This document shows, piece by piece, positions 1 through 64,000 of a stretch of DNA of 64,000 nucleotides; the stretch's first letter is position 1, and each line of letters begins with the position of its first letter. The notes below the pieces were generated by a model. It was not told the DNA's origin. It searched no databases and was given only the letters and a program-made list of their open reading frames with translations. A program made the translations under genes and the position numbers. Source of the DNA: Ascidia mentula (taxonomy: Eukaryota; Chordata; Ascidiacea; Phlebobranchia; Ascidiidae); the NCBI GenBank assembly GCA_947561715.1, contig OX387197.1:3415001-3479000 (forward strand), given 5' to 3'.

Positions 1-1117
1 ATGAAATGGCATGGGCACCGATAAAACCATAAAGGTTATCGAGTCAGGCGCCCATGTAAAGGTAAGAAAGGAAAGGTAAGGGTATTTTTTGCTGTTCACA
101 TAGTTTGCTATTTTAAAGTGCATATGACACGGTCATGGCAATTTTGCGTAAAACTAAAGGTACATCTTTGTATTCCAGACATCGAATCGTTTCAAACATG
201 GGAGAATCCACAAATTACGTTACTTCAAAGGTCAGGACAAGGACAAAATGTTTTTTTGTGTGTGATGTCAAAACTTTAACCTCATCTTTGTGTTCACTTT
301 AATTTGATGATTCCAACATTTCTAGTTACAACTATATTGCGAAAAATACATTAGTGGTTGATTGTGGCGAATTAATCATATCATTTATGACGCGAACTCC
401 TAGGCAACGCTACTGTCGGACGAAAAGTGGTACTATGACAGAATAACAGTGTAGTGTTGCCTAATCAGCTAATTTGGTATCTCTGCGGTCTTTGTCAACC
501 TCAAAATGTAATTACTTATATCTTTTGCTGTGAGTGGACAAAACGACAATGCTAAACTAATGGTTTGTCTCTGTCGTGTTTTCAAAAGTTCATGTATCAC
601 GTTAGCGATCATAAATCCTTTAACCACAAGAATACCCTGTCCCAGTAACTGTTTTATTATTACACAACTAAATAAGACATAATAAGTCGAAACAGCCGCC
701 ATCTGTCTGCAGCTCAAATTAACATCAAAATCCGTTTGTTGCACTTGTTTACTTGTTGTGCCCTGTTTAATGCAAAACTATACTAAATCATTTTTACAAT
801 ATTTTCCATTCCTACTCATAAGGTTTGCTGCCAGCACTCGCACGACTAAAGCTCCTTCTATGACGTCACGCAACAATAATCTCGCTTTCGCACGATTTCG
901 TTCGCTACGGTTTAAACGTAACTTTGATCAGCTGTATCTCAGAAACCAGTCGCCGTATCAAGCTACGTTTTTTGGCAAAAATGTTTAAAAATGATGACCA
1001 TCTCTTAGTTTAATTAGTAATATGCTTTATTTTTCCGTGTCACATGCACTTTAAACCGTGTCTTTTAAAGGTTTAAACCACGTTGCTCTTGTGTTAATAA
1101 GTTTACCAAACACTTAC
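1..1117. other. Left edge; no gene firmly recognised
   Basis: This stretch should hold the continuation (exon 6 onward) of the minus-strand ARM-array gene, but I cannot identify it. In the array the next exon normally lies 220-360 bp past exon 5, and nothing with the matching sequence is present there. A minus-strand open piece at 500-570 with usable splice borders has only vague similarity. At 11-61 on the plus strand a short open stretch (MGTDKTIKVIESGAHVK) ends at a good GTAAG donor and looks faintly like an ARM helix, but it is too short to call. Confidence 0.4.
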
Positions 1118-4100
1118 CATGATCCCTTTCGTGTTCATGGCGTACCAACTTAGCAAATCAACAACTTCCATGACTTTCAAAAATTTCTCATTATTGCTTG
1201 ACATTTTGTGGAGAAGTGATGCCGACATCAAGATGATTTCGCCTTCCGTCTGCAAGTAAGGAAAAAGCAACAGTCAGTATCAGAAGTAACAACAAAAGTG
1301 CGACGTAACAACAAATGTGCGCTTCATTTATGTTTATACTACGTTGTGTTGTCTACAATATACCAATGTTGCTGAAAGAGAGCTTTAGGCAATTTCAAAT
1401 ATTGCAATCATAGCTAAAGTGTCAAGATAAAATTGCTTCGTTTCGTCGTTGTTACTTGAATGAAATATGACTTTTTACTATTACAAAGCATTCGGCAGGA
1501 CGTAAGCATTGAAATCAATTGTTTAGTTTCCATTGGTGTGTGTTCAGAGACATAAAAGTAGACTTGCCTCTAAATTTTGTTTAAAAGTGTCTTTGTACTT
1601 TTCTAGGAAGGCGATCAAGTTTGACAGAATTCCACAAGCTGCAATATTTTCAGATAATTTATCACTAACTGCGCTGAACTTCATACAAACACTCAAAAGT
1701 TTTTGAATATTTTTCCAGTCCTCCCTGCAATATACATTTAAACCAAATTACCTTCTTGTCAGACAAGTCAATGAAATATTTCATGATTTACGACAGATTC
1801 ACCCACCAACACAAATTGTAAACAAATGAAAATCTTAACAAACTTAACGCTCTATACAACCAACAAGTAAATTTTGACATACGTTTCCAACTTGGCTTTT
1901 TCTTCTGAATAAATGTCAATGTAGACTTTAAATATATCGGCAGCGCCACCTAGCGCCAGGTAATCGCCGACTTTCTGCAAAATTATGTCACAAAATCAGA
2001 TTCACTACGTTGGTGATCACGAACATGAACTTGACCAACACCAACCTTAATTGAGCTGCTGTTCTCAAGTCGGGCCCACGAGAAATACTTCGACAAGGCT
2101 TCAAGAATGGTTAATGCTGACTTCCCCATGCATTTATGTTCCTTGTCGGTTTCCATATCACGCTTGGCTTCATCCATATAATGTTTGAGATAAAATAGGA
2201 AACCTGGTAGGCCCAAAATAGTAATTTCTATTCAACGATTAACGCATTATTTTAGAGTTTTTCTAAGGTGAATTTCTGTCAATCAGAATTTACATTTTTT
2301 GTCAATTGGCTTGGTTTCATTTTCCACGTTGACGGACAATTGTTCTTCAGTTGAAAAACGTTCGACATTTCTCTCCCTAAATTTGTTGACCAGAATGAAC
2401 GTACAACAAACTGACAAGCTGTGGTTTTCATCGATCTAACAAAACAGGGAACTTATAGAGGAAAAAGCTTTTGTATTTAAGTGTGGAGTGTTATTACATT
2501 ACAAGATAGTACTGAAAAAAAATTAAACATCATAAAGCTTGTAAAGAACAATCTTGAAGTGGAAAATTGTTTGACTTCGACGTACGGTTTGTTAACCATG
2601 ACTTTTACATTTTAAACAAGTTACACTTGTGTTTATGGGGTTATCAAATACTTACCATAATTCCTTTCGTGTTCCTAGCGTACCAACTTAGCAAATCAAC
2701 ATCTTTGCCTTGGAAGAATATTTGGTTGTTGCTTGGAAACGAAAGTTTGTTGAGAAATAAAAGCGACTCAACGACGATTTTGCCTTCCGTCTGCAAGTAA
2801 GGGATAAGCATACGTCTTTGTGAGATCCAGGAACTCAAGTGATAACAACACTTCATGTGATACTCTTTTGTAGTACGTTCAGTTAGTTACATTATACCAA
2901 ATAATATGTAAATGCGCCATACGAAGTTGCAAATATGGTAATTGTATCAAAAGCAACAAGATCCAAAGGCTTGTATTCGCTGTCTCTAGGACGGAAAACT
3001 AATTAATATTACAAAGCATTTGGCATAAGTGGTAAAATAATATGCTTCATAAAATTAAATGTGTTTTGAAGACTAACCTCAAAATTTTGTCGAAAAGAAT
3101 GCTTGTACTTTTGTAGGAAGGCAAATGCATTGGACGCAATTCCACAAGATGCAATCTTTTCAGCAAACTTATCACTAATTTCCTTGAACTTCAAACAAAC
3201 ATGGAAAATGTTTTCAACATTTTTGCAGTTGATCCTGCAATAAAACAATTTAACTTAATTTTGGACATCTTAACTAAACACTGTGATACATTAATGCAGT
3301 AACATGATGTTTTAAGTACGACAGGGTAACCCACCAACACGTTTAAACCTAACAAAACAACAAGAAAATCTTGAGTAGTGTATAGGTGACAGAGGAATGG
3401 AACAAACTTCCGTCCTGTCTCAGAGATTCGCTTTCGGATTGGTAGACTGGAAGGAGAACTCTTTCCTTTTCCGCCCAATGCATTTTAAATGTCAAATAGT
3501 CTTTGATTGGGAGTATGATACAATTCTATCTGAACTGGAAAGTACGCAGAGAGACACTCTCTCTCTCTCTCTCTGTGTGATTATATTTTAGGTTGTCCCC
3601 GGTTTGACCTTTGTCCGTTGATCATTGAACATAATTTCGTCAAGTTTCTATTTGATTTACTTCGATGTACGTCGACCTGATTGGTCTTTGTCTTCGCAAA
3701 GCTAAATCGTTTTTTGGCGTGTGAATTGTTTTCTGTATGCTTGGGTCGGCGTCATGATTTTTATGACATCGCGCTGTCGATATGCTCCCGGATAATCACT
3801 GTAGATAATTACAACAGCTTAAAGCAAGACATTCTTTAGTATGTAAAGAGGCCAGACCACATGATATCCAGGGTGGGTAAAAGAATAGTGCAAGCGTTAG
3901 GGAAATAGCGGAAATAAAAATTCATGTAGGAATGGACAGTGGTATTTCGCTCGTTTTCGGGGCGCTTTACGCTGCGCTTTTGAACCTGCGCCTGCTCCCC
4001 GCGCACGCTTAGGTCGACTTGTGGAAAACTGCACGTGCGGTGGCAGAATGTTGACGAAAAGCGCGACTTTTGGTTCAGCCTTGCAGAGCGTATTTAAAAC

Positions 4101-7100
4101 TGGCGCGTGTTTATCGAAAGTCGAAACATAAGCAAACACTCTAGCTTGCAGACGAAACTTGTCAGGTGTTTCTAAACGACAATGAAATACCAAATACCCA
4201 TGCGCGGCCGATGTGACTGCCCTGGGTGAATAAAACGCGAAAGATTTTACTGCTTTCACACATCAAGTCATCAAGAATAAAAAAGGTTTCGCACGCCTGT
4301 CTCCGCAGAGGTAGGAGCACCCTGCACGAATTCAATTGTGTTAGGTAGGGTCTCGTACGCAGGCTGTCATTGACCATAGCACCAAATAATCCGTTCTGAA
4401 CATTGTAATGAGGTTTTTCTTTTGTTATACGCACGACAAAACAAGTCTTTTCACTCCCAGTTGGCCCAGAAATAAGGCATTTAAACGAGTGCGCAAATCC
4501 CAAATTATTACAAAAGCGAATAACGGAATTTAAATGATTTCCACCTACCGCTGCGCTTACAAATTCACGCCCCTAACTCGCACACGATCAGGTCAAACTG
4601 ATAATTGTACGAATCGAGAATTGCAAACAATTATAACAATGTGAAATTCGATCGCAATACCTACTAAAATTTCAGACTAAGATTAGCTTCAGAAAGAGAC
4701 ACATAAAATACTTTTGACAATATTTACGTGTGCGACATCAAAACAATTTTTTCCAAATTGTCTGATTGTACACGACCTTTGTGATGAAAATAAATCGAGA
4801 CTAAAACAGCTATCAACTGGACGGACAAAAGTCAGATCGGGAACATGACTAAAATACAATCACAGACAGAGAGAGTCCCATAAAAATGCATGTGAAGGAA
4901 TTAGCATTCCTTCCCTGTCTCACAATCGGCAAGAAAATATCAGAAACAGGAGGTAAGTTTCTGAGATACTTATCCTGTCACCTATATACTACTATTGTGG
5001 CTCACGTTTCCAACTTGGCCGTTTTGTCCAAGTAAATGTCAAAGTAGGCTTTAAAAATATCGGCAGCGCCACCTAGCGCCAGATAATCGCCTGAATTCAA
5101 ATTCGTCTAAAACAGAAACAGATTGTAAAAGCTGGTGATCGCGCACGCGATCATACCAACCCTAAAGAAGCTAAAAAAATTCAGTGTATAGAATGTATGA
5201 CCCTTGTACTTCAACAGGGCTTCAAGAAGGGCTGACATTGACGGCCCCATGCGTTTATGTTCCTTGTCAGATTCCAAGTCACGCTTGGCTTCATCCAGGT
5301 AATATTTGAGGTAAAAAAGAAAACCTGGTACACGTTAAAAATTGTTTCTATTCTGCAACAAACACGTCATTCTGAGAGTTTTTCTTAGTTGTTTTCATTA
5401 TCGATTTATCAGATTTGCTCTCATATGACACGTTTGAGTTTTTTTTTAAGAGAAGGAATTGTATACATGTATTTTTATGTTACTTTTTTTATCAAATGAT
5501 TCCGTTTCCTTTTCCATGCTCCCTGACATTCCGTAATCGTTTGCAACAATTTCACCAATTTCATCTTTAAATATGTTGACCAGAATGAACGTACAACAAA
5601 CTGACAAGCTGTGATTTTCATCGATCTAACAAAACAGGGAATAAAGGAATAACTTTGGATTTTAAATAAATAAGAAAAATAGTATGTTTTGCCATCCACA
5701 TTCTTGGTGCCTCTCACCGGTGTTGGGCAACCTAATTATCAAAGAACCGTTTCCAAATCCCGGTCTTTACAGTCACTATATGATTTGTGGAGTGATATTA
5801 CATTACAAGATTGTACAGACTAAAAATGCCCATAATTTTAAGGTTCGGAAAACATAATGAACCGTTAAAACGATCTTGTGAGTTGAAAATTGTTTGACTT
5901 CGACGTACGGCTTGTTAACCATGATTTTTACATTTTAAACAAGTTACACTTGTATTTATGGGGTTATCAAATACTTACCATAATCCCTTTTGTGTTCATG
6001 GCGTACCAACTTATCAAATCAACATCTTTGCCTTGGAAGAATATTTGGTTTGGAAACGAAAGGAAACGAAAAGCTCTGCTTGGAAACGAAAGTTTGTTGA
6101 GAAATAAAAGCGACTCAACGACGATTTTGCCTTCCATCTGCAATTGTAGTACGTTCATTTAGTTACAATATACCAAATAATATGTAAATGCGCCAAAACA
6201 AGTTGCAAATACGGAAATTGTATCAAAAGTAACAAGATCTAAAGGCTTGGAATCGTTGTTTCCGGGACGGAAAATGGTTTAACATTACAAAGTATTCGGC
6301 ATAAGTGGTGAAATTATTTGTTTCATGAAATTAACTGTGTTTTGAAGACTGACCTCAAAATTTTGTCGAAAAGAATGCTTGTACTTTTCTAGGAAGGCAA
6401 ATGCATTGGACGCAATTCCACAGGCTGCAATCTTTATAGCAAACTTATCACTAATTTTCTTGAACTTTAAACAAACACGAAAAAGGTTTTCAACATTTTT
6501 GAAGTCTTTCCTGAAATAAAACATTTAACCAATTTACTCTCACGTCTGAAAACTTGAATATTTTTTATTGCTCTTCATCAATACAGTCACAGGATGTTTG
6601 AAATACGACAGGTTTACTTACCAACCCAAATTATGAAACGCAAGAAAATGTTAACAAACATAACACCTAATAATATAATAATAAGTAAATTTTAACTCAC
6701 GTTTCCAACTTGGCTTTTTCGTCCGAATAAATGTCAAAGTAAATATTTAAAACTGGCGCGTGTTTATCGAAAGTCGAAACATAAGCAAACACTCTAGCTT
6801 GCAGACGAAACTTGTCAGGTGTTTCTAAACGACAATGAAATACCAAATACCCATGCGCGGCCGATGTGACTGCCCTGGGTGAATAAACCGCGAAAGATTT
6901 TACTGCTTTCACACATCAAGTCATCAAGAATAAAAAAGGTTTCGCACGCCTGTCTCCGCAGAGGTAGGAGCACCCTGCACGAATTCAATTGTGTTAGGTA
7001 GGGTCTCGTACGCAGGCTGTCATTGACCATAGCACCAAATAATCCGTTCTGAACATTGTAATGAGGTTTTTCTTTTGTTATACGCACGACAAAACAAGTC

Positions 7101-9775
7101 TTTTCACTCCCAGTTGGCCCAGAAATAAGGCATTTAAACGAGTGCGCAAATCCCAAATTATTACAAAAGCGAATAACGGAATTTAAATGATTTCCACCTA
7201 CCGCTGCGCTTACACATTCACGCCCCTAACTCGCACACGATCAGTTCAAACTGATAATTGTACGAATCGAGAATCGCAAACAATTATAACAATGTGAAAT
7301 TCGATCGCAATACCTACTAAAATTTCAGACTAAGATTAGCTTCAGAAAGAGACACATAAAATACTTTTGACAATATTTACGTGTGCGACATCAAAACAAT
7401 TTTTTTCCAAATTGTCTGATTGTACACGACCTTTGTGATGAAAATAAATCGAGACTAAAACAGCTATCAACTGGACGGACAAAAGTCAGATCGGGAACAT
7501 GACTAAAATACAATCACAGACAGAGAGAGTCCCATAAAAATGCATATGAAGGAATTAGCATTCCTTCCCTGTCTCACAATCGGCAAGAAAATATCAGAAA
7601 CAGGAGGTAAGTTTCTGAGATACTTATTCTGTCACCTATATACTACTATTGTGGCTCACGTTTCCAACTTGGCCGTTTTGTCCAAGTAAATGTCAAAGTA
7701 GGCTTTAAAAATATTGGCAGCGCCACCTAGCGCCAGATAATCGCCAGATTTCACCAAATTCGTCTAAAACAGAAACAGATTGTAAAAGCTGGTGATCGCG
7801 CACGCGATCATACCAACCTCAAAGAAGCTAAAAAAATTCAGTGTATAGAATGTTTGACCCTTGTACTTCAACAGGGCTTCAAGAAGGGCTGACATTGACG
7901 GCCCCATGCGTTTATGTTCCTTGTCAGATTCCAAGTCACGCTTGGCTTCATCCAGGTAATATTTGAGGTAAAAAAGAAAACCTGGTACACGTTAAAAATT
8001 GTTTCTATTCTGCAACAAACACGTCATTCTGAGAGTTTTTCTTAGTTGTTTTCATTATCGATTTATCAGATTTGCTCTCATATGACACGTTTGAGTTTTT
8101 TTTTAAGAGAAGGAATTGTATAAATGTATTTTTATGTTACTTTTTTTATCAAATGATTCCGTTTCCTTTTCCATGCTCCCTGACATTCCGTAATCGTTTG
8201 CAACAATTTCACCAATTTCATCTTTAAATATGTTGACCAGAATGAACGTACAACAAACTGACAAGCTGTGATTTTCATTGATCTAACAAAACAGGGAATA
8301 AACGAATAACTTTGGATTTTAAATAAATAAGAAAAATAGTATGTTTTGCCATCCACATTCTTGGTGCCTCTCACCGGTGTTGGGCAACCTAACTATCAAA
8401 GAACCGCATCCAAATCCCGGTCTTTACAGTCACTATATGATTTGTGGAGTGATATTACATTACAAGATAGTACAGACTAAAAATGCCCATAATTTTAAGG
8501 TTCGGAAAACATAATGAACCGTTAAAAGAACGATCTTGTGAGTTGAAAATTGTTTGACTTCGACGTACGGCCTGTTAACCATGACTTTTACATTTTAAAC
8601 AAGTAACACTTGTATTGATGGGGTTATCAAATACTTACCATAATCCCTTTTGTGTTCCTAGCGTACCAACTTATCAAATCAACATCTTTGCCTTGGAAGA
8701 ATTTTTGGTTTGGAAACGAAAGGAAACGAAAAGCTTTGCTTGGAAACGAAAGTTTGTTGAGAAATAAAAGCGACTCAACGACGGTTTTGCCTTCCATCTG
8801 CAATTGTAGTACGTTCATTTAGTTACAATATACCAAATAATATGTAAATGCGCCATAACAAGTCGCAAATACGGAAATTGTATCAAAAGTAACAAGATCT
8901 AAAGGCTTGGAATCGTTGTTTCCGGGACGGAAAATGGTTTAACATTACAAAGTATTCGGCATAAGTGGTGAAATTATTTGTTTCATGAAATTAACTGTGT
9001 TTTGAAGACTGACCTCACAATTTTTTCGAAAAGAATGTTTGTACTTTTCTAGGAAGGCAAATGCATTGGACGCAATTCCACAGGCTGTAATCTTTCTAGC
9101 AAACTTATCACTAATTTCCTTGAACTTTAAACAAACACGAAAAAGGTTTTCAACATTTTTGAAGTCTTTCCTGAAATAAAACATTTAACCAATTTACTCT
9201 CACGTCAGAAAACTTGAAGTATTTTTTAATGCTCTTCATACAGTCACAGGATGTTTGAAATACGACAGGTTTACTTACCAACACAAATTATGAAACGCAA
9301 GAAAATGTTAACAAACATAACACCTAATAATATAATAATAAGTAAATTTTAACTCACGTTTCCAACTTGGCTTTTTCGTCCGAATAAATGTCAAAGTAAA
9401 CTTTAAAGAGATGAACAGCGCCACTTTTTGCCAGAAAATCTCCGACCTCCTGTAATACCTCATAGGTTTTACACAGTATACGCACAAATATGATTTTTGA
9501 GTATTATCGTCTCTTTAATACTAACTTGACGCGTAACATTCTCTGAATCTTTTATATTAAGCAAGACTTCAACAAACGCTAAAGTCGATTCCCCCATGCG
9601 TTTATGTTCCTTGTCAGATTCCAAGTCGCGCTTGGCTTCGTTCATGTATTTTGCCACTTGATTCAGGTAATCTGTGAAGTTAACATTTCAATTCAGTTTG
9701 GTGAAAGAATTAAGTATACTTACCTTTGCCGTGAAATTTCCGTACTTCCAAAACAGGCCCGCCGCCCTCATCCAT
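1118..9775 (-). CDS. Tandem-module armadillo-repeat protein (3' end not found), paralogue of the neighbouring ARM-TIR gene
   Basis: Exons in coding order: 9775-9724 (start ATG at 9775); module 1 9671-9526, 9449-9358, 9170-9014, 8797-8639, 8282-8141; module 2 7981-7818, 7763-7660, 6510-6354, 6137-5979, 5625-5484; module 3 5324-5161, 5106-5006, 3234-3078, 2790-2656, 2435-2294; module 4 2203-2046, 1974-1883, 1724-1568, 1249-1118. Each module repeats exons 2-6 of the ARM-TIR gene: a DEAKRD..DKEHKRMG helix, a YFDIYSDEKAKLE segment, a leucine-rich ARM-like exon, a DLISWYARNTKGI exon and a short exon. All borders are splice-compatible and intron phases match, so 2712 nt (904 codons) read without a stop. 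ARM repeats form protein-binding solenoids; the partner and role are unknown. Whether a TIR domain follows to the left cannot be seen. The last exon-4 copy uses a GC donor. One duplicated half-exon (6695-6743) has no acceptor and is probably skipped. A decayed gene that still keeps its frame is possible but less likely. Confidence 0.72.
3374..4993 (-). mobile_element. Polinton (Maverick/adintovirus)-like fossil, short and broken
   Basis: The element sits in the intron between exons 3 and 4 of module 3. Its ends form imperfect inverted repeats, both beginning AGTAGT and sharing TATAGGTGACAG just inside; an AG start is usual for Polintons. Six-base flanks (ATCTTG and ATTGTG) could be a worn target duplication. 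Inside, on the minus strand, is a region resembling the Polinton packaging ATPase (4162-4503), with a P-loop-like stretch and a later DDLM..LFTQGSH stretch, and an overlapping unassigned region with a basic tail (3897-4259). At 1.6 kb against the usual 15-20 kb, most of the element is missing. A (CT)n tract lies near 3553-3577. The family call rests on the ATPase resemblance and termini only. Confidence 0.55.
4091..9400. repeat. Recent tandem duplication, two units of about 2.65 kb
   Basis: Unit A is 4091-6743 and unit B is 6744-9400. They align at a nearly constant offset of 2653-2660 bp. Long stretches differ only at scattered bases, and exon 4 differs at only a few codons between units. 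The left breakpoint lies inside the Polinton-like fossil and the right one inside exon 3 of the ARM array, so the junction at 6743/6744 fuses fossil DNA to a half exon. A short TTTAAA match near both breakpoints could have mediated the joining. Assembly of two haplotypes in series would give the same picture. Confidence 0.85.
6744..7647 (-). mobile_element. Second, partial copy of the Polinton-like fossil
   Basis: This is the right-hand part of the element at 3374-4993, copied by the host's 2.65-kb tandem duplication and not by a separate insertion. It keeps the ATPase-like region (6815-7156) and the AGTAGT-type terminus at 7647, and its other end is the duplication breakpoint. The two copies are nearly identical, so the duplication is recent, whereas the two termini of the full fossil differ, so the insertion is older. 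Confidence 0.6.
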
Positions 9776-11133
9776 TGTGTTTGGTAACTGACTCTTTGAA
9801 CCGTTACAAAACAATTATATATACCTACAGTTCACAGCTTTTAATGCTTAACTTCTGGTTAGGAGTGCTTCGTTGGCGATAACAATTTAAAGAATAACTA
9901 CGAGTAATGATCCTGATCTAAAGGTAATATTTTGTATTAGGTTTGTTGGCATCGAAGCCCAGGCATTGAAGCCAATCGGGATCAGCCTGTATTTCCCAAA
10001 AATTCGAAGCGAGATCTGAAAATCAAGCTCCCGGTGAGGTTTAAACCTAACGCTCTATTGACTGAAATACGGGGCGTATTACGGTCAAGTTACATTGGTG
10101 CGCAAGCGTACAAACTGCCAGACGACCTTAAAACATACGTCGGGGATCGTCACCACCGAAATCAGACAACGTTCTACCACAACTTCTGTTTTATTTTGCA
10201 CCATTCAAAATTTAATTAATTTTTTCAGTTATCGCAGCAGTCACTGTTACATCTGTGCTCCTTCACCTTTGTCTCAAATTATTTTCGGAGGACGCGATGA
10301 TCTACCCACAGCACACACTGTCGTTGTCTCAAAAGAAATGCGCGGCTAAAGGTATGTAACCGGATAAGTTATGACGAAGAAGTCTTTTGATTTGATGTCA
10401 GTTCACAATCCACAAACGAACAAAGGAATCCTCTGACCTACACAATCACTCGTTGTTTTAATTGAATCTACAAGAACAAAACGCTGTAACGTAACAAAGC
10501 TTAGTAGTGCTTTCTCTTTGTTTGTTCTGACGATACGCAGTACACGGTTTTGTGAAACGAAAACCTCGGTTGTATTTCGTTGCAGCCATAAAGCTTTCAT
10601 GAACAACGCTTAACTGCTAATTTTTCTAAAACGAGAAAAGTAGTTATCTGTGACGTCGATCAGGTCAGCTCCTTATGATGATGGAGCTACACCAATCGCG
10701 TCAGTCAAACTGATGATGACATAAGTTTTTGTCGAAACGTCTTATTTTAACATGACAGTGTTAATAGCAATATGGGCCAGTCTCTTTATACTCAGAATCA
10801 TGAGAAAACCCGTGAGTTGCGTTCCTAGAAAAGTAGTTGTTTTCATAGCGCTTGGAATCATACAAAATTATAAATATAACACTTGGCTTATTAATAATCA
10901 ATCCACACCGGGTCGAATGAAACTGTTATATCTCCATCATTCTTGCCACATAGATCAACGTTTCAATTTTCAACGCATAATTAAGATACAAGCTATGATT
11001 ACATAACGTAAACGCAATATTATTTAGCAAGTTTGTGTGATAGGAGGGACTTGCTTATCAGTTTTGAACTAATAGCCGAAATTTAAAAAATACACTTTTC
11101 TATTTATTTCTCTAAATATTGTGTGCAATGATA
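9776..11133. other. Upstream region of the ARM-array gene; no gene seen
   Basis: No exon with conserved sequence was recognised. The short open frames here have no family features. A segment near 10091-10170, with GGTGCGCAAGCG and GGGGATCGTCACCACCG, resembles two segments near 16490-16590 and 16685-16775 and is probably a dispersed repeat. The promoter of the minus-strand array gene should lie just right of 9775, but I see no distinctive motif. Confidence 0.4.
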
Positions 11134-11238
11134 CGGTGGCCCGTAAGGGCAACGCACGAAAATGTTTAAATCGGTAAATATATTTTAAAATCGACATATG
11201 TTGAAATTCCGATTGGTGAATTTTTAAAATCGACAATC

Positions 11239-11487
11239 GTAGTTTCAGTATTCGCCGATCGGAATTTCAATATTCGCCGATCGGAGTTTAAGTATTCGCC
11301 GATCGGAGTTTCAAAATTCACCAATCGGAATTTCAATATTCGCCGATCGGAGTTTCAATATTCGCCGATCGGAGTTTCAAAATTCACCAATCGGAATTTC
11401 AATATTCGCCGATCGGAATTTCAATATTCGCCGATCGGAGTTTCAAAATTCACCGATCGGAATTTTAATATTCGCCGATCAGAGTTG
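11239..11487. repeat. 22-bp tandem repeats, left arm
   Basis: About 11 head-to-tail copies of a unit reading roughly AATTTCAATATTCGCCGATC. Variants alternate AATTTC/AGTTTC and ATTCGC/ATTCAC. Each unit carries the palindrome CCGATCGG or a one-base variant. Confidence 0.85.
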
Positions 11488-11880
11488 GATTTTAACTTAT
11501 ACCACGTTCATCTGCATGCTCTAGGCAAGCTATGTGCAAAATTTAAAACATCCTACGGCCCGGAAAGGTTTCTAATGTTCGCCTGTATCAAGCGACTACA
11601 CCACTATCTGCTTCGTGTATGTTAGCATCTAAATTTGCAAGTATTGCTGCCTCAATATATCCCTATGTGAAAAAAGGAATCGTCAGAATTGACAACGGAT
11701 GAGTGCTAAAGTTGCACTTGATGTTTTTGGATGGTCACTTTGTTATAATTTGTGTACCTATATACTCGATTGGTTTTTTTTGATAATTCATTTGAAGTTG
11801 TGATCACTCGTGCGTGAAATATATTTCGTTGAAAAAAAATCATTTCGCCGAAATGACAGTAGTTTCAAAGCATGTGCATA

Positions 11881-12115
11881 TCGAAACTCCGATCGGCTAA
11901 TATTGAAACTCCGATCGGCGAATTTTGAAACTCCGATCGGCGAATATTGAAACTCCGATCGACGAATTTTGAAATTCCGATTGGCGAATATTGAAACTCC
12001 GATCGGCGAATATTGAAATTCCGATCGGTGAATTTTGAAACTCCGATCGGCGAATACTTAAACTCCGATCGGCGAATATTGAAATTCCGATCGGCGAATA
12101 CTGAAACTCCGATCG
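11881..12115. repeat. 22-bp tandem repeats, right arm (inverted)
   Basis: The reverse complement of the left-arm array, about 10-11 units, with the same mix of variant units. The matching variant order on the two arms suggests that they copy from each other or were made by one inversion-duplication. Confidence 0.83.
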
Positions 12116-12187
12116 CAATACATATGTCGATTTTAAAATATATTTACCGATTTAAACATTTTCGTGCGTTGCCCTTGCGGGCCACCG

Positions 12188-12672
12188 TACAATGAACCAG
12201 AATACAAGGCATGACAAAATGAAATTGAGAGAAAAGTTGACAAGTAAAATGGATTCAAACCCATTGCATGGAGTTGAACAATTGTTGTGTAATTTGTAGT
12301 TAACGCATGACGTCAGAACACGCAAAGGTTTATCACAATTGGTCAGCTTTGTTTTCGCCACCAACACAGCGGTGTCCGTGACATAACGTTAAATGTCATA
12401 AAACGACAAATTGAAAATTACAAAATTGTACAATCTGAAACATTATGGAGTATAAGGTAAATTAATTTAATGAGTTGACGCAGGCGAACACAAATGTTTA
12501 TTTATTTACTTCTAATCAATGTTAGTTTAAGCAAAACAAAAATAATAACACCGTGCAAGTAATTTGACGAAAGTTTAATTTTATTCAGTTCAACAACACA
12601 AAGGCACGCTGGCGAGTAAAAAGATACAAAAGCGCCGAAACTGCTTGTTTTTCCCACGACATTAATCATGGT
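12188..12672. other. 3' flank of the ARM-TIR gene
   Basis: This holds the 3' untranslated region of the minus-strand ARM-TIR gene. I see no coding exon. Confidence 0.5.
12580..12585 (-). terminator. Candidate poly(A) signal of the ARM-TIR gene
   Basis: An AATAAA on the minus strand, about 90 bp past the stop codon at 12673. Further AATAAA motifs occur near 12498-12507, so the site actually used is uncertain. Confidence 0.5.
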
Positions 12673-15600
12673 TTAAGTCTTTACCATCCCTTCTCCATCT
12701 GACCCTTGGCCGCGATCTCCAATTTCGTTCATCAACTTTTTCATCGAATCATCAAAAGTTTTCAGATCATAAAAGTTGAAACATAATTTCGTGCCCACGA
12801 TGAACCCTACGTAGGTGACAAAAGTAAGTTGAGCCAGAAGGAAACGGGCTCTTAATACAACTTTTCTTGTTGTATAAAGAGCAAGTGACGATGTCGCGAT
12901 AGGGAAACGATAAGTCAGGCGATTTTCATGTGACCAGTCCAGGGTTAAGGTTCAACATTTACCGAAAGCATGAGATTTTGAACTTGCCACAAGTTTCTTG
13001 CAAAGCCACTGAACCTCATGATCGCTATATTCAATATAACCGCCAAGTGAAGGCCTTTAGAGTAACGCTCTTTTGTCTTACAATGTATTATCCGCCTATT
13101 GACTTTTATACAGGAACCTACCCAGCCATCCATTTGCATCGAAACCTTCCTGAAGTCGAAGAGGAATGACGTCCTTGTTTCTTTTCTGAGCGTAAACCGC
13201 CTCTAATCTGCAAAAGGGAAGGTGGACAATCACACTAGATTTTATTTTTGTTGCTAAAACATGCAGACAATAACATCTCCTCTATGTTATCCAAGTTATT
13301 GTTTGATCCAAACTGTCTTTTCCATTATAAAGCAATAGGTGTTGCATAGGAAATTATAATTCATACGATATTTGCAAATTACCCAAGCCGGCCTATTTTA
13401 CTAATGCATTTCTGCATGTTGAAATTACATTGGGTTTAAATATGGACGCTGTCACGACGATACAAGCCCTTATCACCAAACACAAAATATAAATTCCGGT
13501 GTGCATCTTATCAAACCTACATTGATAAACTTCCCTGGGTAAAACTTTTCTTTCCTCACAGTTACCTGCAGTTCTGACTATCCTTGTACTTTTGAGACAT
13601 GCATATTAACACCACAGCTGATTGTTCAACCGCATCTGCCATCGCATCCAATGTGTCTCCCTTCAATTTATCTTCGTCCATCCATACGTTGTAACCACTT
13701 GATTCAAGTATGTCTTTCACCTAAAGAAAATGAATTCTTTCCTAATGCTAAAATCTCAACAAACCTGAGTGTGGACCGAACAACATTATCACTAAAAGTT
13801 TTAATCTGTCCAATTTTTTTTATGTTACGTCAATTAACTATCTTATTTGGTAGAAGTGATTTAACATGAAGAAACTATAAGCTTCGCTGTACATATAAAC
13901 AAAAGTTTGAGTGCATTGACCTGTTTAACGTCACTTAGATTGTCCCTGTGGTAACTGAGCATGACGTGCTTCTCTTCACCGAGTGGAAGATTCGGTTTCG
14001 ATTCGTGTTCGTTCTTACACATAAACGTGAATTGTTGGAAAGAGAAACAATTCTGTGATAAGTTTTCAACAACCGAACTTACCGGAATAAGACCTTTTAA
14101 CACCCACAGTGTCCCGGATGCAGCAAGTTGAAGTTTGCTAAAAAAATTAAGTTGTCAGACTATACTGTTTTTTGAAACATTCGCAACAATGAAACCGAAT
14201 CTGACCTTGAATCGTGACCTTCAATTTCCTCCAGTTTCTTCATGACCTCGGTTTCATGAGTGATCATGAATTTGTTCTCTTCCACAAACGATAAAGCCCA
14301 GATGCATTCAACAGCCGTTGTTTGTTCCTCGATGTCACCTATTTTAAGGATACAAATGAAGATAGTCAGGTGAATGGCGGCAATATGTAAAGTTATTTCA
14401 AAATAGTATAAAGTATTACCTTTACCAACGTCAACTATCAAAAGGATATAAAATAGGTTTTAATCTGTTTGGGATAGCGTGGAACATTACTTTGCTTAGA
14501 ATAATTCACCTTTTTCTATGACCGCCATTAAACATGGCAGTGCCCCACTTTGAAGAATTTTCAAGCTATTCCGGTCGTTGTTGGCGAGTTTCGTTAAACC
14601 AACAACCAGCTCCCGTGCAGAGAAACCAACTGGCGAACTGTGGTCAACATCTTGCATGGCATCTTCTAAATCCTGGCGAAACACAATTATTGTATTATTT
14701 ACCGACATGAAATGACTACAAGCACAAACTGTGGTGGATACCGTAGCCTATAATCGAGTGTAAGTCGCCCTCGACTTTAAGCCGCCCTCGATTGTAAGCC
14801 GCACGTAAAAGTTAAAGGCTAAGTTAGGTGCCCTACAACAATAACTGCCGACAAATCTATCGCTTAAAATTGTGAGGTAAGCTGATAACTCTGTGTGATA
14901 GAAGGTATTGGTACGGCAAAGCGAGTTAAAGGTGAAGTTCGTCGAAACATACAGCTAAAAAATGTGAGCCGCCCTCGATTCTAAGTCACACAAACGGTTA
15001 AAAAGTTTATAAGCCTCGGCTTACAATCGAGTAAATACAGTATATCATTTCGTTGGTAATTTTACGTGGGGAAAATTTGGCATTATGCATCATATTTTTC
15101 ACCCTAACCCACAACTTACCTTTATAATGTAAGAGATAATTTCATCATCCGCAACATTTAAAACACCATTCCCCTCATCATGTGTGTGGACGAGGATAAG
15201 CATACAAGTAGCTGATAGACTCTCATATCCTCCAATCTACCCAAATTAGTGATCAATTGAGGACATTTACTCCATGTTATCAAAACTCACTTCTATCCCT
15301 TTCGTGTTGTTGGCATACCAAGCGATCAATTCAACTGCCTTCCTGTCTAAAAAAATGTTGTTATTGCTTGATCTGGCGCAATTGTAGAGAACCCCTGCCG
15401 AAGAGAGAACGACAGTTCCTTCTGTCTGTAAGATAGAAATAACCATAAATGTCATATCCATGCCGTCAACGCAGAAAAAAGCTTACCTCTAAATTTCGTA
15501 CAAAGCTTTCTTTAAGTTTTTCCAGTAGAGCAATCATGTTTGACAAAATTCCACAAGATTCAATCTTTTCTGATAGCTGGATGCTTAAATCGGCGTAGTT

Positions 15601-16398
15601 CATACAAACAACCAAAAGATTTTCAAGGCTGTCCAAGTCGTTTCTGCCATATACAAAATGCTAAGGTGAATATAAGGGAAAATAAATCAATTTCTTTAAA
15701 AGTTAACTTGTTTCACAATGTGTTTCGATAACCCTTATAAGTAGTTTGTCACAGTAAAACAAATCAGTTGCCACACCCTTTAAAACACGAAACAAAGCAC
15801 ATATGACTAACTCGTCCAATTTGGCTTGTTCGTCCGAGTAAATGTCAAAATAAACCTTTAAGATATCGGCGTCGCCCTCCAGTGCCAGATAATCGGCAAC
15901 TTCAGCCAAAAACTGAAAATCAAAAAAATATAATTTTTGTTCAAGTATGCAACCTACACCGGGGCCGGATACTAACTTTATCCGAACTGCTGTCTTCAAA
16001 TCGGTCATAGCTTTGCTTAACCAAGAATTCGACAAGGTTAGTTGCTGACTCCCCCATGCGTCTGTGTTCCTGATCAGCTGCCAAGTCACGCTTGGCTTCA
16101 TCCAGATGACGGTGTAGTTGTAACACAATACCTGTCACGTGAAAAATCACTCGGTCATCTGATCTTAAGTTCGACAGTCGCAGTTTTAATATTGTCAAGT
16201 TACAGGGATAGGCCAACGTCCATTCGCCAGGCGACCTTTGGTAGCCAGTTGTGATATTTCTTACTTTTTCCTACTTTGCCGGTTATAATGGATTACACTA
16301 GATTGCGATGACAATATTACCTAACGCATGCAACTTTTAGATTTCAAGCGCAAAATCTACTCACTTTCGTTGTGCAATTTGGTAATTATCTCTTCCAT
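12673..16398 (-). CDS. ARM-repeat protein with C-terminal TIR domain
   Basis: Twelve exons: 16398-16365, 16131-15977, 15912-15812, 15643-15487, 15425-15291, 15236-15120, 14672-14510, 14338-14206, 14137-13921, 13720-13566, 13207-13122, 12806-12673. They sum to 1587 nt and all intron phases fit, giving 528 aa. Residues about 1-350 are helical ARM-type repeats (for example TAVECIWALSFVEEN). The TIR domain starts near residue 389 with HVMLSYHR, followed by GYNVWMDEDKLKGDTL, an AVVLICMS strand, NCRLEAVYA, then VIPLRL and GWLGF. Glu of LEAVYA (about 458) lies where SARM1-type TIR domains have the NAD-cleaving glutamate. TIR domains either scaffold innate signalling or cleave NAD+; which applies here is not shown. 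No signal peptide or membrane segment is seen, so it is probably cytosolic. Exon 9 contains a possible 69-nt in-frame intron (14082-14014) with a good donor and a weak acceptor; splicing it would give 505 aa. Confidence 0.9.
14741..15040. mobile_element. MITE in intron 6 of the ARM-TIR gene
   Basis: A 300-bp segment with imperfect inverted ends, starting CCGTAG/CTGTAT and continuing with related TCGAGTGTAAGTCG and TCGATTGTAAGCCG motifs. TA flanks both ends (14739-14740 and 15041-15042). The motif (AGCCGCCCTCGATT-like) recurs inside. It has no coding capacity. The superfamily is uncertain, with a TA duplication suggesting a mariner-type source. Confidence 0.65.
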
Positions 16399-18534
16399 AT
16401 TTCTCGGCTACTTCACTGTCCGTAAAAGTATTGACTGATGTCAGTATTTAAAAGCAACACTTTAAACTACTTCCTTTATACACTGATTCGTATACGCACA
16501 ACTCATCAGCCGATATTCACGTTTACGCTGGGGATCTCCACCACCGAACCCACACGAAACAGGACTGATACATGCCCTCGCATGCCCTACTGCGAAAACC
16601 TTAACATGGCGATCACAGCTACTGTATATTGATTACATCGTACAATTAATGCATTGACGAATCTTTCAATCTCTTCCTGTTGCGCCGGTGCGTAAGCGCA
16701 TAACAAGGGGCTTTGACGTTTATGCAGGGGATTTCCACCAACGCAATCAGGCACCAATGCATGCTCTCACGTACTGCTCAGGTTGAAATGTCTCATCTAT
16801 ATCATAGAAAAAGTGCAATGGTGAAAAGTATCAAATATTGTCAAGCGAACTTTTAATTACTTGCTTGAGTCAAAGCGTTTTTCATAAAAACTGTCTGATT
16901 TTTCCAGAGACGAACCAATTGACAAATGTAGCCACGTGGTTATTCCCACATTTTGTTGTGTTCCAACTTCAAATATTGATTGCGAGAAATAAAAGCTTGA
17001 CTCGTCTGATTACGGTTTCACCAAACAATATTGGTCACGAGGCGGTTGCAATTACATTATGCCGACATAGACAACTTAGTTTTAACTGAAATTGACCACC
17101 AAGTAGCAAGACGAATACTGAATCGTTTGTTCTTCCGGTGAAAATTCGTTCTGTTGTTTCCCATGTTTCGCCGATTGGACCGTGATTGATGTTTTTTATT
17201 AATTTATGTCCCGGTGTGTTTTATCTGTTGCGACATTTTTTGTTTTTTTTTGTTTGCTTGGTTTTAGTTATAACTTATATACAAGTAGAATATGCCCCCG
17301 CTACCACTTAAAAGCTTGAAAATACATCCTATAATAGGCTTGGCATTGGCAATGAATTCCTGCACATATTCCAACAATCATTAGGTTTACAGGCTTGGCA
17401 ACCCAGGCATTGCAGCGAAGCATGTAAACCTGATGATCAGAATACGATAGCTGTGATCGTCCAGTAAGAACCTGCGCAGTGGGGCGATCCTGCCTATCAT
17501 GCCATTGCATGAAATATTACAACATATTCAAACAAGTAATCCATTTATTGGCGAAACGGGGAATCCCCGATGCCGAGACGCTCGCTTCGCTGAAGACGGA
17601 TTTTTTGCGCGAAAAAAACACAAGAGAAAAAAAACAACGACAGAATTGAGATTGTACGAAGGTACGAAGATGAAACACCTTGTGTGGTTCGCCCCGTAAC
17701 AGCGGGGACTGCAAGATATACAAGATTGAAGTTACAAGAGAGGGAAGTAATGCGTTGAATACAACACGTGCTATCCCAGGAGCGGGAATATGACATCCAC
17801 GTATTTTCGCTCAGCCATTCTTACCAGACCAGAGAATTATGGCAAATTTAATGATCAGCGAGTTGACCTCCATGTTGCGACAAACAAGACTAAGTGGGGG
17901 ATTTAAGCCGTGGCCAATAATTGTACCCGGGATTGGCATCTGAAAAGTTTCAGGAGGAAAAAATGAAACAAGAAAATTGATATAATTAACTGTTGCTTCA
18001 GGGATGGATGGAAGACAATTGATCGCTTTAAGGTTGAGAAAGTTAAAGGTGAATTTCATCACTCTTTAGTTTTAAAAAACGCCACAATTATCACATGAAA
18101 TTTCTTACGAGCCAAGTTATCAAGTTTTGTGACGTTTCAACGTTTAAATGGACGCCGTTCTGGCTTAAAACTAATAAGCTGTCAAATCGCACGCAGGTGA
18201 GTTTCAGTCGAGGTATCACGTGTCGAGGAAAGAAGTGGAACAGGCGGAAAAAAGAAAATGAAGGCAAAATAAGGAAACGGTTTCTGAAGCCAGCAGAAAT
18301 TCGGTTCAATGAAGGTAACCGCTTCCGGGGTTACAACAGGTCAAACCAGGAAAGGTTATTGCGGGTCAGTTTGTGTATAGGTTTTTGAAAGGTTTCCTTG
18401 GAAGCGAAATAGTACAATTTACTGCAACTCGATTAACCATAAACTTTACGCTGCCAGTTAAAATGCTAAATGGCAGTGACTGTGGCGTGCGACACACGCA
18501 AAGATCGCGCAATATTTCCAAGCTCCACGACGGT
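16399..18534. other. Intergenic region between the ARM-TIR gene and LZTS 3' end; no gene seen
   Basis: It contains the ARM-TIR promoter side and, at its right, the LZTS 3' untranslated region. Two related dispersed-repeat segments lie at about 16490-16590 and 16685-16775, sharing GTTTA-GC-GGGGAT-TCCACCA and a CATGC-CTC-CG tail. A minus-strand AATAAA at 17530-17535 is one possible LZTS poly(A) signal, about 1 kb past the stop. The remaining open frames look random. Confidence 0.4.
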
Positions 18535-21500
18535 TTAGATTTCCATCGGGTAACACAGGTCACCGGAAATATTTGAAGAATGACTGTCGGAAACAACCTC
18601 CACCGGTGCTTCCCCGTTTAATTGTGACGTCAGAATCTCGATTTCGTCTTCAAGGCCCTGTGAACGTTTGTACATTTGTACGTAGTTGGCCTGCAGCTGT
18701 TTCTGGTATCTGCAAAAAGAAACAAAAAATCTAAAGTTGCTCGAACGTGAAAAACGTCAGGAAGATACTTATATTTACCATCGCGTTTAATTAGAAGATA
18801 CAAAACACAATACAATTATCTTGCAACAATAAAATAAAAACTTTTTAAACTCAATTAAACATCCCATGAGCGGTACCTGATTACACGACTCTTCTCCTGA
18901 GCCCATTGCTGCCTTTCCTTTTCGAATTGTTTAGCTTGCATCGCGCTTCTCTCCTCTATTTCGTTAATACGACGCAACAACTCATCCGTGTCGATCTCAC
19001 TGGCACGTGACGAGCCACAGTCACGCCCCAGTGGCGCGAGGTAGTTTTTATCACCGTTAGAAGTCGCCAAAACGCCGTCAAGTCGACGCTCCAATTCCGC
19101 GATCACGTGATCCCGCTCGTCTAGTCTCGCGCTGAACTGCGCAGCCTCGGTTTCGCGTCGTTTAAGTTGAGAACAGAGTTCCCGGTTTCTCGTGCGCAGA
19201 GCGACCGTCTCGCCGGTTCTCTGGGTAAGTTCGATTTGTTTGTCCTTAAGTTGGCGTTTCAAATGCGCCACCTCGCCGTTCTTATGCTGGATGAGCGATT
19301 CGCTCTCTTCGAGGCGCCCCCGCAACTCCGCAGCGACATCTTGTTGTCGCGAATGCCTTTCCATGACGTCAGACATCGACTTGATCCGTTCCTCTAACTG
19401 CAAACGAAAAGGTTGCGTTGAATCACATGTGAAGATTATGAAAGTTATAATGTGTGTGGGAAAAATACCACCGATCATCTTCATCAAAATTATCACTCAA
19501 TAAACTTTTTAAATCCAGTGCCATTATTTCGTCACAAAGAGGCCTCTCTCGCTTGTCTGTTCGGCGACACGCTCGCCTCAGTAAAATGTGGGCGTTATTT
19601 CCCATGGGTTTAGAAACTCCATTTCAGCCTCTCGCATTTAACTTCTAAAGCCGTATGCTGCCAAACCATCAGACTACATGTTGTTCATTGATTTTGCTAC
19701 TTCTACGAATTTCAATACGATGACCCGAGTTTCGACTTATTTCGTTACATAAGATGAAAGTAATCATTCCAAGATACGTAACTGCCGAGTATTCAATGTT
19801 AATTCGCTTTGGCATTGAGCAGGAAATCGCTCGACAGGCTGGTTACAAGCGCGTGGTAAGTTTAAAAGAACCCAAGCCGCAAGGCCAGCAATCACTTCAC
19901 GAAAATCAATATATTTAAACACAAAAATAATTTGCAAAGTAAGTTAGGTTGAGGGTAGTGATTATTACCTCAACATTGGTTAGTAGAAGTTGTTTGTTTT
20001 CGTCTTTCGCAAGCTGGAAATCCCGCTCAAGTCTCTGCTGGTGCCTGAGAACCTTGGCAGTCTGGCCAGCAAAAAACATACCAACGTCAGTCGTCATTAG
20101 TAGCGATTAGAGGACGCCGTATTATTTGCTCTTAGCCTCAAGCATGCAGGTTCGAAGTAATGCAATATGTAAACACGGGCTTCAGCAAGCTGTTAGAAAC
20201 CGATAGGCGTAATTTATTCCCCATCCAACCTCGCACCGAGTACTTACGTTATAAACGTTTGTAAATCGTGCTTTACCATGTGTAATAAATGCGCATGTGC
20301 AGTTCTGTTTGCTTGGAAACTAGTGTATTACCAAGTCATATAGCCCAACGATAGTAATACTTTTAAGGAGCCGGTACGTCGTATCACGTGACCTGCACCA
20401 GCGGCTGTGCTTTGATGTTAGATGGGGGGAGGGATATTATTACTAAGAGCGGTGGGCTCACAGTATTAAGTCCAATTATCGGGCGTTTGTCCAGCGCGGT
20501 TCGAGTAGTGTAAGTGTGTTTTCATGCCCTGGGCATCTTTAGTTGCAAGAAATGTTGCTTAAACCACAGTTCTGTGAGTTGTGTGCTGAAGACGACGCAT
20601 AAACCCCAAACCAGGATTTACTTTTTAATGTATTTATTCAATATTTTTCAAAACTCCCATCAAGTTGACAAAGGACTTTAAAACAAGGCTTTCAATTTAC
20701 ACTTGAAAATGCAGTTATTATTGTAGGGACATAACTACACATGTCGTTCCCACACGAATCGCCGTCATTAGGGCACTTTATGACGTAACAAATACGATTA
20801 TGCCGCGGGCGGTCAACAACCATACGACTTATTGCACGGGCGTCAATAAAACTACTTCTTTCAGAGTTGGCAACTTGGTAGTGGAATTATTACATGGATG
20901 AGCAAAGTTTCAGCGCCAATTGGATTTGATTTCTCTGCCTTACACGCATGTTTAAGTATATAAGGAAGCATATCGCAATAGATGGGTAAACTTCTCCATA
21001 AACTTAATAATTTTAGTATTAGTTGGTTTAAATCAGCCAAATATTAGCAACAGAAACAAATCAAGACATGCATTAAGGTTACCATAACCATACACAACCA
21101 AACCAACCTGAGCTCTCAAATCACTCGCATATTTCTTCTGCATCAACTCAAAAACCTCGTCCTCCTTGAAACCCGCCTCGTTTGGCTGCTGCTCGCCGCG
21201 GTCTTCGTACACCTGTCAATCAAATGAACAATAGTGAAGTCACGTGATGGGTAGGGCGGCGCTTGAAGCGATAAAGCTTTCGACATCGCACGTCAATCAA
21301 AACCGATTACGGTGCTTTAGAAATCGGCCGCGACTCCAGTGTTTAATGATGTAATCGCGACATTATGCGGAAACTCAGTCGGCGTGGGACTGACTAACGT
21401 GGTTAAGGATGTCCGCAGGTTGTTTACAAGCTACATACGACCGTCCAAGTCGTGAGAGGGCTTAGCTACCACCAAGTGACATTGAATGAGTTCACCTGAC

Positions 21501-24500
21501 AAGATACCACACTAGAAGAGTTTTTTAACCACAAGTTTAAGATCTATTCACTTGGAAGTGATTTGATTTCTTAAATCGTGATTAAAATTACTGTTTGTCC
21601 ATTCATTTACATCCAATAAAAATTTAATGTCGTAATCTGAATTTCAAAGCCTTTACTCCAAGGTTTGGATAATAATCGTTACCATCAAACCATGCCAATT
21701 TGACATCAATTGTTATGGAAGTGAATAATAACCAATAACGAAGTTGGGCTTTCTTTATCTTTTATATAATTTTATAGTAACGTACTTTCACCAAACAATG
21801 CTAGTTGAACTTCTTAATTTAATAAATAAAAGTAACGTCAAACACTCCTGTACATAGCTCTTTCAACCCAAAATGTGGTCAATCCACAAAACGAACAAGA
21901 TCATTCGGTCACCACCCATGGACCCCACGGTAAATTATATTGAAAATGAGTTTATTCCTTAACTAATTATTCCAGGTAACGTACAGTAACCCCATCAGAA
22001 AAACTCACAAAAATGTTAAAAAAAGTTAAAACAAGGAAAACACCACTCACCATGTACAAGGCCTTCTCGTTGTCCTCGAAGCTTCGTCTCAGTATTTCCA
22101 ACTCTCCCTCTTTCGCCTTCACGCGACATTCCAAATCTCGAATCATGACGTCATCGCACATCGTTCTGTTCAAAGCAGAAAAACGCTGTTATCAGAATAC
22201 GTGGGGAGTTAAAGTCATCGCGCAGCGGGGCATGGGTTCACACCACTGTTTGTTTATTTAAACTAGTTCTGTAAATAACGACATTATTCGTTTTCCTTGA
22301 CATGCCGAAAAATGGCTGATTAAGTTTCGGTTTAATATTAGCTGAATGTGCCACAATCACTTTTGAACGTTTTTTCGTCATTCATTTTTAATTTTACCAA
22401 ACGACTCTACTTAATACGCCATTAAACATATTTGAAATTGTTACGCTGATGGGAACATAAGCCAAACAAGCCATGGTAAAGTGTGTAACTATCCGCCAAT
22501 GTGTTCAAATGTTACACCATATGTTACGCGCTACAGTGTTTCTGCTTCGAATCACACAGGACCTTGTGTGATGAGGTTGGGTTTATTTATCTTGGCCAGA
22601 GAACTTCGACCTCGGTCTGTTTCGCGATAAGATAGCGTTCCTGACAAAATGATGAAGTGTCGACGGTACCAAAAACTCGTGGGGAATTCGTGAACACGGT
22701 TCGTTAAGGTGAAGTTAACCAAGGTTGGTGGCAAGAACGCGCCATAGGTTAGGTTATGTTTCGTTTGTTCACTCTCGGGATAAAATATTTTCCAAACAAA
22801 TCAAAGTAACTCCTTATTATAATGTTATAGTAACGCAGTATTAATGGTGATCAGCTGAAACTTAGCCTCAGAAAGAGGCCTGTTCATATTGGAAACCAAA
22901 TACACATATAAAAGTTTAAAAAAATTGTTATAAAACTTTAAAACAAAGTTACATCACTAAGTGCTGGAGAGTAATTGCGTTTTGTTAAGCGCCTAAAACT
23001 GCCGTAACAACGCTCACCATGTACAAAACAACAGCACAGCCGAATAATAAAAGTCTATTTTTACCTTGGTGACATCTGCAGTGAAACATCAGAAGTATTC
23101 AGGTCGTTCTCATGCATCACACTGTGTGTAGTTGAAGAAGAAACCCTGGCACTGGCGTAACCTTCCGAACCAGAACAACTAAAACTTCCACCGGCTCCAG
23201 AGGTAACAACAGGAATGCTTGTGGCGGAATGACGACCTACGAACGACAGAGAGTCTTAAAAAAGAATCCATAACACCTGTACGGCTACGTATACACCAAA
23301 ATGCAACCTTGTGTGGGTGAGGTACGCCATGTGGGCGGTAGTGAAGAGGGATAGTCGAAAATAAGCTACTCTTATATGCTTCCGATACTGATACTGGCGG
23401 TTGTAATTAAGTCAAGGGCCGGTTATTTGCGAGGCATGTATGGGATAGTTTACAGACAGTCGCGTGGTCGAGATTAAAGAGTTAAAACTGCAACGGAAAA
23501 ACTCGGGACTGCGCCAATGCTGGCTAGTATAGGTAATTTCTAATATAACGCAAAAGCCTGATTCTGTTGTTGGTTTTATCAATAAAGATAGGGGTCGTAC
23601 GTCAAAGCAGCGATAAGCGTAAAAGCAGTTTCTCTTGCAAAGGTGTGTACACCTTTTAAAAGATATAAACGGTACTCGGTGCGAGGTTGGATGGGGAATA
23701 AATTGCTCATATCGGTTTCAAACAGCTTGCCGAAGCCCCTGTTTACATATTACATTACTTCGAACCTGCATGCTTGAGGCTAAGAGCAAATAATACGGCG
23801 TCCTCTAATCGCTACTAATGACGACTGACGTTGGTATGTTTGCAGTAAGAGCAGAACAGATGCTAAACAGTCGTTACATTTGGTTGTTCATAAACTTGGT
23901 TATTTTACGACCTCTAGTGCATGATTCTAAGCCGAACTGTCCGAATCACTAGTCCTGCTTTTCAGGATGTTATCACAGTTTAAAGGAGAGACCACACGCA
24001 AGATCGTATCGGAACACGTTCAAGCTGGCGCATTAGACACAAAATTCGCCAGGAAAGCTTTTAAAACCGCCCTTACGCTTCAAGATGCGGCCAAGGAGCC
24101 AGGAACAACATTCCCGCGAATTTCGTGTCACCATTGTTGACAAACAATCGATCCAAGTGACGTTTCCGAGTTTCACTTCATTGCGTTCGAAGGCACGCAC
24201 AATTACAACAAGCAACGTCACACTAACTCAAGAAAATGAACACTAAAAACTGACAAGTCAGTTGTAACAGTATTGTCGCTAATACCTAAACCTGCAGCAA
24301 TTACACACTGCTAACTAAAAGCAACTGCCAACTCTGACACTAAACCTTATTCTGCTGTATGTCATGTCTTCTTCTATAGAAGAAACTATAGTTGAACTAT
24401 AGTTTCTTATTTATTACTATCTTATTGCCACCTATCACTATATAAGGCATACATTTTTAATTTTAAAGACAAAAACCATTTAAAAGGATAAAAAAAACAG

Positions 24501-27500
24501 CATGGGACACAGTTTAACTGAGAACATAGAGGCACTCGAAGTTGCACCAACCTGAATCTGAGTGGTTGGAATCGTTGGACACGCTCCTCTTCCCATCAAG
24601 AACGCCGACCTCGAAGCCAGTTTGCAAGCGCAACTCTAAGCAACAAAAGACACAACTTACGTCAGAGGCGTGCGTTGCACAGCGGTATCGCGTTACGTGC
24701 CGAAGTCGGCAATTTAGACGCCCGCTAATGGCGTTTATGGAGCTGAAGGGATAAAAGTAAGTCCGGGTAATGGTGTTTGTGAAAGCACGACGTCCATATA
24801 TTACCCATAGCGGAACAAAACGATCTTATGGCGGTTCGGAGTCCGTACGTTTCGGCAAAGAAAATATGGTTTTGTCAACAAAGTGTTTATTGTACATACG
24901 TCCCCAAGACTTTTTCTGGCCCTTAGATTCGTTTAAAATGGCTTTTCCGGACCCCTCATTGGATAAATATTGCTATATATTACAAGGCAACATTAAACAG
25001 TAACCTGATGAAAGATGCAACATCAACGTGGTAAAGGTGCCGCGATTTATTAAACACAGTTACCCGAGAACACCGTACTCAGAAATTTAAGAGTGTATGC
25101 AAAGCAACAAAGGCGGGGCACATATTTGTGGGTAATGTAATATTGCGTGAACATGCAGGGTTGTCCTTGAGGTCGAGAAGTTGCTGACGGCATGTCAGTC
25201 ATGTTAATACTTGGGCAAAGAAATACAATACCCTTAGTTACAGTACTTTTAAATAACCTTACAAGCTATAATATAAGGTCAGGGTAAATTTTTCGCTACT
25301 TAGTCAAACCGGTCGTTGAATTCACGAATGTAATAAAATACAGTATTTTGATTTTCGCAAAGCAAGAGGCCAGCAAATTATTTTTTTGCGAATTGGTGTT
25401 TTAATATATTTCCTAATGTAGCTTCAAGGAAAGGAAGGGGCATGTCGATGGTTGAAAATAACGCCAATAAACATGACGTCATACAGCCAAAACGCCAACA
25501 CAGTTCCGTTGGCAGAGCCAGAAACACTGCACTCACCTTCAGATGTTTGCGAATCCCAAGATGAGGGGCTGTTAGTGGGTGGAGAATGATTTTCTTGAGG
25601 TTTTTGTCGTCTGGCTGGTGGTTTGAAGGCGGTTGGTCGTAGGATGGTCGTGCCAGCTGGTACCTAAACCATACAAAGCAACCATGAAAATACCAAATAA
25701 TGGTTGACAACGTTTTAAACCCAAAAACTGCTGTCTATTGTCGCCAAAATGCAACTTGTGATAGTTGGCCCACTTAATACATTATAGATTGCCAGAGAGC
25801 ATTCACGAAATATTTGGTATTTTTCTTCTATGCGTAAAATCAGGGAACATCCGTATACCTAACAAATATGGCCAGAATCATCATGCAATCTGCTATGTAA
25901 TAAATATATTGCTCAACAAGTCATCATAAGCCACAACTGTGTTATAAAACAGGTCCACACGCGCTTGCCAACTTAATTAAACCCACAAAATATCTGAGAG
26001 TTACGGACGAATAAATGTCAAAAGCTCGGTGGACGGAGCGTATCGTGGTAATAAAATACTGTGAAATTTATTGGCTTGTCACCCGCGGGAGAACTATGTG
26101 TTCAGGATATGACTTGGCACCGTAGTTGATGGGGGAATTTAAGTGATGGCACGCAACCGGAAAAGTGGGATAAACGTATATGACGTGATATGAGAAACAG
26201 TACAAAAGTTTGCACATTCGTTGATGCTCACCATGGAAATATTAACTTGAGTGTATGGTGAAGCTATTAGCTGTTACCACATAGCTATGTAAACAGAGAT
26301 GCCAAAAAAATTGCCGAAGTCAATATCTAACACGTCGGGGCAGGCTGATCACAGAAGCTGTGGTACATTTTGAAAGAAGGACTGCTCCCAGCACCAACAC
26401 GATATATCTTTCAAAGCAGTCGCGTGTGGGATTCTATATCTAACCCACAACAGGCGACGGTTCCATTAGCGAGATGGCAATACAAAAAGCACGCATGAAC
26501 GCAAACGTAGCCTAACCCAAGCCACACAATACAAGCTAGTTTGCTAGGCATGTGGTCCAAATACCAGGACCGCTTCGAGAGCCCTATTTCGGTCCTCCCT
26601 TCGCGTCGAAATGTCGCTTTGAATAAACCCGTATCAGCAGAAAAGTGGACGTACAATGGCCCAGTGCTTGGGTGAAAGCTTTGTTTTAAAAAGCGGCTTT
26701 TAAGGGCTCTTCGCCGTCAAGATAGTGCCGGTTTCTTTTAGTGTTAATGGAGTAAAATTTTTTACTGATAATATGGCCCTTGTGATGGCGATAATTTTAA
26801 AAACCATGTGCTAAAAAAGTCAAAAAAAAACAACATATTTAACCAACATATTATTTCTTTGACGTCTTCTTATGACGACAAATGATGTTATGGAGATTGA
26901 AAGGAAATTTGCAAAGAATTGATCGTTTATTTATCGTTTTTCAAGAGAAACATTTTTTCCATTTAAAGAAACAAATTAACGTCATCCACCTAAAACGAAT
27001 TTGCAAAATATGTTTTTTAAAAACGATATTTTCCATTACAAGCCGAAGCAAATTAACGAAGAAAGTTTCCTCCGCGTTTAAAGTCCCCGTGAACAAACAA
27101 ACCGATAGTACGCGTTAAAATCTTGTGCAAATAAATCACAAGTACCGACAGACGCCAACGCGAAGACCGGGCATAAAAGTAAGTTTTGCCCCAACCATGA
27201 TTTGTAGCCGAGATAATGGTTCGCAGGTTCACCTATCGCTCGGGTCAACAACAGTTTTGATGAAATCAAACCGTTTTCCAGCTAAAACTAGCATTTACTA
27301 CCACGTAATGGCCCAAACTTTCGCCAAATGCTCAAAATCAAGTTGTTTTTAGTTATTATCATTTCCTGAAACCCGCTTTTACACAAGGGCGCAATACGTT
27401 ACGTGAGTGCTTGTTCCGCCAGGTTAGTTACCACTACTTCAAATCCACACGCGTTCCATTCCGTACAAACCAAACAACCAGTGCCAATCAGTTATCAACG

Positions 27501-29636
27501 TTTCAATGTCTCAGTTCCCGTGGGGATTCCCCGCAATACACAACCAAGGGGACGACGGACACGAAAAAAACTTACAATGCAGTCTGTCAAAATCGCCTCC
27601 GATCGATCATCAAAGAACGGAGCGGGGAATAAAACAAGCCAGGGTATTTACTTAAATGTGCCATCCGTCGCAAAAATCGATTCCTGATTTCACGTTCGGG
27701 GCCAGTGGGATTCGGTCATCAAACAACCACTGATTACTGAATAATAATGACGTCGTCGTGCGCTTTGCTCCCAAACCCCTAGGGTGCACGGGCTTACACG
27801 TATATGGCGACGGGGCCCTCTTAAGAGGTGTGCTGTACGTAGCGGGCTAGGTATAACGCACACCGGTAACATCTGCTCCTTCTATACTATGTCAGCTCTT
27901 CAGAGGCAACGTTGAAATATGTAACTGTTGATTATCCCTAATTTCCCAATGTCTTATTGATGGTAAAAACAGCAACCCCCGCAACAACCCGTATTAAATG
28001 AAGAGACAGCGGTAATGCTCCAATCTTTACTTGTCAGATTTACACTCACGTTTACATGTGTATATACTGACCACAACTATGCAAAATATCCAAGTTGTCA
28101 ACCAACGTTTGCTCTTACCTTGTCCAACAGTAGTCTCCCCGACACTGGTGCAAGTTTGGGTGGCTCACTGACCTCCACGTTAACTTCGGCAACAACTTCA
28201 GGTGTTGCCGCTAAATCACCGCCCTGGGAACCTCTGGATGACTGCAAAGTATCTGAGCTTCCCAATGAGGCGTACGAAGAGTGGTATCCGGACGCTTTCA
28301 GTGGAACCTGTTTTGTTTTTGCCGTTTTCAGCATGTTCCAAGTACCTTTGGCACGCGCTGCAGTGTCTTTTTCATCTACAGTCCTGGTCAGGTCGTAGTA
28401 TTGGTTTTGTGTGGCAGGTGGTAGTTGGTAGTCGTTGGAAACACGGGGTCGTGGACGAGCATGCACAAGTTTCGCGCTAGTGGCCGATAAGTTCACGTAG
28501 TCGTGGGAACCACTCAATTGTTTTGGTTGCGTGCTTTCTAGATGTGAGTTGGCTTCGGAGAGGTAGACAGGTTTGATGAGTCGACTTGCAACGCCGTTCT
28601 TCCAAAATCCCTTCTTTGCTCCTGGTTGGATTCTGGTATCGGTTTCGCACGAAGCACTTCCACTTCTGTTGCCTTTCTGGCCGTTCTCAGGGATTACGGG
28701 ACTGTTGACTGCAAATGCTGCGCCAGAGTCGCTGTATCTGTTGGTGGAAATATGAAAATTGTCAAGTTTGGCTAAATTCCAACAGCTAATGCGTTTCCAA
28801 CAATCCGGTGTTTGAGATCGTTCTATGCCACGTTGTGTGACTAACCCCTTTTAAATGTGGGTCAATTGTGGCAATAAAGTGAAAAAATAATAACTTCACC
28901 CTAGCTTTATTGTTACACACAGCTATTTTGCAAACCACGGTTTTTGTAATTGTATACAATTATAAAACATAATCGTTTACCTTCTGTTGTTCTTTGATTT
29001 GGACTTGGACCCGCTCGAGCCAAGTTTATCCGAACTGCTCCAACGAAAAGGTTTCAAGCTGATTTTATCCAAAGACGATCGCAGTTTTTCTTTCACGCCG
29101 AGTGAAGTTTTCACCGGGGCCGTTTCAAAACCGCCATTGTCACTTCCAGAACTGTCCCTTCGATTCTTCCGCGACCTTCCAGACCCTGAAGGGCCGTCGT
29201 TCAACGCGCTCCCAGCACTTCCCATACTGCTTCGTGGTGTGGAATCACTCGGTGCGTTGGTTCTGTAGCGATGATATTGTTGCTCGCCGGGACTGCAACG
29301 TCTCTCGTATTCCTCCTCGTCTCCGGAGAAATAAAGCACCGCTCCTTCGGTATTGTCGGGCGAATAGTAACTGAAGACTTCCTGGCCTTCCCAGTAAGCC
29401 GAATCTTCGCCGCAGTACGTTTTGCCCGCGTACAAAAACTGCTGATCGTTTTCCAATTCGGACGGTGTCTCTGGCAGGGGCGGCAAATTGGCAATCTCAA
29501 CTCCAGCGAAGCTGCCGGAAAAGTACGGAGGCGGAGGGGCCCGATTGGCCAAGTTGGCCTTGCTATAGGGAGGGAGGGGCAGGTGTTTGTGGTAGTTATG
29601 CGCATACAAAGCGGGGTCATTCACAACGGCCGCCAT
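18535..29636 (-). CDS. LZTS: LZTS/fezzin family protein (leucine zipper putative tumour suppressor)
   Basis: Ten coding exons: 29666-28981 (first Met at 29636), 28737-28119, 25663-25537, 24635-24552, 23236-23065, 22165-22051, 21212-21108, 20061-19969, 19397-18877, 18709-18535. The frame closes at 888 aa, longer than the roughly 600-700 aa of vertebrate LZTS1-3. Diagnostic matches, recalled from human LZTS1: RPTAFKP (25.6 kb exon), IRDLECRVKAKEGELEILRR with SFEDNE, EKSRVIRYQKQLQANYVQMY in the C-terminal Fez1 coiled coil, and a C-terminal PMEI in place of ATEI, a PDZ ligand-like end. Fezzins are postsynaptic and cytoskeletal adaptors that bind Shank/SPAR; LZTS2 also restrains beta-catenin and katanin. 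The N-terminal half is low-complexity, with serine-rich stretches, a PPPY motif and an LPPY motif. Vertebrate LZTS1 begins Met-Gly for myristoylation; this start (MAAVVND) does not. An acceptor at 29666 leaves room for an upstream exon. Assignment to one vertebrate paralogue is not possible. Confidence 0.93.
20074..20243. repeat. 170-bp interspersed repeat, copy 1
   Basis: Inside an LZTS intron, starting only about 12 bp from the splice acceptor of the 20061-19969 exon. It matches the sequence at 23672-23841 in reverse complement at roughly 93% by eye. A TAGCGATTAGAGG stretch and a GGTTCGAAG stretch resemble tRNA A and B boxes, so a tRNA-derived SINE is possible. Confidence 0.7.
23672..23841. 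repeat. 170-bp interspersed repeat, copy 2 (inverted)
   Basis: Same length as copy 1 and opposite orientation, in another intron of LZTS. The two copies could pair in the pre-mRNA. No clear target duplications were seen. Confidence 0.7.
24380..24408. repeat. Perfect 14-bp palindrome with 1-bp centre
   Basis: AAGAAACTATAGTT is followed by G and then its exact reverse complement, in an LZTS intron. It may be the core of a small MITE or just a local inverted duplication. Confidence 0.7.
24552..24635 (-). other. LZTS: Small 84-nt phase-1 exon of LZTS
   Basis: This encodes 28 residues including RSVSNDSNHSDS, which resembles the SDSGRNSMSS stretch after RPTAFKP in vertebrate LZTS1. Both borders are phase 1 and the length is divisible by three, so skipping it leaves the frame intact. 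It could be an alternative cassette, but its conservation-like serine motif argues for regular use. Confidence 0.75.
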
Positions 29637-32600
29637 CTCTACAACAAACGTATTCTCGCACTGCGTCTGTGAAGAAATAAAAACATCTGCTGTCACGCAA
29701 TGTTGGGAACGCTATACAGGGTTTTTATGTAAAGGTATCGGATGGTTGGTGGGTGGGTGGCACAACAATAATCTTTATTAATTCCACAGCTGAAGGTTTC
29801 TATTCAATATCCAACAAATTTATATACGCATATTTCTTTTTGTGCGATTTTTCGAGCTGAAAAGCTAAATATCACACAGTCATCATTTCCCACCAACAAT
29901 AATTTTTTTAACGTAGCTGTCATTTCAACAAAACTGCAATAACGTCGAGTTGTATTCATGTGGTATATAACCATTATCATAGCCAATCAGTAAGAACCAG
30001 GCTCATTTCGGTACGCCCGTGTCGAAGGTAATTTTGTGCAGTGGTACAAGGCGTAACAGCCGTTTGGGAACTATTTGATAGCGGAAACCATACGAACACA
30101 TAATCCCATACAAAAGTGCGACACAAAAGGCTAACTTTTATGTGAAACAAAAACCAAATCCGGTCGTGAGGAGGAAATAAAACGTCTGTTGGTAATTAAA
30201 ATTCCCCCCTAGCCAATCATTCATTGTAAAACCAGCGCCGCTGCGCGATGACGTATCGGCCAATTACATCACAGAAAGGCGACACCGTTCCTGTACCGGC
30301 CCTGTTCTTATGTTTTGGGACAAAACTGGGATCGCCATTCAACCATTGGTTCTAGTTTCAACAAGGCAGCTATTGGCTTCCTCTCAATCGAATCGTGGTC
30401 GTACGATTCAAGCGCACACCGTGCAGAACGTTTTTGTGGGAAGTCTGAAAATTAAGGGTCTCACTCGCCCTAACCCCTGTATCAACAAGTTCTACTTTTA
30501 TAAAACCCCTTTTACTTGCCCATGTATGTCCACTTTTGCTTTTACGCCTCGTTGCTTCAGGTGAATGTCACGTGCTGACAAGGAAAAACAGGCTTTACCC
30601 GGTAATTCTAACTCCACCTAACCTAACACCAGCTTTTCAATTCCAACAAGAGCTTGACAAATTCTAGGTCGTCAAGCATGGATGGCGACAGAAAATAAGT
30701 CTTTCCCACTGTCAGCTAATGTTCAAACTTGAACACGACCCGAAATGATATTCCAAATACGTTTGACAAAAATAGTGCTGAACACTCTGCAAGCAATGCA
30801 ACTTGGGTCATCGTCAACCAAAAACCCACGAGCTCCACAAATGATACGAAAACCACAACCCTTTGCAGCAGTCTTTACAACACAATGCTAGACTGTACAT
30901 AAAAGACTGAACACAATGCAAGCTCTCGACGCGATACCCTGCCAACGCAGCGACTTGCATGGCCACTGACTTTGCCCAAAGTCGCCTGGCACGCTTTAGT
31001 TCCATTTTGAAATGGTTAACGCCTTTAATCGCAACGAAAAACAACCATCTTCCAAACGAACAGCTTTTCTAAACTGCAAGACTGCCTGCTATGTAGCATA
31101 TTGTTGCATCACAAACACATAACAATGCAAGTAAAACCGCCGACGCAAGCCGACTTGTTGACACGTGACTGATTATCCCTTTTATGACGCAACAGAGAGA
31201 AGTTGCCTGTCCGAAATCCTTACAAGAGAAACGACAAACACAAGGCCTGGGAACTTACTACTGACTGGTAGTTTGAACTGCATACTTTCTCACCCTATAT
31301 TCCCATTGAAAGGCACAAAGCCCTTGCGGCCTTATTACAGGCGCCATGCTACCAGCGGCGTCTTACTATTCGGCATCCCACAGGGCGTGAAATTCGTTAT
31401 GTTCGCCGTCGACTCAACGGAAGGCAATCTGGTCGTGTGTCGAAGTTAAAAGACCGCCGCGTGATCAATTTCCCAATTATCCCCAGTGTATGAGCAATCA
31501 GAATAAGATCGAACATAGACTTTGCGACAGGCTTAGGAAGTGAACGCCTTGGACGGTATGCCCTTGATCTAAAAGTGCTTCAATTCTATTCGAGTACTCT
31601 TAAACGATTGTTACTCTGCAACCGAAACGTCCACGACGCTGTTATTTTAATTGTTTATATTTAAGTTTATTTGAACAGTAAATTAAACTGTGAATTAATA
31701 AATCCAAAATGGCGATTCTTTCCAATGCAGCATTCAAAAACTGATGAAGTGCAACTACAACAACAAGCCTTGACATCGCCTAACAGCAGTAGCACTACAC
31801 GCACTATAATGTATTACCCTTTCCATGCAACTGAACACAAGGCTACTGTGGTAGCACCGCTAGTCACACATATTATAAACGATTCTGTGGACAGCGAGCA
31901 GCGAAAAAGGGACCGATAAGAATCTTGCAGCGTCGCGCAAAAGATTAAACAAACTTACTACGCACCTTCAAAAACAAACATTCCCATCCGCCTGCCCAAG
32001 AAGTGTCGCTATTGGCAATGGCTCGTCCGTGACCGATTGTGCCAACTAAATTACGACCCCCTATTGTGCAAGTAGTCATGCAAACAGATTGGCGCCAGCA
32101 TAAACACGGCCAAGTAATTGTGATGTCTTGTTTGTCGATGCAACTGGTATTTAATGGCAGGTGTTGTATGATGCGTGTACTTCCTGGCTAGTGTAAATGG
32201 TTTAGTTTGTGTAAATCTATGTGAAAACGTTGTGACCTAGAATGGTTCTGACTACATTTTGTAGGCCCTTTCTGTGATTAAAACCTACTCTGGATTGCAT
32301 GGCAAGCCTCGTGGACCGCAGGATACAAGTTGATATCAGTTAACAATCTACTTAGCTTGCGTCCAAAATTTAGAAAAAAATATCATTTCCATCTATTTCA
32401 ACAAGGTGAAAGTGTCATAACAATACCATAGGAATCAGCCTGTTCTGTTTGGTGGTACTGATGGATCTTTTCCTGTCAGGTATCCAAAATTACTCACAAA
32501 TATTGGCAGCCGATATGGGTCAGTGCGATATTTTATTATATTTTCAATGAATATTTTATGCCCGGGAACTTTAAAGGTACCTAGGTTTCATTGAGGGTGA

Positions 32601-34077
32601 ATTATTATCAAACGGTACAAGTGCAACCTATGCGCACTCGACGCGGTTCCTCTACGCAAACAAACGCCATAGTCAGCATACCTTTGTGTGCCGTGCGCCA
32701 AAGTTCGCACCCAATCCACTAGTGACAACGAAAACAGCACGGGTGTCGCTAACAACTAATTGGCAGGTACCAGTATTATACGAGGTGTCGAAGCCGTCAC
32801 TGGGTTAGAGGTCATTATTTCGGCGCAAGTTCGTGCGAACGTGATAGCGATATTCTAATTGGATTATCTTGTGTGACAATCCAGCTCACAAGTTTTACCC
32901 ATCTCTGTTAACAATTCGGTTCGTTCCTCGACATACGATTAAATTACACTCACAGCAGTTGCGTAAGCTTGACACAAAATTGCCAACTAATCAATTTACG
33001 TCCAAAAACCTTCTAATACTTGGCTGGCACCAGAAACCGGAGATGGTTTATGTTAATAAACTGCTATATACGTACACATGTAACAGCCCTGGTTTATGCC
33101 TATGAAGTATGAACTGCTAAATATACTTGCCCGCTGCCGCACTATATGGAATACTATGTAGATATTCCTGCGTTCTTTAAAAGCACAATATCCTCAAACC
33201 AAACAACACTTCACTGAATCACTACTTTAGTTCCTCCGCGACAAGTTTAACTTCCCAATTTTGGAGGTAGTGACCGGAACGTCGTTAAGTTAACCATTCC
33301 GCCAATCCACAGCACACAGCGTGCCTCGAGTCTTGTTTAAACAGATCAATTCTTACGCCGGGCGAATGTGGTTTAAATAGCCTCGCCAGGTTGTGCAAAC
33401 AGTTACATCAACTCGTCTGACAGAGGAATAGTTTCTTATTGTTGATGTAACGATTTTTTGCAAACAGCAAAACGGACACAATTTTGACCTTTCGATTATT
33501 GTTTCCTGATACCAACCGAGCCTGTACGAATACGCAGATATCGTTGTTGTCCACTGAAACATCGGGGTTGCATAAAAATATAAACAGCACTGTCCACACA
33601 TTCAAAAACCAATGTTCCCGCGCTTCAGCGGCTTGTGTGCGGACAGAGCAGAGGAAAGAAGGCGGTCGTGTCAAAAACAAGTTTGCACGAAGCGGGTTGG
33701 AGCAGACATTCCAGTCCGAAGTCAGCATCGTGTTGCAGCGCGAATGCGATAACATTCCGTAAACCTACAGAGAGTTCTTCAACCTGCCCTTACGTGAATG
33801 TAGTCGCATTTACGTCACACTTCACGTTTCGTTGTACTTTGATAAAACGTGGTGTCGCCTTCAATATGACAAGTTTCAAATAATTCGATTTCGTTTGACC
33901 AACACGGATCGACGGAAGAAAAGCAACACGACTTAAAATCGATACTTGGGTCATTCTTCATTTCGCTGCATTTTTCAGATTAAATTTATTTCCGCTGGTG
34001 CGAAGTGCCATATTTGCCCTAATAAATTTTGTATATTATTAATATGCTCTTTTCATTACGTTTCAGCTCAAGTTGTA

Positions 34078-34138
34078 CAAAACTAGCGGGACGTAAAGGG
34101 GCCCAAAAAGGTTGGGAGCCAGTGAACCGCTAGTTTTG
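34078..34138. mobile_element. Small hAT-like fold-back fragment
   Basis: A 12-bp perfect inverted pair (CAAAACTAGCGG and its complement) encloses CCCAAAAAGGTTGGGAGCC-AGTG. On the other strand this reads like the GGTTC..CCAACCTTTTTGGG terminus shared by many hAT elements. It is a tiny remnant with no coding part. Confidence 0.35.
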
Positions 34139-37100
34139 AGAACTAACCGTTTAAATAGCAAAACTGAATAGAACTCCCTATCAAATACTTCAACAACACT
34201 TTCTTATGCACTTTCACTTTCACTAAGACCATGATATTTGGTGCGCAAACGTAAATACAAAAAAATTACGTAATCACCCTATGACAAATGACGTAAACCG
34301 CCTCTCCATCGGTTGCCAATAACAACATGGATTGAAATTGGATTCAATTATGTGTCATTTGTCGAATTTCGGATGGCTTTTCTCCAAGCTCTGCCTTCAA
34401 CCTGATAAATCCGCTGTGGCGGCTTCTTTTGTGAACCAATTCATGCTTCGCTAAACTCTAACCCCACAGGATTGCTTGTCAACAGCGTTTCGATTGAGGC
34501 TGGCTGCGCTAAACGACAGGCTACGCTCGAAATTGAATCAGAGCGAATTCAGGTCGGCAAAATGAAATTAAAATTGACGCCACTTGGCGGGAAATGTGTG
34601 ACAGTAGTGACACGTTCATGTATCACGTTTTGTGCGTTTCTGTTACGTACTCTACTTAGTAGAATTTCACCTGAATATTTAATGAACTATAAAAAGAAAA
34701 AATGGTTGTCATAGAAACCTTGACCATGATAAATTTACTGCTGGCTGTAACTAAAGCTCACAGGAAAATAATGGGAACTAAAAAGAAAAAGAATCGGATA
34801 AATTCGACAGAAATCACCCTAAAGTACGAATGTAACCACAGTTACCTCAACCAAGACACAATATACATGATAACTATTCGTTGGTTCGCGACAACCTCAA
34901 ACAACTTAAAGCACTTTAAGCCTGTTGAACAAGGAAACTGCATTAGGACAAACAAACCAAACACAACACATACCAAATGCTCGCGTCAAAATATACGACT
35001 GACTATTTGCACTTGCTCGAGAGCACGCTATTGCCGTGAAGCCGTACAAAACCACAACATTGCTGAGCGAAGCAACGCGAACTGACCGAAAGGGGGTAGA
35101 CGTGTTACGCGGTTTGAAGGGAAGGAATTTCGTATGGTGACGTCACAGCGGAAGATAAGAACGCTTTGCGGGCGAATTTTTTTGTTCACTTTTCCATCAG
35201 CGCCGAAATCGGTCGATGGGTTTCGTTTTCGCGACCATCGGGTTTGCTAATGAGATGAAGAAATTCTGATGTTTTTCTGATGTTGGGACAACGTTGTGTA
35301 GATTTCCGGTGCATTTTTATCCTAAACGCACTGCGGTCTCGACATTAGGCATTTCTGCGACCTCACCAGCAAGTTCAAAGAGTGTAGGTGTTTCACCCAC
35401 TATCAAGTATCCATACAAGTATTAAAAACGTGTAGGAAATAAAAGTCAGTCATATATTTGTGAACGAACGTATGGAAATAGAAGTCATTTTTCATTAGGA
35501 AAAAAACGATTACTTTTCCACCAAATAAAAGTACTTCGATTCGGCGGTTACAGTAATTGGCAGCCCCGACTTCAAAATCAAATGCAAAGCAACGTCAAAA
35601 CCCATTTGCTTCGACAGATTCGGCAACCCCGAAATTGCCTGAGTGCGTTCCAAGATAAAGGGTACTTTCACGACATAATAAAACAACAAAGATTACCATT
35701 GATTCGTAGCTATTTGCGACTTGGCTGCAAGCCGACAGCGCAACGCTTTAATGATAGCGAGGTCGCATATATTGATTTTTCTCACTTCAAAGTGGCGGCT
35801 GGAAATGGGATTGTCGTGTCAGGATGAAAGGTTTCGGCGAAGGTTTGGTTTGCATTGATTGTTTTTTTTTCAGGGTGGAAAACACTTTACAAAGTTGAGC
35901 TTTCCATTCCACAATGTTATTTGCGTATAAGAATTACCTAAATTTTAAGTAAGTTCTGGTTGTTCAATGTTGAACTCACAATAATCGAGTGTGACCGAGA
36001 GCTAAAAATTGACAAAGCCCGGCCGCCTTAATAGCGCCCCCTGCCGACTGCGATGTTGTCGAAATTTTAATTTATACAAACCACGAAACAGGTGAGCTTA
36101 CTCTCAAGTGCAAAAACATGCTTTACAATAGTTTCATTATTCATTGTTTTTTGACGTCACTAGTCTAGGAGGATTGGTTTAAATTCACGATCACCATACT
36201 TTGCAAAGTACAAAAAATACTATTTTTTTGTGTAGGTGAATATTACTACATGCTGGTTTTCTGCAATCTACAATTCAATCGGAGCGATGTCAGTGATTGG
36301 ATGTTTTTGGTTCTGTCTGCCACATACTTTAGTTTAAAACTAAACAGAAAGAGATTGACAAAATTTGTGATCGTGTTCTTTATTTTTAAAGCCCTTGAAC
36401 TTGTTGGAAACCCGCAAGCAATTAAATGGTACATTATAATCTGAAGGGTTTCAACCGAGTACCATTTCAAACTATGATATTACGTGACCATTCCAAAATA
36501 CGCCATAGGTTATAACCTTTAATTGCGTGTTGCTCGGGTAAACGAAACTACTGTTATACGAACATCAACAAACAATATTTGAATTTTTGCCCCGTGGTAT
36601 ATCATGGAGCGACCGTTGACCCACATTAGGCGGTGTACTAAACACACACAGGCAACTCCCAACCTTTATTCCGTCCAACAATCCAACATTTATACGTTTT
36701 ATTTCCCACAGGAGTTCCATTATGCCGGAGATCGCAAATAATCGGACAAAATTATCACTGTAACCACTCCAGTGTCGGTTTGCGGGTCGCCGTCGGCTCG
36801 TCGTAGGGTGGTAAGTGTTTCTTTGTATGTCAACAGGCCGTAAGTGCGCCCGAGGCCTAACTTTCTTCTTTGGGTGCAACAATAAACATCTTCCCCGATA
36901 CCAGTAATTCCTTCGCGACCCCCCGCCCTCACTCTAAAGATGATTTATGCGGAAAGCCACCACAACTGGCGTGACCACTCAAATGATGGGCGGCGTGACG
37001 CAACACCGCCGCGGTGACGTCATCGGTGCCCACTTTTGCAATCAGAAAGGCCTGAATATGCGCACGATATTACGCCACTGGTTTTACAATAGTTTGCTTA

Positions 37101-37716
37101 GCAATAAAGCCTTGAAGTCATATTTTCCACGCCAAGTAGTTAAACCCAGTTTGTTTTTAAGAGCCTTTGTATGAAACGGTTTCGCCAACTTGGGGTAGGT
37201 TACTGTGGATAAAACAAACATAACTGTGTCTCGAAACGAACAGTCGCTGATAATAAAATAGCAGAGAAACATTTTGCCTGGATTTACTTCTTGGAAATTT
37301 ACTTGCTCACAAAAATAATCCTCAATCATACAGGCCTGCTTTATGCAACGATTCAATGGAAAGCAATAAAACATAAACGACCCGATTTTTAATCGCAATT
37401 CGTTTGTTGTTGGGAAGAGAGAGCCACGGTTCGAAATTTTACAGCCCCGCTGCAGTGCAATACAATATACACGAACGATATCTCGCATCGCTGCCCGCTT
37501 AACGCTACAAACGGATCGCCATTAACTGGACAGGGAATAATGATTTACGGCCGTCAAGGGCTATCAGTTCCGCAGACCGGACGGAGCACCAAACCAAACA
37601 CCACGCCTGTACAAACATAGCACCTCGAAGCGAATACCCTGGACCACGAGGATCCCGCGGTGAGCTTTCAACGTCGACGAAAAATGCGTCTTGCTTATCA
37701 AAACTCGGTTCAAAGG

Positions 37717-38001
37717 CTAGCCGCCAATTTGAGTTACTACAACAAATATACAGGGCGGCTTATTGGTCAGGGCTTTGTTGTTGTGAAAGCCGTTCGCCCA
37801 AGCAAGTCCATATTTGTTTGTTGACGTGTAGTCGGTGATGTTAAATTGCGCTGGGGAACAGGTTTTTGCGTATGTGGGCGAGTTGTTAAAATCACCACAT
37901 ACAAGTGTTGGCCTTTGCGGGTCGAGTGACTTGAAAATCAAGTTTTGTGTTTGACCGCACGGCAAATCAGATCTACTTTGGATAATGAAAAAATTAGTCA
38001 A
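37717..38001 (-). pseudogene. Possible LINE endonuclease-domain scrap
   Basis: A 94-residue open stretch holds RPTLVCGDFNNSP, the GDFN block typical of endonuclease/exonuclease/phosphatase folds, including those of LINE retrotransposons. Nothing else of a LINE is recognised nearby. A chance match is possible. Confidence 0.25.
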
Positions 38002-41000
38002 CCAACACGATCGTGTTTACGCGTACAATCGGACAACATATTGATAAGAGGCCGTTAACGATAATACTTTGCCCTGAGGGTCTTGATGCAACAGTTTGGA
38101 ATTAAATACAATTTGACAATTTCTTTGTCATACGTGTTGATTCCACGTCACCCGTTGTTGGCTAACAACACCGAACATTTCAATTGACAATCGCGGTAAT
38201 CGCTGATTTTACAATTACAAATGTATCTGATGATTATCAACAAAACATTAGCAGTCAAAGTCAACAATAATTACGTGACACACGTAACTCGCCCTTCACA
38301 TCAGCCAAGCCTTTGTAAATTGAGGGCAATTAGGGGCACATGCTGGCATAAACCTTCCCAGTTCAACATCTCGTAATCTTGCGAGATTAGCGGTTGTCCT
38401 TCAGGCTGTCTATGTTGTGATAGCGGCAAGACGCTGCCATTGCTGTCCGAACGCCCTGAGACCAATGGGCAATCCTTTTGTTACAACTAAAGTTGTGGGA
38501 ATCTCTACCAGCCCGTGTGTAACAGGAGCCACTACTAATGGCCTTTTTAACCCCAATCTTTACCGATTGAATGGGAAAGCAATTACGTTTTTGTTTACCG
38601 TTTACTGGGTAAGTTGGGAAAAGGACCTTCGGTCTAACCAAGGCAACAGACGCCAAGAACCTCAAATTAAAGGTATGTTTTTTACAGAACATTTGCATCC
38701 AACAAGTTAGATGCGCAATCTCTTCCCTGTGCGACATTTAAAATCTGCCAAAACGTCCGTTATGGACATTTCCGAGTATTATTCTGGCACCCGCAAAACT
38801 CCAAGCTTGACCGCAAACGAGATTTTCATGAGTATAATGACAACTTTTAATGGCACGATTCTACACGAGAATTTAAAGCTAACTGGTATTGCCCATATAC
38901 TATGTATATAGTTAATATATTATGAATGGCTATTATAGCAGTGGAAATCCTAATCAACTTTAAATCGGCCTAAACTAAAGTACACGCTAACATGGATTTA
39001 ATTTTATCAATCAAACACACCCACACTTGAAACCTGTTATAAAACCTAAATCCACTTACCAGCCATGCTCTTGATTGAAAATTTGAATCCTTGTTGCAAT
39101 TAATTGATTATTTTTCGTCGGGTATCTTTCAGTCGCAACGTCTAACTTCAATCTTGCTAACAAAACGTAGCTATAAGTATCTGCAAACACACAAGGCAGA
39201 AAACATTCAAAACGTTTGTTTGTTAAAAACAGTTGAATAGCAACAATGTTTTTTCGTATATGATGCAACATCGCTCATAGCTTAGAAATTGCTCTGTTGC
39301 TAAAACAATTAGGCCTACTTTTTGTATACAACTGACGTTCCTCGCGAAAGCACACAAGACTGAAACTTGCACCAATTTGTTAGTTTGCCAAGCTTATCTC
39401 GCCTTGCCAGCCCAGTTCCACGCAGACCGCCGATTTTCAAATGTGCTTCGCGACTTGCGGGCCGTCGGTCTCGAGTTACCAAACGACGAAAAAAGTTTCC
39501 TATTCACGCATGACGCTCCACAAACCTTCGACCGCCCTGCCACCTGTTAACAACTGGCATTCTAAATAGCTGTTATTTGTGGTGGAAAATTTAGGGTACG
39601 TCAAAACTCCTTTCTTGCGTTTTATTGCTCTGTGTGCTTTGCCTTCACGTTGTTAGATCAAGTTCCTGGGCCGTTTGTCCTAAAAGCTGTGTAATGTCTG
39701 ACCGTAAGATACCCAATACAATATTATGAAGATAGCTTTGACACACACGTTATTAAGTGCACTGCTTTTGACTTCAAACCTGCATTTTTTAGAAAACCAA
39801 TCAAACTCAAACCAGTGCAAAACACCTTTACAGTTGCAAAGCTGAAACTTGCACGCCCCTAATAACAAAGACTCTGTTGTTAGTCTCTGTGACGTCATAA
39901 TGCAGACTTCAAAGACAGGTGTTCCGCTTCGTGACAACTCTCTCTTAAACCGCTCTTGAAAAAGTAACGTCATTCGTAAAGACGATTTGAAAACAGAAAC
40001 GTTTTTTTGAAGCAGTATTTCTGTCCGGAATAGGAAAGCCGAAGCTGATATGCTAATCATGGCTTTTCTATTCCGTATGATCAACTCCAAGTATTTCTAT
40101 CAATAGGTAAAAACAGCGACCATAGCAGACAGCTTTCTAAAGAAATGTACCACAGCTATTTATACCCAGCCAACGCAAAAGTTTTTTTTCCACGCTGGAA
40201 CTGCTCGCTGTCTTTTACAGTAATTTTCAGTAATTCAAGCTTCAATTTAACATACTATTTCTCATAATTTTGAGTTGGAAAATGCTAAAACACCGGGACA
40301 CAGCTTGGTCACAAATCCCGATCCACAAACAAGTCTATGTATAATGGAAATCCAATCAATCATAAACTGTGTAATTAATTATTGTATTTAAATTTGAATT
40401 CATAACCAAACATGACAGATGATTGCTTTGTCGCCACTTGACCGTTGACATTCGCACAGTTTTCTATGTTACATAGACTTATGTGGATTAGATTTTGCGG
40501 CCTGGCTGTGTTTCGGTGTAATAGCATTTCCATTTACGTTGGCCATCTCATTTTTTCGCAGATCTTGAAACTACCAACGTAAAATGGTCAAACGAAATGT
40601 ATTTAAAATTGGCACATGTGAAATGCTGCTTCAAATGTATTTTTTTCACAGCAATTAGAAAAGTTTCATTACACAGAGACACAGCCAGGGCGCATAAACT
40701 GATCCACATATGTCCCGTCGTAATAGCATTTTTCCGGCAATCATGGTCCTTCGTTGCAGTTCCGACATCGCGCCACCAGTGAGTCTAACATCACAATGCT
40801 ACAGGTGGAGATTGGCAAACATACATTTGTTTTTGATTGAAGCGATTCATCAAAACGCATTTGTGCAGCGGTTATTCCTTTTACGTTTAGGCAAAGCAGA
40901 AATGATCGAGGAATGTATACCTGCCAGCATGCACCAAAAACGAAAATTTATGCTTAGGCAAAGAAAAACGTCGGGAGTTAGCGGCAACTAGAGCGATAGA

Positions 41001-41592
41001 CAGCTACTTGGCTTTGGTGTGCGCTTTTTATTGCGCCCACTAAGTCACATTGAATATTGTTGCGGCAACAAACATATAAAAACTTGACAAGATTTTTTGT
41101 GTTCCGCATGAGTGATTATTTCAAGCATGAGTGAATATTTACCAAAAAGGGTAATAAAAGTTCGCATTAAAAACTTTTGCTTTAAACCTAAATTTGGTAA
41201 AAAGCATTTTCATCTGACATATTTGCTTGTAAATTCAACAAGGTCCCTCTACACTTTTAAAGTTGAATACTTTTAAACCTAAAAATAATAAAACAATGTA
41301 CATAGTAAATGAACCAAAAATTGCGCTCGTAAATTCATCTAAACTTGTTTTCCGGTTAAATAAATGTCTTTGAAATGTTAAATATGTTCCTAAATTTCAA
41401 TTTCCACAATGAAAAGCTGACATAGAAATTAACTCGTTCATGAAAATGTCCGATCACACTGATTGAGGTGCAATTTTCTTTTCTATTTTTAACGTCGTTG
41501 CTTTACGAATGGTTTAGTTTTCTTTAAGGGTTTGTTTGCATTTTAACGTATTCCAGAGGACTTGTTCTGCAAAACTGGTGCACTTTTATTGT

Positions 41593-41633
41593 AGCTGAAG
41601 TCTCCGAATAGATGCTTGTGTAACATGACATGA
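41593..41633 (+). promoter_or_regulatory. FAM193: FAM193A start region: AG acceptor-like site and minimal upstream ORF
   Basis: TTTTATTGTAG ends about 36 bp before the start and could receive a trans-spliced leader, as many ascidian mRNAs do. Just before the main ATG (41630) is ATG-ACA-TGA at 41625-41633. The stop of this two-codon frame overlaps the main start by two bases, an arrangement that could favour reinitiation. Both readings are inference. Confidence 0.4.
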
Positions 41634-44600
41634 GTATTGCCAATAACAAGCAAAGTAAGCGGCGCAAAACAAAAGCAGGACACACTGGCGGAGATAGCGA
41701 AAGCACAACGCATCCAGGGGATACTAGCTTGGATATTATGAAGCTTAAACCTGAAGATCAAGTGGCCGATGCTAGTAGCACTGTTGTCCTGACTAATGGT
41801 CATGTCTGTGATACAAAGAATGATCAAGAGGCAAGTTGAGAATTACAAATCAACATTTGCAAATGATTTTAATTTTTGTCAGGACCACACTTACCTGGAC
41901 AGGGCCAAGACCTTTGTATAAATTAGAGGTGTTTCCATCATACTAATGATGACTAAAAATCAGTGACCCACATTTTTGTATTAAAAGTAATTCAATAATA
42001 TTTTGGGTTCTTTATGACAACATGTTGTGTGCATGTTATGATGGGGTTGTATTACCTATTATATTATATAGACCTAATGTAAGACATTCTACTTGCAAGT
42101 ACTTTAATCTAGTTTGTGATGTTTAAGAAGGGGATATTAGTCTGTTCAATTTTTGGAAGACCAAATGTCAATTTTTTATATATAAATATCATTAGTAGTC
42201 ATGTCATTTGAAAGCTGGCACAAGCATTGTAACTGTAGAGTAAATATCCTATTTTTGTGCTGATTATGACACACTCAACATTGGCTTGTATAGTAGATAA
42301 GATAGCAGATAAGTAGTTTGTATACAGATACACAAATCTCATAATGTTTGTTACTCATTTTAATGCCTTACAATGTTAGGCTAACTGCTACAAAAGCAGT
42401 TAAAAAAATATAAATATGTTGGATATAACATGAAGCATGCAGCTATATTTTAAAATATATATATGTATTCTGCTTAACTTGTCCCACCCTTTTTGTTGGT
42501 TCCTGTTAGTTAAAACACACATTTTGGGCTCAAGAAAGGGAACACCCTTAAAATATTTTACAAATTCTGATCATTCAATGTATGTGTAGCATTAAATGTA
42601 ACAAATGTGTCCTCAAACAAAGGAAAGTATTTGAGCAATGTCCAAACTCTGCTGCATGCTGCCCAATTAAGGAATTTATGTTGCTCTACACCGGTAGTAT
42701 GAATGTCAATTTAAGTCCCATGTTAACAAGGGGAAAATAAGTTTAATGTAGGAACATAACTGACGTTTTTTTTATATCCTTTATACAAACAAAATAGCCA
42801 ATGCGACATTGTAACTTATCAACCTCCCTTGGCAGTTGTGTATTTTATAATATTTTTAATTTTTTATCGTGCTCAGTGTTTTTATCACTTCCACAGGCAA
42901 CTCTTTTTTACTTATCGCAACTTCATTGCACCATTTTGCTGGTTCGCCTTCATTTTACACTGAAAATGACTGTAGTATAACAATTGAAACGTGTGTAGCA
43001 TGAAGTTCTCAACCATTTCATTGGCTATTTTGTTTGTATTAAAGTTTAATGTAAGCTTATCTATCAAAAAATATTTGTGATCATAATTGATACAAATGTG
43101 TGTTATGTCATAGTAAGAGTATGACATCATAGTTAAGGATAGTTAAGGTATTGAAAATGTGTGCCACTGTCAATGAAATTATAAAAATATTATATAACGT
43201 GTTTATAATGTGGAGCAACAAATCTACCTGTTGGCATAACAAAATTCCAGTGTCTTAATATTCCTTCTTTTGGGAAAGTTATGATTTTAGTTACTTGGCA
43301 TATTTGCTTTGTCGTCCAATTTTAGGCTCAATAACATATAGATGTTGCACACTGCTAGGTTTCATCTAATATTTCTCAGTTTTAGCAGGCTATGAACAGT
43401 CCCTTTCAGTTAATGTTATTTTTAAATGGATTAACTGTAACAATGTGAAATAAGCTGTAATAAATTTAGTAGTTAGGATTTGTTTGATTTCTTCATGCTG
43501 TATATAGAAAAAAGTAGAACCTATAGTTCCTTTGCTATTGGTCAGTTTTAGTTTTCTTTAAGGGTTTGTTTGCATTTTAACGTATTCCAGAGGACTTGTT
43601 CTGCAAAACTGGTGCACTTTTATTCTAGCTGAAGTCTCCGAATAGATGCTTGTGTAACATGACATGCTAGGTTTCATCTAATATTTCTCAGTTTTAGCAG
43701 GCTATAAACAATCCCTTTCAGTTAATGTTATTTTTAAATGGATTAACTGTAACAATGATAAGCTGTAATAAATTTAGTAGTTAGGATTTGTTTGATTTCT
43801 TCATGCTGTATATAGAAAAAAGTAGAATCTATAGTTCCTTTGCTATTGGTCAGTCAGTTGATATTGCCACTTAACCGTGGTAAACTATTTATATATATCA
43901 GTCAGTAAAAGTAAGCAATTGTGCGTAAATAACATACATATAAATATGGCAGTACTGTTTCTCTACTGTTATTAATCAATGACTCACAACCCATTACATG
44001 ATGAATGTATGGTCGGCCCAAGAGACATTAGGGGACCATAACTCTGCTAGCAATACAGTTTAACCATGGCATAAGTGTTGTCGGCCATGATTTTTTGTTT
44101 TTTATGTGCTTGTATATAGCTCAGATGTAATTGCAGCCTGCAGGTTATGTGCCTGTAAACCTTATTCAAGCATGGTTTGTATTAAAACCTCCCAGCGATT
44201 GCATGACACAATTAATATTCCTTTATTGAGAGACAATTATTTTCCCTTGAATAATTAACCACAGCATTTGTATGATAATTAATATGTAGTGCAAAATGAC
44301 TGACTTTTATTAAGTTCTTTTGCTGCAAAACAATTGCACCATGTCTGAATGAAAGTATTCTGCTTTACATATATTACAATCATGTATAAAGTCCAATGTT
44401 GTTTGCATAATTGCCAACTAAAGAATAAACCTTTGAGTCTGCAGTGTCAAGTGGTATTTATAAATTCTTTTTCTTTTTCAGGTGGAGTGCCCAGCTCATG
44501 TGGACAGTGATAGTAGATGTCTACGTTGTCACAAAGGCTGCTCAAACACCGTTCCTGTGAAGGAGAGGGTAAGGCGTTTCTCTTGTAACTTTTATTGTGT

Positions 44601-47600
44601 CCTTTTGTCATTGTTGAGTTGGCCAACGGATTGTCGGCAGGAGAAACTGTTCATTGTGACTTACAACCCTCTTTTGTTGCCCAATTTCAATCAAGTTGAT
44701 TATACGTTGTGTTGGAAAAACTTTTTGATCATTACTACATTGGTTATTTGTAAAGAAAACAATTATATACTTTTTTTCCACTGCAGAGAATACATAACCT
44801 TTGATATGCAACAATCCCAAAGTTATGATATTTCATGCACTGTTGCATTCTAATGGTTTTTGTGTAAATTTATGGTTTAAAATATAGGAGTGTTTGATAT
44901 GTGTGTTAGGTTTTATTGCACCAGTAACAATATGTCATGTGTGTAGCATGTCTATTAGATCCCCCAGATATATTAAGTCATAGTCAATATTTATCAGTTG
45001 ATGACTCTGTTATGTTGCCATGCAGAATGCACCAACAGAGTCTAATGTGTTGCCAACTGTGGCTAAAAACAGCCAGGCATCACTCTCACCACCCACATCC
45101 TCATATAAAGGTCCTAAAGCATGCGATTGCAAAATGTGTGTTGACCGAAGGTAAGAGCACATAATTGTTGAAACCACTTCTCTAAACTCCAGCCCTTCAC
45201 ACTCTTGTCGTATATGTTTTCGATTACTTTTTGTTGCACAATAATTAGTTTGTGTTCTAATTGTTGTAATAATTTTTAATGTTAAAGTATTGTTGAATTC
45301 TGATTTTTTTTTATATACTGTGCAAAACAATTCACTCTTTACATGTTTTTCAATTATTTTTACGTTTATTGCTTTGGATAAAACAAATTTACTCATCTGG
45401 ACACATTTGTCCACAATATTTAATGCTTACAAACTTTACAGCAAGCATTTTTTAGCATTAAACTTCAAAACAAAAATGTGTTTATGCTACTTTTGTACAA
45501 TACTATAATCTGGTTTTGTAATGCAGCAATGTGTATGTATCATACATATATACTTGAGCACTAACACATATGATACCAATTTGTTTTCATAGAAGTCTTG
45601 AAGCAGAGACATTGTTGGAGACACAAATGCGTCATGCATGGACGCAGATTCGACACCTAGTGAGGTGTGCATATCACGATCCACTTGTGTTGGCTGCGAT
45701 TGATTCTGATGAATTCAAGTCTTATGTTAACCTGTAAGTGCGGACAAAATTACTCTATGTTTATTTGAATCAATGTTGCAAGAATTGTAACTAACAAGCA
45801 ATAGTAAATTGCAGAACACACTAAAAAAAATTTGATACCAGTTGTTTTGTATTGATGCAACTACGCCAAAGTTTTGCAGGTGTGGTACTTGAGTAATTTA
45901 GCTTGGGTTTTAACTACCAATACACAGATTCATGCCAAATTTCTCAAAAATAGCCCGGAGAATAATTGCTGAAGCAATTTGTTTTTAAATGGCATTAAGT
46001 TGGCCTTGGACAAATATTATCTTATCTTCATCCAATGCTTGTTTTGCTTATTACTCCTTGAGCTAATGTCATGCACTTTCAGCAAAACGTGTCCAACTTA
46101 TAACAAAGTACTCCCATGACTTTTTGTGTTAATGTATTGGAAAACTTTGCTTGGTTGTTAAAAGTGTTGATCCCGCTGCATTGCATAGTATTTCATTTAA
46201 ACCTCTCTCTGATTGCATCCATATTTATAAAAAGTCATTTTTGTAATCTTTTAAAAAAAAAAAAGCACTTACAGCAGTCAAAGATATATCAATGTTTTGG
46301 ATAGATATTGGATGTGTATGTACTTTATCCCACTATAATAATTTTTGAAGGGCCAATGTGTAGACCCCTTTTGACCATTTTCGAGAACCATTTGCCGTCG
46401 TTTTCTCTGTTAAAATAACACACACACATGGCAAATGTCTCACTTAAATAATTTATTTTGCAGTCTTGTGTCTCAAGACCCACACCTTCTCTTTCAAAGG
46501 GTTGAAAGTCAGAGTAGAGAATATGTTAATGATGTAAAGGTGAGTGATATGTTTGGCCGTAAAGACAACATGCTTGTCGGAGCATATTTTCACAAACAAA
46601 AATTCGACCACAATAAAATAACATTCATTATACATAATATTTCTGTGTACTTCACCTGTTTGTCAAGTGTCACAAGGAATCTGTACATTGTGTGTTTGGC
46701 TGTTTTTTTTTGCTTCTTTATGTGAAGTGAAAGAAAGTATAAAGAAAACATGACCTAGAATTAATACTTCCTTTCTAGCCTGGTTCAATGAAAAGCACTT
46801 TCATTTTCCATTTAGTTGACCCATGACACCTTTCATTATATTTTCGTTTGTGGGCTGATAAGGAAGCATTCACGTTCACCTAACAACTTTAGTATTAGGA
46901 TTTGGGACATAAAAAAAATTACATAGAAAAACAAATAAACACTGTTGGATCTGTTTGCAGTCGAGGTTGCTGAAGCAGCTACGGACAGGGTTCAACACTC
47001 CTCAGCTTGCATGCACATATGTAAACATGATGTTTGAGGAGTATGGGAGGCTACTTGCATCGGCAAGGACACTCTCTTCTCTTCTCAGACAGTTGGTGAG
47101 TCTATTATTCTATGGCTGTTTTCAATAGCGATATTCCCCTGCATTCAAGTTCCTCCCAAGTTGGTATGATGTTTCTGTATATAAACATTGTTTACATGCA
47201 GTTTTAGCTTGTGCTGTATTCGACTCAATGTTGATACACAACTACACTGTTTTGTTCAAAGCAGTTACTTTTAACTAAATAGTTACATTGATACATCATA
47301 TGCCGATGAAAATACAATAAACAACACCGGATCGGTGAACCAAGCCACCCTGGTAGGCTGTCGATCGATACCGTATCTGTAGTAGCTGAGTAAAACTTTT
47401 AAATCAATCTTTCAGACAGCTCTTTTAAGAGCTGTCAGTTGATACATCATATTTATGATTGCTACCAATTTGATTAATGTCATTTAATACACCAAAACAT
47501 ATAAGCTAATCGCTTTGTGAATTACTCAATGCTTTGCGTGGGAGCGTAAATTCAGGAACCCGTCGTAACATACAAGTTTTGCCAAACTCAAATGCAAAAT

Positions 47601-50600
47601 CATGTTTATTGCTTTACAGGAAGAAGAACATTTATCTCACTTCAACAATGTTACGTTGGAGCAACACAGCATGCACCTCTTCCAATGTATGGTTTACAGT
47701 GAAGCTTACATCCAGCGAGCACTCAACGAAATTCTCCTTCAACTTCGCTCCGGTAGTAATCAACACGAAGAGTCAAACAACATCTTTACAAACACTCTGA
47801 TCAAGTAAGTTAACTCATTTTTCAGTTTAACTTTACATTGTTTTTGGAAAGTTTCTCTTCTCAGGCTGTTTGTAAAAAAATCTGTTTGTTTTTGTTTGAT
47901 TCTTTAAACAGAGTGTTAATTAACACACAAGAGTTTGATTTTCTACAAGAAAACACAACATATGTATGAGTGTAGGCCTCCTTAGTTTACCCAATTAAAC
48001 CTAACATTACCAACAGGCAAAAGGCATTCAAGTGTTGTTTAAATATTTCCTTTCAACCACACATGGCTAGCTACATAGTGCACAAGCTATCTGTGTTATT
48101 TATCAAACAGATTGATGTGACCATGCAGGGAACCTTATTTTATATATATATATAAATGGCTTATACATAGATTGTGATAAAACAAAGGTGCTTGGCAAGG
48201 TTGTCATACTGCTTAGCTGTCCAAGTGCATATTTAGTTAATATGTAATTTTATGGTGACTATTTTAGCCCGATGTCATGGTAATGTCGTTTTTTTTTTTT
48301 AATTGTCCCACATTTTGCTTCCCTCTCCTTGCTTGTATGCACTTTTACTGCTCCTTGCTGATTTACAAAAATGTCTTCAATCAGGTATTTAAAGTTCGAC
48401 ACGGAGATGACACAGGTTTCGGTGGCGTGGAGAGATATTCAAAAAATGATGGACGACTTTAATGATGAGAGGGTTGACGCAAAACGAATGGCAAAAGAAA
48501 ATTGTGAGGAATACACCAACCATTGGAACTACACAGAACAACTGGTTGGTTTTGTTCAGTTTTGTGTCCCAGGTTTCCATTACCATTTGTAAATCCACTT
48601 ATTTGTATGTATAAAAGTGTGCAAGTCAGGTTGTATATTTTTATCGCAAATGTCTTATATTTGTTTGTTTGATGTTTGCAATAACAGACCCTTGTAATGT
48701 CTGATTGTATTTGCTATCACTTCGTGCATACACACAGGAAATAATGATCTAAGATATAATTTTGTAACGTTGCAGCACAACACAAGATCTACTTAGTATT
48801 TTACCATCAGTTTATAATATCATTTCTCTTATGCATGTCAAGCACAATCAAACTTATAAAGTGTTTGTATTTAACACATTGTGAAGGCGACATACTAATT
48901 TAACATTATGGCGCTACATCCTCAACTTGAGGCTTGTTCCACTGTTTCCTGTTACTCGTTTTTTTCATGAATTTATCTGAATATATCGGGAAGATTTGTT
49001 TGTTAAAGTTATTTTCTTCAACGAGAAATTAATCGAATAGCTTTAAAAATAGCCCAGTGTATTTTAACCATTATTATTCCAGATGTTTTGGTTGATAATA
49101 ATGATACCAACTTTATCTAATTAATTTCAATTCCTAATAATGTAGCCTGCACCTAGTTGTGATGGTATTTTTAGTGTTAAAATTTATTTTTTCTCTTCTG
49201 GTCACATGTGCAGATATATGTTGTCAATTTTGTTGTTCAGCCGAGCAGTAAAAAACAGTTTGAATACTTCAATTTTGGAATTGTTTGTCAATATCACAAA
49301 AAAAAAACTTAAAATTATGTTGTTTCAGAATTCGCCAAACACCACAAGCCAACAACAGCATGATCACAAACTGTCATTAACATTACGACAGTGTACATGT
49401 GCCAAGCCACACACTCCGTCTATGAATTGTCCGCATTGTGAGCAGCAGGCAGTAAGTTGATTTGTTAAACTTGTATGAAGCAGAATATGAATAAATAGCA
49501 AGTCAACCCATATATTCAATTATTGTATATATCCAAAGCAAATTGTTATGCTGTGCATACTCATTTTCATTATGTTTTATTTGTTCCAACATTATTGCTT
49601 GCCATTTTTACATTGCGACAAAAAAGGTCATTGAAGGAAAAATATAATCTTGTTTAGTCATCGTTATTTCAGTTCCACATTCACGTCAATCCTGCAAATA
49701 TAAAACATTTATAAAAGGGGGGCAATAGTAAGGATATCTATGATACTGAACATAAATAGATAAATTCCTTTTCTGAACTCAACAAATTCCTCATCAGTTA
49801 GAAAAAAAGCAATGGTTTCAAGAGAAAGATCGACATTTTCTACAAAGTAGTAAAATGTTGTGTTGCAAACAAACAGGAAAAGAATACAAAAGTTGAAGAT
49901 CAAACAAACCAAGAAGAAAGTCGTCATGACCATGACTGTGAGCCTTTCCTACTTCCAAACCTGCATGGGGATTATTTGAGCAACATAAAGCCACCTAGTG
50001 TCCCATCTGATGATCTCGAAGACAGTTCAGACAACAGTGGACCTCCAAAAATCATCGAACATCCGAGTTTGGTTGTGCCTTCCGACTTGGACGAGGAATT
50101 GGATTCCATCGGTTCCCCTTCTCCACAAGCTTGGTGGGTAACTGTTTGGATATAAAGTGGTATATTGATTGTTAACTGTATTGTAGACATAGTACTGTGT
50201 TCATGTGAAACAGTTTACATAACATTAAACAGCTTAATATTATGTAAAATTGTGTTGTTGTTTCTGTTGACACAAAGAGGAACAGTTATATTGTATTTTG
50301 TGTCTAATATGATACATTTTTGATGGTGTTGTGTTGTAAAAAAGCATCTACAACTGTGTCACTTTTGTGTGTGCAGAATAATAACCATCTTGGTTAATGG
50401 CAATTATGACAATTTAGTGGTTCATTTTGTTTCTAACACAGTTTTTCTTCTCAGTGCCAACTTCAGTCACAATCCCTTTCTCCATTTCGACGGAACTTCA
50501 AACAACTTATTTCTCAACCCTCCACGACCTTTCATCCCTTTATTCTCCCCGTCTGCAGCTGCTTATTCTCGAAACTTCCAGCATTTTCGAAAGAACCACA

Positions 50601-53600
50601 CCCAAGACAATGAACTGCTCTTTGCGGATGGCATGTGTCAATGGCCAATGCCACCCTTCTCCAAGGGTGGCGATTCCCTGAGTGACACTGAGCCGCGTGA
50701 CAAATACTACATGTCACTCTCTCCTCCAGCAATCAGCAGTGATAATAACGGAGATGCCCCCAATGTGTCACAACCAAAGGTAGTTTTTACCCTTCGTTTT
50801 GTTTGTACTTAACCAGGAGTGTTAAAAATGTTTTTCAAGTGTTGAAAATACTTTCGCGATATTTTAATTACTCATGAACAGCTGGCACTTATGTGAGTAA
50901 TATGCAATTAGGTATATCACACATGATAAAATATACTTAAATCTGGTAATATCTGACTGGATTGTGACATGATTCTATGTCATGTACTAACTAATTAATG
51001 TCAAATGTGTTTGTGTTTTGATTTGACCACACAAAAAGTTTTGATTCATGTGAATATGCAGAGTATTACAATCTCCATGCATCATTTTCAAATTGAGAAT
51101 GTTTTTTAACAGGGAGAAACCTCATCACCAGCCGAATCAACAACAACAACAGCCACTATTCCAACCTCAACCTACTCAACGCAATCTGAAACGCTCACGA
51201 AGACATGCACCCACAAAAACGCCACATCATTAAACTCCTGCAACTCCTCTTCCACCTGCAGAATGACAGCGAGCACTTGTGCCACGATGAGCGATGGATT
51301 ATGCAAGGATTCATGGTCATCCTCCTCTTCTGCATCGTTCGGATCTGCGTCCACTCTTAACTTTTCGGATTATGGATGGAATAAAATTTCAAAGTATGGC
51401 TTTTTTGACAAGTGCAATTGAAAATGAATCCATGTCAAGAGTATGTGGGTATATTGTCCATTTTTTTGTAAGAAGATTTGTAAGCTATATCCAACTTGTA
51501 CAGCCATGTATGCTTTTAAGCAAGCATATACTCATATTCATTACTTGGTATGTGTTACCAGCATTGCACATGGTAGAAGGTACTTCATCACAAGTACAAC
51601 AGAGGTCTGGTTAATATAAATCGTATTTATTTTGAAAGGTTTAAAAGCACAAAACTAAGAAGAAAAACCCATCGGAAAACTAGAAGCTCGCAACGTAGCA
51701 ACGAATCTTTAACACAGAAAAAAGACCAAGATGCAAAGGTTGGTTACTTGTTTTTTTCTGTATTTACAACAACATTAATGGTTAATTAACCAGTTTTTTA
51801 ATGCAGTCAAGAACCCCATCATCTGGCAACAATGTTGATGGCGAAAACAGAGAAAGTTCAAGAGTTCAGAAAGCGGTAAGCGTTGGACTGTGTTTCATAA
51901 ACTTGAGAATTTTTTCTTCAGTTTTATGTTGTATTAGTTTGACATTTCTATTTGCAAGTATTCTCTAATATTGCTGAATACAAAAATAAGTATATATATA
52001 ATTGGAAAAATGTGTAAAAAATAAGGTAGTGCCACTTTAGGAGTTTTTTTTTTCTTTTTTTTGTAACAAACTTCAGCTCAGGCTTTGTTAAAAAATAGAA
52101 ATAAGAAAAGGAACTCAACCTTTGAGGAAATTACTGATTTACCTTCAAATTTTTGTGGCAATTTAAGAAAACAATATCCTTCATTATGGGAAAAAGTTTG
52201 GCAGTTTACCGTTAAAACATTAGCCTAGGCGTGGTTAGAATTTGGTCTGTAACAAAATAGGTGTATGACGTCCCAACTGTTTTAAAGGATGAGGATTGTG
52301 AAGTGGATGAAGATGCTGATGATGAGTATGATGGAGAGGAAGATGAAGAACAGATGTGTAAATGTGACAAGTGCCTGGCAACCATCAACAACACTTTCTC
52401 CTCATTTGCTGTGAGTTTTGTGATAAGTTGAGTTGAAAGCATGATGACATGCAGCTTCGTTACATGTTCAAAATCATAGTGACTTTCGATGTATAGTCGT
52501 GTGTGATCAAATCCTCTGCATACAACTCGTTTCTGCTATCCCGGCTGTGCTGGATAATGCTGTTTCCAAAAAAGCAAATAAAAATGCCTCTCTTTTTTGA
52601 CAGTTTCCATACCTAAGTAATATGTAACTAATTTCAACCTTTTTTTTACCTCCATCTCTGTGTATCGCTCACATTTCTGTCACACTAACTATATGTTTTT
52701 CTGTACCAAAACCTCCCACTAAAACATGACACCACACTTTTTACCAGGACCCCAAACCTTACTTGATGCCTAGCATGGATGGAAACACTACTGGGCAGTG
52801 TGAATGTAGTTCATGTGTTCGACTCGCGGCAGTCAGTTTCTTCGCTGCGCAATCCAATCAGCCATCTCATTCTCTGGGAGGGTATTCCCCTAATGACGTT
52901 GCAGGTGGCAACCCGATCCCCTCTCAGTTTTACAACCCGGTACAGGTAAGCTGCAGTCGAAACTAATGCCAGGTGTCTTGGAAAACTTTTATATACCCAC
53001 ATTGCAAACAATTTGTGTCTTGAGGAAGCTGAAGTTTTTGTAAATTGTGTTTATGTTTTCCATCTATGATACACAATAGGATTGAAAACCCCAAAATTTT
53101 GTGATTTTCAGGACCTTCATATTCACCCCCACCTGTATGGCTTGCCCGCTATGGGAAATCCATCTATGGGAACCCCCACAAGTGAAAGTCATCACTCAAA
53201 CACGTCCGATGTCACAACCATGCCACCTAGTGACAAGTTAGGGGAGGAAAAGAGCTCTGTTCTCGATCCACCTCATCTCTTCCACCAAACTCCGACGTCT
53301 AATGAATGGGATATATTTGGAAAAATGTCCACTGGAGTCAGTGACAAGAATTCTATGAGCCAGGCTCAGAACTTGCCGGAATGGACGCTCGCTCATCCGG
53401 TTTGTATTTTACTTTCTTATTTGCCTAAATTTTCTGAAAGATTAGAGTATAAAATACTGTAGTTTTACAGATTTAACGTAGAACTGTTTTTAACATATTA
53501 TACTCGTGTTGTACTTTTTAAAAATAAGTTTCGTTTCGGGGTAAAAACGTGCAAGATTTAAAGAAGAAAAAGTAGGTTTTCCACATCCTAATCACAAACT

Positions 53601-56600
53601 TTTGTACAGGCGTGGTTGAATGGTGGTCACCCCTCTGCGATTATCAAATCTAATCTACTGAACCCTGGAACCCTGTCGGCGATCCAGCAAATTCTATCTG
53701 GCAACAATTTGCAGGGATTTCTGCAACAACCATTTGCCAATGGGCCCATGCCAACTCCTTACTCAAACATCATACCTTCGTCCAGTTATCTCACGAAAAG
53801 CACCAATGAGAGGTGGGTTTTAATCTGCGAATGTCATAGATTTATGAGCTTTGGAGCAAATAGTAATGAGTAGGCAGCTGACAGTGCCCGACAGATTGAC
53901 GGCTGCAAAGTCACCACAATTTGATGTCTTCTCCCATCTAGTTAACCAGTTTTATTGAGACCTGATGTCTGAAACAGTTGCACTGTCTGCAGTTCACTAG
54001 ATTTTGTTGACTAATTATTGTCAATTTTATGAGATATTGACTTGGATTGCATTATGGTGGGAGTTAGAAATATACCTTTGAAATACATCTATGGTTCATT
54101 ATGCAAGTGGTGTGTGCCAAATATTTTGAAGTATTAAATCAAAGTTCCCAAAAAAACATTAGCCATGTTTTTATTGGCAACAAAGTTTATTGGCAATTGT
54201 ACCAAAACCTTTACTTGGTTTTCAAACAAGTTCTAAAAAAAGAGGAAATTTATGCAAATTCATTGATCAGTTTACCTCGTGGCAGGATCAATTACAACAT
54301 ATCCACTTCTTTGCAGCTTATTTCCTCAAGCCAGCAGCGTGTCCATGGCAAACAGCTCCTCCTTTGTTTCCACGACTACCATGTCTTCATCTGCAAGCTC
54401 CCAGACCTCCCAACAAACTTCCTCCTCATCCTCCTGCTCCTTTGACATCCCTCTTTCCTCTCCTCCTAACATCACAACCACCAAACACGCTCCGAGTGTG
54501 AACGGATCCTTGGATCAACAATCTGTTGCATCTTCCTCCATTTTCGCTCCCACATCCACCATCAACTATTTCTCCTCTTCTGTTTATCCTCAAGTTCCAG
54601 ATTTCACCAGCATCCCATCTTCCGCGTTCATGCCGTCACTCTCGCAGGCCGCTATGAGTGAAACATCCTCGATGCACGGAAGCCAGCAGGTCCAACCCAT
54701 CCGCTTCCATCCGGGAACATCAGTGAGTCTGAAGGAAAACCAATTTAGCATCGGAGCTCAGGGTGGTAAAGCTGGTGGTGGTGGAAACCTCTTCATCCCT
54801 CCGATCATGTCAGGTGAGCAATCAAATGTTTCGTGAATAAGTCACAGGGTAGTAATTGTAACAGAGCATGAAATACAGTTTGAAGGAACACTCCATGCAC
54901 AAAAACTTATGTTTGTTATGCGCTTATTATGCCCGTCTGGATGATATAAGTATGTGAATCCAGGTCAGAATAGGCATTGTGTTAAAACTGAACAAACAGG
55001 AGTTGAAGCAAAACCTGTCCTGTGCTCATGTGAATCCATTGTCTTTGTCTTATTTAAATACTTTTATTGTATAGCTGGTCATTTGCCAACATCGCAACAC
55101 AACCCTTTTCAACAGCACTTCCCCAATTCTGCAGGTACTGCAAATTTTTTATAAACGGCGAAAGCGAATTTATGAATTTGCAGTTACTGTTTGTTTAAAC
55201 ATTATTCACAAATTAAACATTGACCTTTTGTTCTCTCTCCAATCAGCTCCCAGCCTCGCTACCGACTTTTCGTCCCAAGCCAGCAGCGCGGCCCCCGTTA
55301 CTGTTGGACAGAACCCCATTCTGACCCCGTACCCTGGGGGAATTCCGACGACAACGGGGCCCCCACATAATCAACCCCAGATTATGCGACGAAAGAAGTT
55401 GGTGGCGCAGAGCAAGTTGTCGAAGCAAGGTCGTCCCAGCCAGAGCAACAACGTCAGTCCGAGCGCTGGTTCCCAAGTGGTTCAGACGAGCATGCAGGTA
55501 ACCTGTTGAACTGGTTTAAACTGTGGTTTACAATAGCAAAACGTTCTCTGTGTTTAATTGGTATCAAGTTACGTATTATACAATTTGTTTCACATACTTT
55601 GTGGTGTTGCACATTACTTACACAAAAAGGACTTGCTTTGAGTAACTTCACTTAACTTTTTGTGTGTATCGTGTGATTCCCAGGCCTTCGTCTGTAGTTT
55701 GTGGTACAGATCTTTTAAACGCATAAGTAACATACCATTATATGGACTCTGTATGTTGGTCTCTCAGTGTTGTTAGTTTTTGTAAACAACAAATCCTTTG
55801 ATAGAAGCACATTCGTAATTACTGGATAACAAAACAGCGTTTATTGTAAAGGTGAGCATGCAGAAAGGACAGAGCAGCACCAAAGTTACCTTATCAGCGA
55901 GCCAGAAGATTCAGGCCGCCTTCCCATCCCAAGTCCACTCCCAACCCCAACATCAAACAGACAACACACGAACTCCCCCAGACCTAAACGACAAAGATTT
56001 GTCTAAAGGCAAAACTCCTCACCCCGTTTCATGTCAGGCCGACGTGAAAAAACCTGCACCTCCACCTGCTCCCTCTGTCCCCAACAACCCCGAACACCCG
56101 CCTACGATTAGCGCGCCACCTGGTGATCAATGTCATCACGCGCACGGCCCAGGTAAGGTTTTGTATTTTGTTTCTATGTGACAATGACGTGGAAGAAATG
56201 AAATATTCAGGTAATATTATAGAAGCGCTGTAGATTTCCAATACCTCGTTTTCATGTAATGGTTGCGATTTTGCCACCGTTGCTACTAAATTTTCTTCCT
56301 TGCCAGAAACCACAAAATATTAAGGTTCAAAGATAGTGTTGTCGTACCGTAAAGTGTTTAGAGAAGAGTTTGAGAAACTGCAGTTCTTATTGTTTTCATT
56401 GTTTTCACTGACTTGGAAAACCTCCGAAGGAAAATAAAACATGTTTTCAACTTGTTTTCCAACAAAACCCGAGTCAACAATGAAATATACATATGTGTTG
56501 GTCGTTATTTCATTTATTTTTTTTAAGGTGGCCATGGACCGTCTGACACAGCGAACAGTTCCACCAACACCACGAACGGTAACAACGGTTCGGGGAATGG

Positions 56601-59148
56601 ATCCAACTACAAATACTGTAACTGTTGTTATTGCGAGTTTTTCGGCAACGGGGGCCCTCAGCAAGCACCGACCAGCAAAAATTACCCGGAGATAAGAGAC
56701 AGATTGAGGAAGAAACTGATCAAATCAAAGGGTATGTTCCTCGTGTGTGGTCAATCGTTGAGGATCTTCTCAAAGGTTCCTTTGAAATATGTCTATACCA
56801 TTGAAGCAGTATTTAATTATTTAAAAGATGTGTTTGTCTTAAAATGGTATGATGTGCGACAAATTCCAGTAACTGTTCCTTTCATTTGTTCGTCTTTATG
56901 TTTCTTAAGCTCCAAATACTTCAACATAAAAATATATTTTTCTCACTGTTAGATCCAAAAGATCATGATCCGAAGCTGGAGAATGGAGATTGCGTTCACC
57001 ACGAGTCCTCATCCCCTGCATCCCATACCTCCCGATCCCCTGAATCGCTAAACCGCGCAGTGAACTCCCAGCGTACAGTGGAAGAACTTCTCTCCTTCAT
57101 CGAAGGAACATCCGAGGAAAGAAGCAAGAAATCTGCAAAGCGAGCTCGACAGAAACAAAAGAAGGAAATTGATAAAAGCAAGCCTGAATCTGTCGATCAT
57201 TCCTCAAATTTACACGAAAAATCCGTGGAATCCAGGGAGGTTGTCATCACGTCTTCAGAAGCTGATGGTGGTAGAAGTGATAAAAATGCAAAGAAGAAGA
57301 AAAAGAAGCCAGGAGCGAAAGGCGATGAGTTGACAACCGAGGAGAAGATTGCGGAGAATTCATCCCCTGTAGATCCCGCTCCGAAAAGTAAAATAAAAGA
57401 AGCGAAGACAAAAGGTTCCTTTGATTCTTCTTTCAAGATTCATGACGACAGTTCAACTCCCACCGATCAACAGAAGGAATCTGTCAAAATCAAAACAACT
57501 TCCACAAGCAAGTCTCAGGATGCAGAAGCTGCCTCATCCAGTGCTGCAAACCTGAAGAAAAGTGGATCATCTACTAAACCACCCCTTAAACACAAAACTT
57601 CTGATAAATCAGAATCCTCAGTAAATTCTGACCCTCACAAGGGAAGTAGCGTCGACAAGCAATTAGACCATGCGGAATCCTCTGCAATGAATCAAAGCCA
57701 GAACAGCAACAACATGATCGGCAGTCCTGTGGATCCAGAGTCACCGAGCGACGAAATTGCTGCCTCCCGGGTCATCCAATCTCGTCAGCTCTCGCTGGAT
57801 GAGCTGAAGGTCCTCAGACAGCGACCTCGGAAATATCTTGTTGATCAGAATGAGAAGAACAGAGTGAACTGGGAGGCAGTGAAGTTGGTCAATGAACGCC
57901 ATCGGATGATGAACGTCATCCACATCCCGGAGCGTGGAGTCGTGCGGAAGGATATCAACTTCCCTTATAAGTCGGAACAGGGAGAATCGGAGCAGTTAAA
58001 AGCTGAAGAAAAAGTCGAACAGCAGGTTGACGGTGACAGTGCGGTTAATACCAGCGCAGGTTCGACACCTGAGAAAGGAAATGACAATGAAGGGTAAGTT
58101 GAAATTTGTTACCCAATTCCTGTTGGCTTAGTAGTCGTAACTTGTTAAATTGCGTTACAAATTTGCCACTGGTTCTTTAGCTCTTATTGCTTAGTACGCT
58201 GATACGCTATGTTTCTGTTTTCCTGTGGACAGTGGACTTTTTCGGCATCCCATAAACCAGGCCTGTACAACTAAAAACGGCACGGCCGCAGTAGAAAAAA
58301 TATTTTTCACATTTCCTAAATTCGAAACACGCTCCACAACACGCGAAGTTGCCTGCAATTAACTTCGATGAACGGCACTTCGGGTTGCAGGAGTGTGTTG
58401 TGTTTTTGATCTAGAATTGATCAATGCAACCTCGCCGAAATTATTTTCATTAACTTCAAGTCAGCCTCGTTTCAACATGACTCCTTTAGGGAAAACTTGA
58501 AAAACAAGACACGGAAACAGAGGAGGAAGAACAGATCCACCAACGTCGCTCCTCCAGGAGAGAAGGGTGTGGGAGTGGATCAAGTCTTCCTCCCACGAGA
58601 GGAAATTGAGAACGAAAACGAGATGGATGCTGCGGAGAAAGAAATTGAGAGTTTCAAAAGGTGAAAAAATTCTCATAAAATTACATTTGTGACGATTTTA
58701 ATGCAAAACATGTAATTTACTCTGAGCGTTAAAAATCACTTTTTATCCATTTCATTTCCGCAGTCCGTACGGAGAAAGGAGAAAAGTTTATTTCTCTAGT
58801 GGAAAGGCCCATAGTTTCAGTAAACAAATTATATCAATAATTTGATAAATTCGCGTGCCAACCTGTATGCGCATACCAAAATATGCTACATGAATTGTTG
58901 ATAACCACTTTAAAGCATTCCTCCCGGACACAAAGTATTGCAATACGAACTCGTAAATCCCAATTGCCAAAACTTACGCACGTGTTAAGGGTTGCCGGCC
59001 CCAATGCTCTTAATGATAAATCCATGTAAATTTCTACCTTGTTGCTTGTGGCAGATTCTGCATGGACTCCACAGTTCTCAATAAACCAAAGAAGATCACG
59101 GTCAATTGGAAGGACGTCACTTTCAAGAAGAACCTCTCCACGCACTGA
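41630..59148 (+). CDS. FAM193: FAM193A/B orthologue
   Basis: Twenty-six coding exons: 41630-41830, 44482-44568, 45026-45150, 45593-45733, 46464-46539, 46961-47095, 47620-47804, 48385-48544, 49329-49451, 49877-50133, 50455-50779, 51113-51393, 51639-51738, 51807-51875, 52261-52410, 52748-52945, 53112-53399, 53610-53812, 54317-54813, 55075-55134, 55247-55497, 55864-56152 (or from 55852), 56528-56731, 56953-58093, 58490-58660, 59055-59148. Phases fit throughout and sum to 5811 nt, 1936 aa (1940 with the alternative acceptor). Family hallmarks are an N-terminal KRRK stretch, YCEFFGNGGPQQAPTSKNYP, an acidic DEDAD stretch, LSLDELKVLRQRPRKYL, and the C-terminal FAM193 domain VFLPREEIE..EIESFKRFCMDS ending in VNWKDVTFKK. 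Cysteine motifs CDCKMC, CKCDKC, CECSSC and CNCCYC lie in separate exons. Human FAM193A has been reported as a positive regulator of p53; the role in tunicates is unknown. It is longer than the human protein because of serine/threonine-rich insertions. Confidence 0.93.
43354..43855. repeat. Nested local duplication in FAM193A intron 1
   Basis: Two near-identical segments of about 190 bp (43354-43545 and 43666-43855) flank a copy (43547-43665) of the gene's own 5' leader and start region (41513-41632, offset 2034 bp). The leader copy runs through both ATGs and then stops, with about one mismatch in 119 bp. A replication-based rearrangement that inserted the leader between two copies of the target explains the layout. 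Confidence 0.85.
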
Positions 59149-59698
59149 GGAACCCGACCTGACCTACATCAGCATAAACTCTTCCCACCAACTCCATACA
59201 CGCGTCATCTTTCTGTCGTCACGCTTACGTCATAAGTTCGTCATATTGGGTTTGCATTTGGAATGCAGGATTCGCGAAGATGTTTTTTATCGTTCCTTTC
59301 ATTTGTTTGTTTTTTTCACCCCCACATCTACCCAACTCCCTAACCCTATGTTTACGACGTCACAGAGGGGGTTTTGTGACGTCAGACAATCACCCCAAAC
59401 TCATCTCGAACGTATCTAGACCTTTCCTTTTCCCGAAGGTCCATACGTCAGTTTGCGATTTTTGGCCTGTAGCACGCGTGTGTTAATCGTAGCAATGCTG
59501 CAGTCCTATATTAGTGGAGCGCGTGCATGTGTGTTTCGTGTTGTTTAAGCGCGTCTCTCCTATCCCCTTTCGTTGGTCGTTGGCGCTTCGTTCTACTTAA
59601 CAGCTGTGTCGGGGCCCTCTCCGCGGTGGCCACGCGTGTTGTTGATAATATTAATAATAATAACGTTATAATATATACGAGCTACGCGACGTCTTGGC

Positions 59699-59704
59699 AA
59701 TAAA
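59699..59704 (+). terminator. FAM193: Poly(A) signal of FAM193A
   Basis: A canonical AATAAA about 550 bp after the stop codon, followed within 30 bp by a GT-rich run (TGTTGCTGTTGG, then GGTGTTTGTGGTG), the usual downstream element. Confidence 0.7.
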
Positions 59705-60256
59705 CGTTGTTGCTGTTGGGATCTGGTGTTTGTGGTGTTTTGTGCAAGAAATCTGGGCACAATTCTGGTTTCAAGACCACAAATTAGCTTGTGAGAGCTT
59801 CTACGTAATTTGTCAATATTTATAATTTCCCGATATTTTTAATTAACAACAAGTTTGATGAGGCCCTGGTGTTGTAAAAATGTCAGAAATCTAAAGATAA
59901 ATTTAGCAGTAACGAATCATGTGGACAAGCTTGATGCGTTATCAGTTTAAAATTAAATTTTGCATCGTTGATGCATGCGTCAGGTCGCCAATACCTTCGA
60001 TTCCCCTTAACCACGCACACCGACAAGTGCCACGAAGTATTTACAAACTGCATGCTTTAGTTTCAGTTAGGGGTGAAACAAGTAGCTGAAAATGTCCGCA
60101 GTAGCTTCAGTCGGTGATTTAAAATGTTGCACGACTGATCATCTGGCAAACGACCTTTGAATGCAATAGACATCTTACACGACCGTTAGCAAAAAACTAC
60201 AATATAAACACCTTAACCAGTAGGCCTACTCCTCTGTCAAACAGACAGCTCAGTGC

Positions 60257-60356
60257 AACCCAAAGGGTTTGTTTTGGTGGAACAAAGGAGAGAAACCAGG
60301 ATTTAAAAGAGTCTCTCTTTCGTCCCACCAAAACAACGCGTTATAAGGACTGGGTT
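60257..60356. mobile_element. 100-bp hairpin MITE candidate
   Basis: AACCCA and TGGGTT bound an imperfect inverted repeat whose core arms are 60269-60293 and 60312-60336 (TTGTTTTGGTGG against CCACCAAAACAA, continuing through GAGAGA/TCTCTC). No coding capacity. It could instead be a transcribed hairpin. Confidence 0.45.
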
Positions 60357-62067
60357 GTTTTTTTCCTTACATTTCCGAATCCAAACAACACAAACAAGGG
60401 CAAAAACCAACATTTGTTTCACAAAAACTGTTACATAATCGCGAAAGTTCGCAGGCCTGCATGTCTACAAACTCGAAAACAAGACAGAACACAATCATGT
60501 TACGCACGAACACAGTAGTTAGGATTCCCAATCATCCGAATCCAGTACTTAAGAGACAATATGCCTTCGTCATCGCCTCAAGACGTGTTGTCAGCAAAGA
60601 CGGGCGTATCCTGCGTAAACGCCCACCTCTGGACCAATCAGAGTCAAGAACAAAATCCTCGCGAAAGTTTGCGGCTGTGAAACAGGTTTTTCGTCAATTT
60701 TGTTGTGAATTACTTTGTAGGCCAGTCTTTATTTCTAGCGATAGGCAAGGGGATGGGTTCCTTTCAGTACAGGACAGGAATATAATTTAGTTTAGTTTGT
60801 TGTTGATAAGTTAATTACCGTGGTCTAAAAATTGGGTGTATTTATGGTTTACTTTACCATTTGTTTAGAGATAAGTTAGTTTTATTGTCTGTCAGTCTGG
60901 TACTGACGAAATTTGATGGTTGTGACACTGTTAAGCAAATGGAAAACAAAAAGACCTGTTTCTACGACTGTTTGTAAGTCAAAGATAGCGATTCAACTTC
61001 ATTCATCTTGCGATATTTGTCAATATCCAACTCGATTAAGTTGTCAAAATCCACTTAATTTATACAAATATGGGGCGCTTGTACAATATGACACCTACTG
61101 AATTGTTGCGAATAGGCTAAATATAACAACATACGAACGCCTTTCGTAAAAGTATAACTTTCACGGTCTCTATACTAAAGTCGCAAATAAACAAATCAAA
61201 CGAAATTACACCCCGAAAGCTCTTGACAGCAAGCTTGTGCAACAACTCTTTTCAATCTGCCGTTACCTCACCACACTCACAAAATAAACAACGTCTTTTG
61301 TGGCTACGCACACTTTGAACGGACAAGGCCATTGAAAAGAGCAAAGTCCAACAAAACACAGCCGGCACACGTGCGCTTGCGAACGTGCACTGGGCCAACT
61401 TTTCTCCTACGCTTTATGTTCCCATAGGAGGCGACGCGTTAACTGGACTGCGTACGAACAACATCGATTTTTTTCCCTCTACAGTCCATTAGCTTCCGTT
61501 TTGGAGACGTACGTGTTGAAAGCTTCGTACCATGTTTTGCAGCAAGCGGTGGTTGAGTTGCTCAGTAAGTTGTAAGCTGGTCTTCCGTCCTTGTTTAACC
61601 TCGCTTCAAGGCAGATCATTTGTTTTCATTTACCGCTTTAGTCGGCTTCGGCTATGTTGTGTTTTATCAAAAACATAGGCCAAAAAAGAGCATGTGTTCT
61701 TTTAGTTGTTTTGCCAAATCTTGGGGACAGAAACGGTAAAAAATCGGTCGTTTGTTGTTGTTGTTTGAACTCACTCGACCAGTGTTGTTTTGCTTTGCGC
61801 ATTGTTGATGTTAGGCGACTTCGTGTGTACGTAAAATGCAACAATGCTATGCCTTTATTTTTAATAATGTATGATTGTTTGAAATGCAGTTGATCCCCTT
61901 TGTATAGAGATGACTATTTGCACACCATTTTTATGTCTCTGTGACACAACTTACAGTTATTTCTTTTTAGATATGATCGTTATGCAGTGAAGTTGTCAAT
62001 TAAAGTTTGAATACTGTGAATGTATTTTGCATTTTTTTTCCTGACAACATATTAAAGTCTATCCAGA

Positions 62068-63644
62068 ATGCGGATTTTAAGTCTTGGCACAGCACTTAGT
62101 GTAAGACACAAAATTTCGTGTTTAAGAAATGATGCAGTTCCAGTAGCTTTACAAGTAAGTTTGAATTTGCATTAGAGCATTTTACAGCAAAAATACTTAC
62201 GCAAAACTTTGAATTTGTTTCACAGGCATGTCGCCATTACAAAACAACTTATGGAGTAACATATCCGAACAGCAGCAAAAGCGAGGCTGGGGTTAAACCA
62301 ATAAACAAGGTAAAACCATGTACATATAATAATGTACTTGTGCAGATATTCTAAATCATGTGCCTTTATTTCTATAGTTCTGGCAGTTTTGTTACCACTT
62401 GAAATTTTCTACATATGCAATGATGAATACTTAATTTTCATTCTGTGAATCATAATCATATGGTGTATTTTTGTTGACAGGTTATGGTGGCTAATCGCGG
62501 TGAAATCGCCATCCGTGTTTTTCGAGCTTGCACAGAACTAGGAATAAGAACAGTGGCAGTTTATTCAGAGCAAGATACACAGCATATGCACAGACAGAAA
62601 GCTGACGAATCTTACCTGGTTGGAAAAGGTCTGCCACCTGTTGATGCTTATCTCAACTACCCAGAGATCATTTCAGTTGCCAAGGTAAAGTGTTATTGCC
62701 AAAAATTTTGCAAAATAATTTATAGATAAATGACAAATTTCATAAATGGTTTTACTTATCAGAAAATACTGTGTGTTCTGTTAGCTTGCCTAGAAGTTTG
62801 GTGCAATATGCACAAAATGATGTGTTTGGTAAATTATGCAACAGGTGTGTTATAAAAACAGTTAATGTGCAAAGTTTGATTTTAATGTGCAGAAAACTTA
62901 CAAGAGCAGGAGAAAATTAAGTTGGTATATACTGTTTTTCAGGAAGTGGGTGTCGATGCAATTCACCCTGGATATGGATTTTTGTCGGAGCGATCGGATT
63001 TTGCCCAAGCTTGCATCGATGCTGGCATCCGATTTATTGGACCTTCCCCCACTGTAGTTCAACAGATGGGAAATAAAGTGGCAGCAAGAAAAATTGCAAT
63101 TGCCTCAGGTTAAATACTTGAAAATTACCCAATTTTCTTCTTGCTTCGTGCATTTTTTAATACGTTTGCTTATCAACAACAGTTTTCTACTTGATTTTGG
63201 CTTTGGAAGCATGATTTTTGGCACACAAATTTAAACTCTTTCTTTTATTTAGATGTTCCTGTAATACCGGGAACAGAAGAGCCAATCACAAGTCTTTCTG
63301 AAGCTCGTGAGTTTGTTGAAAGAAATGGTTTTCCTATTATTTTTAAAGCTGCGTTCGGTGGAGGGGGCAGAGGGATGAGATATGTGAACAATATGTCGGT
63401 AAGATTTTATTATAAATGTGAAGTTTTCTGTTTTTTTAGTGCACATTTTTAATACATACAAATTTACTGCAATTGAATTTTGTTTTAATTTGAAATTAAT
63501 TTTTACAGCCTGTGTATTTTTGTTAGGAACTGGAAGACAATTTCAACAGAGCTGTGTCAGAAGCTGAGAAAGCTTTTGGAAATGGGGCGATGTTTGTCGA
63601 AAGGTATTTGGAGGGCCCTCGTCACATAGAAGTACAAATACTTG
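62068..63644 (+). CDS. PC: Pyruvate carboxylase, 5' part (runs off the window)
   Basis: Exons seen: 62068-62154, 62226-62309, 62481-62684, 62943-63108, 63253-63398, 63527-63644, all phase-compatible, giving the first 268 residues. The enzyme carboxylates pyruvate to oxaloacetate with ATP, bicarbonate and biotin in the mitochondrial matrix, feeding the TCA cycle and gluconeogenesis. Residues about 1-57 are arginine- and serine-containing with few acids, consistent with a mitochondrial presequence. The biotin carboxylase domain follows: [43 protein letters not shown], the ATP-grasp glycine loop FGGGGRGMR, and [17 protein letters not shown]. These match animal pyruvate carboxylase much more closely than propionyl- or methylcrotonyl-CoA carboxylase. 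The start ATG lies one base after CCAG, which would suit leader trans-splicing. Later exons (carboxyltransferase, biotinyl domain) are outside; none is seen between 63645 and 64000. Confidence 0.96.
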
Positions 63645-64000
63645 GTAAGTTGTATATATTTCTGTGTGCAACTGGATTGTGGGAATAATATATGTTTTAT
63701 TTAGTGATGAACTGTGTGTTATTATGATAAGCAAAGTGGAGCCAATAATATGAATTGTGTATTATGCTTTACTGGGCTAGAGTTTGGCAGTGTCCAAACA
63801 TCATGATTGCTTTTCTTTTCATTCATTATTAATATGTCTTGAAAGGGTGAATTGCTTTGTGAATGCATAATTATCTCCAAATTGTTCAGTAGTTTGTAGT
63901 TCATTATATGAGATGTTGATGCAATTTTCCACTTGCTACCACAATGTTTACCATTTACCTTGTTGTTAACCACAATGGCAAAATGTGTTTCTGAGGTTAA
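63645..64000. other. PC: Intron of pyruvate carboxylase, cut by the window end
   Basis: It begins with GTAAGT after CTTG. The next exon should start by completing a Gly-Asp pair, and no such acceptor was found before the window ends. Confidence 0.7.

Follow-up and report, generated by a model that had tools for sequence, protein, structure and literature searches.

A one-module ARM-TIR gene at the end of a tandemly expanded family in the ascidian Ascidia mentula

The gene analysed here (the query gene), on the minus strand at 16398..12673 of the window, a 64,000-nt stretch of Ascidia mentula DNA, is a one-module, end-of-array member of a tandem array of 13 units extending over 185 kb, and is of the smallest kind in the cluster. 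At the DNA level it has a complete exon structure encoding 505 aa, with armadillo-type (ARM) repeats preceding a TIR domain and no SAM match, while most other units of the array carry extra ARM blocks, which in some of them can be read through in frame. On balance, we favour the reading that the product is a soluble protein belonging to the invertebrate ARM-TIR class, a one-module member of an expanded family in which the ARM part would be regulated or would recognise a target and the TIR domain would act by assembly. This large tandem family was absent from the original prediction made for the locus.

A complete gene of 12 exons had been predicted, and the gene is indeed complete, open and fully spliceable, but it comprises 13 exons (Table 1). 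The boundaries of exons 3 and 4 were fixed by comparison with paralogues, yielding the 505-aa model, and exon 1 resembles the MDE..K exon 1 of the array relatives as judged by eye only. Its exon order recurs in 10 further aligned copies in the array, of which one lacks exon 13 and another contains a stop; the gene is therefore not a chance assembly of reading frames.

Table 1 Exons of the query gene and elements of the neighbouring unit g2, in window coordinates
Feature	Position	Strand	Remark
Query exon 1	16365..16398	-	start codon, phase 1 donor; spliced model
Query exon 2, ARM module	15977..16131	-	spliced model, module search
Query exon 3, ARM module	15812..15912	-	donor set using paralogues
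Query exon 4, ARM module	15487..15643	-	acceptor set using paralogues
Query exon 5, ARM module	15291..15425	-	spliced model
Query exon 6, ARM	15120..15236	-	spliced model
Query exon 7, ARM	14510..14672	-	includes part of Vac8-matched stretch
Query exon 8, ARM	14206..14338	-	spliced model, Vac8 match
Query exon 9, ARM end	14083..14137	-	spliced model
Query exon 10, linker and TIR start (HVMLSY)	13921..14013	-	spliced model, TIR_2 match
Query exon 11, TIR core (WMDEDK, SQNC)	13566..13720	-	spliced model, TIR_2 match
Query exon 12, TIR with conserved Glu (LEAVYA)	13122..13207	-	spliced model, TIR alignment
Query exon 13, TIR end and stop codon	12673..12806	-	spliced model
g2 exon 1	9724..9775	-	multi-module neighbour, no TIR exon found, chained reading not open
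g2 module 1, e2-e3-e4-e5	8639..9671 (9671-9526, 9449-9358, 9170-9014, 8773-8639)	-	
g2 linking exon e6′ (first)	8141..8282	-	
g2 module 2, plus extra partial e3	5979..7981	-	
g2 linking exon e6′ (second)	5484..5625	-	
g2 module 3, e2-e5	2656..5324	-	
g2 linking exon e6′ (third)	2294..2435	-	
g2 module 4, e2-e5	1118..2203	-	remainder of g2 left of window

The 505-aa protein contains a single TIR_2 domain at residues 367–486 (E 8.2e-20, 72 bits against a cut-off of 28), and the predicted HVMLSY, WMDEDK and LEAVYA motifs all lie inside this domain or at its edge. The ARM-like helices that had been predicted in front of it were borne out by Vac8, the closest relative of the ARM part among solved structures (E 1.4e-15 by profile and 1.1e-6 by single sequence), whereas the Pfam Arm match, at 14.2 bits (E 0.046), did not reach its cut-off of 20.6 bits; of the two domain models proposed for a profile search, TIR thus succeeded and Arm fell short. 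Pfam returned no SAM match for the protein, either at E ≤ 1 with the initial 537-aa model or at E ≤ 0.1 with the corrected 505-aa model, in line with the prediction, and the closest SAM match on the same contig, among the matches listed at E ≤ 0.01, lies at position 4860162. With a TIR domain, armadillo-type repeats and no SAM match, the query has the features of the ARM-TIR class. This combination, originally regarded as an unusual variant, is already a named class separate from SARM in the sections on ARM-TIR of reports on the oyster Crassostrea gigas (PMC4346834) and on Aplysia, for which 10 such proteins are given in the text and 11 in a table (PMC9334734).

The SARM1-like order of the original prediction also holds, and this identical ARM-then-TIR order, together with a match of the TIR profile to the SARM1 TIR (E 0.0015), would be expected of a SARM1 orthologue that has no SAM domains and keeps an NMN/NAD-gated ARM lock. 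We consider such an orthologue very unlikely, however, as the TIR of MyD88 matched about equally well (E 0.0017) and no SARM1 chain occurred among the 37 PDB matches of the ARM profile at E ≤ 1, in a sequence-profile search that can miss distant relatives; likeness to SARM1 in domain order was accordingly not matched by evidence of common descent. In addition, the H(D/E)YQ loop, which the relevant passage of PMC7075850 describes as characteristic of the SARM1 group, was absent from the query and the other chained array proteins in a motif search. SAM matches cluster elsewhere in the genome, on C69 (5553936, 5554822 and 5556491), making a separate SARM1 gene possible, with no TIR_2 or TIR match beside them among the matches listed.

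Across the array, exons e6 onward are present in all 13 units and TIR exons in 11, the unit search having found none in g2 and g11. Ten units contain extra upstream copies, up to about seven, of a five-exon ARM block, e2-e3-e4-e5-e6′, which encodes about 229 aa. The splice sites of these copies fall mostly at one homologous position (e2 acceptor in 34 of 36, e4 acceptor in 42 of 42, e5 donor in 41 of 41), the exception being the e3 acceptor, for which AG stands at one position in 23 of 40 copies and 9 nt upstream in 19, both being possible in one copy. These homologous positions provide an independent check, whereas the tally of lengths modulo 3 follows automatically from how the sites were searched and carries no weight as evidence.

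With e5 ending in phase 0 and e2 beginning in phase 1, a direct e5-to-e2 junction would be out of frame, and we initially favoured mutually exclusive cassettes, with e2–e5 blocks chosen singly as in a Dscam-like gene. However, a linking exon e6′ (phase 0 to 1), which restores the frame, was found in all 27 internal intervals with scores of 127.5–213, whereas 27 shuffled intervals gave no score above 40. Four of the 10 multi-module units moreover stay open on straight splicing, reaching five modules and 1402 aa, and together these results led us to reject the cassettes. A short linking exon was also supported in 14 of 14 non-redundant intervals, compared with one or two in ten crude shuffles, leaving a Dscam-like gene extremely unlikely. 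The donor of e6′ lies at the usual 142 nt in 18 of 27 cases; seven of the other nine show a GT at 115 nt, and the remaining two, with neither, offer only another GT of the same phase. Straight splicing is also open in the single-module units g5 and g6 and in the query's own model. Since e6′ is found in every internal interval and several units read straight through, ARM length appears to evolve by duplication of whole five-exon modules. Separately, an in-frame stop follows the e5 donor within five codons in 27 of 27 internal e5 exons and in 3 of 14 e5 exons adjoining e6; ARM-only isoforms produced by read-through of e5 were considered, and a shared ancestral intron could also account for these stops.

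Some units bear marks of decay: g13 has an in-frame stop and has lost the conserved Glu, g2 and g11 have no TIR exons, and mechanical chaining gives no open reading in six of the 10 multi-module units. It is nevertheless highly unlikely that the query, or the greater part of the array, is a non-functional remnant of decaying duplicates, as the query is open over its 13 exons with intact sites, and its TIR gives dN/dS values of 0.25–0.39 against nine stop-free relatives. The corresponding ARM values were 0.31–0.40, for which the ARM models of multi-module relatives mix exons from several modules. Among the modules, dN/dS had a median of 0.45 over 555 of 561 pairs from 34 complete modules, with two pairs at or above 1; six pairs were dropped (outside 0.05 < dS < 1.5 or failed), and the 10 incomplete groups among the 44 led by e2 were excluded. 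For e2 and e3 of the last modules, dN/dS reached 1 or more in 9 of 35 pairs and the ratio of sums over 13 recent pairs was 0.80, while in the very recent modules of g7 dN was about equal to dS. Constraint on the last modules is thus weak, which relaxation explains no less well than diversification does.

In its TIR, g10 comes closest to g6 (dS 0.45), yet the e6–e8 exons of these two units are far apart (dS 1.05), indicating block exchange, and near-identical modules occur inside array genes. A general contrast between a homogenised TIR and a diversified ARM part, initially hinted at by mixed-module ARM models, was not upheld with constant exons, as e6–e8 were more diverged than TIR in only 25 of 52 usable gene pairs (of 55).

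The Glu in exon 12 is present in 13 of 13 aligned TIRs, and in the profile alignment it coincides with the Glu of RPS4 and Cat1 that we take to be their catalytic residue, agreeing with the predicted Glu at the catalytic position of NADase TIR domains. Cat1 and RPS4 are NAD-consuming TIRs and were the top profile matches of the query TIR among solved structures, Cat1 scoring better (E 1.6e-9) than SARM1 or MyD88. We propose that the ARM superhelix would be the regulated or recognising part and that its release or clustering would bring TIR domains together. The assembled TIR may then process NAD+ through the conserved Glu, a step to which we give not quite an even chance; failing this, it would simply recruit partners.

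The residue four positions before the Glu weakens the enzymatic step, being Asn in 12 of 13 TIRs and His in one, where the RPS4 and Cat1 alignments have Trp. This replacement, and MyD88 TIRs scoring about as well as SARM1, would suit a non-enzymatic scaffold, an ARM-TIR adaptor that assembles through its TIR with the TIR domains of TLR or MyD88-type proteins without cleaving NAD; such an adaptor is a serious possibility, though short of an even one, given that the Glu is kept in all 13 diverged TIRs and that Cat1 and RPS4 are the best solved matches. A scaffold would also accord with a statement in PMC7075850 that more than 70% of TIR domains overall have this Glu and that its presence need not correlate with activity, which makes the Glu a weak argument by itself.

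Judged from expansion and domain type, the two features on which an immune role is based, the array probably consists of immune-signalling genes. The lineage-specific expansion, the exchange of ARM and TIR blocks and the near-identical modules inside genes suit a family of innate immune sensors or adaptors better than housekeeping NAD control. A bolder proposal, which we regard as rather unlikely, is that the family is the chordate equivalent of the TIR immune receptors of plants: cytosolic ARM-array TIR proteins whose sensing superhelix would be reshaped by birth, death and exchange of 229-aa modules and joined to a conserved TIR that processes NAD, with the query as the minimal, one-module form. 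The Ascidia mentula genome has at least 45 TIR_2 matches and the 185-kb array, compared with four TIR entries for Ciona intestinalis in a 2008 table that lists 134 for amphioxus (PMC2575513). If expressed, the array would form a natural series of one-, two-, three- and five-module versions of one ARM-TIR design, and could reveal whether an ARM domain can keep a TIR silent in the absence of a SAM octamer and whether the number of modules determines the range of recognition.

Among known systems, SARM1 shares with the query an ARM part before the TIR and a Glu at the catalytic position, whereas the query has no SAM match, no SARM1 chain among the PDB matches of its ARM profile, Asn at the pocket Trp position and no H(D/E)YQ loop. 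The CRISPR-associated Cat1 and the plant TIR protein RPS4 resemble the query most closely in TIR profile and in the aligned Glu, but have Trp where the query family has Asn, and their partner domains differ from that of the query; a scan of genome contigs for a close bacterial relative, with one short pattern, gave eight matches, none of them confirmed. Vac8-type armadillo arrays are the best solved relatives of the ARM part, but they carry no TIR and serve a different function. The oyster and Aplysia ARM-TIR proteins, like the query, combine an armadillo-type fold with a TIR domain, and growth by ARM modules is not described in passages on them in PMC4346834 and PMC9334734. By contrast, the Ascidia mentula family forms a tandem array in which ARM length varies by whole five-exon modules.

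The original prediction placed an open gene of ARM-TIR composition, SARM1-like in order and without a recognised SAM domain, in this window, and such a gene does read openly there: the spliced model of the query, in which the ends of exons 3 and 4 were fixed by spliced alignment of ten array paralogues, comprises 13 exons encoding 505 aa with zero internal stops. Pfam placed a TIR_2 domain at residues 367–486 (E 8.2e-20) and matched no SAM domain in the query protein, as predicted, while its Arm model scored under the cut-off. The ARM identity of the N-terminal part is assigned because a profile search against the PDB matched Vac8 (E 1.4e-15) and designed armadillo proteins. No SARM1 chain was found among the 37 PDB matches of the ARM profile at E ≤ 1, in a sequence-profile search that can miss distant relatives.

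The source assembly (195.8 Mb in 79 contigs) yielded at least 45 TIR_2 matches at E ≤ 0.001 (42 above the cut-off) and at least 62 exon matches to the query TIR, both counts being lower bounds, with two TIR clusters on the query's contig, arrays A and B. Searching with the query ARM part revealed that the complete genes of array A have many additional ARM exons lying between them, and scanning 264 kb with a profile for each exon produced 272 matches, 271 of them on the minus strand and none, within the scan, beyond 3245953–3431126. Array A comprises 13 units (g1, the query, to g13), each with one constant block (exon 6, e6, onward) preceded by one to about seven copies of e2-e3-e4-e5, a single copy in three units (g1, g5 and g6) and multiple copies in ten. 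TIR exons occur in 11 of the 13 units, all except g2 and g11. One internal module used as query had 148 genome matches, 146 in array A and two in array B, where the sole gene readable in full has one ARM block, its e3–e13 each matched once by exon profiles and its e2 unmatched.

Features of the query, the two arrays and other loci (C1, OX387197.1; other C numbers, further contigs of the assembly)
Feature	Location	Strand	Description
Query ARM-TIR gene (g1)	window 16398..12673; C1:3431398..3427673	minus	spliced model
Array A	C1 3.246–3.431 Mb	minus	at least 11 TIR units, query included
Array B	C1 2.29–2.36 Mb	plus	at least about 9 TIR units
g2	window 1–9775 and leftward		multi-module ARM unit, no TIR exons detected
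g11	C1:3274961–3285015		multi-module ARM unit, no TIR exons detected
g4			2 modules, 756 aa; chained, open
g5			single module, 518 aa; chained, open
g6			single module, 498 aa; chained, open
g7			5 modules, 33 exons, 1402 aa; chained, open; exon 1 doubtful
g8			3 modules, 986 aa; chained, open
g12			3 modules, 983 aa; chained, open; exon 1 doubtful
GC-AG intron at e4	array A (C1:3.25–3.43 Mb)		retained through most of the family; query donor GT
Minisatellites	window 11236–11486; 11878–12115		past query 3′ end
Open frames inside g2	window 4162–4572; 6815–7225	minus	136 aa, near-identical; P-loop-like stretch
Coiled-coil open frame	window 18855–19496	minus	Pfam Fez1, E 2.2e-20
More TIR_2 matches	C69:2659082–2683509; C52:875870–881318; C73:3001033; others		partly clustered; different exon structure
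TIR in single open frames	C67:18703235, 18706215, 18723423; C69:18.85–19.27 Mb		near full-length TIR_2 in single open frames; also TIR matches in 740–804-codon open frames
SAM matches	C69:5553936, 5554822, 5556491	one strand	inside 3 kb

The best reading of the e2–e5 copies is that they are ARM modules, each of ~229 aa, stacked one after another, with the query representing the family's one-module form. Among matches extending to the exon end, most splice sites lie at one homologous position in nearly all copies (e2 acceptor 34/36, donor 30/30; e3 donor 37/38; e4 acceptor 42/42; e5 acceptor 39/39, donor 41/41); the e3 acceptor is divided between two positions, and of 42 e4 copies 32 have a GCAA donor and nine a GT. 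Because e2 runs from phase 1 to 0 and e5 from phase 0 to 0, direct splicing of e5 to the following e2 would break the frame, a clash that raised Dscam-like mutually exclusive modules as an alternative; an in-frame linking exon, e6′, makes this alternative very unlikely. A short phase 0-to-1 exon candidate is supported by all 14 non-redundant intervals, against one or two in ten crude shuffles, and with full length allowed in the search e6′ is present in 27 of 27 internal intervals, scoring 127.5–213 (including a site bonus) against a maximum of 40 for the same seed in 27 shuffled intervals. It is usually 142 nt long and resembles e6 followed by an exon-1-like linker. Its donor is the weak point of the linking-exon reading: 18 of 27 copies have GT at 142 nt and 11 at 115 nt, and two have it at neither place but offer a different GT of the same phase; one copy with GT at 142 carries a stop upstream of the donor.

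When all exons of each unit were chained in order, with exon 1 picked mechanically, the multi-module units g4, g7, g8 and g12 were free of internal stops. The other six (g2, g3, g9, g10, g11 and g13) were not open under this mechanical chaining, several having exons missing or doubled. The stacked-module reading is preferred because e6′ restores the frame and four of the ten chained multi-module units are open. Separately, reading on past the donor meets an in-frame stop within five codons in all 27 internal e5 copies, against 3 of the 14 e5 copies adjoining e6; intron retention at internal e5 would yield ARM-only proteins.

Of the 44 e2-led groups, 34 form a complete module whose frame and sites are intact; dN/dS between these modules has a median of 0.45 (555 of 561 pairs), reaching 1 or more in two pairs. 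Among pairs that diverged recently (0.02 < dS ≤ 0.3), internal modules have a ratio of sums of 0.48 (26 pairs, two at ≥ 1), first modules 0.68 (4 pairs) and last modules 0.80 (13 pairs, two at ≥ 1); in the e2+e3 part of last modules, dN/dS is ≥ 1 in 9 of 35 pairs. Internal modules within a gene are often near-identical (91–94% among three in g7, 96–99% among three in g9), some with dN close to dS. In a quick tree, modules mostly cluster by position (first, internal or last), with single modules adjoining the last ones and two internal modules among the first ones. On synonymous distances, block exchange between array A genes has occurred, because the g10 TIR is closest to that of g6 (dS 0.45) while their e6–e8 are far apart (dS 1.05), those of g10 lying at dS 0.16–0.59 from eight of the other ten.

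A profile built from 13 TIRs of the Ascidia mentula genome matched, in the PDB, the CRISPR-associated TIR Cat1 (E 1.6e-9), the plant TIR RPS4 (3.6e-6), a SEFIR protein (8.2e-6), SARM1 (0.0015) and MyD88 (0.0017). The glutamate singled out earlier as conserved-looking proved invariant in all 13 aligned TIRs, and it aligns with a Glu of RPS4 and of Cat1, which we take to be their catalytic residue. Ten of the 11 array A TIRs retain it; g13, which has lost it, is also interrupted by a stop where its TIR begins. Four residues before this Glu, RPS4 and Cat1 carry a Trp, whereas the aligned TIRs carry Asn (12/13) or His (1/13); as aligned, the absence of this Trp speaks against a standard pocket. 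A TIR survey assigns ligand binding to the equivalent Trp and Glu in SARM1, and states that the Glu, present in more than 70% of TIR domains overall, need not track activity (PMC7075850), so the Glu, though real in the alignment, is no proof of catalysis. NAD cleavage by the TIR of the query family would be possible, if slightly doubtful.

Several other features lie near the query and elsewhere. The two minisatellites share the same type of 22-bp unit (ATCGGAGTTTCAATATTCGCCG or the reverse complement of it); they run in opposite orientations and lie ~400 bp apart. The first 136-aa frame of g2 had zero Pfam matches at E 0.01; the pair is possibly a mobile-element remnant duplicated along with an ARM module. 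We take the Fez1-matching frame to be an LZTS-like gene, and because of that match array A is bordered by such a gene. The TIR-containing single open frames are possibly intronless receptors, and the clustered SAM matches represent a possible SARM1 locus, with no TIR match beside them among the matches listed. The assembly also contains two weak GH6 matches (E 9.2e-6 and 1.1e-4), a mark of tunicate origin in that this family is not known from other animals.

The gene, its domains, the lack of a SAM match, the array and the module copies in frame are all directly readable at the DNA level. We commit to the query being a cytosolic ARM-regulated TIR protein of an expanded family, in which the ARM part would regulate the protein and the TIR domains would assemble; judging from its expansion and domain type, the family is probably immune. 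At the level of titles and abstract openings, with few subscription papers covered, we found no account of stacked ARM modules in an array of ARM-TIR genes and no report of tunicate ARM-TIR proteins; a 2008 table gives four TIR entries for Ciona intestinalis (PMC2575513). The query family differs from the SARM1 group in the H(D/E)YQ motif, which marks that group in the survey (PMC7075850) and was absent when looked for in the query protein and the other chained array proteins. ARM-TIR is a named class distinct from SARM in accounts of oyster (PMC4346834) and Aplysia (PMC9334734), and the query belongs to this same ARM-plus-TIR class.
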